Source of the DNA: Centroberyx gerrardi | Taxonomy: Eukaryota; Chordata; Actinopteri; Beryciformes; Berycidae | Assembly (NCBI RefSeq): GCF_048128805.1 | Contig: NC_136004.1 | Location: 17,726,685 to 17,790,684, forward strand | Direction: 5' to 3' | Length of the DNA: 64,000 nucleotides | Shown: piece by piece, positions 1 to 64,000 of the stretch | Layout of the letters: each line of letters begins with the position of its first letter | Position numbering within the stretch: the stretch's first letter is position 1 | Translations under genes and position numbers: made by a program | Notes under the pieces: model-generated | The model's input: only the letters and a program-made list of their open reading frames with translations | Told to the model about the DNA's origin: nothing | Database searches by the model: none

Positions 1-1001
1 CCCCAGTTGACTGGACTGACCGGAGATTACAGTTGCACACCAACAGGTGAAATATCATCTGACCAGAAAGGGGTTCTAGGGGTTTTATTGAGGAGCAGAG
101 GTTGGCTTCGCAACGTTTCTCCCTCCTCTGTGATCTCCCGCGCCTCTGAGTGAGCTTTTCGAAAACACCTGAACCTCTGGATGCTTCAAATCCACAGGTT
201 TTAGTTCTTCCTCTGCTGTAAATCACACAAGAGAGGGAAACGACACGTAATGAATTGCTCCTCAAGAGAAGCATGCTTTATCCAAGGATTTTTATCGAGG
301 CTTTGGAGAGTATTGCTTTTAAAATGTGTTCCTCTCATCAAAGTCTCGATTGAGATGCCTTTGATATCGCTTGGGGGAAGGGGGTGAGAGGAGGGGGTGC
401 GGAAGAAGTGCTTCTGGTGCACTTGTATGTTCGTGTGTGTGTGTGTGCGTGTGTATGGAGGGTGTATGGGGGGTTGCTCTAGAACATGTCTTTTATCTTC
501 TCTCCCATGGGTGCCACAGCGATGGCAGACTAGGGGCAGCAGTGGCTCATGGGAACCAAATTTCTCTCTGTATCCCCTATCTGATGTTGAAACACCATGG
601 GGGAGGTGGGGGGGGTGGAGGGTGTGTGTGTGTGTGTGGGGGGGGGCAACATGCACCTCATTTCCCCATACATGGGCCCAGAAGTGGCTTCTCGCAGAGC
701 CGTACAAACTCGCTGATTAGACGATGAGTGAACGGTAATTTATAAGCGCTGCGAGGAGAGGTGAAGTGAGGCACGGGAGGGTGTGGAGGTGTGGGAGGCA
801 GCAGGAAGGGAAGATTATTTAAGTGGAAAGGTGCATGTCATGTTAGGGCACCGGGGCGGTGTCACTGATAACCTTTTCCAACTCCCATTATAGAGACACG
901 GGTGCTCAGGATAATCAAATTAGACATCTCAAAGGGCGTGGATGCACGGAAACTGTACTGTACTGTATGTGCTTCCTGAAAGAACGGTCCACTCTACTCA
1001 C

Positions 1002-1466
1002 CGTTGCTGTAGAGCAGCTGTAGCTTGTAGTGAGTGCCGTTGTTGGTCTTTTCTCCCGTCTGCTCCTTGGAAGGAAAGGACAGAGAGGCAGACAAACGCA
1101 GGACAGGCAGTTAAGCACACTGGGGGCACGGTTAAGTACAGCTGGGCATCCCCAAGCAGAGTTAAGCACAGTCAGGCTCTCCTAATCCTCCAGCTCACCC
1201 TTCGCTGGGAGCAGTGTTGAGATCAGAGGGTTGTAGGCTCAAACCCCATATGGGACAGCGCGTTGTGCTCATAAGCTGAGTGCTTAACCTTGAGTCAGTT
1301 GCTCTTTGTAGAGGTCGAACTATCATGTCTAATAAGAAATCCTAAAGCCTTGAGATCAAATACAGTGGTCCTCTCTGCAACGAGGTAGTTTAAAATATAT
1401 GCATGGTTATGTGTGTATGTGCGTGTGCATAAGTGTGTGCGCACATGCATTTGCGTGCTGGCGTGC

Positions 1467-1497
<31 letters not shown>

Positions 1498-2379
1498 GAA
1501 CGCGTGTTTCAGAGAGTGGAAAGTACTGTACTGTGAGAGTGAGCAGCAGTCGACCTTGACAGAGAAACTTCCTTTCCTCCATCCCTCCTTCCCCCAGGCT
1601 CTCCACCACCCTCTCCCTCTCTCTCTGTCTCTCTCTCTCGTTCCCCCTTTCCCTTCTCCTTCTCTACCTCTACTGGTCTTTCTAAGTGGTCTCAAAGGAA
1701 TGCTCTCTGGTCCAATAACCCAGGAGGCCGGCATCACAGAGACGAGAGCGAAAGAAGGAGCAAGAAAGAGAAGAGAAGGTTGGGGGTGGAGAGAAACCGG
1801 GGATAAGGAGACAGTTGGAAGGAGAAAAAGAAGAAGCGGGGGAATTAAGAGATATGAAGATAAGCAGGAGAGCAACAGAGAGATCAAAACTTAATATCGA
1901 GCGCGGGATCGAGGCTCAGCGTCGAGAGAGAGACCGAGGCCTGGCGTCGAGAGCGAAAGTGTGACTTGTAAATATACACAGAGGAACATTTATTTCGCCA
2001 TACCACTGCTCTACCTCTGCATAATAACAAAACAAAAACAGATGCCAGGGTAACCATGCAGAAAATGAACTCCTCTGCAGCCGTCATATTACTCTGCGCT
2101 GGCCTGTGTGGCACAAGGGGGAACACACTGACAGCTTTCAGCCATGGCATTAGCGCCGCCGCCCTCCCCCTCCCTCCCCCCCCTGCCTCCCTTCTAACAT
2201 TCATAGTAAAACAATGTTTGAACTTCAGTTGACAGGACGGTGTCCTCTTGTCTCTCTCAGAGGGGGAGAGCTGTTGCCAGTTTAGGAGTTTCACGCTCCC
2301 CTCTGACTTTGACCACAAGGCAAAAATATCCATCAACACTGGGCATAAGGCTCCCACTCCGGGCGGTATACCCTCTCAG

Positions 2380-2410
<31 letters not shown>

Positions 2411-5400
2411 ATCTCTTTCTATCTCTGTCTCGTTTTCTGAACTCCACAGTGCACCTTTCCTTATTTTGGTCTTGTCCGACCTGAGGAATTCAGCTCCCCC
2501 CTCAGCAGTATTTAGAGTATGGGGAGTAGGGGGGTGTGGGGGGTGTGGGGGGGGCGTGAAGGAAAGAGACTTTGATGATTAGTTCACTGTATAACTTAAC
2601 AGCAGCAAGCATAATTTGCATTTTAAAAAGTAGTGATGTCCTCCTAATGAGGCAAGCTGCTAATTAGTCATTAGATATTCTTTTTCAATCCCACATCATC
2701 AGCTCATTGAGGGTACAGCTTGTGTAAACATGTAGCCGTCAGCTGTTCGATATGCTTGGCTTTATTGGGAATGGGTAAGATCAAGTTGAGCACCTGGTTA
2801 CAGGATAAGGCTATGCAGTAATACATTGCTAATAATTTCCACTGATTGTACACTCACAGTTTTTCAGATACACCTTCTTCTGTATTGTTATAGGTCTATG
2901 CTGGTAGACTGAAGCAATTCCACTTATAGCATATGCATTGAGAGTATATGGTGATTAGGTGACACCTCAAATAAACATACAGACAGGCACATATTCAGAC
3001 ACACACACCTTATCGTGCTCAACAAAGTCCACAAACGCAGTCCTCTCCACTTCTACAGGTTGGCCGTGTCTGTCATAGAGTGCCAGGACAAAGTGGAAGA
3101 AGTTGGACTTGCGGAGATTGGAGGGCGGCTGCTTCTCAAAATGGGCTCTCGACAGAGCCACTCCACTGAGGAAACAACAGGAGGAGACAATCAGCTCACA
3201 TCTTCTAACCTTCATGGCATCAGAGACATTCAAAGCATATATGTTGCTAAATATATGGGAAATTTGTAATCATATTTACCTCATAACTTGATTAACCTCT
3301 TGAGCATTCCTTCTTAGGATAACATTCATTTTCTCAACATGTTCAGTCTAACTGGTGAAGTTATAATGAATGAAACTTGTTAAAAAAAATAAAAATTCAA
3401 AACAGCAGGCCCATTGCCAGGCCTGCAGATAAATCATGAAATATGAAAAATACACCTAATTAATCTCGATGAATGCATTACAATTCAGTATATTTACTTT
3501 ACTGAGGTTTTAAAGGAAGTTATTGTAGCCTGTAGGTGAGGTTTTTTCTATATGCATTTATGAGTGTTAATATAGTTTTTAATAGAATAGATAGAAGATA
3601 AAGAAATCACAAAAATTATAGTTTTATTGGAGCCATTTGACATGTGGTTCAAAGTTTGATTTGCTCCAAGTGTGAAAGGCCTATACTGTTTACTCATACT
3701 TCAGCTCTTCACACAGTTTACCACAACTATATTGATAGGCCTAATTTGTAAAACATTTTGCATATTCAAAAAAACCCAATAGACCTAGTTTTTTCTTACT
3801 ATAACAGACTCTAAACTGTATTTAAAAAAAAAAAAAAAAAAAAAAACTTTGGATGATTTAGACTGCAAATTGGGATTCTTGAGTAGGTCTGTTGGCATAG
3901 CATCTTAGCCTATAATATATAATAATATTTAGAAAAGTTATTGTTCCATAATTTAAATTAATAAAAAAAATTAGGCCTCACAATCCCATCAAAAGCAAAG
4001 CTGGATCCCGGATCGATCATCAAAAATAGTTGCAATACATCTTTGTAACCTATGGACACACAGAACCTATCTATTTGTATTAATTTAGTTTAATTCAGTA
4101 TTTTATAAAATGTGGATAGGTCAAGCTATTTATTTTCAGAAAACTCTAAACTGAGCAGATTATGGATTTTGCCTGACAGCCGTAAATCTTGGCCTCTGCC
4201 AAGAATAAATAAAGCCGAGGGGAAAAAAGCCTTAAAAAGTTATTTCAAAAAATCAATCAAGATTTTTTAATGGCGTTTGTACCGTTCATTAAAATATATC
4301 TCAATATTAAGCAAATATAAATCTTGTCACTGTTGCATTAGTCTTTGTTACCATCAATTGCATTAAATTATACATAGGCTATCTACCGTTATCTATTTAT
4401 TACAGTAATGAACACGTTGCCTTTTAAAGAACATTTTTTTCTTAAATTGAAGACATTAAGGCCTTTTTTTAAACTAGGCCCACAATATTTTGTAAATTCT
4501 GGGCATGATAAGGTACATGGATATTTGGATCTGTGTTTGGGTAAAGAAATTGGCTAAGAATGAGAAGAGGATGAGGGAGCATCAAGAGGAATGTGGGAAA
4601 CAGACTGGCGCAAGCAGGGGAATGACTGTAAAATTTAAAATTCATTCTTAAATTCGACGAAAAAATGTGGATAGGCCACATGCTGAAGTGTCTGGAAGAA
4701 CTGTGATTCTGAGTGAAGAATTTTAGGATTTAGGAATGTCTTCAAACTACCACCAAACTATTGAAAAATGTTTACATTTATCTATATGAATCACCCTTCC
4801 AAAAGAAACTGTATTTTAGGTTAGGTCATAAAGATTTTGTAAAAGCTTATGTCAAATTCAATCTGGACACAACTTGTATGTTGGCCTATTGCATAACATT
4901 ATTTTTCTGAGCAGATGCTCCTTGTGGCATGACTTTATGTCGAGGTCTAATATTCTGTTTGTTTTCCTTTTTGTGCCATTGTTGACAATACTACTCTTTC
5001 CCCTAAAGTGAACACAGCCAGACCTTTTCTTTTCTTTTTTTGATCAGTTAAACAAATGTCAACCTCTATGCCTGGCTGTTTTGACCTGCTGTTCTTTCAT
5101 CACATTTGATGACGTTAGATGAGTTTGGGGTCTCTAAAGGTGACTCCAGTCATCTTTTGCAACAAGTAGCCTTGTTTGCGGCACTTTTCTGTACATCTGT
5201 AAGGACTAAAGACTATTCTTTCGTTGTATGTTCAATCAGGATAAACCATACTGTGTGCTCTACTACTGAACATGGAAACTAAAACCCGATTGCCTGTTGA
5301 CAAGCGTATTATGGGAAATAATGTCTGCTCGCCAGTAGTGAGAATGTAATGTCAATTAGGAGATGATGTGGGTTTACACTGTACCTTTGCGCCGCTACGT

Positions 5401-5518
5401 TGGCATCCACAACTCCGACATTACGCACCCACGACCGGACCGGATCCATCTCCTCTCCGAGACTTCTCTCTTTTAATCCGCTCACTTCTCGTATCAGATG
5501 CTCCTGGATCCCGAACAT
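1002..5518 (-). CDS. ebf2: Early B-cell factor (COE family) transcription factor, 5' three coding exons, partial
   Basis: Start of an EBF/COE transcription factor, which binds DNA as a dimer through an N-terminal DNA-binding domain followed by IPT and HLH domains. Coding exons are 5385-5518, 3009-3165 and 1002-1065; phases join cleanly and each has GT-AG borders. The product begins MFGIQE, the family start. Exon 1 contains [18 protein letters not shown] and exon 2 [20 protein letters not shown] and FVEHDK; exon 3 gives [18 protein letters not shown]. The [14 protein letters not shown] and SGVALSR variants fit EBF2 better than EBF1, EBF3 or EBF4 as I remember them. Only about 118 residues, the first part of the DNA-binding domain, are in the window; the zinc knuckle, IPT and HLH exons lie beyond the left edge. 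Introns of 1.9 and 2.2 kb hold simple repeats and a SINE remnant. The family call is very safe, the paralogue call good. Confidence 0.93.
1218..1311 (+). repeat. tRNA-derived SINE remnant
   Basis: The stretch has a B-box-like segment (GGTTGTAGGCTCAAACCCC) followed by GTGCTTAACCTTGAGTCAG, which resembles the body of common fish tRNA-derived SINEs that end their head region with a CACTTAACCC-type motif. It lies in ebf2 intron 2 and is degraded. Family assignment is from memory. Confidence 0.45.
1471..1498. repeat. (GT)n microsatellite
   Basis: Uninterrupted GT dinucleotide run of about 28 bases in ebf2 intron 2. Polypyrimidine CT-rich sequence follows at 1603-1640. Confidence 0.95.
1905..1953. 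repeat. Short imperfect tandem duplication
   Basis: Two adjacent copies of a roughly 24-base unit ending in GCGTCGAGAG, with the first starting GATCGAGGC and the second GACCGAGGC. It is GC-rich in a CT/GA-rich neighbourhood of ebf2 intron 2. Confidence 0.6.
2380..2406. repeat. (CT)n microsatellite
   Basis: CT run of about 27 bases followed by degenerate CT-rich sequence, in ebf2 intron 2. Confidence 0.95.
3824..3846. repeat. Poly(A) tract
   Basis: Run of 23 consecutive A residues in ebf2 intron 1, within an AT-rich stretch. No recognisable retroelement body is attached on the left. Confidence 0.9.
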
Positions 5519-6100
5519 TTAAGCCCTATCCTAACCGGCTGGGTGCACTTTTTTGAACTTAAGAAAAAATGAGTAGAAGAGCTAAAGCACTTTGGCAAAC
5601 AACGGAAGGTCCGCCCCAAGGCGCTGCGCTCCTCAAGAGCGCTGCAAGATAACTGAGCTTTCAGAGAGCTGTCAGATACAAATAACCAGTGCTTTAAGAT
5701 GTTCTGGATGTCTTCTCTAGAAATCCTTTCAGACTTTCTTTGAAGGCTGAAACGAAGATAACAGATATATTCCCCCACTGATTGCAAGCATTGTCCAAGC
5801 GCAATTTCCAGCGTCAGCTCGAGCGCAGATGATCACCTGTTCGGTGGACACAACTCCTAAGACAGTCTAGAGCGAGTCGGTCACAAAATATAGCCCGGGG
5901 TAGGTGTGTGCAGAATGCAGTCCCAGATCAAATGGCCAAATCGGATCAAACAGTTGATCTAAGGGCCAGGAAGCTCGCAGTGAACCGCTGTCTTGAAGCA
6001 TGAATGAGACCCTCTGCCGGGATAGAGTATGGAGGAGGGGCCTTAGTGCCATATGGGGGACCGATTGTTGAAATGGATGCTCTCATTGGTGTAAAGTGCA
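5519..6100 (-). promoter_or_regulatory. ebf2: Presumed ebf2 5' UTR and promoter region
   Basis: This is the DNA immediately upstream of the ebf2 start codon on the minus strand. It is richer in CpG than the AT-rich flanks and holds an inverted CCAAT box (ATTGG) near 6075. No TATA box is obvious and the transcription start cannot be fixed from sequence alone. I infer promoter function from position only. Confidence 0.5.
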
Positions 6101-6929
6101 TCCGTTGTTTGGACTTTTGCCAGGTTTAGCATCCAACCACTGACTCTCTGAGCTCTTCCAACTTTTCTCAGATAAAGTTTGGCCGGTGGTGATATTAGTA
6201 TTAGTATCGGAAAATCAACACATTTGCAATTACAGTTCTTATTGATAAGCAGACGATAAACATCTTCATGAAGAAATAAATATATTGTGGTGCAAGTGAA
6301 TTGAAAGGTCCTCTTTGTATGTCGTGCGTGTGTGCGTGGGCGCGCGGGAGGGAGGGGGGCTAGAGCAATCTTTAGGCTATAAGGAATATAATTCAGAAAA
6401 TAAATCAATATCTACATTTATCGGCCGCTCATATCATTCAAAACATCAATTCAATCTTTTATTCCCCATAGCAATAGAAACGGTTCCCTATTCTACTTTT
6501 TTCTAGGCCTATATAGAGTTTTTTTTGTCTTTTATTTGCATAGCCTAAATTTTGGTTTAGTCAAATTCTGCCCTGATGTTTTCCGCTACAGCCTATGAGT
6601 TGTCTACTGCAAATCCAGTTTGGTCTATTCATTCAAGTCATCATTTAACACAAGTGCGCTCTCGGCAGGCGCGTATTCAGCAGCTCGGCCGTCTGCTCTC
6701 TTTGAACGCAGTGATTCCGCTGAGGAGGCAGCGCATCAGTGTCAGGCTCAACAATGGTCGTCTGGTTGGTCCATCAATCTCCACCAGCAGGACAGGGCTG
6801 CGCTCTGATTGGCTTTGGGGCCGCAGCCTGACAGTGCCCAAAATCAGTTCACAATCAATAGGCGAGACTGTCATTATGATCAAATGCAAACTCGCATCAC
6901 TTTGAAACAAGTCTGACACACAGAAAAAG

Positions 6930-7145
6930 AAGGGTTCTTCTTCAATTAAATACTAACATAAACCAGAATAAAGGATACACAATTGTTCTAAAAAAGTTCC
7001 TTTAGCTGCTGATTTGGAACAGTTCATGCATTCTAAAAAAGGTTCTTTATCACACCAGAAAGGTTCTAGGCCTATATGCATAACCGTTTGAGCGTTATAG
7101 AAGGGTTCTTTATAGCATCAAAAAGGGTTCTACTATGGTACAAGC
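6930..7145. repeat. Dispersed repeat built of GGTTCT motifs
   Basis: AGGGTTCTT, GGTTCTTTAT, AGGTTCTAGG, GGGTTCTTTATAG and GGGTTCTACTATG recur every 30-60 bases here. Arrays of this kind (AGGTTCTTTATAGAACC type) are widespread in teleost genomes. It sits upstream of ebf2 and has no coding potential. Confidence 0.6.
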
Positions 7146-9814
7146 GGACTATTTAGCCACACGCTTTTATTATATTATATTTTTTAGGCTGAACCTACTT
7201 TTTGTGATTTTTAAGTATACATATTGTTCTTCATGTTTTGATGATTTTGTCATGGCCTACAAAACGAAAATGTGCGCCATGCATTTCTTGCAGACTTTAA
7301 AATTAATTTCCGTTCCCGTTCGTCTGGCGTTGAAAAGGAAAGTTTTTTTTTTTCAACCATGGTTCCTTGCCCCTTACCGAGGCTATTGTCTCTGTGTGGA
7401 GTTTGAGCGCCTGGACAATGAATGTAAATCTCCCCCCTTGGATCCCGCCTCAGCCCACCATCTGCCAGCGCGGGACAAAGTCAGATGTTCCCCCAATTAT
7501 GAGAACAGTCCTGGGGAATCCTGCCGCTGAGTCTCCGCCCTGTCGCCGTGTTCCTCACACACTTCCCCTTACTCTGATTGACAGCTCAACCCCAAACCAT
7601 GAAAAATCTATACATGCTGGAAGAAGCATGAAGACTCATACCTTACTGGGATAAAATTCCTTTACTCCCCGCAAAACATCCGTGCACGAGTTGCAGGAGA
7701 AATCAGGGAGATGCACTCTTAAAAAAAGGGCTGCTTGTGGATTTATTGGTCCTGACTGTCCCGTGTAGGAGTAGCACCATATGTGAGATGAAGCCAATGC
7801 ACGCGCAGGCTTGTTCTCAGTGCCTTGCTAATCGGCTCCAGTGTTCAACCCAGAACCTTCAGTGCACGAAAGAATAAAACACAAAATTCTAAGTTGAGTG
7901 CATGTTTACAGTCTGCACTGTAAAAGCTAATTTGTAAGGAAATTGTTAGAAACACATTTTAGCTTCACATTGCAATGATTCATTATGCCCACTGACATGC
8001 ATGTTCTGAATAAAAGTGCAACGAATCTTTACAAACAACTGCAATGCGTGTTCTGAATAAGTTTTGGCAGATTTGATCTACTTTTTAGCGTTTTGCAGAT
8101 GCAAAAATAATGACAGGCTAAATGAGATCCTCCTTTGAACTAATCAAACAGCATGGCCTTCTGACTACATCATCACACACATCAGAATAATTAGGAATCA
8201 TTGAAAACAAAAGTTGAATAGTGGTCAAATAAGCAGTTTTCCATTTCTTAACCAATCTTTCTGTTTTTGATTTTTTTTTTAGGAGAGCTTGAGAAATTGC
8301 TATTTTAAAACTTATTTATCAGGAAACCTATTTGAGCTCTATTTTGCTTAAGAGGTTTTTCCGGACCAAAAAGTTTTAAGCACAACACCACCCAAATTAT
8401 TAACCTCTTTTGAAACCCTTATTTTTCAGCATGTAGCGGTCTCTGACAATCTTCTATAGGCCTACTGGGCTATTGCTTGTTGAATGAAAACTTTATCCAT
8501 TTATTACTCCGTTTAATAGCCTATAGGCCTAACATTTTAAAAATCAAAAATTCTGAATTCTTTTAAAGAAAGTTCCGGCTATTCCAAAATCGAAAGTTAA
8601 AACACTTAGCTATTTTAAAGAGGGGAAACGGAGCAAGTTGTAGTCCAATAATAGAAAAATTGAACAGAGAAATTATCACTTCTCGCCGTTTATTCAACAG
8701 TTTACAACAAACAGCAAACAACTTGTCTCTTCACTTCAACCCCACAGGTGCGTGTAGGCTCTGCCGTGATTATCATGCCCCGCAAGACTAGCTATATAAA
8801 TGTGTGGCTTTTGTAAATTGGTGAAGCGGAGAGCCGGGGCGAAAATGGGGGATTAGTCAAACCACAAACGTCTTTCTAATCAATTTAACCCGCTGAGACG
8901 GTCAGCCCGTGTATTTTGGGGGGGGTGGGGCGGGGAATCAGTGACTGCTAAACCAAACAATAGGGTATCGTGTGCCACTCGTCCTCTCCAGCATTCCCCT
9001 GCTCCCATGGGAGAGGCAGCGCCACTCTGTGTGGATGGCAGTCGGTCCGCGGAGGTCATGAGGGGCGCGTGGGGGGGAGCCGGGAGACGCAGCAGCTGGT
9101 TCCCGTCCCCTCTCTCCACTGTGCAGAAAACAACAGAGCTAATGCGACCCACCACGTCTCCTATCGATCGCCATATATTGCGCTCATTTATTTGTTTACT
9201 TATTTAAGTAAGGATGCAGAGATCCCCTGGGGAGTATCGGCATCCTCAATTAAAGCGGAGGACCCGCCTTTAGTCTTATTTCTTATTATCAAACCATCAA
9301 CAGATAAACTTTTTCCAAACATTTGGTTGACTCTTTAGATGGCCTGTTGAGGTTTTGAGGGTTCGGACAAAAGCATTTCCTTACAGAAACAGAAATCGGG
9401 TAATCCTATAGGCTAATACATTCGAAGAATAACAGTATAGCCTAAAAAATAGGCTATTACAGAAAAACTTAAAATATCATGCAGCTAGACTAAGTCAAAA
9501 AAAATACACAGAAAATCCTATAGGCCTACCGACGGAGAAAAAAAAAATCACAGCATCTGGTAACGATAAACTCACTATAGTGCTTTTCATCCATTTTATT
9601 GATATCAGTTTTATTGAAAAATATTTAGGTTGAAAAATAGTTCAGCCGGTGCCAAACTTCACTTTCAATTAAAAATGCAGCTATTGGACCTTCTGAAGAA
9701 ATTAAGACCGTTCAGCATTTTCAAATAATTAAAAGCCTGTATAGGCTACATTTAACATTCTGTGAGTGCAGATGTCTGTAGTTATAATACAGCTTATAGC
9801 TTTGGCTTCAATAA

Positions 9815-9856
<42 letters not shown>

Positions 9857-9864
9857 ATGATGAT
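9815..9864. repeat. (GAT)n trinucleotide microsatellite
   Basis: GAT repeated about 13 times, then a slightly degenerate continuation. On the minus strand it reads ATC and makes an artefactual polyisoleucine frame. Confidence 0.95.
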
Positions 9865-10314
9865 ACTCATCAGTGAGCTCAGCAGTTGAGTCTCCTTCCC
9901 CTGAAACACTGGAGCTAGAGTCCATATTTTGCATCTCAACAACTCTGCTAGATCTCCTCATTAACTGGGAGGGTGAGGAGGACATTTGCCCAACTGGAAA
10001 ATGCTTTGTCACTTCTCCAAGTTTGAGAGGATGCCTCACTCCTGAGAGCCAAGCAGTTTGAGAACTGAGTATTAATTCACCCCCACACAATAACTCATCT
10101 GGCATCCTGGCTGAGCAGCAGGGATGTAGTGGAGGGTGAATCCACCTAAACTCAGTTCTCACCGTTTTATTTGCTGAACAGAGTTTACACACCTTTTCAG
10201 GCTAACATACATCTTTATGACGGAAATTCTGAGCATAGATTGTAAATTGTATCAAACTGCTGTATAGGTTATATGAGGATAGCACAAACTAATGCTTTTC
10301 TGAAAACATAATTG

Positions 10315-10400
10315 ATTTTTGTTTACATTTGTGGTTGTTTATGATGATCACCGACTGGATGTCATGGTTTGCAAGCCTTTTTATTTACCACATCACTGCT
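10315..10400. repeat. Dispersed repeat, copy 1
   Basis: Shares the blocks ATGATCACCGACTGGA, GTCAT and TTTTTATTTACCACAT with 32695-32780, in the same orientation. Two copies 22 kb apart imply a mobile or formerly mobile family that I cannot name. Confidence 0.6.
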
Positions 10401-10828
10401 GAGGTGACAGGTCCTGCCTCCCACTCCCATAGAGGAGAAGGAGCAGGCCAACTAACTGATACAGAGCCGAGAGCTGAGATAGATGCTTCTTCAGATGCCT
10501 TTCGAGCCTCTTTATACAACTTGCTAATGATGTGTTTTCTGCCAGCAATGCTGAGCTTCCTTTAGGGATGCACTGCAAGTATCAGCTTATCGACTTAATT
10601 TGATACTTTGCTTTGCTTTTACTGAAATCATCACAATGTCAAAGGGTGCATGCATGGAATTGATTACATTTACACACTAGATATTCAGGATATTGTGTAT
10701 GATAGCAATAGTCTACATGTAGAATTAACCAGGCCATTCATGAGTACCATCACTAAATCCTGAATGCAGAGTATTACAGCACCGCAGGTCTTGCCTGCTG
10801 TCCTGTCCTAAAAAAAATTGTATGCCAG

Positions 10829-10841
10829 TGCCATCTGCTGG
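10829..10841 (-). promoter_or_regulatory. CTCF-like motif
   Basis: The minus strand reads CCAGCAGATGGCA, a close match to the CTCF core CCASYAGRKGGCAG. Occupancy cannot be judged from sequence. Confidence 0.35.
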
Positions 10842-11046
10842 TCTGTGGTTTACTGGGAAAGACTATTATTCCAGCCAAAGAGGACAACATTTTATTATCT
10901 TCTCAAGTATTGTTCTGTACCATCATAGAAGGTTTCTGATTATTGTTATTGATTATCAAACATTTGTCATAATTATTCAAATTGAAACAAGCTACATCAT
11001 TATAAAAAAGTCAAGTGACTCAAAGGTTGATATGCACAACACTCAA

Positions 11047-11052
11047 TTTATT
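11047..11052 (-). terminator. Candidate polyadenylation signal of the peroxidase gene
   Basis: AATAAA on the minus strand about 410 bases past the peroxidase stop codon. Other AATAAA-like hexamers lie further downstream, so the true 3' end is unsure. Confidence 0.35.
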
Positions 11053-11463
11053 AATTCATGTTATACTTCAAGTCAACAAATTATTTGAAATATACATCTT
11101 ATAATTTAGCTTATTTGGAAATTACCATAGTTTACATTCATTTTCCTGCCAAAGGCTATAAAAGTGTTTAAAAGAAAAGGTAAAGGATTCAAGAGGACAC
11201 AAACATTCACAAATCAATAAGGAACTTCATTCATCAGGTGATAGCTACTGATTACTATCACCTCACTTTGCAGTGATTAATAGAAGAAAGAAAAGGCAAA
11301 ATAAGCTTTGCCCCTTCTCTTCTATAACCAGTGCAAATATCAGTGCATTAGAAACATTACTTCATCTGATACAACAAAGCTAGCAAACTGTCAAAATCAA
11401 ATATTCAAATAGCAAATTTTGTGGATTTGTGACATGAGGATCACATATGGGTCAGCAGCAGTG

Positions 11464-11909
11464 TCAAGAATTGTCACCTGTAGTGAAAATTAGATGCCCA
11501 GACATGTAACTGTCTTTGGTCAAGCCGTTGCCACCATGGTTAGCCACCAGTGAGACTGTGTCACCCTTGTTGAGCTGGAGATAGGTGCCCCCGGTGGCTG
11601 TGATGTAGCCCTTCTGCTGGGTGGTGTAGGAGTGCAGCACCACCTCTCCGTTACGCCGCAGGTCTAAACTGCCAGCGTTCTGGTAGATAGTACAGTGAAA
11701 TGTAAACTCATAGAGGCCTGGCTCTTCACAGGTGAACAGACCCGTCTTGATGTCATAGCTGTTCTGTCCATTGTAGATGACCTCACGGAAGCGGATGGCC
11801 TCGCCTGATTTGGGGAAGTTATTGCCCAGTCGCACAGCAAAAGCAACTGACGCCGGGCCGGTGCCAGGAGGTCCCGCGGGGCCGGGTAGGCCACGTGGCC
11901 CTCTGGGTC
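11464..11909 (-). other. Last exon: collagen triplets plus gC1q domain
   Basis: The acceptor at 11910-11912 (CAG) opens an exon in phase 1. It encodes [18 protein letters not shown], then a globular C1q domain with the usual landmarks: an aromatic-rich first strand (VAFAVRL), [33 protein letters not shown] and SGHLIF before the stop at 11464-11466. Known C1q domains form trimers that bind varied ligands. No start codon or separate promoter is evident for this exon, which supports it being the tail of the peroxidase gene. Confidence 0.9.
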
Positions 11910-14900
11910 CTGAAAAAAGACATGATTATTTATAATTACACCAACTTACATTTCCCATTGTAAGATTTTGAAATATTACTTTCAGTATTAGTAGTATTAC
12001 CATATCTATTAGTATATCCATTCCTATATTTGTGGGGAATAGTAAAGAGAGTTTTACCCTGTGGTCCTTGGGGTCCACGTGGCCCGTTTGCTCCATTAGT
12101 GTCTCCCTTTCCTAGAGAAAGCGACTAGGAAAAATCAGTATCTCAAAAATATTGGCATTGATTGCCTTCAGCAAAAAAGGTCAGTTTTTAGGGTTAAGGA
12201 CATCCACTCACCACTTTCAATCCATGGCTTGAGGTTAAAGGCAGGGATGTCATCACACTCGGTATAACCAGACCCTCGGGGGCGGTACAGGAAGGGTTTC
12301 TTGGGAACTTCAGTGATACCAGTGTTGTCACAAATTATACGTGCAAGGGATGTCCCCCTTAGGGACTCCCTCTGGTCATCAGTGAAGACTCCAGAGTTCT
12401 CCCACCAGAGTCTGAAATGGACAGTTTATTAACATTTGTACATCTGTAATACATGTCTGTCAATGATGTAATTTCAGGCAGGCCTCCTCTCTGCTTACCT
12501 GTCTCCCTCGCGGATCTTCTGGAACTGAGTGGCAATAAGGCAGGCGAACAAGGGCCCCACACGGCCTCCGCGGACAAAGGGCTCAGCCACTCCTGCCAGC
12601 CACACATCAATGTTGTCAGGTGTGCCATAGAGATCCAGCAGGTTCTTGGCCAGCTCAGCGTTGTTCATCACCTTAGCCAGCTGTTTCAGATTTTTGGGTT
12701 GTGACAGCCCACAGAACTTACGCCATTTGTTGTAGCCTACACAGGAGAACATAGTGTGAAATTATTGCACTTGTGAAGATATTGTATAACTTTGAAATCT
12801 GTAAAGTGTGGTATCCTCAGATATGCAGGCTAACTAATAGATAGACCGAATATAGACTAATAGATAGACTAACAGAAAGACTAAAACAGGGGCATACCAG
12901 GGAGTCCATGGTCTCTGCCTCTCTGCATGTTGAGAGCGCCCAGATCCAAGGCCAGGTGAGAGGAGAATTCAAACAGCCTTTCCCTCAGCTCATCATGCAT
13001 CATGTGGTCCTGTGTGTTCAGCTTGGCCTTGCGACCCGCCAGCCCCCTCATGATTGGGTCCAAACCACCTGAGGCGCACAAAAAAATGTTTATTTATTTT
13101 TTTTTTTAAATATAATTCAGGTCAACTGAAATCCTCCAGTAAGGTGAATGGAAAAATTGTAAAGATCTTGGCCATACCTTCAAAGATGACCCTCCATGGT
13201 GCAAAGAAGGCTCTGTGCAGCAGTGGGCTGGGGAAGTCGGGGTGTTCCTGGTACTCCTCATTGAGACGGAAAATGAAGGGTTGAATCATCAGGTGAGCGA
13301 ATCGGTAGGCGGCTGTGGCGAACACATTGGAGATGCTGGGGTCCACGTCCTCATCATAGCCTGGGTAGGTGGACAACTTCTTGGCAATGAAGTCTGGGCC
13401 TACAATGTGGAGCAGGTAGTCTCTGTAAGTGATGACCTGAAAGAGGAAAGGAATGAGTGAGTCAACTGCACCGAGTCTCGCATTTGTGGACGTGCCACTT
13501 CATCACTTCAACCATGAATGTGAGCTCTCTGTTATGTGTGCCGTTCATGCCGTCTCTAACCTGGAAGTATCCTCCCATGATCTTTCGCGCCTCCTGGTAC
13601 AGTCTTTCTCCATTCCAGTGGGGATTGAGCTCGGCCAGGGCGCGTGCCAGACGGTTGTGCTCACGCATCATCAGTGTGTGTATGGAGGTCAGCGCAATGT
13701 TCTCGTTGACACGCTCATCACCTGCGAGACAGCAACAGGAGGCTGCGTTTAATACTTGTGGTTTATGGATGCCTAACTTAGAGTAAGTTGTGGTAACCAT
13801 GACAATCACAGCATCGAATGTCTTGGAAAAGATATCTGATCTCACTGAGACTAAGTTAGTTAAGTAAAGGTTGAATAAAATAAAAATAAAAAATATGTTG
13901 TCAGCACCACATGATGTTTACAATTAGCCTAATATGTTTTCAGTGATTTTACATCAGCTAGTTTGCTTCCACTCACCAGCCAGGAAGCAGGGCACCTCCT
14001 TGGCATTGGTATCATTGGTAATGCGGGCTCGGCTGGCACACATGTTGACACCCATAGTGGCGAAGGGCAGGAGCTCACGGCCGCTGTCAGTGTACTCGGT
14101 GTTGACCCTCAACAGGCCCTCGTCATTGGTGAGGTCGCGGAGGTTGCGAGCTTTGGCCTCCTCCGAGCCGTAAACCTGGCCTACATCAATGAAAGCTGTA
14201 ATGGAGTTCATCTGCTGACGCACAGTGCTTGCGCCGAAGTTGTGGCCTGTGTTGCCAGAGCCGCAAGCTGCTGATGAGCGGAAGAAGGGGATGCACTCCT
14301 CTGAGTTTGTGCCAAAGCGGGGATCTTGCGTGGGAATCTGTATTGCGTTGACAAGCAAAAGTTAGCATTCAGTGTGTGTGGGTGAGCATTGCGTGCATTT
14401 ATGTATTTACTTCTGCGATGCTATGATACAGACCGTGACGGGGAAACAGGGCTCTGAGCGTTCACAGCTCTGGTCACAGTCGATGCCATTGTTGAATGAG
14501 CGGATGACGGGAGAGTGAGGGGTGAAGGTCAGGTCATGGTCAGTCCATTGACCAAAGATAGTCACCAGGTGGGTATAGAGTGAGTCACTCTCTACATCAG
14601 CATTGGCGGTGCTCAGAATACGGTTGGACACTTCCCTTACCTAGGGAGAGGCATGCAGACAGTGAGCACCTTGGTGAGAGTGATATATACAACTACCATT
14701 ATCTAGCCACCAAAACACTGCTTTGTTCCCTTCAATATGGAGAAAATACATGGAGAATTACTGCAGATGTTCTGACTAAATGTTTCTTTTTGGTTTTATT
14801 TATCTGTGTATCTAAATTTTTTCCATTGTCTTTTTAGAGGAAGTCTTCATGTAAGCCTCTCAGGTTTCTTATCTTTCCTGTACTCTCAATTCTACTAGTT

Positions 14901-16832
14901 TTCTGCAATGGAGCAGCCAATAAAGATTATATTTTGATGTAAAGTACCAGGGGAAGAATACGCCTGTTGATTTTCCTGTCACGGTCCCAGCCTTTGGGCA
15001 GAGAGATGCTATCCTGGTACTCGGCAGGTAGCCAGCGGGCGAACGGTGTGTTGGAGGACCCTTGGCGAGTGTCTTTCCTATGGAAGAGAAACACAACATT
15101 AATGATATTCTCTCTTGACAATCTTTCCGTGATACTAAAGGTTGACAGTACTGAGCTTTGATGACAGTGATAGAGGTTTGACTATCAGTATTTTTCAAAA
15201 GGAAAGTGGGCAGTCCACCCCCATTTTTAGTATCTTTATTTAAGCAGTGGGAAAGTAGAGAGGGACACAGAGTAGGTTAGACACAGGAGGGAAAGGTGAT
15301 TTGATTCTAGGCCAGTGGAGGCACACATGTGGCTCCAGAAGCAAGGAACTTAAGGACTCAACTATCTGTGGAGATGCTTATCACTAGCGTTTTTTTTCCT
15401 GGTTCGTACATGCTAAAATCGTTGTTTTCCGGCTGCCTCACCTGTTGTTGCAGACGCTGGTTGCAGTGCGAAACGTGTTTAGATTGGGAGTTGTTTTGCA
15501 TGAAGGGGGGTGATCTCTGGCAGAGCAGCCTGTCAGATCAGCAATGACCCTCAGCTCCTCCTCGGAGATCAGATCTGATTAACAGAGGCAAAGAATCAAC
15601 AACTGATCTGAAATGTAAATGCCAGTATGGATAAATGGAAATAACCGAAGGACATACCTGTGGCATTGATGGAGCGCTTTTGAATGTGGTGACTGTCGAG
15701 AGACCTCTTCTTGATCAGTGTAATGGTATTCTCCATGTAGTCAGCAGCACGCACCGCTAAGCGGGTTTGCCCTGCAGGTTGCTTCATCAGCCGTAGGATG
15801 TCTGAAGGCGTGGCTGCATGCCTCTGCACACGTGCAATGCTCCTGGGTTGAGTAAAGAGAACAAAGACATGAGATGTCACTGCTTTTGATCCATGACAAG
15901 CCGCTGGCATGATAGTGGCAAATTTTTGGAATGGTTTTGAAGATTGGAAGACAACCCTTGTGAGTTCATATATTCTATTACGGCAGAACATTCAGTCACA
16001 CTATTGGATAGTCCCTTGTTGATACTCAACTTCCTATCAAGTGACTATAATGTGTCACTAAAAAGTCTACTGAGATCCAAGTGATACTGATATTCATTGT
16101 CTGGGCTAGGGTTAATCTTAGGGTTGGGTTTAATGTTATAAATAGGGTGAGGTTAGGGTTGGGTTTCAGGTGATGCTAAGGCCAGGGTTAGGGTTACATA
16201 ATCTGTGACAATGCACCAAATAGGCAAGTGAGACTTTGTTGAATTCATACTTTTTGTCACCCGATAGTTAATTGAACATCAACATTGGACTACCCAAGTG
16301 CTACCATACATTCTAATCTCTTTCACCAGTTGAACGGGTTTGTACACTCACTGTGTCCTGGAGTAGTCGTAGTCCATGTCCACTTTAGCCTTGGCTTCAT
16401 TCACAGCATTTTCAATGAAACTCCTCCTGGTCAAGCTCAGTTCTGAAGGCAAAACAAAAAGTAGGTGGTCTATTTCAGTCAATCTGTTCTCTGCTGCTAA
16501 GCAATCCCATTATATTGCAACCACATATTTTGTGGTTCAATTGTAATACTGCTGTGTTTGGTCAATACATTAGTGAGATTTGCATTGTTATTTTGTTTAA
16601 AATATAAACTCATAAGCATCTCTGTGATCTGATCTATTTAACCCTAATCCAAATAAAACAAAAAAAAAACAAAAAAAAAAACTCTATTTTATTTAAGATT
16701 AATAAATAGTGCCTCTAAAATTATTCCTAGCAATTAAAAAATAAGATGATACAGCTAGGACTCACCAGCATTCACCTGGCTCTGCAAGCACAGGTACAGG
16801 CTGACAGATAGCAGGCACAGAAAACCGTTCAT
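11464..16832 (-). CDS. Animal heme peroxidase fused to a collagen-like segment and a C-terminal C1q domain
   Basis: Predicted 900-residue peroxidase of the MPO/EPX/LPO family, which uses hydrogen peroxide to oxidise halides. Coding exons (minus): 16766-16832, 16352-16442, 15658-15842, 15442-15574, 14948-15077, 14434-14640, 13977-14337, 13561-13721, 13178-13436, 12898-13068, 12499-12736, 12212-12411, 12058-12111, 11464-11909; all have GT-AG borders and matching phases. Residues 1-22 look like a signal peptide. The peroxidase domain (about 150-725) keeps distal His237 with Asp236 (TDHDL), Ca-ligand-like TAFID at 318-322, Arg395 and Glu398, and proximal His493 ([10 protein letters not shown]). 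The residue matching MPO Met243 is Asn399. Mammalian MPO ends near WREAS; here WIES runs into a 54-nt collagen exon and a last exon with nine Gly-X-Y triplets and a gC1q domain (about 774-897, with [18 protein letters not shown]). It is probably secreted or granule-stored and trimerised by C1q, by inference. Confidence 0.9.
12058..12111 (-). other. 54-nt collagen-type exon linking peroxidase and C1q
   Basis: Exactly 54 nt, phase 1 at both ends, the classic size of a fibrillar-collagen exon. It encodes [18 protein letters not shown]; the regular Gly-X-Y register starts at GAN. It is bounded by TAG acceptor and GTAAAA donor. Its symmetric phase lets it be inserted or skipped without breaking frame. 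Confidence 0.85.
16095..16200. repeat. Degenerate TTAGGG-like minisatellite
   Basis: Several TTAGGGTT, GGTTAGGGTTGGGTTT and similar blocks lie in peroxidase intron 2. It resembles an interstitial telomere-like repeat but is too degraded to be a clean (TTAGGG)n tract. Confidence 0.5.
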
Positions 16833-17177
16833 CTCTGAAAAACACAAACAGTGTCACACACACACACTGGCCATGTCAACTTGCCTTGACACATGAAACC
16901 AATATAATACTGAATATTTCAGAATTTTCTTCCCAACAGGTAAAAAATTTAAAACATATATAAGAAATTCTAGTTGCCTTATTGTAAGAGAATTGTGTTG
17001 AACACATTTAGTTTGTTGTACTTTTTTTTAAGCAAATAATTCTGAAAATAAATAAAAAGTACAATGACACAAAAATAAAAATACACTCATCTTGAGCTAG
17101 AAACAAAGAAAAACTACATGGAAGGTTAAAAGTTAGGCAAGAAACATTGAAGCAGCTAGAGCCCATGTCTACTGTAC

Positions 17178-17283
17178 CTGCGATGTCCTGGTGATGTCCA
17201 GGGTCAAATCTGTTCTGTTCTTCAGAGGCAGCCAAAGCTGAGTGAACCCTGCTATGCTCTGAAATTATTGGTCAATATATAGC
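17178..17283 (-). promoter_or_regulatory. Peroxidase gene core promoter and 5' UTR exon
   Basis: On the minus strand a TATATAT box (about 17274-17281) lies about 30 bases before a probable start near 17247. A non-coding exon runs to the GTACAG donor after 17178. It would splice to the acceptor just upstream of 16834, two bases before the ATG at 16832. The TATA box fits a strongly cell-type-restricted gene, as for granule proteins. Confidence 0.6.
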
Positions 17284-18381
17284 ATGCTGACATGGGCAGG
17301 AGACTCCCTGCTGTGACGCCACAAGGAAAACATGTCTGCTACTCAGACTAAAGATACAATGAATGTATTTCCTTCTTCCTAGTTCCTCCTCCTACATCTG
17401 GAGCATCCCTGTTGAGCAGGTTCCAAAAGTCATGAATATATCGTGTAACTGGAAACTCCCGCACACAGCCTCGCATTTCAACAAAATGTTGATAAAATGT
17501 TGTCTTTCTTAAATGGCTCCAGATTTCTCCCACTGCCTTTTCTGCTGTGTGTGAGATCTCTGATCCACTGAGCTGTTTTGAACTAATCTCTCCCACAGTC
17601 CCGGGGTAGATTTTATCGAAGATGAATTCCTCTACCTTTTAGTCAGTGGAGCCAATTTTAAATAGACAATTTTAGATGTTGTCCCTTAACATTATTTAAA
17701 GAGGCTCTTGACAGACATCTACAAACTGTCATTTTTATCCAAACTCTTAGAGAAAGTGGCCTAAAATTAACTGCTTTCTCTGAATTTGTATTTATTTATT
17801 TATTTTAGAAATTCTAATAAGGTTGTGGATTCTGCTTTTTTTATGTTTGAAATTACATTCTTCTGGCTATACATGCCGATGATGTTTAATTTAAATCCTG
17901 TTGGCCTTAAGAACAGCTTTTGATATTGTGAACCACTCCATTTTATTTTACCATCTTGAAAACCAGTGGTGTAGTCTAATTAATATGCAGGAATACGCTG
18001 TATGCCCTCTAGGATTTACTGTATGCACCTTTAGAAATGAGCTGTTATAATGTAATGTAATGTAATGTATCTCTTGAATGCTTAGACTGCTTTGGCTTGA
18101 TAACTCTACTGTCTGGCAAAGCGTAAGTAAAGGAATGCACCCCGCCGGCTCATGGACAGTGCCCATGCAAGGTGTGGTGATTACAAAAGCCTAATTATTA
18201 TTATGGTTGGCTATGTTTCATCTCTTTGAAAACACGTCCGGGTTTATGAGAGCTTGTTAAGGCATCAACATTGAAAATGGAGCTGCTGGTCAACTATTCT
18301 GGTTTAAGTTCTGGTGTGTGATGCGGACATGGCATTATGCAGGTTTAAAGACTCAAAGGAATGGAAGGATGGTGTTACTGA

Positions 18382-18700
<319 letters not shown>

Positions 18701-19072
18701 GTGTTCAGTCAACACCCAGCTTTTTGGGGGGTCTTGTGATGTAAAACTTAATTTGCCTCCGGTATTGGAGGCAAATGAAATGAAGAAGCTCAACTACATT
18801 GTTACTACTGTAAAAAACAAACCAACAACAAAAACAGTGTGTCACACTAACACTACTTTGAAAAAGTAGTTCAACTGCACTCAAATTATGTTCTGAAAAA
18901 TAAGATGAGTCTGGAATATGGCGTTTCTGCCTGTCAGCATCAAATTATGAAAATAAGGCAGATTGTTCAGTACAGCAATGCCCCACCCAACACACTCACA
19001 GGTACGCACACACAGATGCACACTCTCTCTCTGTCCCCGTCTTTGTCTGTCTCTCTACATCTCTCTCAAACA

Positions 19073-19124
19073 TACACACACACACACACACGCACACACG
19101 CATACACACACACACACACACACA
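19073..19124. repeat. (CA)n microsatellite
   Basis: Slightly interrupted CA run of about 52 bases, preceded by CT-rich sequence at 19022-19070. Confidence 0.95.
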
Positions 19125-20109
19125 TTTTAGGTTTAATTTTTACTGTAGCCTGCTTGTGGGGCAACTGTATGTTTTGAGGCTGGACAGAATACACCAGTTT
19201 CTATACTGAACAGATGCTTATTGACCAATAATAAATGGCCATTATCACCTTTACCTAGCAGTATGTTATATAATTTAGTCATGTTTGGGGTTGAATGGGG
19301 GAAGGGGCGTTGGGCACAGGCCTTAAATGGCTTTCCTCCTCCCACACAGACGGTGACATTTTGGTTGTGACAGACCCATCCCTTTCACCGTCGTATATGC
19401 TCCCACTTGATCTTCACTTTTTAAATAATACTGTATCATACTAATTGCTTTTCTTACATACTTTCTTATAACTGTTCCTTAACCTATGCAAAACATTGTA
19501 ATTGTCTTTAATCTAGTTTTTGCAAAGTTCTATATGAATATTGTGTATTATTATAATTATTTATTATTATACAAATAAAACAATAAATATATGAAAATGA
19601 TTAAAAACAATCCCTACAATTCAATTCAATTCAATTGTAGCAGATTTTTTAAATGAGGGCAAACAAACATTTACTAACAATGTAATTAACAAAGAATATG
19701 TATAATGCCCAGAACTTCCTGGTTTGGAAGGATTTTCCAGATTTTTTTGACTGGCAAGACAATGCTTTCAACCCCTGTGGTTTGCGTGACAAGTCAAAAA
19801 AAACAAAACGAACTTCCTCCAAGAACATTAAAAACACAGAAGCCTGTGAAGCACTCTCCTTTGTTGCCAACATAGTTACACTTCACATGCAATGGCTGTG
19901 GACATTTGTTCCAAATACTTACATCTTCAATGCTTTACACTCTTTATAACTCTATCTATTAAGCTTAAGTTGTTGGTGGCCCATTTATTTATTTATAACT
20001 CTCGTTGCTTTTGTTTTAAGAGTCAGTCAATCAGAGTCATTTTCATTCACTAATCACATTTTTTGTATGCAAAAACTTTTTCTTAAAAGTAATAGATGAC
20101 TGGATAAAT

Positions 20110-20240
20110 GTGGTGGAGTAGAACGTATGAAATTTCCTTTGAACTAGAGTGGAGTAAAAAAAACAACAAAAAATATAAAAATTGTACGTAAGTACAGTAC
20201 TTGAGTCAAAGTCTACTCATCTATTTCCCACCTCTGTCGA
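20110..20240. repeat. 3' end of a non-autonomous DNA element (AGTACTTGAGT family)
   Basis: Contains GTAAGTACAGTACTTGAGTC and ends in TTTCCCACCTCTG, the end shared by a very common teleost element. A fuller copy lies at 28872-29290. Superfamily not assigned. Confidence 0.55.
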
Positions 20241-20759
20241 TTGAACAAATAATATTACATTACTCACTGGGAAAAAATAATTAATTCCTAATTTTCCCCT
20301 AGATACGTTAATAAGTCTTAGCCTGTTTGGGCTTCTCATATTGTATTTACATGCTTCCTCCTTGCCAAAAATAGCACTAAATCAGAAACAAGAGGTAGAG
20401 CTGACTTTTGACTGGCATTTGTTCAGGCATGTGGCCTGTCCGGTTTTGTTGCTTGATTGCATGACAAGCTGCAGATTATAAATTCTGGCCCTCTGTCTAC
20501 ATGGTGAATTAACATAAACAAACACAATAAAAATATTCACCCTTCTAAACAGGGGTGTGACAGGATTGTTTTATTAGGAGTTTAGTCCACAGGCAGTGAC
20601 ATAACCCTTATAAAAGGCATTTGGAGGCATCCTCCCCTAAGTGGAATTTTACTTTTTTATCTTTTACATGCTAACTACATACATCCACCTTGTGCAATGT
20701 GAGAGACTACATTACTTCAAAAAAATCAGGAGAAAAGCATAAAAATCAATCAGGTCTAC

Positions 20760-21200
20760 CCAAACTCTCAGTCAGCTACAGCTTATTCAGAACACTGCTG
20801 CTACAGTCTGACTAAAACTAAGAAAGCTGAACACATTACACCAGTGCTCAGGTCTCTGCACCGGCTTCCAGTTTGTCGAAGAACTGACTTTAAAATACTG
20901 TTGGTCCTCTGCAAATCACTCAATGGTTAACGACGAAAAAACATCTTTGACTTCCTCTTACCATATGAACCCTCCAGACCCCCTAGGTCATCTGGAACTG
21001 GTCTGCTGACTATTCCAAGAATTACAGCTAAGCATGGTGAGGCAGCACCATGTTATTATGCTACACACAAACTTCCAGAAGATCTCAGAAGCGCCCCAAC
21101 TTTGACCACTTTTAAAACTTGGCTAAAACTTTTTTGTTCTGCACTGCCTATGCAACTTCACCTTTATTCTTTTTATGCATTTTAATTCTTTATTTATTAT
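20760..21200 (+). mobile_element. LINE (L2/CR1-like) reverse transcriptase C-terminal fragment, degraded
   Basis: With frameshifts and one internal stop the plus strand reads EHITPVLRSLHRLPV, TDFKILLVLCKSLNG, LLPYEPSRPPRSSGTGLLT and LPEDLRSAPTLTTFKTWLK. This is the signature C-terminal tail of fish L2/CR1-type LINE polymerases. Only the 3' end is present, as expected for 5'-truncated insertions. Confidence 0.8.
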
Positions 21201-22367
21201 CTTTTTTTTAATTTATCTTATTCAGTATTTCTTATGCCAAAACCACAGGTGAATTTTGAAGCCAATACAGAAGTGGCGACAGCATCAGCTCTTCTAATGT
21301 CCGCTATGGGCTGGCTCCAAAAAAGACTTCAAACCCGGCCCAACTCTATGCAAGTCAATGGGACCACAAACCAACTTCTCACTAAAAATATAAAGTCAAA
21401 TTTTTTCCACAAGAGGTTATGGCCTCATTAGCTAATTTCACTTCCTTGTGTGTCCTTATGCCGATTTTCAAAAATAATTGTGGACAGGATATAACAGATA
21501 TATCATGGGTTTGTTTCAGGTTGTGTTTGACAGGTGGCCTATCCAGTGATCGACAGGTCAGCCATGCATCGCCGATTATGAGCCAATAGGCGGCTCTGCG
21601 GACAACCCAAACTGTGGTGATGTAACAGAATACTATGAACAGCCGGGGAACTAATCACGCCTGTGCTCCTAAACCTGTATCAAGCCGTGTTGACATAGGA
21701 CGACTTTTTGAACACACCTGCACCTTTTTTATTGGTTTGGTCATGGTAGTCGTGTGTCTCCTCTGAACTATGTGCCTTGTGTTTTGAATGCGATTTGTTT
21801 TGCAGTGCTCACCTGGGCACTCCAAGCTTAGAGCAAGCTAGAGCTACTGCTGATAGCTTGGTAGGTAGCCAGTTAGCCTTCCTTAGCTCTAGTTAGCTAG
21901 CACTAGCTTGCTAGCCCAAACAAGATTTTGAATTGTGTACGAGCCGCTCCTCCATCTCGAGTCATCTTCTGTCAAGATACACTGCACAGAGCAAACTGTC
22001 GCAAGATTGCGTTGAGAATTCAGGCACGTTAGGAGAAAAAAGAGTCCTATGTGATCATGGCCTAAAACTATCAGAAGCATAATTTTATTGACAAATTTTC
22101 TTAATAATTTAGTAAATGTTCCAACAAACCATGATAACAAAATCAAGGATCGACGGAAAGTTCCTTTTACCCTGTGTTCAGACAGAATGTGAAAAAAAAT
22201 AGCGGCAATGTAAATGCATGCAAAGTCAAGGAAGGAGGCGAGTGGAGTGAGATGAACGAAACTTTGGTGTAGGCCAACCCAGTCCATGTAGAGCTGTTTC
22301 TACTGCTCAACCAATCAGCATTAAGCCCTTAATTGGATCAGGTGTGCAATTGTAGAGCTGGAACAAC

Positions 22368-22403
22368 AACTTGCAGGACAGGGGGAACTTGCAGGACAGG
22401 GGG
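22368..22403. repeat. 18-base tandem duplication
   Basis: AACTTGCAGGACAGGGGG occurs twice head to tail without a mismatch. Confidence 0.9.
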
Positions 22404-22658
22404 AACAGGACAGGATTAGGAAGCGTAGCTCAAGGCAGCAGCAGCACCAAGCAAGACTCCAGGTGTCTGTAAATTTCTTTCCAAAATGGACGACAAGCTC
22501 ATTGTAGCACCACCTCGTATTTACAGCAGGAAAATTGTCCTTTGGGTATTTGTGACTAATAACACTAATTTCCAAACAAACCCGCAGAGGATTTTTCCCG
22601 CAAAAGATGTACCTGACACTGGGTGTTTACAACAGGAAATGTAAAAGCTTTCATGATC

Positions 22659-22735
22659 GGTATAGGTTGAACCACTATTGCATTGTATCAATCAGCAGTA
22701 GAGAGTAGCAAAACAGACATTTATGTATATGTATA
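22659..22735. repeat. Dispersed repeat, copy sharing homology with 56379-56455
   Basis: GGTATAGGTTGAA, CACTATTGCAT, GTATCAATC and AGAGAGTAG are shared in order with the copy 34 kb to the right, in the same orientation. Similarity extends weakly to the left. Family unknown. Confidence 0.7.
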
Positions 22736-22812
22736 CTTTTCTTGCTCTCTGTGTCTGTCTGATCTGGTGCGGCTCGGTGTGTGTGGGAGCAATGCTCGGC
22801 TAGCCCGATACG

Positions 22813-22867
22813 TTTATCGGTTAAATGACCTATTCTATTCCACATTTATCGGTTAAATGACCTATTC
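22813..22867. repeat. Direct repeat of 23 bases, 32-base spacing
   Basis: TTTATCGGTTAAATGACCTA followed by TTC occurs at 22813 and 22845, separated by nine bases. Confidence 0.9.
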
Positions 22868-23095
22868 CACCAACGTCACATACCACAGGTAATAACGTTA
22901 CCTACCGTTAAGGTTTGCAGGACAGAAGAAGATGTGGATGTCTGTAAATTGACAGCAAAGAGTGGGATTCAATATGACATTATCATCGTATGGGACTGAA
23001 TGTGGCATTTAGCCCACAGGCGAGAGGCCATCTCTTAGTCAGAGACGCCCTCTAGAGGCCATCTCACACAGCAACATCTCACTAAGCGTTACATG

Positions 23096-23127
23096 ACTGA
23101 CTAACTGACTGACTGACTGACTGACTG
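23096..23127. repeat. (GACT)n microsatellite
   Basis: GACTGACTAACT then GACT repeated about five times. Confidence 0.9.
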
Positions 23128-23931
23128 CATGACCTGAATTTGCCTCGAGATGCCCTTGGCTGCGCCGTGGGAAAAAGTTTCTATAAATTATATGGTTGCT
23201 GTTTTAAAAGCAGTTTGTCAAATGGTAGTTAACTATACCTATAGCAAAAGTTGACAGAAACAATGTCTGGTGCATGGTCGGACCTTATTTTAAAAATAGC
23301 CATTGAAAATTCAACATTTAAATGAACCCTTATGTACTAGTTTATATATATTTTGCTTTTATATATTTATTAAACTACTGACCAAGAAAAAAATACAAAA
23401 ATACCACAATTTACATTTAAAATTAAACATTTTAAATGGCCTGTTAGTAGCAGGGCATCAACGTAGAGTGAGAGTTAGGTCAAATGACTTAGGCGGAGTT
23501 AGGTAAAATGCCAAAGCCATTGTGGGGAAAACACAACCACTTGCATTACGGAAACTGACAACACAGAGAAGACAATAGAATTTCCTACTACCGTGGTTTC
23601 TGAAGGCTGTAATTATCAGCATACAGAGAATGTGTGACCTAATTACTCATGCGCTGCCTGCAATTTCCTTCTACCTTACAAGCTGAACAACCACAGGACA
23701 ATCATATATTTTAAACTTATCCTAAATGAACAATTCAAACTCACAAATACACAACTGGAAAGAAACAAGAAACACAAGAACTTGTATGTCAGTTGATCAT
23801 CATCCCTCAAATGGAAAAACCCTTTTTTGTCAGAGAAACTACGGTACAGGTGGTGAGCAGGAAATTCTGAGCCTCCTGATAGTTGGGACACTGGGAGCCC
23901 GGCCGACCCCGACGTGTCTAACTTCACTAAC

Positions 23932-23993
23932 CTCGCTGTTCATAAGGGCCACCTCTGGCTTGAGGCCACCCTTGAAGTTGAAGTTGATGGTGA
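23932..23993 (-). other. Orphan exon-like segment with coding character
   Basis: On the minus strand a pyrimidine-rich CAG acceptor opens a 62-nt open segment closed by a GAG|GTTAGT donor. It would encode TINFNFKGGLKPEVALMNSE; almost every third codon position is C or G, unlike the AT-rich surroundings. I do not recognise the protein, and find no partner exons. It could be an exon of an undetected gene, a processed fragment or a transposon piece. Confidence 0.3.
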
Positions 23994-24059
23994 CTGTGGA
24001 AGAAAATTCAACATATGTATTAACAGCTGAACTGGGGTCACCTCAGGGAATGTAAGGTT

Positions 24060-24420
24060 TCATGATGTATGGTCACCTCACTGTAACCCTTGTGCCATAA
24101 CCTACTATGCCAGAGGTCTTGTTGTCAGAATGGCTCCTGGATGTCTCCAAGATGTCCATGGAAGCTCTAACTTAAGACATAACATGTCTTGCTTATACTC
24201 TACTTTGGTGACCTGTTTTAATGTCAGCACGTTCTGTACGTCCTTGGAAGATACATAAAGGACTGGTTCAATCTCTTTCTCTTTGAAGAAGTGTACGTAG
24301 CCTCCTGCTGTGCGCATCTCTTCCTCTTGCAAGAATCTCCTTTCAATAAATATACATTCAAGTAAGACGAACCTCTGACTCCAGAACATTTCTTCAACAG
24401 TAACCAATAAAGTTTCAGCA
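24060..24420 (+). mobile_element. Possible degraded solo LTR
   Basis: The stretch is unlike its flanks. It carries two AATAAA hexamers (near 24347 and 24405) and the segment GACGAACCTCTGACTCCAG, of the kind seen at R-U5 boundaries, and ends ...TTTCAGCA. No internal retroviral genes are next to it, and no target duplication could be defined. The call is weak. Confidence 0.25.
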
Positions 24421-25589
24421 AAACTTGGAGGCTGGAATCACTTCATTTTCAGTTTTGTAAAGGCCAGAACATAAACTCTTTCATTTAGACATAGTTTCAT
24501 TTCTTAATTTAGATTGTGAATCATTATGTGAACAGATGGAAATTGACCTTTGCCAAACTTTCTGTCATTTATTGGAACCTTGCAATCAGTCTAAACAATA
24601 AAAACCCTAACCCTAAAATATAAATAAATAATAGGAGAGTATCACACTGCTGGGAGTACTGTAACACACTACTCAGTCACATTGATATTCAGTTCTGTAA
24701 TCATCACTTTGGACACAATGATTTTAAGATTAAAGTATAAATTGCCCACTTTAATTTAAGGCTGTTTTCAACCATGCTGGATTACATTTCATCAATCTGA
24801 TCATTTCAATATCATCCACCAATTGAGGATGCTTTGAGCAAATATCAACACAAACACTTTTGGAGATTGTCTTATATGAAATACTCAACATGTTCCCTTG
24901 ATATAACTATACACTGCTCTTAAAAGAGCTGGTAACCATTTGTTTAATATTCTCCCTATTTTAAACAGTTTATTGACCCATGGGCTCTGTCTCATCATAT
25001 TTCACAAAAAAGTCTGATCTAATTATAAACCTATTTCTGGACTCCCATTTGTGTCCAATACAGAGAGTTGTTTGTAAAGAAACTGATGGAACTATCAGTG
25101 ATAGATGTTCAATTCTAGTTCGACTTGATCTGCTGTTGTTAGTCACAGCGTCTTAAATGACTGAGATTTTGTGTGAATCACAGACACTGGTTTTAACTGG
25201 TGCATATTATCTCTCTCAGATAAGCAGCTAGTGTGCTGACTGTAACTTGAAACATGTTGTGGTTTGGATAAGAAGTAACATAGCAGACAGACACATGGCA
25301 ATTTGATACCATTGTCTGTGTGGCTGCTTTGTGTGGATATGTGACTGTTTATATAGCCTACTCTGCTGTTACATTTGGCAGGACTTCACGTCTCCCTCGC
25401 TACTACCTTCATCTCCACTGTAAATCACATTGTTTTGTATTTGAGAACACTCTGGTCTTGTTTATTTAAAAAAAGGATAATGTATACATCCAAGGAAGAT
25501 AATGTATACATACATGTACTCTATTATTATTATTACGTACTCTATTGATAGCTTTTAATATTGGCAATAAGATTATTCTACTATTGCAC

Positions 25590-25650
25590 TCAATGTAAAA
25601 TGCTCTGGATAAATGTGTCAGCTTAATTCCTAAAATGTGAATGTAAAATC
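25590..25650 (+). repeat. L2/V-SINE-type 3' tail remnant
   Basis: ATGTAAAATGCTCTGGATAA followed by a degraded GTGTCAG and a TGTAAA tail resembles the shared 3' tail of fish L2 LINEs and V-SINEs (GTCGCTTTGGATAAAAGCGT type). A better copy is at 45454-45495. Confidence 0.4.
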
Positions 25651-26091
25651 TAAATGGCTGTACATTGAAGTGTAACTCTATTATATAAAGCATTCGTTCT
25701 ATTAAATTCTATTAAGGAAATGTTTGTTGTGAATATCTACTGTAGGTTAGCTCTCTACATAAAATGCAAATGGATGTCTGGATTGAACCACATCACTGTC
25801 AGAAATCTTGTTATTAATGTTTACTGTTATTACTATTAATTAGACTTGCATTTAATGTTGATTTACCTCTTGATTTACCTTTGATGTTTTTGAACCTTGG
25901 AGTGTATTATCTTTGAAAAGATTAAGCATCAGCAAACCAATCATAAGAAAAGATTAATCCAAATCTGATAGCAAATATAGCCTATGGAATTGAATTTGGT
26001 TTACTTCACCTATGGGGGAGATGGGAGAGTTTAACTGGAATACTGAGAGTCATAAGATAGTATCTCATAGTGGCATATTAATGATCTTTGA

Positions 26092-26168
26092 ATGCTACTT
26101 TATTCAACCTCATGCCACTATGAGGTCCAGGATCTCATAGTGGCATGAGATCCTGGACCTCATGCCAC
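26092..26168. repeat. Compound palindrome
   Basis: Perfect 17-base arms (GAGGTCCAGGATCTCAT and its complement) at 26122-26138 and 26145-26161 flank a six-base loop. The motif CATAGTGGCAT and its inverse recur around it, including near 26070. Confidence 0.85.
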
Positions 26169-27474
26169 CCAGCTACACTAGATGTTGAACAGGAATTATG
26201 TTGATAAACCAGCTGACAGTGATGACTGAAATGAAAGGAGGGAACAGTTTGTACAATGTGGTTGTGTTGAAAATATGTTTAATATGCTTACTTCCATCCC
26301 ACACTAGATATCCATAAATGCTTGAAATTTGTTTCTAAGACAAATATAAATAGTGAAGTTGATGCCTATGTATGAATTTCTTTCCAGAGCTTTTGCCTTT
26401 CCATCAAGGCAAAATATAAAATAGTTTTGTTTAACACTTTTTTGGTCACTGCATAATTCAATTTGTGTTATTTCATAGTTTGTCTTTACTATTATTCTAA
26501 AATGTGTAAAATAGTACAAAAAGACAAATGTGGTGTGTCCAAACTTTTGACTGGTAGTGTATTAAAACATGTTGATGTGCAATTCAAAATTGATTTTGGA
26601 TGATAGTTCATACTGATCTGTAAATTTTCAACAATGCAACGTCCTAAAATGATTAAAATGCAGTATTAGCAGAAACCTTCATACTGACCTGATTGATTTC
26701 TGTACAATCTGTTGTTTTAGTTTCACATTGTCAACCATGCAACATTCCTAAAGTAACTAACTTTGAGAATGTAAAAATCAACACAGTGTTTATGTAAGTC
26801 CACACCCATCAGAGTTTGAAACAGTGTTGAACACCTGTCCAGAGTCAACACTTGGTGAGCTTGGCATGATAAGTTCCTCTCTGGGTGGAGTGCAGTTCTG
26901 ACATTTTGAGCATCAAAGATTTGACATGGCATCTGGCAAAGCTGTTATGTACTTTATATCTGTTTAAAAATATTTAACCCCAAAGTTTCTTAAAAAAATA
27001 ATAATAATAATAATAAAAGCATATACAAGCATAAAGTAACATTCAAAGATCATTAATATGCCTAACTCAATTTTGATCAAAATAAATAAATAAATAAAAA
27101 TAAATAAAAAGTCAGCTAGAACCTTATAATTCCAAACTCATAACTTGTCAACTCAAAATAATTAAAGTAGCCTAATAAAAGTAAAGTCACTGAAAAATTA
27201 ACACTTTTCAACACTGCTGCTGTCTAGTTACTCAAACTTGGCACTCATTCAATAGCTGATTATGAATTACCCCCATGTTCATTTTCAGTTTATTCTTGAG
27301 TCTATATTGGCGTCTCATCTATATTGATGTTTCATATTTTTCACCCATTTGAAATAAAATTGGCTATTCAAAGTGTCTACCATAACTTTTGATAGACAGT
27401 GCCCCATTTCCCAAAAAACAACACAACAACTCCGTTTCCCAGAAAGGATTCAACCAGCAGCCTAATTAATTCAC

Positions 27475-27531
27475 TGACGTCACCAGGTCACCAGCACGCG
27501 GAACAAATGGCGATAACAGACCTGGCGCCGG
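27475..27531 (+). promoter_or_regulatory. Palindromic CRE followed by an ATG-to-donor first-exon-like segment
   Basis: TGACGTCA (27475-27482) is a perfect cAMP-response element. An ATG at 27507 opens MAITDLAP, followed directly by a GTAAGA donor at 27531. This is the layout of a promoter with a short first coding exon, yet I find no downstream exon. It may be a promoter of an unrecognised transcript or coincidence. Confidence 0.3.
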
Positions 27532-28460
27532 TAAGACATAGCTGATGCCTAATTGATCGTTGACGGAGCCGCAGTAGGCAGGGAGGAATGGAAGAGAAAG
27601 TGGTATGCACAAGGAAATTAAAGATACAATACTGGAAACTGACATTCAACAAACCGCTGAATGCCCTCATTACGAGGAGAGACAATGTGTCGTTTTGTTT
27701 GGCAATTAATCGTTTGTGGTTCTTCATGTTATATACTTCATATAATCTTACTGAGTGTAGGCCCTAGCACCTGTAATCAGATTAATCAATTTTTACTCGT
27801 AGGCCCACAGATTTGAAGTATTTGTAGCCTAGGCATGTCAGACTTCATCTAAAAGGGCTTAGAAGCAAAAGATGTGAATTATGACCAGTGAGCTCTTTCA
27901 AGAAAAATGCAGCAGAAAAATGCATGCTCACACACAAACACACACACACAATGAGTTTTCTTGTTTGTTTTGCTGTGTTGCAATGTTAGGGTTTTAACAC
28001 TTCTATTATTATTCTCCAATAAAATGTAATAACTGTTTAACTGTGTAACTGGGTTTAAAATTCATCTTTTTTAATTAAATGAATTATCAATATGACAGGC
28101 TTCACATTAATCATGTGGTTGCCATGTCAATATATTGTTAAAATTACATTAAACAAAATTATTTTAAACTAAAACAGTTATGTAGCCTACCATTTTACCT
28201 GAACACCATGTAATAGATTGAGAGGGGACCTCCTTATACTTCAGCAGCTGCAAGGCCTAAACAATTAGGTATATAATACTTTTTTCAATGTTGTTGTTGT
28301 TGTTGTTTGTTTTTCTCAAAACAAATATTAAAAAAGGCCCATTACAACCATTACAACTCATCATTTGATTTAATACAAAGTTCTTTGAATGTTGTCCAAT
28401 CTTATTAACTGAAAAGTGGCCCAATAGGTTACTGCGGACATCACCCTGTATGTGCAAGTT

Positions 28461-28464
<4 letters not shown>

Positions 28465-28553
<89 letters not shown>
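28465..28553. repeat. Long (GT)n microsatellite
   Basis: About 89 bases of GT with a single GTAT interruption. It is the longest simple repeat in the window and creates spurious THTHTH/VCVCVC frames. Confidence 0.97.
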
Positions 28554-28557
<4 letters not shown>

Positions 28558-28871
28558 TTAACTTCTCTGTAACTTGGTGTCTCTTTTGTTTTGTGACATT
28601 TTTCTCTGGTACACTGCGATGGAACGGGGAAGTCTGATGTTTTTGGTGTTTCCTCATGTTTGGCATATGTGACGCCTTATCTGCCAGTAAACGCTCTCCC
28701 AGGTATCATGAAACGCCTTAATTTTGAAAAGTTCTAAGATGTAGCCTACGACTTGAACCAACGTGATATCCACCCACTAAATTATAGGCTACCCTTTGCC
28801 TAGCCTAGGCTATAAAAAATAAAAGTGTGCCAACACGCTGTGGTGGCTAGCTGTCAACAAAACACACTGTC

Positions 28872-29290
28872 AGTGGTGGAAAGAGTAGAAAGTGTTACTT
28901 GAGAGCGTTGTTACATCTGCTCTTATCTATGCAAAAGAACAAGAGGACAGAGTTCAAACTCATTTCCTTGAATTGGAAAATTTGGAAATTACAAAATAAA
29001 GTGCACAAACAAAGTAAAACCAGATTACTCTTCTATTCTCTGCTGACTGGCCGTTCACTGTGAATGGCTCCACAATTTGTCAATTTATGATTGTCCAGTT
29101 TCTGATGCTTTGAGAGCCACAAAGTCTGTGGGCCTACTCTGTAATGGATGCGATTTAAAATAGTACAATACTTAAGCAAAAACGTACCAAGTAAAATTGC
29201 TGACTTCAAAAATACTCAAAAAGTACAAGTACAGACAAAAACTACTCAATTACATCAACTTGAGTAAATGTAATTAGTTACTTCCACCCA
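28872..29290. mobile_element. Non-autonomous DNA transposon, near complete
   Basis: Starts near CAGTGGTGGAAAGAG and ends TTACTTCCACCCATG, imperfect inverted termini. The right half has AGTACAAGTACAG and ACTTGAGTAAATGTAATTAG. This TIR-bounded family, with ends like CAGTGGTGGAAAGTAC, is abundant in teleosts. No transposase frame is present. Confidence 0.55.
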
Positions 29291-31895
29291 TGGTGAGTCT
29301 TTTAGACAGCAGTGAAGATGATTCAAGGTTATCCGCATTCAGAGTCAAAGATCTCAAATCTCAGTCTTGCTTGTCCTGTCTGCAGAATATGTGACTGCTG
29401 CTGTATTGGCCAGCTGTTATAAAACCATCCGCTGCAGCTTCTTTCTAATCTCTGAAGTTATGACAGAAATGGGTTGGTCAACGCACTGTGGTACAGCTGA
29501 CTGCAGGTCTGCTTAAAATACCCAACAAAAAACACACAGACAGACAGATAAACAAATACACAAGCAGACAAATAAATAAATAAATACATAGGCTAAAACT
29601 AGCCTATTACTAAACTAATAATATGAAACTAAACTAATAAACTAATAAAAGTAATTCAAACATATTTATAATTTTGTTTTAATTGTCATTTTTATTGGTT
29701 TTCGGTTTGGGTGAACAGCTTTTCTTCATAGTGGCTTGTTTCACTCTCTCACAAAACATTCAAATACATTTTATATCAAGTGTGGAAAACTGCAGGTCGT
29801 ATTTATCACGTGTTTGTGTAAACAGTGCCGATTCTGATCTATTAACCTGTGCGCACAAGCAATTATATGTGTGGAAATTGGGTAGACACCTGACACAAGA
29901 CTTCTAGAGCGTTTGACCCAATTGAAGAGTGGCAATGGTAGGGCTCAAAACTGGAGGAGGAGATTATTGAAATGGTTCACTCCCATTGATTCACTAAACC
30001 AAAATGCGCATTAACTGCGCACAGTTTCACACCCAGAGGAAACAGCTCCAAACTTTTCACAACAGACAGAGAGGACGACAAATAAGAGAGAGGGTGTTCA
30101 ATCTGAGAATTACTCTTGTCAGAGGATGATATTAAAATAAATTATAGTTTGGCAAGTCATATTTATTATGGTTATTAATAATAATGATATTATTTGATCA
30201 CTACTTGATGAAATAAAGACGAAGTGGAACCTCAGACCAAGAGAGTCATGCCATATCCGCACTGACAAAACTTGGCAGCCCTTCATCTCCTGGCCTCTGG
30301 CTCAGCCTGGGAATCCGCTGTCTCCCCTGCTCAGTATTAGAACGGCTTGCCATGCATGTTACAACTGGACATGCGCACTCACCTACTTCTTGCACCTCAG
30401 GTATTCTAATTGGAAAATTCCAACTGATTGATTTGCATGTGTTCTTAATAAAGCAGGTGGAGAAAGCGCATTTTTGCGCATGGTATAGCCTCTTAGTAAA
30501 TACGGTCCTGACACTTTGGCTTAAAAAAACACTGATGAACAGGCCTATCTATGTCTTACACAGCCAAGACACGTTTCAGCACTGATAAACAGAGCTGATG
30601 ATGGGTCCCTGAGAATAAAGCTGCTTTTGACTTCCCAAAAAATATCTTAGCACAAATATCTATTGGCCTGCAGTAGAAGTTGTAAAACTGAAGTGAATAT
30701 TGGCATTAAAACTGTAACCATGTCTGAGGACTGAAGCCCGGCAACACATACTGTGATCCTTTTTATTATATTTTCCTTTTAATGTTGTATCTACACATAG
30801 AGAGGGTTTTGTTGAAGTATTTTTTGAGTATCAGTTATTGGTATTCCACTACTTCCTCAACAAATCATAACTACATTTGGTATTTGCTGCTGCCAAGACC
30901 CAATTTTCCCAAGGGAATCCTGAAATTTTAATCTATAACTTTTGATAAATTCATCCTAAAACACATAGGATTGGTCCTTTTAAATCCATTTGAGAATTAC
31001 ATTTTTCTCTATAGCCCCTTATAGTTTAATATTCTGGCTCCTTTCTCTGCACATTTAGATTCAACAGTTGGCCTTTATACTTGGTAAACGAGGGGAGATC
31101 CAGTTTAAGGGCGGTCACAAATTAAGGGCGTTCTTTAGGCAAAGATAGGCAACTGTTTTAGGCCCTCAGCAGCTAAAAGGCCCCACAAAAGACATATCAA
31201 GTACAAGCTTATTTTTCAAGCGTTAGGTCCATTGCCAGCACCAACAGCAACAATGACAGTGAGTGTGCTGCCATGCCAACTGATACTCAGAGCCAATTAA
31301 GTAAATATTAAAAAGAGATCATGATGTTGAAGATGAGGAGAATGGTGACCAGCATCAGAACAAGGTGAGTGACACCATGTGAGTATCGTTGTTTTCTCAG
31401 TCAGCAGAGATCAGCTCCAGTGCTGGTCAGCCAGCCCATGCATGCCGATATTTTGCTCAGCCCCAACTTGAAAGTAATGTATAGAAAGGATGTATTGAAA
31501 AGGGTGAGGGTTGGGATTCAGGGGGCCCTATGCTTGCCTTCAGCCCCAAAAACACCAAGTCCGCCCCTGTAACAAATAACGTCCATGTCAATATGCTCAA
31601 GGACCATGTTTCATTTATTATTTTCGGAGTCTGATTCCAGTCTTGTTTTCTAATGTCTGGTACCTCATTAACACAAAACCCCACACCCACAATGTCTGGA
31701 GGTTAGAAGTGTCTCAAACCGGAGAGAATTTGGCTCTGAGGCTAACTTCATCAAACCTGTAAACTACGCACTTCAACCAACTCGTGATATGTGATTTTAC
31801 CATTCTTTTGTCCCTATTCCTATGCAACACATTATGAATATAGGTAACATATTTAATACTTGTATATCTGTTTGTTTCAATGTAAGCCATGCCTT

Positions 31896-31965
31896 AAGGC
31901 CCTGACACACCAAACCGACATCAAAGAACCAGCGGCGACGGCCGACATTGGCATGTCAGGGCCTT
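31896..31965. mobile_element. 70-bp miniature element with perfect 12-bp inverted termini
   Basis: AAGGCCCTGACA at 31896-31907 is mirrored by TGTCAGGGCCTT at 31954-31965. The interior has ACACCAAACCGACATC and GGCGACGGCC. Repeats starting GGCCCTGACACACCAA are common in fish; this is a very short internally deleted copy. Confidence 0.6.
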
Positions 31966-32055
31966 TTTTAGGCTACATAATTCGTATAGAAAGAAAGCCT
32001 TTACAGTAGGCTAATAACCAGGCGGCTTCAACAGATGCTCTAATGTTCTGCTCTA

Positions 32056-32069
32056 CTGCCATCTACTGG
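32056..32069 (-). promoter_or_regulatory. CTCF-like motif
   Basis: The minus strand reads CCAGTAGATGGCAG, a full match to the CTCF core consensus. The site is 1.2 kb left of the surfactant-like gene. Confidence 0.4.
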
Positions 32070-32694
32070 TCATCTGGTGTGTCTTCATGAAACATGAGAC
32101 ACATAATTGGAGGAGTTGTGCACTTATTGTGCAATGGAATAACGGAGAATAGGAATTCATAGGCTATTTGATTAGACATAGGCTATATAGGCTAATATAA
32201 TTACATGGGCTAGTTCTATGAACATGGTTCGCATATTTAGGCAAGGTAATACATATTTGTGACCTTCATAGTAGGCTAAAGGCTATGTCATAAAAACTCG
32301 TAAAACTTATGTACGTTAGCCTCATTCCCATTCAAATATTCAATGGTCATTTGGCTGGCACACTACAATGGCTGCCATAGAATGTTTGATAATGTTGCCA
32401 TGGAAATCAGAGTTGATTTGGCTCATGAGACTCAGAAAGCTGATGCGTCATCATTGCAACGGCATGATTTGGATTAACATTCTACTGACTTTATGAGTCT
32501 CACGCTCTGTCCACACATGGGACAGTGTCCATTTAGCCTACATGACAACATTATCAAAATTCAATGGAAGCCATGATAGGTAGGCTACCAGAGGAAATCA
32601 CGACGTCCTTTCTATCCATTAAACCTCTGTAGTTAGCCTATATGAATATAGACCTATGGTTAGCTTACAGTTATTTGAAAATAGAATTTATTTT

Positions 32695-32780
32695 TGTTTA
32701 TATTGCTGATTGTGATACCTTACTATGATCACCGACTGGAGGTCATAGTTTATCCACTTTTTTATTTACCACATTGCAAG
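32695..32780. repeat. Dispersed repeat, copy 2
   Basis: Homologous to 10315-10400 (ATGATCACCGACTGGA, TTTTTTATTTACCACAT), same orientation, about 70 percent similar by eye. Confidence 0.6.
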
Positions 32781-33289
32781 TGTCGTCACAAATGTTACCA
32801 GGTTAGTCTGTGTGTGTTAGTTGGATTTATTACACAGACAGGACTCAAATGCTCAACACCACTTTAGATACTTTAGACAATTTTGATAGTTTTATATTTT
32901 TATTGTCATAATTTTATAGTTTTATATTTATTTATATTGCCTTATGTCTTTCATGTATTATTTATATTAGCTTACCTTATTACATTCCCTGTACTTTATT
33001 CTGACAATAGACTGTAGCCTACATGGTTCTGCCAATTGCTGCTGTGACACCCGAATGTCGCCTAGGGAATCAGTAAAGTGCATAATCTTATTTTAGTTGA
33101 GTAGAAACTCAAAATACCAAGTGTAGGCCTATTTGTTCAACTGCGCCTGCGCGTTACAGCTCTCGCTCTGATTGGGTGACAGTCAACCCGTGCTTCCGGT
33201 CCGACTAAATAACAGTACTGATTTTATTAAAGCTTCTGTGTCACCAACCCATCTGCGCTTCTCATATCGTGCTGTGTTTTACCGACACG

Positions 33290-33556
33290 ATGGCAGTGTT
33301 CGGCTTTATCCTGGTGATCTTCATGGTGTTTCTTTGCCCTGGTAAGATGACGGTTTATTAACAGTGACTTAACTGTTTACATCACTGTCACCTGATCAGT
33401 CGCCATAAATCTTGTTGTCATAGGTCAGATTGTAATTTCAGCATTTCGAAACACATTTATTGTCGGGAAGGAGTTCTGCATTCTGACCCATCCTGATATA
33501 TTAATGTTTGGACCAGTGAATATCTCTGTCTCCCTGTCTCCCTGTCTGTCTCTCTG

Positions 33557-33609
<53 letters not shown>

Positions 33610-36600
33610 CAAATTCAAAATGCTTTTTTCACATGAATGACAATGTCGGTGTTGCCAAAACATGGAGAAACATAAAACAATGTCATCTCTCTTTGTCTCT
33701 GTCTGGGTGTTTTCACTCAAGGCGACTCCAGGTTCATCAAAGACCCTCTCTCATCCAAGTGGGATATCACACAGCAATCTTTGGTGAGACTTGTTCTTAT
33801 CTCCTGATCTGTGCATTGTCACAATTTTGTCAGATGATGACTAGGCCATCATGCGTACATATGGAATAAGATTCCATAAATATCGACATATACATACACA
33901 CTACATACAAAAATTACCAAAACCTTGTTCACATCTGCTTTTTTTCGCATATATGTATCTTGTTGAACTTAAAAATAGTTCAGTAGTTCATCTAAAGTCA
34001 ACGGGCATCAATAATAATCATTTCCTTTACTTTTATTACATTCAAAGTTGATATAAGTAGTTAAGAATCAGCACCGTAGTTAAAAGGAAAAACATTGGCA
34101 AATCCTGTTAGTTTCTTGTTTTTGTTTTTTACTGAAAATGTTCTGAACATCGATGAAGCTCAATTTCCTCAGACCTGAACTATTCTCTCACCTGTGGCTT
34201 CTCCTCATTAGACATCAGGTACCTGTTCAAAGTGCAGCCAGATCCTTGAGCTTTTCACAGACATGATCTCCAACAAAGACACTCAGGTGAGAATGTTGCT
34301 AAGTGTTACGCTGCATAGTTAGTTAGTAAGGAAACGGTGGCAGTCGTATGTAGCAGTTTGGATCTATTTAACGTCTAAAAAGTTAAACCTGAATCGGATG
34401 CAGGTAAGAAACAGTAGTTGGTATATTTCCCAGTGTGAACACAGATTGAAGGAGAATAATACTAATATTTAAATGTCAGAGCACTGCAATATGATTTTTT
34501 CATCTCAAAAGTACAGGTTTCATGTGCTGACTTGGTAGTCATAATGAAATAGTCATAAAATAATAAAATGTATCCTTACATCTCCCTAGTTCCTCTTTCA
34601 CTTCTGATTAATTTGACCAGAATAGAAACCCAACATTTTTGTGTAACCATAGAAAGTCAGTCAGATTGTTGTGCTTGTGCAGGAAATTCTCTATGAAACC
34701 CTGCATGCTCTGTGCCGGCGCCTCCCTAGCGAACGGGTATCTGAGTGTGATTCCCAGGTGAAGACGTATCTGCCGAAAATCCTGCAATATACAGCTGGTC
34801 ACCTGGTGAGAGTTTAGCCCTTTATTCACAGGTTGCTGCTTCTGTTTAGGCATATGGAAACACAATATGCTTTTTGGCCTTAAATGATCACCTTTAATGT
34901 ATGATTATCTCCATCATTCCTCCTCTTTTGCAGCAGCCAGGTGAGGCCTGTATGGTCTTGGGACTCTGTGCTGTCCAATCAGAGAAGGAAACGCTGAAAC
35001 TTCCCCAGCCTGTCACCAATAAAGACTCACCCAGCTCTGCTCTCAGCACAGGCACCAACACACATGCTAGGGTGAGAAAGGGGAAGTGAAAGTTAAAATG
35101 GCTTAAGTGAAACTTATATGATCTTTTTTTATATAAATGCTACATGCAGAGTGGCTCTCTTTATCACTGAATCTCTCTCTAGGAGCAGGTCAACCCGCAG
35201 TGCACCCTATGTCTGTTTCTCATGAAGAAACTGGAGGACATGTTGCCTAAAAATAAGACCGAGGTGACTCTTTTTTTTTTTTCATATCACTTAACTGCTT
35301 CAGGTGGATATCCTTCACTATGCATCACATCATCTATATGACACCCTCCTCTCTCTTTCTGGGCTTGCAGGACGCTATAGTGAAGCTCATGGGAGAAGTC
35401 TGTGGTCTTCTGCCTGAAAAATATGAGGAGCAATGTGACGATTTCATCAATAAATACGGCAAGCAGATAATCGACTTCCTCTTATCGTCGGCTGCCCCTC
35501 ACTCAATCTGTGCCATGCTGCACCTCTGTTTGTTCACGGACATGTCGGGTACAGGTGAGCTGGAAGCGTATGAGGACCATATTTGGTTAATATTTGCTTA
35601 TGGGTTAAACCTGCACCTCACTCTTCCTCACCGTGTCCAAGTTAATGCTCTGCTGACTCCCCAGAGACGCTCGTCCCGTCTGACTGCGAGTCGTGCCGTA
35701 CGCTGGCCGTCCTGAGCCGACTCCACCTGGGTCTCAACTCCACTGAGCCTCACACCTCCTCCTTCCTCCAGTCTGTGTGCCTCCATCACCCCAGTGCCAT
35801 CCCGAAGGTCTAACCAAACCCACAAATATGAGTTACAATCCCTTCTTGCTTGTGAGGAATGTCATAAGCTGGAGTTACGACATTCCTCGCAAGCCACTGT
35901 AACTTTAAACCTCAACATTGTTCTGATAAGCTCTTGTCCTCAGCTCTGATTGGAGCCCTCATAAAATATCCAAAGAACTCATACCTGTGGCTACATAACT
36001 GTTGATTTAAATGTTAATGCGCTAACAGAAAGACACCACTCATCCCAGTACTTATGTGTTGCTCAGCGATCATGTTTAGTATTGTTAAGGAACTACATTG
36101 CTGGGCGGAAGAATTACATTTAAATATTGTTATGTTTTATGCTTGCCAAAAGGGCAAGAATGTACATGTGCTGATGTCGCTAAGAGACCGGACGACTTTC
36201 ATTAGGTCCTTCTTGAACTGAGTATGTCTGATATAGGCCCTTTTCACATCGTCATGGTAACGGCTTCCGCATTGAGAAACAGGTGCATTACAAAGTCCTG
36301 TTGCCAGCTCTGGCCGTCACTAAATTGCTCCATAACCTGCCCAAAATTAACACTGGTGAAGTGCAAAGACTATTTTTGTTGACTCCTGGATCTAAGCTAG
36401 AGAAAGGCTACATGTTCTTCACCTCAAGTTACCTCTTCTCAAAAATAAAAGCACTGGAGTATTTTATTTTTTTAACTTTTTATTAACTTTATTTACTATA
36501 ATCATTGCATCCTACCCATTCTAAAATCACTGTAAAGCATGGACTCTCATGGCTTATTGCCATATTTATTGAATAAGACAGAATAAGAAAAAACCTTTGG

Positions 36601-38040
36601 CATTCAATGTGAAAAGCAGTAAACTGACTCACTGCTCGTCTGCTCTTTTCAGTGTGAGGCGTTTACCAAACTCTATGGCTCCAGGCTGCAGAAGGTTTTG
36701 GGAAACCAGATGGATGTTCCAGATGCTTGTGAAGTAAGAATAGTTTCCTTTTTTTAAGTTACATGTACATTGACCTAATAACTGAATAACTGTAGATATT
36801 CAAAAGTAGCACAGCACTACTGCTACCACAAGAGGGCCTGTCTGCAATGTTTTTGTGGAGCAGTAATGCTTTGAATGTCAAGCATAGACTCCTTTACCTT
36901 GGCAGATGTGAGTACACTGACATGGAGTGTACCACCACTCGGCCCACAATGCTTAGGTGGCTCAAAGATGCACTCCAAAATTTGTGATTAGTTGCAAGGA
37001 TTTGCATGTAAAGTTGCCTCGTGTTGTTTGAGGGGAGACCACAAACCAGGTGTCAGACAGTAACATGTCTGACACCTGGTTTGTAGTCTCCCCTCAAACA
37101 CATGATGTCCTTACATAGTTTACAACAGTATGATAAGCCCAAGTCCAGTTCCACCGAACACCAATCATGACCTCAGTGTGAAGGCTTTCATAGTCATGCT
37201 CAGATGTTTTCATTTGATCAAGTTCAATTTATGATCAGCTTTTCTCTCATGTGTCCTCTAGAGAGTTGATCTGTGTGCTGCTGTGAAGAAGCTGGAGCCT
37301 CTGGGAAAGGACCGCTGTACCTTGGGACCCAGCTACTGGTGCAAAGACAGTAAAATTGCTCAGAAGTGTGGTGTAAGTTAAACTCAATTAGATAACCATA
37401 TCATCTTGTTTGATAAACAGCTCAGCTAAACTAAAGTGATGTGCAGGACAGCTCTGTCAAAGCCCACACTGTACAAGTTTTTCCATGAACCTTCAACCAG
37501 CTAGTTGCAGGATGGGCTACCTGAGTTATCCCATTCTTTGCCTGTTAAGATCGATTCACAGCCATTCAAGCTGATGCAGGCTTTCATCTTCAGTACTTTA
37601 CAAAATCCCTTTCAAACAAATTCCTGTTGTGTTCTTTCCCTTTCATTTTGAGCCTTCCATATCCAGTTACTCCTTTGGAGAGATTTTAGGCTACTCCTCC
37701 TTTGATTCTGGTGTATAGGTCTATGATGGATAAATTGTCTAGTTTAATTCTAGCAATCAACCAATGCTACTGTCAGTGCCTGTGTTCAGACAATTTGGAA
37801 GGCTGCATCTGCTACAAGTGATAGGGAAAACACATTATTAAAATCTGAAACTGAAACCATGCCATCCAAGAGCACACAAAGGGATCTTTTCTCACCTAGC
37901 ACTCCTCTGATACGCTGGCCTAACCACTGTTAACCTGCACATCAGCAGCAGAAAGTTGCTTCCGTTTCACATCTGACTTTTTTCCTCCATTTTTTCCCCT
38001 CTAGAATCTGGCCTTCTGTGAGAAATACATGTGGAACTAG
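33290..38040 (+). CDS. sftpb: Surfactant protein B-like / prosaposin-like saposin-domain protein
   Basis: Predicted 361-residue secreted saposin-like protein; the family binds and remodels membrane lipids. Exons: 33290-33341, 33722-33783, 34212-34286, 34683-34805, 34934-35071, 35183-35263, 35371-35554, 35665-35807, 36653-36733, 37262-37372, 38005-38040; phases agree and borders are GT-AG. Residues 1-17 are a signal peptide. Three saposin B domains follow, each with six cysteines: 43-116, 157-230 (NKT glycosylation site at 174) and 246-318. A C-terminal saposin A domain (Cys332, 340, 349, 355; GPSYWCKDSKIAQKCG) ends the chain. Its place beside usp39 matches human SFTPB, so I call it the sftpb orthologue. 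Oddities: no N-terminal saposin A domain was found (exon 2 has no Cys), while the C-terminal one resembles prosaposin. The middle domain lacks the extra cysteine of mature mammalian SP-B. A TATA-like CTAAATAA lies near 33206. Confidence 0.88.
33541..33604. repeat. (CT)n microsatellite plus attached dispersed repeat end
   Basis: CT run of about 64 bases in intron 1 of the surfactant-like gene. It is followed to about 33665 by ATTCAAATTCAAA and a TTGCCAAAACATGG end, a pairing also seen at 50868-50950. Confidence 0.9.
35848..35894. repeat. 16-bp-arm hairpin in intron 8 of the surfactant-like gene
   Basis: GCTTGTGAGGAATGTC and GACATTCCTCGCAAGC pair with one G-U wobble around a 15-base loop, 41 bases downstream of exon 8. 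Confidence 0.85.
37025..37100. repeat. 76-bp near-perfect palindrome in intron 9 of the surfactant-like gene
   Basis: Arms of about 35 bases beginning TGTTTGAGGGGAGACCACAA are complementary with one mismatch around a loop of about six bases. The length suits a tiny foldback element or a pre-miRNA-like hairpin. Confidence 0.85.
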
Positions 38041-38487
38041 AGAGAACCAACCTGCCAGACTGACTGAAGCTCTGAAAAAGTGTCTGCAAAAACAACTTTA
38101 CTTTTTACAGATGTATTGCACTGATCGACTTTTTACAAATGTATTGCACTGATTGACTCTTACTTTCTGCAGATGTATTGCACTGATCAGTTCTTACTTT
38201 TTACGGGTGTATTGAATCCACATTTTTTAAGCAGGTTTTTACTTTCCAGAGAACTGCTCCTTCTCACATGCTATTTAAGTCAAGCGCCCATAAACAACAT
38301 TCATCTTGAAATTATTAAGTTTGCATGAAATGTGTTGTGTAATCGCAAATAAGACTGAGGCTGGGATTCAGTCTAAAATATCAGTTTCTGCAGTCTTGTG
38401 AACAGTGTTATTCTGTATATTAGCATAAGAACGTCAATGTGACTGTGAACATGGCAGAAACTCCCATCAGATGAGCATACTGTATCT

Positions 38488-38493
38488 ATTAAA
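38488..38493 (+). terminator. sftpb: Polyadenylation signal (ATTAAA) of the surfactant-like gene
   Basis: ATTAAA about 450 bases past the stop codon. The convergent usp39 signal is only about 170 bases away. Confidence 0.5.
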
Positions 38494-38660
38494 GACTATT
38501 TGGACGATTGCTCAATAATGTGCTGTACAGCTGTCTTTTGTTATACTGTTCTCGTTTTACAATCCTTGGTGTGACTAGCTACACACACAGCAAACTAAAA
38601 CTATCAAAGGTTTAACACTAAAATGCAGCATATAGAATGAAACAGATGTCTTGGAGCTAC

Positions 38661-38666
38661 TTTATT
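38661..38666 (-). terminator. usp39: Polyadenylation signal (AATAAA) of usp39
   Basis: AATAAA on the minus strand about 235 bases past the usp39 stop codon, giving a short 3' UTR. Confidence 0.55.
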
Positions 38667-38899
38667 TAGCAAATTCCAGACAGTAAAAAGATAAAACAGT
38701 GAAAAAACATGGAGACATTTACATATTTGCTTTTCTGTGTCTATAAACAAAAAGTTATGATCCTCTCATGCCAGTCTCATTCTGAATTCTGATGTTATTT
38801 TCAGCATTTTTAATGCTGAGTTCAGGTCTCAGTGGATATCCAAACACTTGCAATATGGTGCCACCACTTCAGGTCACAATGAGGACATTCCTGCCTCTC

Positions 38900-41800
38900 T
38901 TACGCCCCTGTGTGGTTGTTTGTGTCGTCGTCACCCTCTCGTCTTTTCCAGATCTACAACAGAAATAAACATTTGTTACCACAGAAGGATCCATATTCAT
39001 GAAGCTTCTAAACAAGTACAAATCTAGGATCCTTTGTTAGGCAGTTTGACTATATAAACTTCACTATGACTTAAAATGCAATCTGGTCTCAAATAAGATT
39101 CATCCAATATGGGTGACCAACCCACCATTCAATGTTGGGGAAATTCTAGGATTAATCTCTGCCTTTAAATGAAAAATTAATTTACAACTAAACATAACTG
39201 AATAATTAAATGAATAATAACATATGCAAAAAATAAAAATTAAAAATGAATTGCAGGTTTTACAGAATTTTTTATGTAGCTGCAGTCAGGGAGGAACCCC
39301 CTTCATATTGGCAGTGGACAAGCATGACAGGCCAATATCCAATAAGAGGCCAATATCGACACAATACCTCTATATCAGCAAACCAATATATCGGTCTAAC
39401 CCTAGTCTCCAATCAGTACATCTGTACAAGTAAGTTATGTATGCAGACTTAGGGATGCAGCCTATATTTTGCTGGGTTAGTGCTGGTGGCACTTGGTGTA
39501 ACATTTTCAGTTGATGGGCAGCACTTGATTTGGTGATCCCAGTGGAGCCAAACCAATAAACAATGTGTCACTGTCCACAGACTCACTGTATTCACCAACT
39601 TTTAGCTTTTACAACAGGCACAATATGATTATGACAGGAGAGGAATGTGTCGTTTCAGGAGTGGCAGAACTTGCCTGGATGTAGGCCTCCGACAGCGTGA
39701 TCATCTGGGGGAGAATGTCGGTCACCTGCAGGTCCTGCATCTCATACCACTTCCCAGTGCCCTGATCAACCACAACAACAACACATCAATACTGAGCTTC
39801 AATGACGTCAATGCAACACATACTAACAGAATGCTTGCTTGGTCATAACATAATTGAAAGGGTTTGTTGTTTTGTCTGTGGTTAATGCCAAGAGAAATCA
39901 GGAAAAATTCAGGAATATTTAGCTGCAACATACATGATGCAAGACATGTATTCTGTACGCTCCCTCAGTGGGCTTCCCATCATGCACCACATTGGCGACC
40001 AGGTCATAAGTTGTGTGCTTCTCTGTTGCTTGGGCTTCTTCTGTCAAGTACTCACGAAGGTCTACATTCCTGGTGAAGCAAATATAATGATTAAAATATA
40101 CACATTCATAATAAGGACAAAACATAAGTGCGTGACACCATTGCTCATAGAGTTACAATATAAAATGGAGGTAAACCCAAACAGAGACTCTTCATTATAC
40201 AGTTGTACGGTTGTGATGGAATCTGATCCTCTGTAGCTCACTGATACTGTGAAGGTTTTATTTCCTCAATGTGGCCACATGTGCTAAAAATGTATGCACC
40301 TCATGGTACTGTTGAATAAAAGCCTTCCGCCAGAACGCCATACTGTGTCTTAAGACAAATGAACAGCACTTACGTGATAGGGAAGTTGACAATGGTGGGG
40401 TTCTTTTCCACAAAGAAGTTGTTCTTGGTGAATCTTTTGATGCAAAAGATGAGGTACGGAGGCAGTTTGGTCAACTGGAACTTTTTGAGAAAATTCTCTT
40501 TGTAGGTTTTGTATTCCTGAATGCAAATGACACAGAAAACGGTGCACAGATACAAAGTGTGCTGAAGTTATAATACTTGCGTCAATCTGTCGTCTGAAGG
40601 AAGCAGTGTGAACTGCTGCAGTAATTACACATTTTGTTTCAGTTTTGACTAAATGTGCATTGTAGTCACATTTTAATCATATCATCCAGTTTTAGTCTAA
40701 AAAAAAAATCGTACATGACGTAGACAGTAAAGACATTTTAATATAGATTATGGTCACATTGATTTATGTCACTTTTTTGTTGTTTTCCTACTTTGAAGGA
40801 CTGCAGTACCAGAGCCATAAAATCAAGCGGTCACAGTTCTTTTATTGTGGCCCCGGTTGCCATGGAAATTAACAAGGCTCATTATCAGAGGCAAAAAGAT
40901 GTGATATTCAAACTGAAAGAGCACTAAACTCTTAGATTGTTAATTTTAATGTCACTTTTTTGTCAATGACATTCAAACATTTTTATTCTAGTCTTTACTT
41001 GAAGTTCACAATGTCTAGTTTTGATCTCATTGCAGTAATGTAAAACAGGACCATCGACTTGTTTTCCATCATTCTTGCTAATGATTATAACACTAGAGGG
41101 TGCAGTCGGTACCTTCTCTGTGCTGCCGTTGAATTTAGCCAGGATGTTGAAGAGAGGGACCTGCGGGATTATAAGCTGCTCCTTCTCATCCTTGTACAGT
41201 GGAGCTGTTGGGAGGTCAAGGGTCAGGAACAGGAAGGTGGACTCAGACATCTCCTCCTGGTACTCGTCCTTCAGGAGCAACGCCTCCTTCTCCTCTGGCG
41301 GCTGAAAAAAATAAAATAAAATGAAATTAAAAAAAACTGTGACTTCTGACAGAGAACTTAAAATCACATGTCACCAACCATAAGATTCACAGTCAACCAC
41401 TGATTGACAGTCTCAGTAGAGGCAGATTTGAAGGCACTTATAAAATACATATTATATCTGCCCTGGTTCGGTTTGCATTTTATCTGAGAAACAGAACCTC
41501 ATCAGTGACAATTTTTCATCCTCCTCCTCTAGCATTTCTTTCAGGGTCCCTCAAGTTTCTATTCTAGATCCAATTGTCTTCCCCATTTGCATTTTCCTAC
41601 TGGGTTGTGCCATTCATTTACTTTCACTGTTTCACACACACAATACCCAGTTTGATCTCCCAGCTTTATCTCCAGTGCAAATTCATCTCAGGAACTGGCT
41701 TGATGACATTAAATGTTGGACGGCCCAAAACTTTCTCCAGCTAAACGAGAGAAGATCTGAACTTTTTTCATTTGGAGCCCCTGATTCCATCAAAATTATT

Positions 41801-44193
41801 ACAAAAACCTTGGGCCAGTTAGCCACTTATGTTAAACCCTATGCCAAATATCATGGTGTGATCTTTAATTCAGCCACCAGTTTGACAAGAAGGTCAATTC
41901 AGTTTTTCAGCTCAGAACTATCTTCGAAGCACTTTGGTCAACAATGGTCAACTTACTAAATCTGGGTGTGGAAGCTTCTTGGAGAAGATCCGCATGGAGC
42001 CTTGAAATACTTTGGTAATGATTGCTGTAATGGCAGAAAGACAGATGAGGACAGAGGTTAATTCTTGTTTCTCTAACAGACATAAAAACAATGGCAAAAC
42101 TTGCCAGCTCAAATACTAAAGGAAAGTAAGACTAGTTGGCGCAAGTAGACTTTTTTGCAAATTTCGGGCAAAATCATCCCCATTTAGTATTAAAAAGTAT
42201 TGCAGTTTTTCCTTCTAATCCAATTTACCATTAGAGTTGTCTAAATTTCACTGATATTTATATTGCTATTACCAGAGAATCAAATCATAAATTCCAATTT
42301 GACCTGATTCACCAACAACTCTCATGCCAAATAAACATCTGAATATCACACGAAAAAGAGTAATGTTCTTTAATTACATATATATTATGATCCAACAATA
42401 AGAGATTAAAACCCCCTGTATCTCCTCCCACTCACATGGCTTTTTCTTTGTGCCTCCAAGAGCGCCATGCAGGGCGTTCAAGAACCAAGACAGGAAGTCC
42501 ACAGCATCCCCTGCAGAACAGACAACAATCAATCAGCAACACAGCTCATTCTCCACTGGGCAGCATGTGCTAAAGGCCTATTTGCTGTGAATCCTCTATT
42601 CTTGAGAACTGAAGCACGCTGTGCAACACTGTATTCTGGTAACATGTGCGCTACCTTGCTTGGTAATCTGGAAGTTCTTCTTGCTGCACAGCACCACAGC
42701 CTGCAACATCTCATGGGGAGACACGTGAGCTTTGAAGTTCCTCGGGTTCCACAGTTTGCGCATCAGCTCACCAAACCTCTGCACCAGGAGGAACATGATG
42801 TCCCCCGGTGGCCTGCGGATTCCCCGGTAGTTTTCCTCTTCCAGGAAGTAGTTCCGCAGTGGTGGAACATTGGAAAGAGCCTTGGATGGTAAACAAACGG
42901 AAAATGGCAGAGGGCAAGTTTGTCAGTATTATTGAAAAGGTTCAAGCCTCAGTCCAGGTAAGGCCCAGTGTGGCAGATAGCATTCGTACCTGTAACACCA
43001 CATTGGCGTAGTCGTTGGCCTTGATGTTGTTGAGCCCTACAATGCCTGGCAGGTAGGTGGTGCCATCATAGGCTCGATACAGCTTACCCTGCTTGTCCAG
43101 CCCCGAGATGTGCTGCTTGGTGAACGTGGGCTTCAGCACATACTGCAGAGAAAGAAGTGTCAAGAAATTATAGACACACAAAGACATACACCATGTGGTT
43201 TAAGTCTGCTTTACTAAAAAGCCAGTGCTGTACTGAAACAAAGATCAATTCTAAGCCTGGTATCAGAAGTATATCTGATTTAACAACATGTTGTCAGTCT
43301 ATAAAACCATCACTTCACTTACTGTGATGTCCTCCAGCGAAGAGTCAATGATCTCATAGTTGTCTGGCAGACAGTAAAACTTGAGTGTGTGCAGATTGAG
43401 GAACACATGATGGGTGAACTGTACACTGTGAGTGTAAGCATGAGACTTCAGACCTCTACCTGCGGGGGACACAAACATACATAAACAGTCAAAATAAGAC
43501 TAACGTTAGGTCATGGATCCTGGGTGAAGTCATGAGATAATTCACCTACCTTGAAAGTATTTCCCACATATGAGACAGGCATAGACATTGATGTGGGACA
43601 GAGAGATGGAGCATAGCTTCTCGAAGTCAAAGTCCAGCACACTCCTAGAGGATAAACAAACAGAAAGGAGATTCAGCTATCGAGCTTTGATGAGACAAGG
43701 CTGACTACCGTTAGCCGTAACATTAGCTATGCTAAGCTAACGTTACATTACCTGTTTATGGTGTCGAGGTAAGGACAGTGACGGCTTCTGCGGTCTTCTG
43801 TGTCACGTCCTCGTCCTATTTTGGCTGCTACTGTAACATTAGATGAAACAAACAGTTAAATTTTTTGTGCTCCACAGAATGAGGCTAACCAACAAGTAGC
43901 AAGCCCAGCATTTGGGCTGATTGGGGATGGTCGATTACACGTGACGGTGCGTTGGGTAGACGGTGCAGTTGGTTATATTATGCTGGTTAAACTTCAAGTG
44001 GTCCTTAGTGAGCCATATGTTTATGACTGGACCACCACGCAAACAAAATCGAGCGCACCTTCATTTTGCTACTAACGTTAGCTACAGGCTAACCAGGGCA
44101 GCTAGCTAGCATTATAAGGTAAATAATCTTGCCTCCGTCTTCCTCGTCATCATCATCCAGCTCAATGTCTCTTTCTCGCTTCAGAGAGACCAT
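38900..44193 (-). CDS. usp39: U4/U6.U5 tri-snRNP-associated protein, catalytically dead ubiquitin-specific protease 39
   Basis: Predicted 500-residue orthologue of USP39 (yeast Sad1), needed for tri-snRNP function in splicing. Exons (minus): 44133-44193, 43752-43830, 43550-43644, 43323-43459, 42990-43142, 42655-42880, 42436-42510, 41957-42024, 41113-41301, 40374-40516, 39934-40069, 39675-39761, 38900-38953. A short acidic N-terminus (ELDDDDEEDG) replaces much of the longer human RS-like tail (565 residues). A zinc-finger UBP follows, with Cys39, Cys70 and Cys73 and CGKYFQGRGLKSHAY. In the USP fold the Cys box reads NNIKANDYANVVLQ, so Asp168 stands where active USPs have the catalytic Cys; the His box reads HVLHHGTGKWYEL and lacks GHY. 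Introns 1 and 12 have GC donors (GCAAGA, GCAAGT). Intron 8 holds an antisense LINE fragment. The gene is head-to-head with the C2orf68 homologue. Confidence 0.96.
41470..41950 (+). mobile_element. LINE (L2-like) reverse transcriptase fragment inside usp39 intron 8
   Basis: The plus strand, antisense to usp39, reads FRVPQGSILDPIVFPI (normally GVPQGSVLGPLLF), then LDDIKCWTAQNFLQLNERRS and a KPYAKYHGVIFNSA tail. The catalytic Y/F-A-D-D segment between them is missing, so the copy is internally deleted and dead. It reaches almost to the exon 8 donor. Confidence 0.75.
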
Positions 44194-44606
44194 CGCAGCA
44201 GTTAACTGCAGTATCAGCTAGCGAGCGAAATATCAAAACAGTTATATAGAAGGAACAACTTTAGCTGAAAATGCTGAAGAGATGAATGGGTCGAGCTCTT
44301 CGCAAACACCGTGCGCATCGAAACTCGCGGTGGTGAACGCCGCAATAGTAAATGGTCGACTAAAACTTAACCCGGAGTTTAGAGCCAGTGTTATCAAAGC
44401 GAGCCTTGTTCGCCCTAAATAATCCTTGATTGCCTATGTGATAACGTACATTTTTGGTAGCTCTACTGTTGATGTATTTAATAAAATACACATATTATTA
44501 ATAATGACCTTTATGTTAATGATCATTCTTCCAATTTATATATTTGTATCATAACTGCATCATAGGTAGGCTACATAGTGTGTCATTGATATAGATGACA
44601 CCCAGC

Positions 44607-45165
44607 AGGTTTGGGGTCAATTCATGAATGAACTCATCAATTCAAATTCAACAGAGGAATTGGAATTGGAAAAAACGTACAGGAAACAGAATTGGAATTA
44701 GTTCAGGAAGTTGTTTAACTTGTGTTTGATTCATAATGTTTGATTTATAATGTTTGAAAAATGGTAAAAAAAAATAAATAAATTAAAAAAAAGACGCGCA
44801 CATCCCAATACCCAATAGGGTGGGTGCTGGATCAAAAAATACCTTGCAGAGTTGAAAGAAAGAGAGAGAGATCCGCACACCAAATAGCTCCCGTATAAAG
44901 GACTTTTATTTTCTGCTGTGTAAAGTCCTTTATACAGGAGCTATTTGGTGTGCGGATCTCTCTCTCTTTCAACTCTGATTTATAATGTTTAGCAAGTCAA
45001 GACAGCCTCTCATAGAAGTGAAATTTAATGGAATTTAATGGAATTCAATTCTGTTTCCTGTCATTCCAATTAAATTCCAATTCTGTTTCCTTAGAGCTGG
45101 GTGCAATTCCAATTCCACTCCAGGAATTGAATTGGAATTTATCATGCATTCCAAACCCTGACACC
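44607..45165. mobile_element. AATTGGAATT-rich foldback element with terminal inverted similarity
   Basis: The left end (CAGGTTTGGGGTCAATTCAT) and the inverse of the right end (CAGGGTTTGGAATGCATGA) resemble each other. Between them GGAATTGGAATT on the left is mirrored by AATTCCAATTCC-type sequence on the right. A second element is inserted in the middle. Such repeats are familiar in fish; no coding capacity. Confidence 0.55.
44741..44990. mobile_element. 220-bp insertion flanked by a perfect 15-bp direct repeat, containing a long hairpin
   Basis: TGATTTATAATGTTT occurs at 44741-44755 and 44976-44990 and looks like a target-site duplication. Within the insert an A-rich stretch (44758-44790) is followed by a snapback: arms 44847-44906 and 44922-44977 are complementary except for a four-base indel in a GA run, with a 15-base loop. 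It carries no open frame. Confidence 0.65.
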
Positions 45166-45229
45166 CAGCTGCACCGCCCGTTAAAGGTCAAATATCTTGA
45201 CAGTCTGCTTAAGTGATTTTTAGACATAA

Positions 45230-45720
45230 AGATCTTACAATAAATCTGACTTTGTTCTTTTCCGTCCCTCTGACTCTATCATCCACAGTAAACTGGGGAA
45301 CCTTTACTATCCTCAGCTGACTCTGAGAAGGTCATTCATGTATTTAGTTCCTTTCCTGTAGATTACTGTAATCCCATCCTGGCTCACTTAAAAGTCCCTC
45401 TCACTCCTGCACCTGCAGCTCATGAATGCTGCCACAGGGTTTCTGTCTGAAACATAGAGATAGAGTTTGTCGCTTTGGATAAAAGCGTCTGCCAAATGGG
45501 AAATTGTATAGAGTTGATAATCACAGATTAGCACAGCATTCTTTAACCCCTCCATTTCCAACCTTTTACCTAGGAGCAAAACGGCACCCCGAGGTCCTGA
45601 GGCAGAGCCCTCCTGTCTCTTCTAGTCTAGACTCAAGACCAAAGGGCCGCAATGCTGTGGAGTAACCTGCCTGAGGAGTTTAGGCTAGCTAAACCAGTTC
45701 AGTCTTTTAAATAACTTATT
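45230..45720 (+). mobile_element. Degraded L2-like LINE 3' pieces with 3' tail
   Basis: LGNLYYPQLTLRRSF and VDYCNPILAHLKVPL (by frame hopping) match the LINE polymerase segment LDYCNSLLAGL. GTCGCTTTGGATAAAAGCGT with CTGCCAAAT at 45459-45490 is the shared L2/V-SINE 3' tail. A further piece at 45600-45720 resembles the polymerase C-terminal tail. Several stops make it dead. Confidence 0.65.
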
Positions 45721-46272
45721 AAAACCTGTTTTCATAATCTTGCTTTCTATAACAATTCTTAGGATGCTTCGGTGGCCGTTTGATAACCCTGTGACACACA
45801 CTCCTCACCCAGTCCTGGAATTTGGCCGGTGAACAGGTCTGTCTGATTGTCCTGTAGATTTATAACAGTGTCGCCTCATGTCCTCTATTATCACCATTTG
45901 TAGGTTAATACCTATTTTTAGTACATTATTCTTCTGACAGATGAATTGGGCTTCTGTATAAATGCTCACCCTGGATTATGGCACAAATTATTGTAACATC
46001 ACATGCTTAGGTTTTAAATTCTTTATATTTTATTATTGACTGAATTTATGCAATCTCTTGTTTTTATGCTCTATAAAGCGCATGATGAACTTAGTTTTTA
46101 AAACGCTTATATACAAACAAAGCTTAATTTTTAAACCCCGGAAGCGTTTTAATTGGACAGCAACTTACATGTATGCAGCTTTGTGTGGGGTACAGTGCTA
46201 CGAGACTTGTTGCAGTTATTAACGTTTACTCATAAATACTGTTAAGCTATCATATCCAAACTATTTATTGAA

Positions 46273-47293
46273 ATGGACATTTTGAGAGACGATGAGGTGC
46301 ACGAGCTGAAATATAAACGCGGGGGTCGTTTGGACATGAGCCACGGTTTCCTGCACCATATTCGGAGGAACCAGATTGCTAGGTGACCTGTCTTCCAAGC
46401 TAGTGCTATCAGCTAGCATGCTACTTCTTTACATTTGGGCACATTATCTGTATATATTTTTTAAATGTGAGTTGATCAGATGGGGGGAAATGCAAGGACA
46501 ATTCATTGGTAGACGAGCTATCGTTAATACGCCCACTCACTCTTGCTGCGCATGCACACAATGTCAAAACATGACGAGAGAGTTTGCTCAGGCCTTGTGC
46601 TGCTGTTTGCCCCAGATGCCCTGTTGTTGCAGTTTAAATAACTGGCCATGTTCCCGCACTGTATGTCTTTGTATGTCCGTTATAAACACAGTCCAGACAA
46701 TAAGAACATGTTGATTCCCTGTCTGTTTTAGAGACGACTATGATAAGGAAGTCAAGCAAGCCAAAGAGCTTCAGCGGCGGAGGCACACTACAACCCCCAG
46801 ACGCCCTCGGCGGCCTGACATCCAAGTGTACAATCCTCGACGAAGATGTAAGAGCGATCTACTGTGCTGTAAACATTTAGCCTGTGACAGCTAACCCACT
46901 GATTGTGTGTGTGTGCTCGTTTCCAGATGGCTCAGAGCCAGGGGTCGGGGCAGAGACTGAGGAGTGGAACGAGTCCGGGTCCAGCACAGAGACGGAGACC
47001 CACGGGACTGAACTCTTCTGGCTCGACTACCAGGCAGACTCTGGTACCATTACGTCCTTCATCGTCCACAAGGTTAATGCACATCCCTTCGACTGATGAT
47101 TCTGTCCCTTTTGTTGCTTTGCTTTGGCCTGTACTGTGCGTCCTCATACTCTCCTCTGTCTGTCTCTAAGGAGGATAAGCCGGAGAAGGTGGTGGAGCGC
47201 GTGGCGGCGAAGAACATCCTGGACTCGGCCATGAGGACCGCACTAGAGGCCCGGATTCGAAAGGAAATGGACAAACGGCGAGACAAACGCTGA
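46273..47293 (+). CDS. C2orf68 homologue (UPF0561 family), function unknown
   Basis: Predicted 164-residue protein, very close to the 166 residues of human C2orf68. Exons 46273-46382, 46732-46847, 46927-47072 and 47171-47293 join in phase with GT-AG borders. It begins MDILRDDEVHELKYKRGGRL. A strongly basic middle (RRRHTTTPRRPRRPD, residues about 58-72) is followed by an acidic/serine-rich stretch (ETEEWNESGSSTETETHGTE), the motif LFWLDYQADSGTITSFIVHK and a charged C-terminal helix (EARIRKEMDKRRDKR). There is no signal peptide or membrane segment. The role is not known to me. It is divergently paired with usp39, start codons 2.1 kb apart, as in human where the two genes are also neighbours. 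The 3' UTR probably runs to about 48.1 kb. Confidence 0.92.
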
Positions 47294-48140
47294 ATCACGT
47301 TCTAAGAAAGGAAGATCATGGTGACAGAGGAGCTAGAACGGAAAGGCCAGCAGAGCAATAGATCATGTGATGCTCTACGCTCCTGATAATCATTGACGCT
47401 ATTGACAGTGTTGGAGGAGTAACGAGGACTCGGGGATACTGTACGACGTCAGCTGAGGTCTAAGGTGATGTCCCACGATCAAGCGGACTCTTGTGTTCTT
47501 ACTGCTCCCTGGCAATGACTAAATAGCACTTAACAGGGAGCGGGCCGTCCTCATGTTTACTACAATACATCAGACTGTTACCTCAGACCCTGAGCCACAC
47601 CTGTAGGGCCACATTGTTCACCTCCAAGCTGACTGGACCTATGAACTCTTGTTGTCCCTCTCTTGAACGACAGAGCGGAGAGAGTCAATGCTTTCTAAGT
47701 AAAAGTAAAAGTCAGAAAAGAATAGGTACTCTATCACAGAGCACAGTTTAACCCTCCCACTCTACGGAACACATGCTGTGTGTTTCCTGTGTTTACAAAG
47801 GTCTAGTTTTTATAGATGGGATTTGAACTTTTTGGTAAAGTGCTGTGAATGGAACATCAGCCTGTTATGCTTAAAAAATGTGAGAGTTTAATTTTGTTTA
47901 ATCATATGAGTTACATTTAATGTCATTTATCATGTCACCCATGTTTAAAGAGCTTATTGAGTTGTTGGAGAGTTTTTGTGGATGCAGCCATTATAATGCG
48001 TTTGTGTGGCAACTGTGTTTCATGGCGTCCTATATCCTAATTTATTTTAGGCTTTTGAGAGAGTTTTATTTTTGATACTGTAATATTTTTGAGTTTGTAG
48101 TCACAGTATTACATATAAAAGCCATTTATTACTTTCCAAT
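47294..48140 (+). other. Probable 3' UTR of the C2orf68 homologue
   Basis: No open frame of note. No clean AATAAA is seen; TATAAA near 48116 is the best hexamer candidate. The end is a guess. Confidence 0.35.
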
Positions 48141-48406
48141 GGTGTCTGGGTGTGTGTGCATATGGAATTTAATAGCCATTGAATGTGTATGTGGTTGTTT
48201 CTTAGTTTCTGTATTACTTACTAAATTCGTTGAAAACTTGAGGTCAGCATTTCACTGAGTCACAGCAATTCCAGGTTAAAGAAGTTTTGAAATCTTACAG
48301 TTTGTGTAATACACACACTGTAAATTACCGTAACTGATATCTAGTCATACATTAATCACCATGCAACGAGGCAACAGTCTTGTTTCTACTGCTTAAAAGT
48401 ACTTCT

Positions 48407-48421
48407 TCACCAGGTGGCAGT
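48407..48421 (+). promoter_or_regulatory. CTCF-like motif
   Basis: TCACCAGGTGGCAGT on the plus strand matches the CTCF core (CCACNAGGTGGCAG) at all but the first base. Orientation is opposite to the sites at 10829 and 32056. Confidence 0.4.
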
Positions 48422-50867
48422 ATGAATCTGTATTCCAACTGGAGGGACGATACCCAACCCATTTCCTTCCTGTTCTTGGCTATCTTCTGTGTGTGCTGAT
48501 TCAACTCAACACACAGTTACAATGAAGCCAACAGTGACACAGAATGTTTTGAGAACACCGACTGAAGCACGGTTTGGATTTCAGGTGCATTGTAACATCA
48601 TGCATTTTATAGATAAAGGACCATACAGGGTTGTTCCCACACTCACATTAAAACTCAGATCCTGGTAGTAATGTAGAGTTGTCCCATTAAACGGATATGG
48701 AGCAGACAAGTGTTTTCCTAGGACTTTGCTGAAAAGGGGAGACAGAATGTTCCAGAGGGAGTAAAGCTCTACAGAAAAGAGAATTTGAGTTGACGTTTGG
48801 ATAGACGAACCGCTGATCCAGACCATTGTGGGAGATTAATTCATTGTTTTCATAAATGCATGAAAATATGCAAACTTGGATCTAAGTCTACACACTGTTA
48901 TGCAAAGCCGTATCAAGGAGGAGCGGTCTCTGTGATGCTATTGGTGGAACAGGGCCACTCCCCTCTGGATTCACAGCCCCTTTCTCAAAACTGACTCTTC
49001 ATTCCTCACTCAGCATGTGACTGATGTTATGAGAAGGGAGACGAGGAGCGCTACCCACATTCCCATGTCACCTCCTCTGCTGCTCACCAGAATATATCCT
49101 GTTTCCCCATTTCCCAATTGGCTGAAAATTACCCAATCAGCAGTCACACCTTCATTCCCCCGTCTGTGTATTTTCACATGCTATATTACATAACAAGCCT
49201 CGAGGGCTTGAATGTATGGTATTTAGCGTCATCTAACCCATGGAAACGTTTAATTCAAATCTTTGTGATGTGTAAAAAGATGCAAACCATTGAAGATGTT
49301 TAACAGGCAGACTGGCATTTATGAACTCAGATATTGCATCATATCATATTCCTATTCCTATCAGATTCCTATTTATTTGAGTAGCCATGGTCTTGCCATT
49401 TTCACATGGTCATGCTAATATATAATTTAAGAAATGAAGACTTGGGAGCTAATCATCTGGATCAACTCCTCTAACACTTCCACCTCACATTCTCTTCTTT
49501 ATTAGACCATTTCTGCATGTTTTCTTCAGTTGGTTTATTCCTAAACATTCACAAAAAACACAAAACAAATGAAGCAATCTCAAAGCCAGGTGTTACGTAA
49601 AATAAATTCAAGTTGAGACAACACACATCCGCCTGGCAGAATTACATATAAAAACCACATCATAATTGTAAGCTGTAATTTTCGTCTCTCCGCAGTCTCA
49701 TGAGCTGTGGAAAATACGACCGCACAACTGTCTTGACTTGTTTGTCCGGACTTAGATTGGTGTGAAAATGACTCCAGCAAAGGTACAAGCGTAATCAGAT
49801 GAACCTTTGTAACCTTTATCAACATGGGATCTGACAAGGTCATGGTTCAATATACTCAAATCACATGACACATATTCAGACACTCATGATCTCAAAAGTT
49901 ATGCACTGTGCATAAAACACATGAGGATGGTTCATACTGCCTTACTCATTGTAATATAAGGTGGTTAACTGCAAAAAAACAGTTAAACAGAACAAATAAA
50001 CCAATGCATATAAGTGTAAAAGCTGCCTTGAAATAAACTAATAACACTAAAACATTGTGGGCTTCCTTCCATTCAGTAAAGTACTGAAGAGAAAGATGAC
50101 ACAAGAATCTACCAAGCTGAAGGTTTTCACTTTCCAAATGCCTTAATATACTGAACCTAATGGCCTTCACTATTCTCACAGTAGAATCAGTTAATATTAA
50201 CTCTTAATATTAATACTAAGCACACCAACATTCAATATGCATTGTTCAATTTAAGTTTTAAAACAGTTCATCAGGTTTGGCACTTAATAATGTGTAAATA
50301 GCATTGAAGAAGCTGAAGTGTGGTGTAATGCTGAAGAAGCAATGGTTGATTTTGATCGCTTCCCTACAAACGTACAGTAGAGAAACAGGAATAGCCCTAC
50401 AAATATTGCATCATACTGTCACCCAAACCTCACACCCCTTTAACCTGAACCAAACAGCTGACCTGCTGCCCTTCTCACTGTGACAAGCTTCGAAACTCCA
50501 TTTCTGGTTTGCATTAGCTGTGAGGAAATTAAAGGCTGCAGCACCACAAGGTATTATCTTTTAGTCCACAACAATCTTTCACATGTTCTTGGTCTCAACA
50601 TCATATTCTCCTTTGGTATCTATAGCACCTTGTTTGGTCTGCAAGGCGAGCGCAGGCGGCGCTCTCTGAGCTCTTTGTTGTGGGGAGGATGAACCGTTAT
50701 AACAATGATCCGTCTGTCTGCTCTTCCTTATTATGGGGGAACACAGTTATTCTACTTTAAGTGACACAAGAAAGCAGCTTTAAACATCAGTAATCCAAAA
50801 GACTGCAACAGCACAGTACTTGTATTGTTCGACAGGTGGTTGTCACCAGGCTTAATCAGTGGATCAT

Positions 50868-50950
50868 TCAATTCAATTCATATTCAAATTCAAAAATCAG
50901 CTTTACTGACACAAATTAAATCGAAACGAGTTTTGCCAAAGCATATTGTG
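50868..50950. repeat. Dispersed repeat end (ATTCAAATTCAAA ... TTTGCCAAAGCAT)
   Basis: Same head and tail motifs as the repeat next to the CT tract at 33603-33665. Common fish repeat end; family not named. Confidence 0.5.
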
Positions 50951-51320
50951 ATATCACATCAAAAATAAATACGTTAAAACATTTACAGTGTTCCTAACAG
51001 TAATGAAGGCAGTAGCTACAATAGATGCTTAATAAAACAGTCAATGCACTATGTTCAGTAAACATAAGACATAAATGACAAGTCATAGTTAAAGATATGT
51101 TATGAATAGTGTAGTAGTTCAATATTGTTTCTGAGCTCATAACTAGATGAGATGAATTTGGCAGCAACTAGCGATGTTTGCTCCTCCTCTCCAAGCCATA
51201 ACCGCCATAACTTCTCCTTTTACACAATGTGAAGACTATGAAATGCTACGATGTTATGAAGGAATGAAAAGAAATCCAGCTACTCTTGGGGAACAATGTG
51301 ACAGAGCTTTAATATTAGAA

Positions 51321-51355
51321 CCTGACACGTTTCAGCTGCAGCAGCCTTCGTCAGG
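51321..51355. repeat. Common fish repeat core with dyad symmetry
   Basis: CCTGACACGTTTCAGCTGCA followed by GCAGCCTTCGTCAGG. I recall strings of the type GACGAAGGCTGCAGCAGCCG with AAACG as a dispersed teleost repeat. The ends CCTGAC/GTCAGG are inverted. Confidence 0.5.
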
Positions 51356-52990
51356 GCTTCGTCAAAGCTACGATGCTGCTGTAGTGAATGAGTAGATGGT
51401 CTTGCCCATTCAAGGCTGTGGACGTGTAACCCAAGTGCAACCCCCCACCATTCAGAGTTAAATATAGAAGTTTGAGCAAGCCAACTTGGTTGTGAAAAAA
51501 ATGGACAGCTGCTGGACTTGAAGAGCATAATTTAATGATGTTACTTGAGCATGAACGCTATTCATGGCCTGTATCTGATACACTGTAACTGCAGTGATGT
51601 ACTTAGTTTGTAAAATTTGCCTTGCCAGCTTTTCAAGACAAGGAGTATTTCCAAACATTATGAGGTCATAAAATGCCACAGCTATTTAATCGCAGTGCCA
51701 CTGGGCAGGCACTAGTGTTAACACATGAAGAGGTTCATGAATCTGAGCTGAGGGTGCTGGGAAAATATTTCTAAGAGGTAGCTCCTGTGTTTTTTGTTGC
51801 TGTTTCCATATGGTATAACAATTTTGCAGTTCTGAAAAATGTGATATTGTTTGGACCGTGCAAGTTCAATGAACCCTGATCCTCTGAGGCCAAGTGCCAT
51901 CTGGATATATCCACAAAGGGCAAGGGTTAGTAAGAGTGAGAGTGGGGTCCTGCAGGGATGGATGGTGCCTGAGGTGCAAACACTTTGCCATCCACTCCAT
52001 CCCATAGACAGATGTTACATCTTCGTAAGTTTATGAGATTCCTGATAGGCAACTGTGGCTCAAAGTAAGCACATGACAAAACTAAATAATGGCAGAAACC
52101 GCTTTAAAAGACCAGACCTTACTCAGCATTACTAAGTAAAGACAAAAGGACACTTCATTCCACATAATGAACAGAAACAAAGTTGACTAGACACATGTTA
52201 TTCAATCTTGACTGTTGCCATGCCAAGCAAAAGCGTGTTAAAATGCAAGGTCTCTTCTAGTAACACTGAAACTCAGTCTACATGCATATGATGCAGGGAT
52301 TGAGCGGATCACAAATTCCATTCATTAATTTACAAAGCAGGCAAGATTTATGTGGAGAAGTAACAAACAGTCGCCCAATTATGGGGAGGCAGCTCATAGG
52401 ATTACCAGTTCAGCACAGAGAAGGCTCCAGAGATCTCTCGCTAAAACAAGATTTGGCTGTGAGTCTAAAATGTCTGAATGAGTTTCATTCAGTCTGAAAT
52501 AAACATATACAACAGGTGAGCAACTTGTACTTGTATTGGTCAAGAGGTATTAGTATAGCACAATGTTTCATAAAAAAGAATAAATAAATAAAAGAAGAAA
52601 TTCCTTCTGAGAGGACTAATTTAATGAAATATCTTGATAACTTTATAGGTCAACATTGGCTCATTTGTGCTGATTTGGAAACAAATCCAAAACACTGCAA
52701 TGACATTATCATGCAGTGTTACATTCAGTTTAATATTTCCTTTTGTCTGTATACTAAAAACAAAGAAGGGAAACAAATGATGATAATGACATAATAAAGT
52801 GAAAGGCTCTATTTTTCTTTCTTTACCCTATAGTGTGTATCTTTTTACTCAAAAGTACACACACCTTCTATTTATCTATGTGGATCATGTTTGGGATGCC
52901 TTAGAGGTGTTGTATGGATGTTAACAGCCATAGGCATGTCTACACATTTTACTAAGAATAGTCTGCACCATTGAGGAGTTCAGTTATGCA

Positions 52991-53825
52991 CAGTGCTTAA
53001 TTTGTGCCGGATCCTGCTGGAACAGGATCCGGCATTTCGCGGTTTTGGACTACCTGCATTCCGGTGTTACACCGAATTTGGTGACCCATCAGATTCTGTG
53101 ACCTGCCCTGATATTCTTACCCTAACGCCAACCATCTCACTCCTCATGCCTAAACCTAACCAACCTAACCAACACTGCAGGTCACGCAGGAAATAATTGG
53201 TAATAACATGAGAACTGGTTGACGTGAAGGGCTGTAAGCCCCACATTAATGTGGGCATTTCAAAACTAGCGCGGTCCAGCTGAGTGTCGCATTTAGGCCG
53301 ACTTCTAGCTGCACCACGACACGTTTTATTGCATTATTCGCTGACATTGTTTCCTACATTCAAAATCGATAACCTATGAAAGTATTTGTATTGAATATTG
53401 ATGCGTAACTACTCGAACCAGAATTTCTCTGGTAAATGGTTGAAGCCATTGCAGTTTCCTTTATGTATGATTAGGATGTCTCATAGTAGCCTATGTGGGC
53501 ATTTTTATGTTGTGCACAGTGCAGTTATATCTTTAGTCTACTACTTGAAGGTCAGGTTTGTAAAAATGAGCATTATGTAGCCTATGCAATAATCAAATAT
53601 TGTTATAGGTCCCCAGTATTCGGAGCTCTAAGGTCATATAGTCGGTCATTTAGTAATGTTTATGCTGTTAGGTCTACAGTAAGCTATATGGCTGTACTGA
53701 GCACCACCGTGCCTCCAATGCGCAATTGTCTTGATATGTTCCGGAACCTTTTCCCTCCACACCGACTCGCGGGAACACCGACCCCTTGGTGTTCCGGGAC
53801 CTCATCATTTACAAATTAAGCACTG
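52991..53825. mobile_element. Non-autonomous DNA transposon (hAT-like ends)
   Basis: CAGTGCTTAATTTGT at 52991-53005 is mirrored exactly by ACAAATTAAGCACTG at 53811-53825, giving 15-bp terminal inverted repeats that start CAG as in hAT elements. An internal hairpin (GCCGGATCCTG, loop CTGGAA, CAGGATCCGGC) sits just inside the left end. No transposase. Flanking 8-bp target duplication is not clear. Confidence 0.65.
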
Positions 53826-54232
53826 GGGCCAGTTGCATAAAGCTAGTTTAAGACTAGTCTAAGCCTTAGACTGGTCTTAGATTCTCAGGTTGGACTAGGC
53901 TAATTAAGACTGTCTGTTACTTAAATATTACGACTGACTTATTTTGAGGTAGGAAAGATAGCCACCTTCCCCCTGGCTAATCTTGAGTTAAGAATTTTGT
54001 TGTTATGGCAACGAGTCGGCCTAACTGTGAGTGGGAAGTTTAAATACTGAAGCTGTTTCATAAAAGACGGCAAATCTCTGTTTTTTGGAAAGACCTGAAG
54101 AAGAGAATGAGACAGAAACAACACATTAGATCTACAACAATCAAGAAGTGGGTAAATATAAGTGTCGATAGCAAGTTTGACTTAATGTCACATTTAAGTC
54201 TAAGACTAGGTCTATCTTTATGCAACTGGCCC
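53826..54232. mobile_element. Harbinger-like MITE with CTG target duplication
   Basis: GGGCCAGTTGCATAAAG at 53826 is mirrored by CTTTATGCAACTGGCCC ending at 54232. The trinucleotide CTG precedes the left end and follows the right end, matching the CWG three-base duplication of PIF/Harbinger. Further inverted similarity (TAGTCTTAGACTT) lies inside. Length 407 bp. It appears to have inserted into the very end of the neighbouring hAT-like element. Confidence 0.65.
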
Positions 54233-55734
54233 CTGATTGCATTTGCCTTCGTTATTGCTGAGTTGGACGTTAGTTTGATCTTTCTCATCTTTTAATGACT
54301 AAAATGCAAGCCGAGCTCTGTTAAGCTCAAGTGTTTGTGTTGAAGCTGCCCTTTGTGAAGTTTTATTGGTTTATTTTTACAGTTAATACAAAGTATCTTG
54401 CTTCAAACTGGAAGTGTTGGCATTGGAAACTCAGTGTTCCACTCAGTGTCCAGGGGAGACTGAGTTTGGATCCTCAAGGCCTCCTGAGACCTTGTGACCT
54501 TGTTGATAAGGATGAGGAAAGGAATAAAGCCGCCTACAGAAGAAGATAGACAGTCTTGCAAAGAGTACACTTGCAGAGGAAATGGAACGTAGAAAGAGTG
54601 ACTTTATTTATTTATTTTACTTTTGTTTGTTACAACTATTAGCCAACTTGAAGTCAGTCCAGTCAGACAACTCAGTGGCACATCGCCAGAGCCAGATGAT
54701 GCGTAAACTCTCTCATGAGCTCCCCTACTACTGTCACTTACCTAACAGGGCAGATGAATGAAGCTGACCCACTTGCTCCTCACCATTTGCTGTGCTGCTG
54801 CTTCTTTTTGGCTGAGCCAGCCAAAAAAGGGTTAGTTCATCTCCAAGTTGAACAAACTGAACAAGTTAAGTGTAGCTAGTAGCCTTTCCAGTTTCCATTA
54901 CACCTCCACCAGAGGAGCCATGCCTACAGGCAGCTATGCAAACTGTATTTGTTTTAAGTATTAAGTGTGACATAATGTAGGCGGATGATAAAGTTCCTAC
55001 AAATATAAGTAGACAATGTTTATTTTACTAATATGGCTCTTACGTAATCAATAATTAGCATAAACTTTCTATGTTTTTGTTTAGGGTCACAACTGCTAAG
55101 AAGGGCCACATAATGCAATTATTATGTTATTAATAGTGGGAGTGATTTGGTGGTTATGGTGGACCACAAATGCAATCTTGTTTGGGGCCATCAAAAGCCT
55201 GGGGCTAGCTATAGCTCACACTAGCCATTACTAGCACTGAGTTTGCAAACAAATAAGTCAGAATATATATAGATTTATGATTATCTGTATAACATTAATG
55301 CTGTACAACAATAACGGCATAAATGTTTGTTCCTTTCATCCAGGGAGGAGCTTTCTGATGGTTGGAGTTACCCAGTGGGGTCGTCCTATCACAGATGCTT
55401 CAATGAATTAGGGCCCATGATGCCTCCAGATGGCTCAACAGTAAGATGTGGCGTCCCAGACCCACACCTGCTCTCAACACCGCTCAGAATTACTCTCATA
55501 CGACCCTCTATCTGCTCTTGGGCTTACACCTCGTTCATAATGTTATACCCAATCAATTGGTCTCAACAACAAAAGGCTAATGCTGGTTTGAAATGGCCAG
55601 CGCAGCAATAAGAAAACGTAATTATGTAACAGTCACAGCAAGAGCTGAGAACGGGGCATAACTACACACTTCTGCTACTACAGCTATGCCATCCTATGAT
55701 ACACTGTGTAGCTGGACATAGACAGATATCCATG

Positions 55735-56160
55735 TTTGGACCCAAATGGTGTCCCTTCTTTTCAGGAGAGCCACTTGCTTCAGAAGCTTTGTGGCCTGCT
55801 GTAATCTATAACCACAAATCTCTAACTCCCTGAGTAAACTAGTTGTGGATGTAGCTGCAAATTCATGGCACCCGACTTCCTCACTGTTCAGTCTTGGCTG
55901 CTAGCTCAGTGTATCTAAGCTTCTTGCTTTCATATGCTGCATTTATCACGTTTTCCCAGTGCACAGTGAGTGCAGTAAAGTAAGCAGTTTGCTGAGTGTT
56001 GGACCACAATATTAGGTCAGGTCTTCTGTTGGTGCTGACCATCTCTGGCACGACAGTAATTTGCTGACTAATGTCTGCTTGCGTATCCCAATATTCCCCA
56101 AACTGCTCCAAGTTTTGCCTATTCAGTAATAATTCTTCCTTATGTTTTCACTTTAAATTG
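55735..56160 (-). mobile_element. LINE 3' ORF fragment with restriction-like endonuclease segment, degraded
   Basis: The minus strand reads RRPDLILWSNTQQTAYFTAL then ENVINAAYESKKLRYTELAA, and after a frameshift EVGCHEFAATSTTSLLRELE. This is the PD...ELT...KxxY endonuclease-like C-terminal domain found in many fish LINEs with a restriction-like nuclease; the expected ELTVPWE reads ALTVHWE. Frameshifts make it inactive. Family name not certain. Confidence 0.65.
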
Positions 56161-56378
56161 ATGATCTGCAAGATTCTTGTTTTTCCTGATTTTGGCAGCA
56201 CCCTTGTTGATAAGCCATTGCTTAAGTGTTTTGCACTGACCCATGTAACACTAAAGACACTCAATGTTGACTTCAATGAACATACAATATGTCACTTCCT
56301 GTTCAGCAGAGGGTTTTTCCCAGGAACGAGGAACCCGCTCAATGGAGTTTAGAACAGCAAATATATCTTTCATGAACT

Positions 56379-56455
56379 GGGTATAGGTTGAATCACTATT
56401 GCATGGTATCAATCGACAATAGAGAGTAGAAAAATTGACATTTATATATATGAAA
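56379..56455. repeat. Dispersed repeat, copy sharing homology with 22659-22735
   Basis: GGTATAGGTTGAATCACTAT, TGGTATCAATC and AGAGAGTAG are shared in order with the copy at 22.7 kb. Confidence 0.7.
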
Positions 56456-58849
56456 AAGTTGCAGATTATTACTAACAGAGTTGTCATGACCAAGAGCCCT
56501 GCTGGTTTTGATTCAAGCCATCTAATCAGGGACTGAGTTACACCTGGGATGCAAGGTGAATGCAATTAACTGCAATTAACTAGCTGGTAGGATAGAACAC
56601 CAACAGTACTCTTTGTCCTGAGGACTCAGGATTGAAAACCACTGCTTCAAAATACAAAGCCAACTTGATGCATAATCCTCCATCTATTCTAACACTAAGT
56701 AGTAATTTCTGCTGGCAGGGACCTCAACATTTGGCTATGGTTTGGTTATGCTGCCAAGTGTATCATCATTGAGCAGCCTAGGTCCTAGGATATATGATAT
56801 GCCTGAGTGTTGCAGTGTGTGAAAACAAAGGACATGTGGATTGTTCACCTGGCCACTGGTTGTCGGGTAATGGCAGCACATCATTAGATAGGTTTCTCCA
56901 ATAATTAATCCAATCCACCTCCATATTCCAAAGTTTCTTCAAACCAAGCTGCCCTGTCCCTGAGTAGTTTGAGAAACTGCTTTGTCACTCTTTGCCACTT
57001 GCTCCACTACCAGCATCCTCATTTGTATTCTTGCTTTATTCCATGCAGGTTTGTTTGCGCCAAGACCAGGGCTTCAAAATCCTACTGCGCTTATCTTACA
57101 ATATCCCTTTGTTTAAGTGCCAATTGTGCTCGCTGAACTGCTTTTAGTTATAAGAGTATAGGCACTATTCTTCTTACTGTTGTGTCTTTGGACTCTGTTA
57201 TCAACGCCATGTTTACTTTCACACATTGGAATTCCTGTTAGCCTAAATAGAGGTAAGTCATGAACCTTTTCCCAGTCGGTGTTACACTATCAAGGCATCA
57301 AGTACCCCAAGTCATTTCCTGAAGTATGCGTTATTCATTCTAGCTTTTCTACCTTTATTATGGGTATCTCATACACCGTCAATGGCCACATGAACAAGGA
57401 CTTCAGCCAGAATAGTAAACATTTACACTTACAAAATGTTTGGGGCCTCGAACTTGAATGGTTGAAAAGATAGGCTTGAACAAACACAAAATGTTCCAAA
57501 ATTAAGGAAGTAATCGGAGCAAAATTGCATATTGCCAATAAAAAATATTTATAGGTTAAACAAAACTTTGACCAAATCTTTGGAATGTATGCACTCCACT
57601 TAATTTGGTAGTACAGTAATTTTTTTTACCTTTAGTGTGTCCGTTGGGTACGGTAAATAATGAACTGCATACAAACTACTAATTTAGCTAGTCAAGAGCA
57701 CATATTTTCTAGGGATCATCAAAGGTTAGAAATTGATGGTTATTGATCAATGATTTCAATGTTACTTGGGTTAGGGGTTTGGGTTAGTCCAGTCTATTCT
57801 TTCACAGCAGTGAGGGCTACTTGGCATTTTCCATGCAGTTTAGATCAAACAGCTCGGAATCGATGAATGCTGTCAGTTTCTAAGAACAAAATAAATTTCA
57901 GGGGGGTAAAAAAACATTAGAGGGGACCTGAGGCCTCCCTAAAAAGGGCCTGAGGTCACCAAAGCTGTCAATTATTTACTTTTAATTATCCAGGTGACTC
58001 CAGCTGAGATCTAGGATCTTGTTTACAAGGAGGGACCGGCCAACACAACAGCAGCACATTTAGACAGAAAAACAAACACATCATAATAACATCCAAGTGA
58101 CAGCGAGGTAGAAGAAACAGTGGCAGTCCCAAAGCAGTTAATTTTTCTAGGACTAGGCTTAAACCGCGTCTGCGAAACCAGCTTCTTATGTTTTCTTGTC
58201 ATTGAAGCGTATATAAAGAGAGGAGTACATAAGCATGTTGGTACTCATTTGCCCTTAAATAACCCTGGACTCAGAAAACCAGTTATCTGGTTTCAGGAGG
58301 TGGAAAGCATGGTATGTTACTGAGCAAAAGCCAGCTACATGAGTTCTGATGGGATGAGATGAACTGGTATGTCAGGGTGATGATCCGTAAGATAGAGACA
58401 ACGGACATGGTCAACACTGGATTGCAAAATGGGAAACTATGGAAACATAATTGACAGGAGCAGGTGCATCCAAAAAACTTAATGATGGCTTGGACAATTA
58501 CTGACCAACAAAGCCTCAAATGTTGGTGTATCATTGCTTGTAAACCTACAAAGCGTGCGCTATCATTACAGGGAGTCAAGGGGGACCAACAGTGAGTTTA
58601 TTCACATTAGGATGGCACAAGTAACAAGGACATGGAGACATTAATGAATTTGAGGTGAGCTCAGACAAGCCAAATTCTAGATTCCACAACCAGAGGCAGA
58701 ATGTAAATAGCTGTTTGGAGTGGTTAGCATTACATCCTAATGTGACGTTTTGATACTAATCATTTGAGGCATTGCGTCCAGCATTTTATTTTACAGTGAA
58801 AATTCAGGACAATTAATGAGACAGCAAACACATTTGAAAGGAGTAGCCG

Positions 58850-58855
58850 TTTATT
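58850..58855 (-). terminator. mat2a: mat2a polyadenylation signal (AATAAA)
   Basis: AATAAA on the minus strand, about 250 bases beyond the sixth METTL16-type hairpin. Cleavage would fall near 58835. Confidence 0.7.
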
Positions 58856-59094
58856 ACAGAACATAAGGAAACTGTATCCAATCTCTAGACATGAAGCATA
58901 ATACAGTATAAGCTACTTGTTCCTCTCAAAGTTGGACGCATGTTGATAGGAGGGGAGAAAGTGGTGGGGGAAAGAGGAAATAGAAAAGGCACTCTTACAC
59001 TCACTGTAGCCAATGGGATGACGTCTGAGTGGTAAAAGGGAACAAAACCAAAACTTGAAACCCTATCAAACACCCAGGATGGCCATGTAAACAA

Positions 59095-59122
59095 GGCTGG
59101 TTTCTCTGTACAACACCAACCA
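59095..59122 (-). promoter_or_regulatory. mat2a: METTL16-type hairpin 6 of mat2a
   Basis: TACAGAGAA (59102-59110, minus) closed by GGTTGGT/ACCAGCC, seven pairs with one G-U. Confidence 0.8.
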
Positions 59123-59293
59123 AACGTTGCCATCCATTAATGAAGACAGGCGAGAGCCAGGAAAACTGTACCAGACATTTATGAGAATTTAAAAACTCAC
59201 CCACCCAAAAATAAAAATCTGTGGTCCAAAAAACAAAAAAAAGTTGTAAAATATTCACCATATTAGCCAGTGACAATTCCTTGTGGAGGCACA

Positions 59294-59321
59294 CCAAAGC
59301 TTTTCTGTACAACACTTTGGA
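59294..59321 (-). promoter_or_regulatory. mat2a: METTL16-type hairpin 5 of mat2a
   Basis: TACAGAAAA (59301-59309, minus) closed by CCAAAG/CTTTGG, six perfect pairs. Confidence 0.8.
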
Positions 59322-59414
59322 GCCACAAGTGAAACACTGAAAACTAATGATCATCAAGTCGAAGAATGCAGAAAGATTCAATAACTACGTTTGTTTAAAG
59401 CTGCCTTCTGAACC

Positions 59415-59441
59415 CTCAGCTTCTCTGTATCCACGCCGAGT
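59415..59441 (-). promoter_or_regulatory. mat2a: METTL16-type hairpin 4 of mat2a
   Basis: TACAGAGAA (59421-59429, minus) closed by CTCGGC/GCTGAG, six pairs with one G-U. Confidence 0.8.
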
Positions 59442-59543
59442 TTCAGAGAACAAATAAATAGTGTAAAGGTTTGATTTCTATTGTCAGCCAATGAGACCTT
59501 ACTTGTGGCAAAGAACATACTCCTTTAAGATAAGGATGGGAAC

Positions 59544-59568
59544 CAGGTTTCTCTGTAGCTACACCTGC
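59544..59568 (-). promoter_or_regulatory. mat2a: METTL16-type hairpin 3 of mat2a
   Basis: TACAGAGAA (59549-59557, minus) closed by CAGGT/ACCTG, five perfect pairs. Confidence 0.8.
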
Positions 59569-59742
59569 CATCAATATACTTAAGGAGTAACTGGGTCTTT
59601 AGTCATTTCAAGCCATAAAACAAGTGAAACTACATTAATAAAGGACTTGTTTAAAATTGAATTTCAAATGGAAGACAATCCAATTTTCCCTTCCAATCAA
59701 GTATAACCAACACCTCTCCAGACCAGAGCAGTGACATAGCAG

Positions 59743-59771
59743 CTTCTGACTTTTCTGTATTACGTCAGAAA
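59743..59771 (-). promoter_or_regulatory. mat2a: METTL16-type hairpin 2 of mat2a
   Basis: TACAGAAAA (59751-59759, minus) in a loop closed by TTCTGAC/GTCAGAA, seven perfect pairs. Confidence 0.8.
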
Positions 59772-60549
59772 ACAGCAAAGGTCTGTAGGGGCATCTGAGA
59801 CTTTCTGCTCATTTGAGAGCTTGACAATAATCAAGATTTGGCTTGCCCCTTTGCCTGCAATGCATAGCATTTTTTTATTCCATTTATTTTTTTTTAAAAC
59901 AGCAACAACCCTCAACTCTTAATCGTGCCAGTCTAGCATCCTCCACAAAGACATGGGAATAAATCTAACAAAAAGGATAAAAGAACAAGGGGTCAGGGAA
60001 TAATTGTACCAGACTGACAAAGGAGGAATGTTTAGAGAAAAGCTAACTAGTTAGGGAAGGTTTGAGTTCAGACAACACTGCATCTCTGAAATCATTATGA
60101 TTCTACTTGGACTTGCAAATTTTAGATGTCCCACAGATTCCTTTACTTCAGTAGCACCAGTAAATTAAGAGAGGTATCGCATATAGCCTAATATGCTACC
60201 ACCATGACACTGAATAGAAGACTGCAAATATTGATGGAGTGTGGAATGCCATAACAGAATAACTGAACCGCAGCTATGCAGGGTCTATCACAAGGAGACG
60301 TGAGGTAACCTCAACAAGTGGGAGAACATGAAGCACAGAGGTGCTAATTTCAGTTCAGTGTGATTTATGTAGAGCCCATTCTATTCTTTAAACATAAAAA
60401 TTTCTGAGTCATGTCTTCTAGGACCTAGTATGATACTGCCAACAGCAAAAAACAGGTTACAAGACAGAAAGAAGGAAGGTGAGTGAGGAAGGGATAGTCA
60501 GGAGTTAAATGATGCCATTATGAGAAAAGTTAAGTGCATTTCACCCCCG

Positions 60550-60590
60550 GGACCTTGGAGGCTTCTCTGTAGTATACACCAACAAGCCTG
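60550..60590 (-). promoter_or_regulatory. mat2a: METTL16-type hairpin 1 of mat2a
   Basis: TACAGAGAA at 60563-60571 on the minus strand, about 40 bases past the stop codon. CTTG before and CAAG after can pair, with a small internal loop. Hairpin 1 is the one linked in mammals to splicing of the last MAT2A intron when SAM is low. Confidence 0.8.
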
Positions 60591-60610
60591 GGGGGAAAAG
60601 CTTAACAGGT

Positions 60611-63600
60611 TTAGTATTTGAGTTTTTTGGGCACCTCCCATGGGAAGGAGTCTCGGCCAAAGTGGCCATAGGCCGCGGTCCTCTGATACATGGGCTTCTT
60701 CAGATCCAGCTCCCTGGAATACATAATCAACACATTTAACAGCAGTCACATCAAGTGACCTCAGATGCACGCATCCATACTCACACAGCCATAATGCTCA
60801 TTATCAGCCAAAGGGGAGTGTCGAGAGCCACAAAAGAAAACCATAATATAGAGAGGTTTGTTAGACCAGCTGGTAAAGAGGGGGGAAAACTCATGAAGCT
60901 TCGACACTTACCCTGCCAACCAAACTCCTTGAGCAGTGTGGTGACTGCGGCTTGCAGATGGAAAGCGCACTGATCCCATTCATAAAAAGGCACTTAAGTC
61001 TATTTGAATGTTAGCTATAAGGCTTCAATCATGCCAGGTATTGTACACATCTACCCTAATAAATTATCAAAACTTTTGCCCCCATGTCTATATGTGTGAC
61101 TTTTAGCACTAGGCTATTTACTTCTGTGGCAAGGGATGGGAGGAGGGGGCCTTTCAGGTAGGAAACTCAAAGCTTCAATAAACACAGAAGCCAAACAGAA
61201 AGCACCAGGAGTAGCAAAAGAAATGACATTCAAACCACTGCGAAGTTCACCATATTGAATCACACCGGAGAGGGTTAAATTAAGTCTAGACCCTGGCTGG
61301 GGCAACTCAAGCAAAACGGCAAGACTAAAGCACAAGAAATAGGAAGGAGCCAAGAGCTGATTCAGTGAGTGGCAGGCGGCTTCAGAGGATATACATTACC
61401 TGACAATGACCCCAGGACGGAGGTCAAAGTTCTTCTTCACAATGTCAAGCAGCTCCCTCTCACTCTTATGGGAGGTCCCATAGTGGAAGATAGAAATGGA
61501 GAGGGGATGGGCAACTCCAATGGCATAGGACACCTAATACAGCACATATGCATGTGTTATATCAAGCACACCAACAAACAGAAAACTTCAGGCAGGAACC
61601 TGTTGCAGCCCCTTTCTCCAAAGTGAAGACATACAGGCCTTTATACTATCCTCACCTGGACCAGCACTCTCCTGCAGAGCTCAGCCTTCACCAGAGACTT
61701 GGCCACCCAGCGGGCAGCATAAGCGGCAGAGCGGTCCACCTTAGTGTAATCCTTCCCAGAGAAGGCCCCACCGCCGTGGGCACCCCAACCTCCGTAAGTG
61801 TCGACAATGATTTTACGCCCCGTCAGGCCCGCATCTCCCTGTAACGGAGGAACAGAGGTTGCAGATGTCAAACATCCAATAAGACAAATTTGTTGTATGT
61901 TTTATGTAGCTGCATTATCCATGTAACGCAGCCAAAAGGCCACACTGTTGAACATTCACCTGTGGGCCTCCAATGACAAAACGTCCGCTAGGCTGCAGAT
62001 GGTAGATTGTGTCATCATCCAAGTAGATGCACGGTACCACAGTCTTGATGACCTTCTCCTTCAGGGCATCTCTCATCTCCTCCAGGCAGATGTCCTCATC
62101 ATGCTGTACAGAGATGACAATGGTGTGCACACGCACTGGAAGCATGGCGCCACGGTCTTGACGGTACTGAACAGTCACCTGTACAGGAGGTAAAAATACA
62201 GAGTGGTAAGTAATGCGTCTCATACAAAGTTTTAATCCCACCGGTCAGAAGTGAAGTTATAATAGCTCTACCTGGGTCTTTGAGTCTGGCCGGAGCCATG
62301 GCAGGGTGCCGTTGCGACGCAGTTCAGCCATCTTGGCATTGAGCTTATGGGCGAGGACGATGGTGAGCGGCATACACTCCTCAGTCTCATCAGTGGCATA
62401 ACCAAACATCAAGCCCTGCAGAGCAAGAGATGTTTACTGACTGGATGTTTCAAAACACAAAAAAACAGTAGTCTCATTTGAGGACAACAATGGCATTAAT
62501 TTCCACAGCCTTTACTGACCTGGTCTCCTGCCCCAATGTCCTCCTCATTGCGATCAATGTGAACACCCTGAGCAATGTCAGGAGACTGCTGCTCTAAGGC
62601 AACAAGAACATTGCAGGTCTTGTAGTCAAAGCCTGTGTATGGGACAAAGGTAACAAAATGAGATTCCATCTGTTAGAGCAGCTTGGTTGAGAACAAGAGA
62701 CAATTTAAAATGTGACAACAAAAACATGCCTCACCTTTGGAAGAGTCATCATATCCAATGTGGCGAATGGTGTCACGAACAACTTTCTGGTAGTCCACTG
62801 TAGCATGTGATGTCACCTCACCTGCCAACAGGATCATCCCAGTCTTGGCAACAGTCTCTGGAAGAGGTAAAGGGAATTGTTAACAGTTTACACTAAAAGA
62901 AAATAAACTTATTTAATAAATAATCTAAGTCAACAATATGATTCAGGAGCCATGCTTTTTTCCATAATCATTACAAACATCTCAGCAGAGCCAACAGGAA
63001 CCCAGAGAATAGAAAAGAATTTGTTCTTACCACATGCAACTTTGGCATCTGGATCCTGCTTGAGGTGGGCATCTAGCACCGCATCACTGATCTGATCACA
63101 AATCTTGTCTGCAAAACAGAGACAAATAATTCAGTACACAGCAACTAGCAAGTTACAAATTGTGTCAATGCTGCCACTCATTTGATAGGTTGTGGCAGTT
63201 TAGCGCCACCAGCTCCTGTTCAGTGGGAGTGGCTCGTAGCCTTTTCTCCGTCGCCATTTCAGCATGTTCACGTGTGGTGCAGGGGGCGCGCGACCAACCG
63301 AAGGCAAACGTGTCTAACATGTACACATGAACATACTTGCTGACAACTACGGGGATACAAGAAAACATAGCTACCGTAAACTCTATGCTACGCATGCGGC
63401 AGCTGGTAACACGGCGCTGGTAACACGGCACGGCGCCTCGTGAACACGCCCGGACGAGCCGGCACACTCAAGACAACACATGAACCAGTTATAAATATAA
63501 AATATACAAGTATTAAGGATAGAGTATATAGGTTTGACGTACAGTGAACATTCCAACTCCTAGGCTGGAGCATTGTGTCAGCGCCCCAAACACGCGGCAG

Positions 63601-63937
63601 GATAAGCTTGTTTAGCAAAGCTTTAGCTAACGTTTGCTAGTAGCGCGTGCTTTTAAGACCGGCCCAGCGACGTTATCGTTTCTCAACCAGGCCATAACAT
63701 TTGAACGCCGATGTTTAGCCCACGTTTTCTCATCAAAGTCAATTGTCCACTCTAGTACTTGGTAGAATCAACTCAAAACACTGTACGCATTTGGCCTATT
63801 TTATTAGAGACAAGCCGATAAACGTCTGGTGTGTCCGTCTTACCGGGATGTCCTTCCCCGACCGACTCCGAGGTGAACAAGAAGCAGTCCTCCTCAATCA
63901 GAGAGTTATGGAAACCGTTCATCTGTCCGTTCATCAT
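60611..63937 (-). CDS. mat2a: S-adenosylmethionine synthetase (methionine adenosyltransferase 2A)
   Basis: Makes S-adenosylmethionine from methionine and ATP in the cytosol and nucleus. Exons (minus): 63844-63937, 63031-63108, 62735-62857, 62520-62632, 62272-62415, 61960-62178, 61656-61838, 61400-61533, 60611-60713; all GT-AG, phases agree. The 396-residue product matches human MAT2A (395) apart from a doubled initial Met. Visible motifs: GEGHPDK (27-33, ATP-binding His30), GAGDQG (132-137), the phosphate loop [10 protein letters not shown] (278-287) and the C-terminus [16 protein letters not shown]. The first of two adjacent ATGs was taken as start; the second gives MNGQMNGFH, the usual family beginning. 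The last intron (60714-61399) is the one retained when SAM is plentiful in mammals; the 3' UTR array of six hairpins next to it implies the same METTL16 control. The promoter lies mostly beyond the right edge. Confidence 0.97.
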
Positions 63938-64000
63938 TGTTCACGGCGTCTGCTGATACGGAATGCCGAGATGTTGTGTTGACGACGTAATTGTCAAACT

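Follow-up and report, generated by a model that had tools for sequence, protein, structure and literature searches.

Can one vertebrate gene encode a heme peroxidase that carries a collagen-like stretch and a C1q head, and, if so, what would such a protein do? The question is raised by a locus of Centroberyx gerrardi (NC_136004.1), within a stretch of 64,000 nt that was analysed as a whole and is referred to here as the window. The gene lies at 16832–11464 on the minus strand.

Gene structure

As the first-pass annotation had proposed, 14 exons join in a single frame, with exons and junctions as described; all 13 introns are of the GT-AG type, and the coding sequence (2703 nt with the stop codon added) specifies 900 residues. 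The encoded protein consists of an An_peroxidase domain, ten Gly-X-Y triplets, and a C1q domain, in this order. The features are the following:

Exon 1, 16766–16832, minus strand: 67 nt; ATG at 16832, donor GTGAGT; hydrophobic N-terminus that resembles a signal peptide
Exon 2, 16352–16442, minus strand: 91 nt; counterpart of the N-terminal region of the MPO precursor in the alignment
Exon 3, 15658–15842, minus strand: 185 nt; likewise aligned with the N-terminal region of the MPO precursor
Exon 4, 15442–15574, minus strand: 133 nt; extends into the peroxidase domain, which begins at residue 149
Exon 5, 14948–15077, minus strand: 130 nt; peroxidase domain
Exon 6, 14434–14640, minus strand: 207 nt; peroxidase; Gln233, Asp236, and His237 correspond to MPO Q91, D94, and H95
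Exon 7, 13977–14337, minus strand: 361 nt; peroxidase; Cys296 at the position of MPO Cys153
Exon 8, 13561–13721, minus strand: 161 nt; peroxidase; Arg395, Glu398, and Asn399 at the positions of MPO R239, E242, and M243
Exon 9, 13178–13436, minus strand: 259 nt; peroxidase; proximal His493 corresponds to MPO H336
Exon 10, 12898–13068, minus strand: 171 nt; peroxidase; Asn578 corresponds to MPO N421
Exon 11, 12499–12736, minus strand: 238 nt; peroxidase
Exon 12, 12212–12411, minus strand: 200 nt; end of the peroxidase part, donor at the human MPO end point
Intron 12, 12112–12211, minus strand: 100 nt; poly(A) signal absent
Exon 13, 12058–12111, minus strand: 54 nt, phase 1-1; encodes the linker, then the first of the Gly-X-Y triplets
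Intron 13, 11910–12057, minus strand: 148 nt; poly(A) signal absent
Exon 14, 11464–11909, minus strand: 446 nt including the stop codon; last Gly-X-Y triplets and C1q domain
Candidate poly(A) signal AATAAA, 11047–11052, minus strand: 3' of the C1q exon, with a second such signal starting at 10896

A tblastn scan of the window with seven query proteins (E of 1e-3 or better) revealed no further peroxidase or C1q gene, all 71 matches falling within 10800–17600. A Pfam scan of 20 other open frames of the window gave one match, and NCBIfam profiles offered no useful family for the six proteins compared.

Peroxidase domain

The An_peroxidase domain (PF03098, residues 149–708) is complete, matching the Pfam model from position 1 to 530 of 530 with 626.7 bits. 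The heme-site signature comprises the distal Gln/Asp/His, an Arg, a Glu, the proximal His, and an Asn. All seven residues are present, at the positions that we take to be Q91, D94, H95, R239, E242, H336, and N421 of MPO, and each is conserved in 123–125 of 126 C1q-bearing relatives; the catalytic residues of an MPO/EPX-like peroxidase reported at first pass are indeed there. Residues 57–744 of the 745-residue chain of human MPO (6bmt_A) align with residues 27–734 of the window protein, and exon 12 terminates one base into codon 735. The exon 12 donor therefore coincides with the MPO end point, which confirms, for human MPO, the suggestion that it lies where mammalian MPO/EPX stop.

The window protein thus has in common with MPO, EPX, and LPO the full PF03098 domain, the heme-site residues, and an alignment with MPO to near the chain end. 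It differs from MPO in that the chain extends into collagen-like repeats and C1q, and in one further position: Met243, presumably the residue that forms the MPO-specific sulfonium bond to heme, is replaced by Asn399, i.e., the Met of myeloperoxidase proper is absent. The 126 C1q-bearing relatives have Asn (117), His (4), Gln (3), or a gap (2) here. Given the Asn at this position, EPX/LPO-like chemistry (bromide, thiocyanate) would be expected rather than strong MPO-like chlorination. Asp236 and Glu398, at positions relevant to the covalent heme esters, are present; ester formation and the oxidation of halide or thiocyanate are predictions.

Collagen-like stalk and C1q head

Ten uninterrupted Gly-X-Y triplets (residues 741–770) begin in exon 13 and continue in the first part of exon 14. 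The 54-nt exon first described as collagen does encode Gly-X-Y, but the stretch also runs into exon 14. The window protein has no match to PF01391, the collagen repeat model of Pfam; a paralogue-type protein, P0116, scores 20.4 bits, below the cut-off (27.2). Since 29 of 127 C1q-bearing rows (window included) have no run of three or more triplets, collagen as an essential part of the design is unsupported.

The C1q domain (residues 775–893) is also complete (81.9 bits, model positions 1–127 of 127) and has the jelly-roll fold. Nineteen core positions reach a conservation of at least 95% in the 127 rows, and the fused domains of 126 rows are 34 to 98% identical to that of the window. A structure model of the whole protein (monomer, 37 sequences) has a mean pLDDT of 52.1 and is poor except in the C1q region and in a few segments of the peroxidase. 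The best-matching folds for the head are adiponectin and collagen X NC1, with C1QL heads tied within 1. The former two are mainly trimerising hormone or matrix modules, not pathogen sensors. The window protein differs from adiponectin, collagens VIII/X, C1QL, and complement C1q in having ten triplets only and an enzyme ahead of them. In the complement C1q subcomponent, A, B, and C chains assemble into a heterotrimer, which binds antibody as well as C1r/C1s; the likeness to these chains is one of head fold, a shared domain, and not of subunit identity.

The nearest folds, together with a short and variable stalk, would suit a real fusion whose C1q tail only oligomerises the enzyme, packages it, or retains it (through sorting to granules or anchoring in the matrix) and has no part in microbial targeting. 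We consider this rather unlikely. A peroxidase of Sardina pilchardus (P0151, a single gene model) has an MPO/EPX-type domain and, at the corresponding C-terminal position, a binding module, but a SUEL lectin (D-galactoside/L-rhamnose type) replaces C1q, which fits a recurring use of the C-terminus for binding. The wide identity range of the fused C1q domains fits variable surface binding, and equally relaxed constraint.

Fusion in other fishes

An_peroxidase and C1q occur together in all 120 matches listed (of 614). The expectation that databases contain unremarked automated models was correct: at least 120 fish models carry both domains under names such as ‘eosinophil peroxidase-like’, ‘myeloperoxidase-like’, and ‘C1q domain-containing protein’, each naming one half only. 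Most compared rows are gene predictions. The design is present in many ray-finned fishes and is not a private accident; it joins known components, peroxidase and C1q, in a fish architecture of which no description was found in the open-access literature searched.

The orthologue of Centroberyx affinis is 96% identical over residues 640–900, and a second locus of the same genome has an identical 14-exon, same-phase design. Since three contigs (83–97% coding) encode the complete fusion without introns, a spliced fusion mRNA probably exists. These observations bear on whether the gene model has joined two neighbouring genes or reflects a misassembly, an explanation that no specific finding supports; predicted genes are in general prone to such artefacts. 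The distance from exon 12 to exon 14 is 302 nt, which we judge too short for a separate promoter and signal-peptide exon; neither intron has a poly(A) signal, and the same join recurs in orthologues, at the second locus, and in short intron-free contigs. Two separate genes were rejected on these grounds, and chance or misassembly as the source of the fusion appears very unlikely in view of the orthologue and the second locus.

When the peroxidase part of the bowfin protein served as query, the 8000 candidates with the most words in common were scored and the best 120 of 3164 matches examined. C1q was found in 52 of the 120 matches listed and was absent from the models of 68, gar, paddlefish, and sturgeon included; zebrafish Mpx was not among the matches listed. 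The bowfin peroxidase itself carries the fusion, and a search with its C1q piece alone gave 2 matches among 284 candidates, which is uninformative on absence. The many models without C1q, and the heavy processing that MPO undergoes, would agree with a propeptide-like C1q tail removed in maturation to leave an ordinary peroxidase as the working enzyme. This is clearly improbable: between KK705-706 and C1q there is no dibasic pair, and the only later one, RR837, lies inside C1q (other proteases are possible), and the C1q core is kept.

A salmon mass spectrometry study lists ‘Eosinophil peroxidase-like’ with values of 34 and 50.50, presumably peptides and % coverage (PMC8066739); this row was not counted as proof of the fusion, since Pfam finds no C1q domain in P0194, a relative from the salmonid Hucho. 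A trout liver study names the peroxidase, not its domains (PMC6167799).

Origin and losses

In a tree, 13 sampled fused C1q domains form one clade, separate from 20 further C1q domains encoded by the C. gerrardi genome, which were hand-picked from 106 matches and roughly trimmed to the final 140 residues of an open frame (one, L024, covers 46% of the alignment columns). From this clade and the bowfin fusion, we infer a single origin before teleosts, with many losses or missed exons since; the dating depends on these, given the listed peroxidases without C1q. It would have arisen when a phase-1 collagen–C1q exon pair was added downstream of the final peroxidase exon, with many later losses. On a quick, simple-model tree of 83 peroxidase domains, hand-chosen from 196 available rows, C1q presence requires at least 22 state changes, and the Arapaima fusion P0133 lies outside both large clades. 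Five pairs of fusion and non-fusion copies, each from one percomorph genus, were compared in the window’s clade; four are sisters (Chelmon, Pempheris, Thunnus, and Clinocottus) and that of Sebastes is not. This pattern requires gene conversion or repeated loss.

Candidate splice switch

In one ray-finned peroxidase gene line, the targeting head may be controlled by splicing, a proposal for and against which we see the balance as even. A 38-nt cassette exon, 12b, in the paralogue would toggle between collagen–C1q and an acidic tail. Skipping would keep the collagen–C1q frame and give an enzyme with a head; inclusion would shift the frame, so that the collagen exon, coding in two frames, is read as a tail rich in Asp, Gln, and Glu, C1q is lost, and the enzyme is free. 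The stop codon of the predicted tail lies at the beginning of the last exon; the final residues are ENEVPQE in the C2 gene and ENEVPQA in eel, and annotated eel isoforms show an acidic tail of this kind. The switch would be old, spanning eels to percomorphs within the C2-type clade.

Exon 12b was sought because such tails suggested such an exon, and it is predicted from sequence only. The candidate scores 48 against the Trachinotus tail, whereas none of 1000 shuffled introns did as well (maximum 24); the matches with Parambassis, Xenentodon, and Cyprinodon are weaker, being equalled by 2, 7, and 21, respectively, of 1000 shuffled introns. The donor of exon 12b (GTCAGA) is not a strong splice site. 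After a trial of 18 tails against 12 fusions in both shifts, co-encoding was assessed in the +1 frame only: among 68 rows without C1q, 36 tails were long enough and 32 too short. Seven of the 36 reach 14 or more consecutive residues, against at most 11 in 108 shuffled tails. These seven rows represent about five genes (P0125/P0126 are eel isoforms, P0158/P0159 one killifish). Only P0125, P0130, and P0126 co-encode through to the stop; P0185, P0158, P0159, and P0165 match the repetitive Gly-Pro stretch only and are weaker. The other 29 tails do not exceed the shuffle maximum, including those of Trachinotus and Parambassis, which had no close C2-type fusion partner in the comparison. The window gene appears fixed in the head-bearing state: since its intron 12 is probably too short for the cassette, its product should always carry the head.

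Proposed function and implications

A spliced frame that contains both domains and the heme-site residues, the many fish models, the second locus, and the intron-free contigs are best explained, and here we lean slightly toward this reading, by a secreted or granule-stored peroxidase of the MPO/EPX/LPO group whose collagen-like stalk and C1q head would aim its oxidant chemistry. The C1q heads would link three chains into a trimer and attach to a microbial, altered-self, or matrix surface, so that several heme centres may produce hypohalous or hypothiocyanous acid at the site of attachment; in some relatives, the frame-shifting exon may remove the head. Of the first-pass interpretation, the fusion frame, domains, and donor position hold, and the multivalent, target-binding part is an inference.

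MPO-type enzymes are textbook weapons of neutrophils and eosinophils, and their oxidants also harm the host. The wide occurrence of a vertebrate form that brings its own C1q head suggests that this chemistry is aimed or clustered in many fishes, and the peroxidases used as fish granulocyte markers may not be simple MPO equivalents. The splice switch, if true, would let one gene produce aimed and free forms, and is directly testable by RT-PCR in farmed species.

Structure of the Fusion Gene

The window gene occupies 16832 to 11464 of the minus strand and comprises 14 exons, joined across GT-AG introns into a single frame of 900 codons plus a stop. Pfam places a complete animal heme peroxidase domain at residues 149–708 and a complete C1q domain at residues 775–893, as expected from the first-pass annotation, which had read 14 exons in one frame running from peroxidase through collagen into C1q. 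The two domains are separated by ten Gly-X-Y triplets (residues 741–770), divided between the 54-nt exon 13 and the beginning of exon 14. In the alignment with human myeloperoxidase (MPO, 745 residues), the last aligned position pairs residue 734 with MPO residue 744. Since the last base of exon 12 is the first of codon 735, the added exons start where MPO ends, and the donor of exon 12 indeed sits at the end of human MPO, as had been proposed for mammalian MPO/EPX. AATAAA/ATTAAA signals are present only 3' of the C1q exon, at 11052 and 10896; none was found in intron 12 (100 nt) or intron 13 (148 nt). Elsewhere, the window contains the following features:

35257–35715, plus strand: open frame that matches saposin B-type region 2 (PF03489, 45.5 bits)
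59078–60601, minus strand: MAT2A 3'UTR stem loops, of which A and D exceed the Rfam cut-off and F and two matches to C fall short of it

The stem loop matches suggest a MAT2A gene at that end of the window.

Distribution of the Fusion

A protein search with window residues 640–900 returned 614 matches, and both domains were verified on the alignment in all of the best 120, so the surmise that automated databases hold such models was justified. The top match, from Centroberyx affinis, is 96% identical over the query; the sources among the matches listed include bowfin, bonytongue, eels, herrings, milkfish, a sucker, pike, cod, and many percomorphs. Judging from these sequences, the fusion is not a local accident. 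Because this query is biased toward C1q, a second search used the peroxidase part of the bowfin protein alone and gave 3164 matches; among the best 120, C1q was present in 52, bowfin included, and absent from 68.

Three database proteins with both domains are encoded on short contigs consisting largely of coding sequence: P0033 (2685 of 2768 nt), P0187 (2682 of 2932 nt), and P0107 (2607 of 3133 nt). Compared with the window gene, whose coding span of 5369 nt includes 13 introns, these contigs probably derive from spliced RNA.

The whole C. gerrardi genome (778.9 Mb, 278 contigs) holds at least 106 C1q matches; among those listed, two lie directly downstream of a same-strand peroxidase: the window locus and C2:14855653–14856009. 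The remaining peroxidase matches (contigs C2, C4, C8, C9, and C17) are not adjoined by a C1q match, among the matches listed. Spliced alignment guided by the annotated C. affinis protein P0116 gave a C2 gene of 14 exons, identical in phase to the window gene at 13/13 junctions, with a collagen exon of 63 nt and a final exon that has 434 nt ahead of the stop.

Fusion and non-fusion copies coexist within Chelmon, Chaetodon, Pempheris, Thunnus, Clinocottus, and Sebastes, among the matches listed; in Chelmon, Chaetodon, Pempheris, and Clinocottus, some of these copies lie on contigs of equal size. In the peroxidase tree, same-genus pairs are sisters in four of five cases (the exception being Sebastes), which points either to gene conversion in the peroxidase part or to loss of the tail on several occasions. 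P0002 of Symphorus nematophorus (1505 residues) has about the length of two peroxidases and one C1q, and is perhaps two tandem genes fused by annotation.

Other tails were also observed. P0151 of Sardina pilchardus, from the same peroxidase group, differs from the window protein in carrying a second kind of binding module at the same C-terminal place, a SUEL lectin domain (743–824, 78.5 bits, cut-off 31.4) that replaces C1q. The last 82 residues of P0146 and P0147 (Acipenser oxyrinchus) are Gly/Pro-rich and partly collagen-like, without C1q; an exon may have been missed here, or these tails may represent a stage that preceded the fusion. By eye, the C-terminus of P0194 (Hucho hucho) resembles a shortened, degenerate C1q domain, and this tail has no Pfam match. 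As its cluster holds 36 member sequences, salmonids may have lost a working C1q head.

The peroxidase–C1q fusion is thus real and widespread. No description of it was found in searches of an open-access library; a prior description is possible, but the fusion is apparently an undescribed form within the MPO/EPX (eosinophil peroxidase) family.

Heme Site and Proposed Function

The catalytic residues claimed to be visible are conserved with and without C1q: each of seven heme-site residues is retained in 123–125 of 126 C1q-bearing relatives and in 67–68 of 68 lacking C1q. The window protein differs from MPO in its collagen and C1q exons past the MPO end and in Asn at the MPO Met243 position, where Met occurs in none of the 194 proteins. 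On general peroxidase enzymology, this Asn points to EPX/LPO-like chemistry (LPO, lactoperoxidase). Of the 126 C1q-bearing relatives, 124 conserve a Cys that aligns with MPO Cys153; LPO and EPX likewise carry it, and therefore it does not predict dimers.

The window protein would be a granule or secreted peroxidase, held by its C1q heads as a trimer on a surface, where several heme centers would be brought together. We infer this as the best reading of function, the trimer from the C1q fold family and the binding from general reports that fish C1q-domain proteins bind surfaces. The cod protein P0061, named eosinophil peroxidase, is a fusion (among the matches listed). In PMC7588623, Atlantic cod neutrophils were identified by expression of genes including one called eosinophil peroxidase; the two share a name and are possibly the same gene.

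A Candidate Splice Switch

Intron 12 of the C2 gene contains a 38-nt stretch flanked by AG and GT (2900–2863 of the extracted locus L009), with a weak donor. Its inclusion shifts the frame, such that exon 13 translates as LDQQDPQDHQDPQENE and exon 14 contributes VPQE and a stop, giving a 776-residue product without C1q. A Trachinotus "isoform X2" ends in a tail that this stretch matches over 12 residues with a score of 48; none of 1000 shuffled introns did as well (maximum 24), and three other species matched more weakly. Ten C1q-less models carry (D/E)NE(V/I) near the C-terminus, followed by PQ in six.

Independently of this match, a European eel "isoform X2" (P0125) has a tail that the American eel fusion P0034 can encode in its collagen stretch when read one frame off; the agreement covers 24 positions in a row, with the stop among them. 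The conger fusion P0078 can likewise encode a moray tail (P0130) off-frame. Among 36 tails tested from the 68 C1q-less proteins, seven showed at least 14 consecutive positions, compared with at most 11 in 108 shuffles; three of the seven extend to the stop, and in the remaining four the match is confined to the repetitive Gly-Pro part.

Based on sequence and annotation, such as these annotated isoforms, it is possible that the 38-nt cassette switches the C1q head off by frame shift in C2-type genes. The 100-nt intron 12 of the window gene has no room for such a cassette, so this gene should always carry its head. Of the leads from this analysis that can be tested, the splice switch is the boldest.
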